Source: JBFMHD01 sp040752395 [NCBI: Candidatus Hydrogenedentota bacterium]
Lineage (GTDB): Bacteria > JBFMHD01
DNA: 5,613 bases
Direction of reading: 5' to 3'
Assembly: GCA_040752395.1 (NCBI GenBank)
Contig: JBFMHD010000181.1
Span: 1 to 5,613, forward strand
The position numbers were made by a program, and so were the translations under genes. Positions 1-5,613 of the stretch are shown one piece after another (position 1 is the first letter of the stretch; each line of letters starts with the position of its first letter). Under the pieces are notes generated by a model, which saw only the letters and a program-made list of their open reading frames with translations, was not told the origin of the DNA and made no database searches.

Positions 1-278
1 TGCTGATATATTTTATTAAATGGATCTTTATCAAAGTAGTTTAAATCACGTGCTATATAAAAAATGCTCTGAACTTCAGCAGCAGATGCTTTAGAAATAA
101 ATAAAAAATTTGATTGTCTTGAGAAGTCTTCTGGTATATTAGACATTATTGAAACCTCAGCTCGTAAACCTTGATCTTTTCTGAACTTTTCACTATTATT
201 TATAGTTTCATAAATCAATTTCACAAGAATTCTTGCCTCTTTCCAGCAATCTAAATCTTCAAACCTCTTTATTCTCAT
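1..278 (-). CDS. Four-helix-bundle protein (23S rRNA intervening-sequence type), 3' end outside window
   Basis: The first 92 codons are open from an ATG at 276-278 to the window edge. The start reads MRIKRFEDLDCWKEAR, a typical opening of the four-helix-bundle family first found inside 23S rRNA intervening sequences, and residues of the type SIMSNI..DFSRQSN and ISKASAAEVQS match its later helices. The molecular function of the family is unknown. GAGG at 285-288 lies 6 nt before the ATG, and the gene starts 36 nt after the stop of the large redox gene. Compared with remembered relatives, about five residues seem missing after RKDQGL and about five after RQSN, and the usual AEG tripeptide reads PED. 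It may therefore be a diverged or decaying copy, although no stop or frameshift is visible. It is not inside an rRNA gene here. Confidence 0.85.
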   Translation of the reverse strand, partial: MRIKRFEDLDCWKEARILVKLIYETINNSEKFRKDQGLRAEVSIMSNIPEDFSRQSNFLFISKASAAEVQSIFYIARDLNYFDKDPFNKIYQ

Positions 279-302
279 TCCTTACCTCGCTCCTTCTTTC
301 TT

Positions 303-332
303 AACGCAAGAACGCTATAACGTCATTAACGC
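303..332 (+). repeat. Degenerate AACG-octamer array at the 3' end of the HdrA-like gene
   Basis: AACG cores occur at 303, 311 and 319, exactly 8 bp apart, and again at 328, one base out of register. The units AACGCAAG and AACGCTAT resemble the AACGCAAN array at 1141-1172 but lie in the opposite orientation. The TAG stop of the large gene (315-317) falls inside the array, so the last few residues (LMTL) are probably repeat-derived. The degeneracy makes this a moderate call. Confidence 0.5.
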
Positions 333-3300
333 GGCTTCAACAACTGCGGACAGCTGTTCCAGCTTGAAATTTCTGACAAATATTCCGCGTTTCGGGCAGG
401 TTGCCATACAGTTGCCGCAACCATGACATAATTTTATATCCACCTCAACAGTCTTTTTGACAAGGCCTTCTCTCATGTATTCTATCAACGTGATAGCTTT
501 ATACGGGCAGGGATCAATACAGTATGCGCAGCCATCACAATTAGCATCTATGACTTCAGAGATTCTTGGTTCTATTTCCATTTTGTCTTTGGATAAAATA
601 ACTCCGGCACGTGTTGCAGCAGCCATTGCCTGCAGAATTGTTTCAGGAACGTTTTTCGGACCGTGTGCGGTACCGCAGACAAACACTCCCTCAGTTGCAA
701 AATCAACGGGTCGTAACTTCATATGAGCTTCAAGAAAAAAGTTGTCGGCATTAAGCGGTACTTTTAATTTCTGGGCTATATCATTGTTGGTTTCATTGGC
801 TTCAATAGCTGATGATAATACAACAAGGTCAGTTGGTAAATCAAGTGTGGTATTGAGTATTATATCCTTTACCGACACGTTCAAGGTATCGCCATTAATG
901 TTAACACCTGGTTTCTCTCCATCAAACCTTACGAATATAATGCCTGACTCTCTTGCTTTTCTGTAAAGTTTTTCATAAAAACCATAAGTTCTGATATCTT
1001 TATGCAGGATATAAACATTTATATCAGGACTGATTTCCTTTAATTTTAATGCGTTCTTTATTGCGGTAGAACAGCAGACGCGGCTACAGTATTCTCGTGG
1101 TGCTTCGCGCGAACCCACACATTGAATCATAACTACGGTATTTGCGTTGTTGCGTTGTTGCGTTATTGCGTTGTTTGATAATTTTTCTTCGAGTTCCATC
1201 TGCGTTATAATATTTTTGTTTTGACCGTAGAGATATTCAGTTGGTTTATATTCTTTAGCACCTGTTGCAACGATTATAACGCCGTGACTGATCTTCTTTT
1301 CACCATCTGGAGTTTTGAGAGTCGTTTCAAATTTCGGTATACTGCCTTGTATGGCAGATACTTCGGAATTAAGATAAACGGATATAAGCTTGTTGCTTTT
1401 TACTTTGGAGATAACATCGTTCAATTTATTTACGATATCTCCATCAGCGCTGTAATGAATCTTTTTAGTCAGACCGCCGAGTTCACCGGTTTTTTCAACA
1501 AGATGCACGGAAAACCCGCTCCCTGCAAGTTCGAGTCCAGCGGTCATACCCGCTATGCCGCCGCCTATTACAAGCGCAGATTTTGTGATCTCAACAAACT
1601 GTGGATATAAACTATCATTAAACTTGACTTTGGTAACAGCCATTCTTATAAGGTCTTTAGCTTTTTCAGTGGCTAAATTCGGCTGATGCATATGTACCCA
1701 CGAACACTGGTCTCTAATATTAGCCATCTCAAAAAGATAGGGATTTAATCCTGCGGATTTTAAGGTATCCATAAAGAGCGGTTCGTGTGTTCTCGGTGTG
1801 CAGGAAGCTACCACCACGCGGTTTAAACCTTTTTCTATAATAACGTTTTTTATTTTTTCGCAGGTATCAGCTGAACAGGTGTATAGATTATTCTCGCAAT
1901 AGACAACGTTCGGCAGAGTTTTAGCGTATTCAACAGTCTCAGGAACGTTTACCACGCTGGCGATGTTTGTACCACAGTGACAGATAAATACACCGACTTT
2001 TGGTTCCTCTTTGCTCACATCTCTTTCAGGTGGGTATTCTTTTTGGGTTAAAAGCTGGCCTCGTACGTCACTTAACAGACTTAAGCACTTTGAAACAGCA
2101 GCATCTGATTCCATAACAGTCTCAGGTATATCTTTAGGTCCTGTTGAGACACCGGCTACGAAAACGCCATCGATATTGGTCTTGACCGGATTCAGAGGGT
2201 CAGTATCAATAAACCCGTCATCATTTTCTTTAAGATTGAGTAAACTAGCTAACATTTTTGTAGGTCCTGAATATATGCCGACGCAAAGCACAACAAGGTC
2301 AAACTCTTCTTCAATCACTTCTGCTTCTTTACCTATATATTGAAGTTTAAGGTTTTTTGTGCTTGGGATCTGCTTTAGCGTTGAAGGGCTTGCTTTAATA
2401 TAGCGAATACCTTGTTTCTTTGCTCTTTCATAATATAATTCATAACCTTTGCCGAAGGCGCGTATGTCTCTATAAAAGATAGTGCATTCAAGGTCATGTT
2501 TGTGTTCTTTGGCAATGACTGCTTCTTTTGTTGCGTACATACAGCATACCGAAGAACAATACATTCTTTCAGTATCTCTTGATCCTACGCATTGTATGAA
2601 TGCTACTTTTTTAGGTTCGGTTTTATCATAAGGACGTAGTATATGACCTGCAAAAGGACCGGAAGCTGAAAGTATTCTTTCAAACTCAAGCGAGGTAATA
2701 ACGTTCGGATACCTGCGGTATCCGAATTCACCAGCGGCTTCGGGATTAAATACTTCATAGCCAGGTGTTAGTATAACAGCACCGACAGAAAGCTCGCTTG
2801 TTTTATCCTGGTCATCATAATTGATAGCTTCAGCCTGGCATACCATTTTACAAATTCCGCAGTCATCATAGTTAAGGTGGATGCAGGCGTTTTTATCAAT
2901 CACTGGTTTATTGGGCACCATCTGCGGATACATAAGATAAATAGATGAACGACTGTCAATCCCCTGATTAAAATCGTTGGGGATAGGTTTTGGTTTTCGA
3001 TTGCTTGAAGATGTAGAGATAGTTTTACCTGTTGGGCAGATAAAATCACAGGCTCTGCAGACCCAGCATTCCTCACTGTTTTTACTGAACGGTGTTTCAA
3101 CTTTTCTTCGAGGGCCGCGGCCGATAAAACCGAGTGCTTTTCGTCCCATTCGTTCTTCGCACATCCTCACGCATAATCCACAGTAAACACAATCTTCATT
3201 CTTCTTTTTTATTCTGACCTCTTTCACGCCTAAATCAGAGGCTATCTTTTGTATAATTGGTGAATCTGGACATCTGGCGAGCAATAATTCTGCAATTATT

Positions 3301-3560
3301 TTTCTTGCATTTTTTACCCGGTCAGTATCGGTTTGGATAGACAGGCCATTTAACGCGGGGTAAGAGCAGGAAGCCTGAAGCGATGGGGCTCTGCCTTGCT
3401 GATGCACCTCAACAAGACATAGTCTGCAAGCGCCATAAGGCACAAGCGCTTTATGATGGCATAAGGTCGGGACTTTTAATCCCATCATTTCAATGCATTG
3501 AAGCAGCGTTTTATCTTCAGGGAACTCTTTTTTTATACCGTTGATAGTTAATTCAACCAC
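315..3560 (-). CDS. NuoG-like/HdrA-like fusion iron-sulfur flavoprotein (1081 aa)
   Basis: This is a soluble multi-cofactor electron-transfer subunit. Residues 1-80 form a [2Fe-2S] ferredoxin domain (C34, C45, C48, C65). Residues 120-180 hold two [4Fe-4S] motifs (C124/127/130/134 and C165/168/171/175). A further ferredoxin-like motif is C226/C234/C237/C241. An HdrA-type module follows at about 215-495, with its cluster motif CVGSRD...YCSSVCC (C324, C335, C339, C340) but no GxGxxG. The HdrA N-terminal domain starts at CHCG (C527, C529). A complete FAD Rossmann motif lies at G666/G668/G671 with E689, a second CVGSR...CC motif at C814-C830, and two C-terminal [4Fe-4S] motifs at C1008-C1018 and C1045-C1055. 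The GTG start is preceded by AGGAGAG. HdrA proteins bifurcate or confurcate electrons with Hdr, hydrogenase or dehydrogenase partners; the partner here is not visible. Residues 797-807 are encoded by a repeat array. Confidence 0.94.
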   Translation of the reverse strand: MVELTINGIKKEFPEDKTLLQCIEMMGLKVPTLCHHKALVPYGACRLCLVEVHQQGRAPSLQASCSYPALNGLSIQTDTDRVKNARKIIAELLLARCPDSPIIQKIASDLGVKEVRIKKKNEDCVYCGLCVRMCEERMGRKALGFIGRGPRRKVETPFSKNSEECWVCRACDFICPTGKTISTSSSNRKPKPIPNDFNQGIDSRSSIYLMYPQMVPNKPVIDKNACIHLNYDDCGICKMVCQAEAINYDDQDKTSELSVGAVILTPGYEVFNPEAAGEFGYRRYPNVITSLEFERILSASGPFAGHILRPYDKTEPKKVAFIQCVGSRDTERMYCSSVCCMYATKEAVIAKEHKHDLECTIFYRDIRAFGKGYELYYERAKKQGIRYIKASPSTLKQIPSTKNLKLQYIGKEAEVIEEEFDLVVLCVGIYSGPTKMLASLLNLKENDDGFIDTDPLNPVKTNIDGVFVAGVSTGPKDIPETVMESDAAVSKCLSLLSDVRGQLLTQKEYPPERDVSKEEPKVGVFICHCGTNIASVVNVPETVEYAKTLPNVVYCENNLYTCSADTCEKIKNVIIEKGLNRVVVASCTPRTHEPLFMDTLKSAGLNPYLFEMANIRDQCSWVHMHQPNLATEKAKDLIRMAVTKVKFNDSLYPQFVEITKSALVIGGGIAGMTAGLELAGSGFSVHLVEKTGELGGLTKKIHYSADGDIVNKLNDVISKVKSNKLISVYLNSEVSAIQGSIPKFETTLKTPDGEKKISHGVIIVATGAKEYKPTEYLYGQNKNIITQMELEEKLSNNAITQQRNNANTVVMIQCVGSREAPREYCSRVCCSTAIKNALKLKEISPDINVYILHKDIRTYGFYEKLYRKARESGIIFVRFDGEKPGVNINGDTLNVSVKDIILNTTLDLPTDLVVLSSAIEANETNNDIAQKLKVPLNADNFFLEAHMKLRPVDFATEGVFVCGTAHGPKNVPETILQAMAAATRAGVILSKDKMEIEPRISEVIDANCDGCAYCIDPCPYKAITLIEYMREGLVKKTVEVDIKLCHGCGNCMATCPKRGIFVRNFKLEQLSAVVEAALMTL
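1141..1172 (-). repeat. Octamer array AACGCAAN x4 inside the HdrA-like gene
   Basis: On the minus strand four units run without spacers: AACGCAAT, AACGCAAC, AACGCAAC and AACGCAAA. They encode the Asn/Gln-rich stretch N797-N807 between LEEKLSN and TVVMIQCVGSR, where relatives have a short loop. The 8-bp period is not a codon multiple, so each unit is read in a different frame, which is why the peptide is not itself periodic. Taking out three units (24 bp) would leave a normal-looking short loop in frame. This supports a tolerated insertion or expansion in a surface loop. Confidence 0.88.
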
Positions 3561-3564
3561 AAAG

Positions 3565-3571
3565 CTCTCCT
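3565..3571 (-). promoter_or_regulatory. Shine-Dalgarno of the HdrA-like gene, fixing a GTG start
   Basis: AGGAGAG on the minus strand ends 4 nt before the GTG at 3558-3560 (6 nt counting from AGGAG). The following codons give VELTINGIK, the expected first strand of a [2Fe-2S] domain. This supports GTG rather than a later ATG as start. Confidence 0.8.
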
Positions 3572-3577
3572 AAATAG

Positions 3578-3601
3578 GCACAGAGGCACAGAGGCACAAA
3601 G
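3578..3601 (+). repeat. GCACARAG octamer array A (3 units)
   Basis: On the plus strand the units are GCACAGAG, GCACAGAG and GCACAAAG. This is the only array of its family oriented against the genes. It lies just upstream of the Shine-Dalgarno of the HdrA-like gene and directly abuts the stop codon of the four-helix-bundle relic (3602-3604). With array B (3805-3836) it forms a long imperfect inverted repeat around that relic. Confidence 0.9.
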
Positions 3602-3803
3602 TTAAGAACCTCTTATTTTCTTTATTAAACTACCGAGCATACGTTCAATCTCACGAGATAATTCATAAATTTTTTCAAAAGTTTCTTTGTTAATATAATT
3701 TAAATCAAAAGCAATTTCTATTTGGGTCTGCATTTCATAAATTGAACTTTGAGACATTACTCATTGATTTTTGCCAGACTATCAAATCTTTATAAGTTTT
3801 CAT
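3602..3803 (-). pseudogene. Four-helix-bundle protein relic with internal deletion
   Basis: Both ends of a four-helix-bundle gene are recognisable on the minus strand in different frames. From an ATG at 3801-3803 the sequence reads MKTYKDLIVWQKSM, the canonical opening of the family, then stops after about nine further residues. From about 3757 to the TAA at 3602-3604 a second frame reads 51 residues with SSIYEMQTQIEIAFDLNYI, then FEKIYELSREIERML, the canonical last two helices. Roughly 55 residues in the middle, including the usual SNIAEG segment, are absent and the halves are out of frame by one base. The first 14 bases overlap the end of the HATPase reading frame. Octamer arrays flank it in inverted orientation. 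The relic is dead as a protein and accounts for most of the gap between the two flanking genes. Confidence 0.87.
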
Positions 3804-4278
3804 ACTCTGTGCCTTTGCCACTTTGTGCCTTTGTGCCTTGTTTAATCACATAATCAAAACTCAAATTCACCTCGGGATGGGTTGCTCTCAATACTTTCAG
3901 AGTTTTCTCTATATCTCCGATGGGTTTCATATCGATATGATCCATCTTAAACGTTGCAATAACCTTTGTGCCTCTGTGCCTCTGTGCCTCTGTGCCTTCC
4001 CCTGTACAACTTTCAATCTTCATTTCGCCTTCTGCTTCCCTGCACGCCTGAGAAAGCATCGATAACCCGAGTCCAAACTTCTTCCCTTGTTTCGTTGTAT
4101 AAAACGGATTTGCTGCATTTTCTAAAGATTCTTTATCCATACCTTTGCCGTTATCCTCAATTTCAAGTGTCAGAAAATCATCTTTCTTGTTTTCTATCAT
4201 TCTAATATCGATCCTGCTTGCGCCTGCTCTTAAAGAGTTTTCTACGATATCCATAATATGTAACGATAAATCTTCCAT
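3790..4278 (-). CDS. Stand-alone HATPase_c ATP-binding protein with repeat-modified C-terminus (162 aa)
   Basis: This is a GHKL-fold ATP-binding protein without histidine-kinase H-box, membrane or sensor segments, so it is more like an anti-sigma or serine-kinase type regulator than a sensor kinase. The N-box is at N14 in DIVENSLRAGA, the G1 box is D42-N-G44-K-G46-M, PFYTTK lies at 58-63, the G2 box is G69-L-G71-L, and the G3 box falls around G95-T104. The G3 box is split by an eight-residue insertion (about 97-104, EAQRHRGT) encoded by octamer array C. The segment HIDMKPIGDIEKT matches genes of this type found beside hydrogenase and NADH-dehydrogenase-like clusters. After about residue 146 the tail KQGTKAQSGKGTEYENL comes from octamer array B and the start of the four-helix-bundle relic, so the native C-terminus appears lost. 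The ATG directly follows the PHP stop codon. Substrate and partner are unknown. Confidence 0.9.
   Translation of the reverse strand: MEDLSLHIMDIVENSLRAGASRIDIRMIENKKDDFLTLEIEDNGKGMDKESLENAANPFYTTKQGKKFGLGLSMLSQACREAEGEMKIESCTGEGTEAQRHRGTKVIATFKMDHIDMKPIGDIEKTLKVLRATHPEVNLSFDYVIKQGTKAQSGKGTEYENL
3805..3836 (-). repeat. GCACARAG octamer array B (4 units) forming the HATPase C-terminus
   Basis: Minus-strand units are GCACAAAG, GCACAAAG, TGGCAAAG (degenerate) and GCACAGAG. The array is followed by TATGAAAAC, the start of the four-helix-bundle relic. It is translated as part of the HATPase tail (KAQSGKGTE region) and is inverted with respect to array A at 3578-3601. Confidence 0.88.
3964..3995 (-). 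repeat. GCACARAG octamer array C (4 units) inside the HATPase gene
   Basis: Minus-strand units are three GCACAGAG followed by GCACAAAG. They encode the string GTEAQRHRGTK within the ATP-binding G3 box. The last unit supplies the GGC ACA AAG codons of the family's own GTK motif, so a native near-match to the unit may have seeded the array. Three extra units add 24 bp and keep the frame. Confidence 0.92.
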
Positions 4279-4998
4279 CTATAAAACTACCCTTCTTCCC
4301 TCCTCTCCAAGAAACGACTTTTTTATTTCTAAAAAACTCGGTTCTTTTAAGTAAAATTGTGTGAACCGCTGACCGATCTCATCTAATCTGTGTGCATCAG
4401 ATGATATGATGACAGGTAATAACAGGTTTTCATACTCATATACTTTTGGGGTAGCTATTACTTCAACAGCATCAAGTTTTACATTTGTGGGTATAAATCC
4501 AAGTTGTCCTATAATGCTGAAACTTTGCCTGTCTATGTGTGAAGCAATCGCAAGACCATTAAGTTCGTGTATCTTTTCAACTATATCATCAACTGATAAA
4601 TTTGTAGCACCGATCAACAATTTCCTGTTAAACTCAACCACCTCGTCAAACTCGTTGACAACCACCTGCTCACCATACAATTTCTCGTTGTTTTCGCCTG
4701 ATAAATTGTCGTAAACTATCTTCTGCATATATAACATATTCTCATCGTCATCAAATAATGCAAGTATATGCACTTCTTCTCTTGATGTTACCTCAATACC
4801 CCTGATCACGGTCAACCCGGTTTTTTGAGCACACTTACGTACAGCGGAAACGTTTTCACAGGAATTGTGGTCACATATACCTATTATGTCCATTCCTGTC
4901 TCGATTGCACGGTTGACAATCTTTCGTGGAGACATCTCGAGTTCGGCACAGGGTGATAGACAGGTATGTAAATGTAAATCTGTTTTAAACATCTTCAT
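4279..4998 (-). CDS. PHP-domain metal-dependent phosphoesterase (239 aa)
   Basis: The full set of nine PHP metal ligands is present: H9 and H11 in DLHLHT, D43 and H44 in CDHNS, E69 in RGIEVT, H77 in EEVHIL, H154 in ASHIDR, D201 and H203 in SSDAHRL. An active phosphoesterase with a multinuclear metal site is therefore expected in the cytoplasm; the substrate is unknown. The length and single-domain layout suit the TrpH/YciV-like group and exclude a DNA polymerase III alpha subunit. The start ATG (4996-4998) overlaps the end of the DRTGG gene by 14 bp, with GAGG about 5 nt upstream; a second ATG two codons later is a possible alternative. The stop TAG directly abuts the HATPase ATG, implying translational coupling of all three small genes. 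Residues 83-140 form a less conserved insert between the two halves of the metal site. Confidence 0.93.
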   Translation of the reverse strand: MKMFKTDLHLHTCLSPCAELEMSPRKIVNRAIETGMDIIGICDHNSCENVSAVRKCAQKTGLTVIRGIEVTSREEVHILALFDDDENMLYMQKIVYDNLSGENNEKLYGEQVVVNEFDEVVEFNRKLLIGATNLSVDDIVEKIHELNGLAIASHIDRQSFSIIGQLGFIPTNVKLDAVEVIATPKVYEYENLLLPVIISSDAHRLDEIGQRFTQFYLKEPSFLEIKKSFLGEEGRRVVL

Positions 4999-5338
4999 CT
5001 TGTCCTCTTATACCGAGTTGATATAATTTACCAACAACCTGAAACGCATTCATTTCAGTATTTAATACTGGTATTTTTTCATCCACAGCCTTCTTCAATG
5101 TTTCCTCATCAGGTCGTCTGTTATTAACAATCAATATAGCGGATAATTCTTTCATACTTGCAACCGCAATAATATTTAAGTGTGTTTGTAAAGTCACCCA
5201 GAGGTCACCTTTGCTTGAGTGGGCAATGACATCGCTCAGCATATCACTCACATAACCACCGCTGACCTCTCTATCAAGTAAACTATCACCTGCTATCACG
5301 TTTAATTTTAAATTTTCTACAATGTTTTTAAGTTTCAT
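4985..5338 (-). CDS. DRTGG-domain protein (117 aa)
   Basis: The protein consists of a single DRTGG domain, a fold named from a motif in the middle regions of some phosphotransacetylases and CBS-domain proteins; its ligand is not established. The signature here is D22-R23-E-V-S-G27-G28, followed by YVSDMLSDV, GDLWVTLQTH (44-53), an AILIVNNRRPDEE stretch (67-79) and an IPVLNTEMNAF strand-turn (89-99). Length and start (MKLKNIV) match stand-alone family members. It opens the DRTGG-PHP-HATPase run and overlaps the PHP gene by 14 bp, with the overlap encoding its last residues, GQDEDV. A ligand-sensing role is plausible but inferred. Its Shine-Dalgarno is 28 nt from the ATG because an octamer array lies between them. 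No other start codon is in frame before the upstream TAG, so the ATG call is firm. Confidence 0.92.
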   Translation of the reverse strand: MKLKNIVENLKLNVIAGDSLLDREVSGGYVSDMLSDVIAHSSKGDLWVTLQTHLNIIAVASMKELSAILIVNNRRPDEETLKKAVDEKIPVLNTEMNAFQVVGKLYQLGIRGQDEDV

Positions 5339-5339
5339 A

Positions 5340-5363
5340 CTTTGTGCCTCTGTGTCTCTGTGC
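5340..5363 (-). repeat. GCACARAG octamer array D (3 units) between Shine-Dalgarno and start codon
   Basis: Minus-strand units are GCACAGAG, ACACAGAG and GCACAAAG, followed by TATG, the DRTGG start. The array is exactly 24 bp. Removing it would place AGGAGG 6 nt from the ATG, an ordinary spacing. Confidence 0.9.
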
Positions 5364-5366
5364 CTT

Positions 5367-5374
5367 CTCCTCCT
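5367..5374 (-). promoter_or_regulatory. Displaced Shine-Dalgarno (AGGAGGAG) of the DRTGG gene
   Basis: This is a near-perfect anti-Shine-Dalgarno match on the minus strand, 28 nt from the only usable start codon at 5336-5338. Nothing else downstream of it looks like a start. It is best explained as the original ribosome-binding site, pushed away by octamer array D. Confidence 0.7.
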
Positions 5375-5406
5375 CTGAAAAACGCTGTAACTCTAATAAT
5401 TCGGGG

Positions 5407-5479
5407 TACAGGCTACAGGCTACGGACTACAGCCGGCTGGAGCCCGAAGCCCGGAGCCTGAAGTCCGGAGCCTGAAGCC
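5407..5479. repeat. GC-rich heptamer inverted array (7-bp units)
   Basis: The left half reads TACAGGC, TACAGGC, TACGGAC, TACAGCC on the plus strand. The right half reads AGCCCGA, AGCCCGG, AGCCTGA, AGTCCGG, AGCCTGA, AGCC. Read on the minus strand, the right half gives GGCTTCAGGCTCCGGACT, close to the left half's GGCTACAGGCTACGGACT, so the arms can pair imperfectly around GCCGGCTGG. It is much richer in GC than the surroundings. It could act as a hairpin between the upstream gene and the DRTGG gene, but there is no T-run typical of an intrinsic terminator. It resembles in style the short tandemly repeated heptamers known from cyanobacteria. Confidence 0.85.
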
Positions 5480-5504
5480 AACATATCATCTTTAGTTTTT
5501 CATA

Positions 5505-5520
5505 CGTTGTGCCTCTGTGC
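5505..5520 (-). repeat. GCACARAG octamer array E (2 units)
   Basis: Minus-strand units are GCACAGAG and GCACAACG, followed by TATGAAAAACTAAAG. That continuation resembles the sequence after arrays B and D, but the ATG here opens no gene (MKN followed by a stop). It lies in the gap behind the partial upstream gene. Confidence 0.75.
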
Positions 5521-5559
5521 CTCTTTCGTTATCTTTCTTTCCGTTATCTTGCATCTTGC

Positions 5560-5613
5560 CTATAACAATCTTAATTTAGTAACCCGTGGATCAAGAATAA
5601 CCTCATCATGTTC
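5560..5613 (-). CDS. C-terminal end of an unrecognised upstream gene (partial)
   Basis: From the window edge one minus-strand frame is open for 17 codons (EHDEVILDPRVTKLRLL) and ends at TAG (5560-5562). The other two frames close sooner. The peptide looks like natural protein, but 17 codons can stay open by chance. No family is recognisable. Related clusters often carry an anti-sigma or serine-kinase type gene or another redox gene at this position; nothing here decides between them. About 220 bp of repeat-rich sequence separates it from the DRTGG gene. Confidence 0.4.
   Translation of the reverse strand, partial: EHDEVILDPRVTKLRLL

Follow-up and report, generated by a model that had tools for sequence, protein, structure and literature searches.

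A broken four-helix-bundle gene between inverted octamer arrays looks like the remnant of a very small mobile element

What is a fragment of a four-helix-bundle (4HB) gene, bracketed by inverted arrays of one octamer, doing between a HATPase and an HdrA gene? The question arises from a stretch of 5,613 nucleotides of a Candidatus Hydrogenedentota bacterium (contig JBFMHD010000181.1), called here the window. An earlier note on this DNA had proposed a small mobile cassette. In our view, what the window preserves is probably a dead copy from a class of mobile elements, all very small and each with one 4HB gene between inverted arrays of 7- or 8-mers. An intact copy would measure around 430–510 bp and carry an array of about 4–5 units, a gene of about 120 codons (family PF05635) and the same array inverted. 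The window copy would have inserted between the HATPase and HdrA genes, then lost around half of its gene, and would now be only a passive, MITE-like remnant. The features of the window are given in Table 1.

Table 1. Features of the window, with positions numbered from its first nucleotide
Feature	Positions	Strand	Remarks
Putative decayed array-4HB-array element	3576..3838	-	263 bp, between HATPase and HdrA genes
Array A, octamers downstream of the relic gene, inverted relative to array B	3576..3601	+	Sequence AGGCACAGAGGCACAGAGGCACAAAG
Array B, octamers upstream of the relic gene	~3804..3838	-	First full octamer from 3805
N-terminal part of the disrupted 4HB gene	3756..3803	-	MKTYKDLIVWQKSMSN; alignable with the N-terminal end of L258
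C-terminal part of the disrupted 4HB gene	3602..3757	-	PF05635 positions 65-105 of 106, E 2.1e-9
HATPase gene upstream of the element	3790..4278	-	PF02518, 1.1e-15
HdrA/NuoG-like gene downstream of the element	315..3560	-	L001 orthologue, 58% identity
Solo array of the window octamer, inside the HATPase gene	3963..3997	-	Repeat pattern
Solo array of the window octamer, upstream of the DRTGG gene	5340..5364	-	Repeat pattern
Solo array of the window octamer, two units	~5505..5524	-	Repeat pattern
Second 4HB gene, cut by the window end	3..278	-	PF05635, 1.6e-16, 60.9 bits
Imperfect octamer array upstream of the second 4HB gene	~302..332	-	Unit like GCGTTNTT
Solo GCGTTRTT-like octamer array in the HdrA coding sequence	1142..1175	.	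Repeat search

The layout described in the earlier note is accurate. The last base of array A (3601) abuts the stop codon of the ORF at 3602-3757 (minus strand), and a single base, T3804, separates the octamer of array B (3805) from the ATG (3803-3801). The arrays had been called complementary terminal repeats, and indeed the two arms pair with a score of 31, compared with a maximum of 24 in 1000 mononucleotide shuffles. The pattern GGCACARAGGCACARAG has nine matches in the window with up to two mismatches (six of them exact), for a chance expectation of 0.01. The gene is broken as had been thought: an N-terminal piece is followed by a frame break and then by the C-terminal part, which scores 38 bits with PF05635 and thus belongs to this family (curated cut-off 33.8). 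This part also matches PF22296 (bAvd), below the cut-off. Nearly half of the relic protein is missing, since its two pieces cover only positions ~16–30 and ~84–132 of the translation of an intact relative, L258, counted on a translation that begins 20 residues ahead of its own profile match. No clear target duplication was seen beside the element when the sequence was read by eye. Judged on its sequence, the window copy looks like a dead, decayed member of a small mobile-element class.

The surrounding genes support the view that HATPase and HdrA were once adjacent. In L001, from a Bacteroidetes MAG (genome G001), the order is DRTGG-PHP-HATPase-HdrA and the gap between the last two genes is 143 nt long and free of octamers, hence the support for a former adjacency. 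This was the one relative of the window locus that a scan of genome contigs returned (58% identity), and a search with the HATPase protein among 118 genomes from the phylum of G001 gave two close orthologues (E <1e-40), in G001 and G103. The cassette had also been said to have replaced the tail of the HATPase. It did not: no HATPase domain was exchanged, and the L001 orthologue stops at around the matching point. The tail in the window is extended, its last ~16 residues being read from array B and the bases beyond.

The window holds further repeats. Its solo octamer arrays are probably leftovers of the window element's family. At the one inside the HATPase gene (3963-3997), the protein has around 8 residues more than in L001, as judged by eye, and L289 likewise does without them. 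The second 4HB gene of the window matches PF05635 only, and we found no relatives with its protein as a query. The array before it (303-332) resembles the array in the HdrA gene (1142-1175) with a score of 27, compared with 21 for the 99.9th percentile of shuffles, and its partner would fall outside the window. Where the array at 1142-1175 lies in the HdrA frame, the L001 orthologue has extra residues too, of a different sequence (by eye). Imperfect 7-mer arrays (TACAGGC; GGAGCCTGAAGCCC), with a unit unlike the window octamers, occupy positions 5407-5479, in the space that separates the DRTGG gene from the window end.

The earlier note had asked whether inverted arrays adjoin other 4HB genes, and they do. 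We scored the best local complementarity of the upstream and downstream flanks of each gene (arm score) and used a threshold of 24. Most of the 14 PF05635 genes of G001 adjoin short inverted 7- or 8-mer arrays, with a unit that differs at most genes, and ten of them reach the threshold. The same holds for 32 of the 44 4HB genes of G001 and its relatives, compared with one of the 29 genes of a control family, the ParE toxins (from 28 of these genomes; 29 of 30 loci were used, one flank being too short). Periodicity at a lag of 7 or 8 was found at 20 of the 44 4HB genes and at none of the 29 ParE genes. The larger set included 120 4HB genes, 104 from G001 and relatives and 16 from cyanobacterial plasmids (16 of 23 places, once duplicates, same-site copies and fragments had been dropped); 86 of them reach the threshold, whereas only 2.9% of 14,280 mismatched pairs of upstream and downstream flanks do so. 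The genomes other than G001 are taken to be Bacteroidota from the phylum draw. Two further genomes, G182 and G246, gave 12 of 21 further 4HB genes at or above the threshold (21 of the 30 places among the matches listed were used), compared with 4.3% of mismatched pairs.

The 34 low scorers of the larger set are a mixed group. Read by eye, many do carry arrays, either to one side of the gene or to both, or an array that overlaps its stop codon. In others, L033 among them, no arrays can be made out, and one locus, L049/L070, has long arrays in direct rather than inverted orientation; both observations count against the element model. None of the 20 4HB loci examined among the low scorers matched an Rfam family (rRNA, for instance) at its gathering score. 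Relatives retrieved with XCC0516 included 11 viral-contig loci: arrays are clear in five (L246, L249, L251, L252 and L254), two score 19-20, and the near-identical L244, L245, L248 and L253 have only weak arrays. One query of phage records returned no 4HB match.

Two of the genomic settings deserve a mention of their own. The 4HB gene of L049 and L050, both in cyanobacterial plasmids, lies between cas6 and cas4 of a CRISPR-Cas operon, and in L050 a cas1 annotated as type I-D comes after them. In G016 (C2:45151-48915, L153), three 4HB genes spaced by around 1.7 kb are found within 4 kb, and at each of them one or more array rows have an inverted partner.

Three exact copies of the window octamer GGCACARA in tandem were found in two of 395 genomes from the phylum of G001 and in nine viral-contig stretches. 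These arrays are mostly solo, and two of them (L104 and L105) are part of gene-less hairpins. Among the viral contigs we found no intact 4HB gene with GGCACARA arrays, in nine loci by profile and in three by eye. One of these contigs (L102, 8533-8706) contains a composite repeat in which octamer arrays alternate with GGCAGAAGGCAGAAGGGATAA-like stretches. In G246, one of the two genomes with the octamer, twelve perfect GGCACAGA units stand in a row (L110), around 100 kb from the nearest of the at least 15 4HB matches listed for this genome.

G246 also carries L258, an intact 4HB gene between octamers of the window type. We compared the C-terminal piece of the relic with 138 4HB proteins, i.e., the 120 above and 18 of G182 and G246, two genomes chosen because they hold the octamer. 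The highest scores were those of L258 (146), L262 (125), L259 (111) and L271 (110), followed by 100 for the next protein. All four are from G182 or G246, and the remaining 14 proteins of these genomes rank lower. By eye, octamers of the CTCTGTGCC / CTCTGTCA / CTCTGTAA type stand in the flanks of all four, L271 showing them least clearly. Array B of the window is complementary to the downstream array of L258 with a score of 40 (maximum of 500 shuffles: 27), and the outer flanks of the two elements are unrelated. The window has solo octamer arrays at other places too, as do other genomes and contigs, which might suggest that octamer microsatellites flank a decaying gene by chance. Such a coincidence is scarcely credible: it is contradicted by the ParE control, by the mismatched flanks, by these nearest relatives of the relic and by the co-variation of arrays and protein clades described below.

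Empty sites had been proposed as a further check, and they exist: the HATPase-HdrA gap of the distant L001 is one, and closer comparisons come from plasmids of cyanobacteria, mostly Nostocales, where eight sites are known with and without an element. Three of them (sites 1, 4 and 6) are clean. Site 1 is filled in L055 and L067, empty in L058 and L059, whose flanks are ~97% identical, and occupied by a truncated element in L060; GTAAT, single in the empty site, flanks the insertion at both ends in the filled one. At site 4 (filled in L066 and L099, empty in L097, L096 and L095), TTCTA is duplicated in L099, with one G fewer. At site 6 (filled in L073/L095, empty in L066 and in the Nostoc plasmid W08), ATG is duplicated and the insertion extends around 36 nt past the downstream array, so the array edge is not always the end of the element. 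The target lies at a stop codon in these three sites, and the empty versions have no array there.

The remaining five sites are less simple. Site 2 is filled in L053 and L068, lacks the element in L061 and L062, which have other junction bases, and holds a gene-less inverted-array element in L063. Site 3 is filled in L048 and empty in L064; the 4HB element of L048, in a Nostoc plasmid, lies between ribonucleotide reductase genes, on the strand opposite to both. Site 5 (filled in L065, empty in L098, L093 and L094) shows no clear duplication. Site 7 is filled in L089, lacks the element in L046 and L047 and has another gene-less element in W08, and site 8 is filled in L074 and empty in W08. We rejected L046 and L047 as cases of movement of the element alone, as the two have in common a 3.6-kb segment that carries an integrase. 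A target duplication was thus found at three of the eight sites, of 5 bp (sites 1 and 4) or 3 bp (site 6); elsewhere the junction differs or there is no clear duplication.

L055, L065 and L066 are related elements at unrelated places. The DNA of L055 is ~83% and 78% like that of the other two, and the similarity sets in and breaks off approximately where the arrays have their outer limits. Together with the filled and empty sites, this edge-bounded similarity shows that the gene and its arrays travel together and that the arrays are not the target sequence at the clean sites. Gene and arrays are present as one insertion unit in gaps between genes. The idea of a small mobile cassette is therefore supported and can be generalised, given the inverted arrays at 86 of the 120 genes and the eight sites found both filled and empty.

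These observations bear on two explanations in which the arrays are not the ends of an element. Arrays might be pre-existing landing sites, i.e., repeat hairpins into whose loops 4HB genes insert. In its favour, gene-less hairpins do exist, and at sites 2 and 7 the element is not the same in every plasmid. Yet the empty sites 1, 4 and 6, with no array at the target, contradict this explanation, and the array unit goes with the protein clade across different sites; we consider it very unlikely. Only slightly less improbable, in our opinion, is that the 4HB protein is an autoregulator that binds the arrays, or has some other host function, the arrays being operators or RNA-processing hairpins and movement being incidental. 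The upstream array lies directly before the start codon, long RNA stems are predicted (at 3560-3850 of the window, z -4.46, and in L066, z -2.89), and the available text of a study of Beggiatoaceae proposes a regulatory role for such repeats (PMC4679880). However, an inverted array also follows the stop codon, and the filled and empty sites, with the three related elements ending at the array edges, indicate that arrays and gene move as a unit.

The repeat unit and its length go with the protein clade. A period between 5 and 11 could be called in 86 of the 120 elements: it is seven in 65, eight in 19, six in one and nine in one. The earlier note had expected octamers of the type GCACARAG to mark the ends of such elements in general; arrays do mark them, but the fixed octamer does not, as the unit varies by clade and 7-mers are commoner (65 vs 19). 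Among pairs of elements at different sites with protein identity of at least 50%, 21% of 162 share arms, compared with a mean of 2.3% and at most 8.0% in permutations (p 0.0005); the test was confined to elements whose arms are clear (86 of the 120), and pairs with similar outer flanks were set aside. The period equals that of the nearest protein in a fraction of 0.90 vs 0.65 (79 elements, p 0.0002). One protein clade shows this across hosts: an AGAAGTC-like unit is found in four of its five members, from cyanobacterial plasmids (L078 and L082) and from relatives of G001 (L018 and L187), and the fifth (L034) is without it. Array similarity fades below ~50% protein identity, and since arrays differ freely below this value, a first test on all pairs of 44 loci was not significant (Mantel p 0.66).

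Gene-less copies complicate the picture. Besides the truncated copy L060, there are L063 and many pairs in W08. Contigs for the array survey were chosen partly for holding 4HB genes, and in W08 an inverted partner scoring at least 30 was found for 30 of 53 array rows, four at its two 4HB genes and 26 elsewhere. The gene-less pairs of W08 span ~60–220 bp, and two of them (160534-160734 and 265794-266002) are similar to the unit found in the 4HB element at 162802-163218. Of the array rows in G035 and G016 (399.5 kb, with contigs chosen in the same way), five have an inverted partner scoring at least 26, and every one of these lies at a 4HB gene; none of the remaining 20 exceeds 23. The strong rows belong to four of the five 4HB genes there. 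The gene-less pairs of W08 and the mostly solo octamers of viral contigs count against the element model.

The gene-less copies would fit an alternative: a MITE-like element, with the arrays as its ends, would be moved in trans by an unrelated transposase or reverse transcriptase, the 4HB protein only regulating, stabilising or riding along. The many gene-less inverted-array copies of W08 and the one at site 2 (L063) are in line with it, the duplications of 3-5 bp resemble ordinary transposition, and we know of no catalytic (nuclease) motif in PF05635, which also counts against the element model. Still, at sites that are unrelated, unit and period keep to the 4HB clade, which a passenger need not show, and the AGAAGTC-like unit is shared by four of five clade members in plasmids and in relatives of G001. 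The gene is also under purifying selection in the pairs where this could be measured: dN/dS is 0.10-0.16 in four unsaturated pairs of ten computed (of 11 pairs, six are saturated at synonymous sites and one gave no result), so the 4HB protein is kept by selection in these pairs. On balance, we find movement in trans with an accessory 4HB protein rather unlikely, though it deserves to be taken seriously.

If the 4HB protein takes part in mobility, its structure suggests how it may do so. Five chains are present in each of two solved structures, 2gsc (XCC0516) and 2rld, and five four-helix bundles are named in the title of the paper on 2gsc (Lin et al. 2006), as cited in PMC10053308. The arrays have a median length of 4.5 units upstream (76 arrays past the minimum score, interquartile range 3.9-5.0) and 4.1 units downstream (56 arrays). 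A pentameric 4HB protein may recognise the array: a five-membered ring would read the two arrays, each of ~5 units, as the terminal inverted repeats of the element, with roughly one repeat unit per subunit, and would bring the two ends together. One subunit per unit and a ring at each end would be the simplest reading. A test of unit order in 29 elements weakly favours base-by-base pairing of the hairpin (p 0.011), which is more than array recognition alone needs and counts weakly against the element model. A reverse transcriptase acting in trans might carry out the cutting and joining, or the copying, and so might a nuclease of the host. The former is an option because the available text of PMC10053308 reports that Avd of diversity-generating retroelements, a four-helix bundle likened to PF05635, is essential for retrohoming.

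The only ORF seen in the elements is the 4HB gene. A wider reading, which we advance tentatively and would not yet favour, is that the 4HB protein itself is the mobility protein of widespread autonomous elements of ~430–510 bp. The intervening sequences (IVS) of 23S rRNA would be copies landed in rRNA genes, the 7- and 8-mer arrays scattered in cyanobacteria, Xanthomonas and others would be gene-less remnants, and a pentameric ring would read the ~5-unit array, the pairing re-evolving in each clade. If this is true, these elements, with a single gene of ~120 codons, would be among the smallest autonomous mobile elements. It would account for the role of the abundant four-helix-bundle (S23) genes, for the origin of the IVS and for the 7- and 8-mer arrays scattered over many bacterial genomes. 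Nature would then also offer a rapidly evolving code that links a small protein which forms rings to a short repeat in DNA.

Known systems share parts of this design. RAYT/REPIN consist of a small gene flanked by an inverted short sequence that is also dispersed as gene-less copies, and the elements described here likewise have one small gene, inverted short flanks and dispersed gene-less copies. However, the RAYT is a Y1 HUH transposase acting on palindromic REPs, whereas our elements encode a four-helix bundle and end in tandem 7- or 8-mer arrays; the relic and the second 4HB gene of the window match PF05635, not a Y1 (HUH) transposase. The elements resemble MITEs and insertion sequences in their terminal inverted repeats, in the target duplications of 3-5 bp at some sites and in their gene-less derivatives, but differ by having no known transposase gene and by ends made of tandem arrays whose unit changes from clade to clade. 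Unlike diversity-generating retroelements, they have a single ORF, and inside them we saw neither a reverse transcriptase nor a template or variable repeat; a scan of six ORFs of the window likewise gave no reverse transcriptase.

The STRR of cyanobacteria are heptamer arrays. Others are reported in the available texts of two studies: GGGAATC in Xanthomonas and GGGGAYT in Nostoc, with 70 and 75 convergent inverted pairs in two Xanthomonas genomes (PMC4692102), and TAACTGA in Beggiatoaceae and others (PMC4679880). They resemble the arrays described here in being 7-mers and mostly intergenic, and the inverted pairs of Xanthomonas resemble our gene-less pairs. According to the same texts, the repeats of Xanthomonas and Nostoc are generally not associated with mobile elements (PMC4692102), and a repeat-binding protein acting as a mobile element is named as one possibility for Beggiatoaceae (PMC4679880). 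The terms "23S" and "S23" are absent from the main texts of both papers, which describe heptamer arrays without a 4HB protein.

The closest counterpart is the 23S rRNA IVS of Coxiella burnetii. The available text of PMC4990558 describes an IVS of 428 nt with an S23/PF05635 ORF, and terminal inverted repeats that form a 28-bp stem. Ahead of the ORF, and close to it, stand two to three GACAGAT heptamers in tandem plus one degenerate unit, in numbers that vary between strains. The window element shares with it the PF05635 protein, the repeats before the ORF and the terminal inverted repeats. The two differ in that IVS lie inside 23S rRNA genes and are cut out by RNase III, whereas the window element lies between protein genes, in the HATPase-HdrA gap; the same text does not describe the IVS stem as an inverted heptamer array and reports no copies outside rRNA (PMC4990558). 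It also holds that the S23 protein of Coxiella is probably not expressed and its ORF decaying (PMC4990558), which counts against the element model. In the open-access literature we found no paper describing 4HB genes outside rRNA between inverted arrays, and for this reason we rate the array-4HB-array class as new, with a reservation regarding the IVS. The earlier note had called a free-standing element a new kind; this stands in that we found no such element described, but the class is probably not only free-standing, the IVS of Coxiella having the same published parts. This comparison suggests a common class for the window element and the Coxiella IVS, and the 23S rRNA IVS are probably members of the array-4HB-array class.
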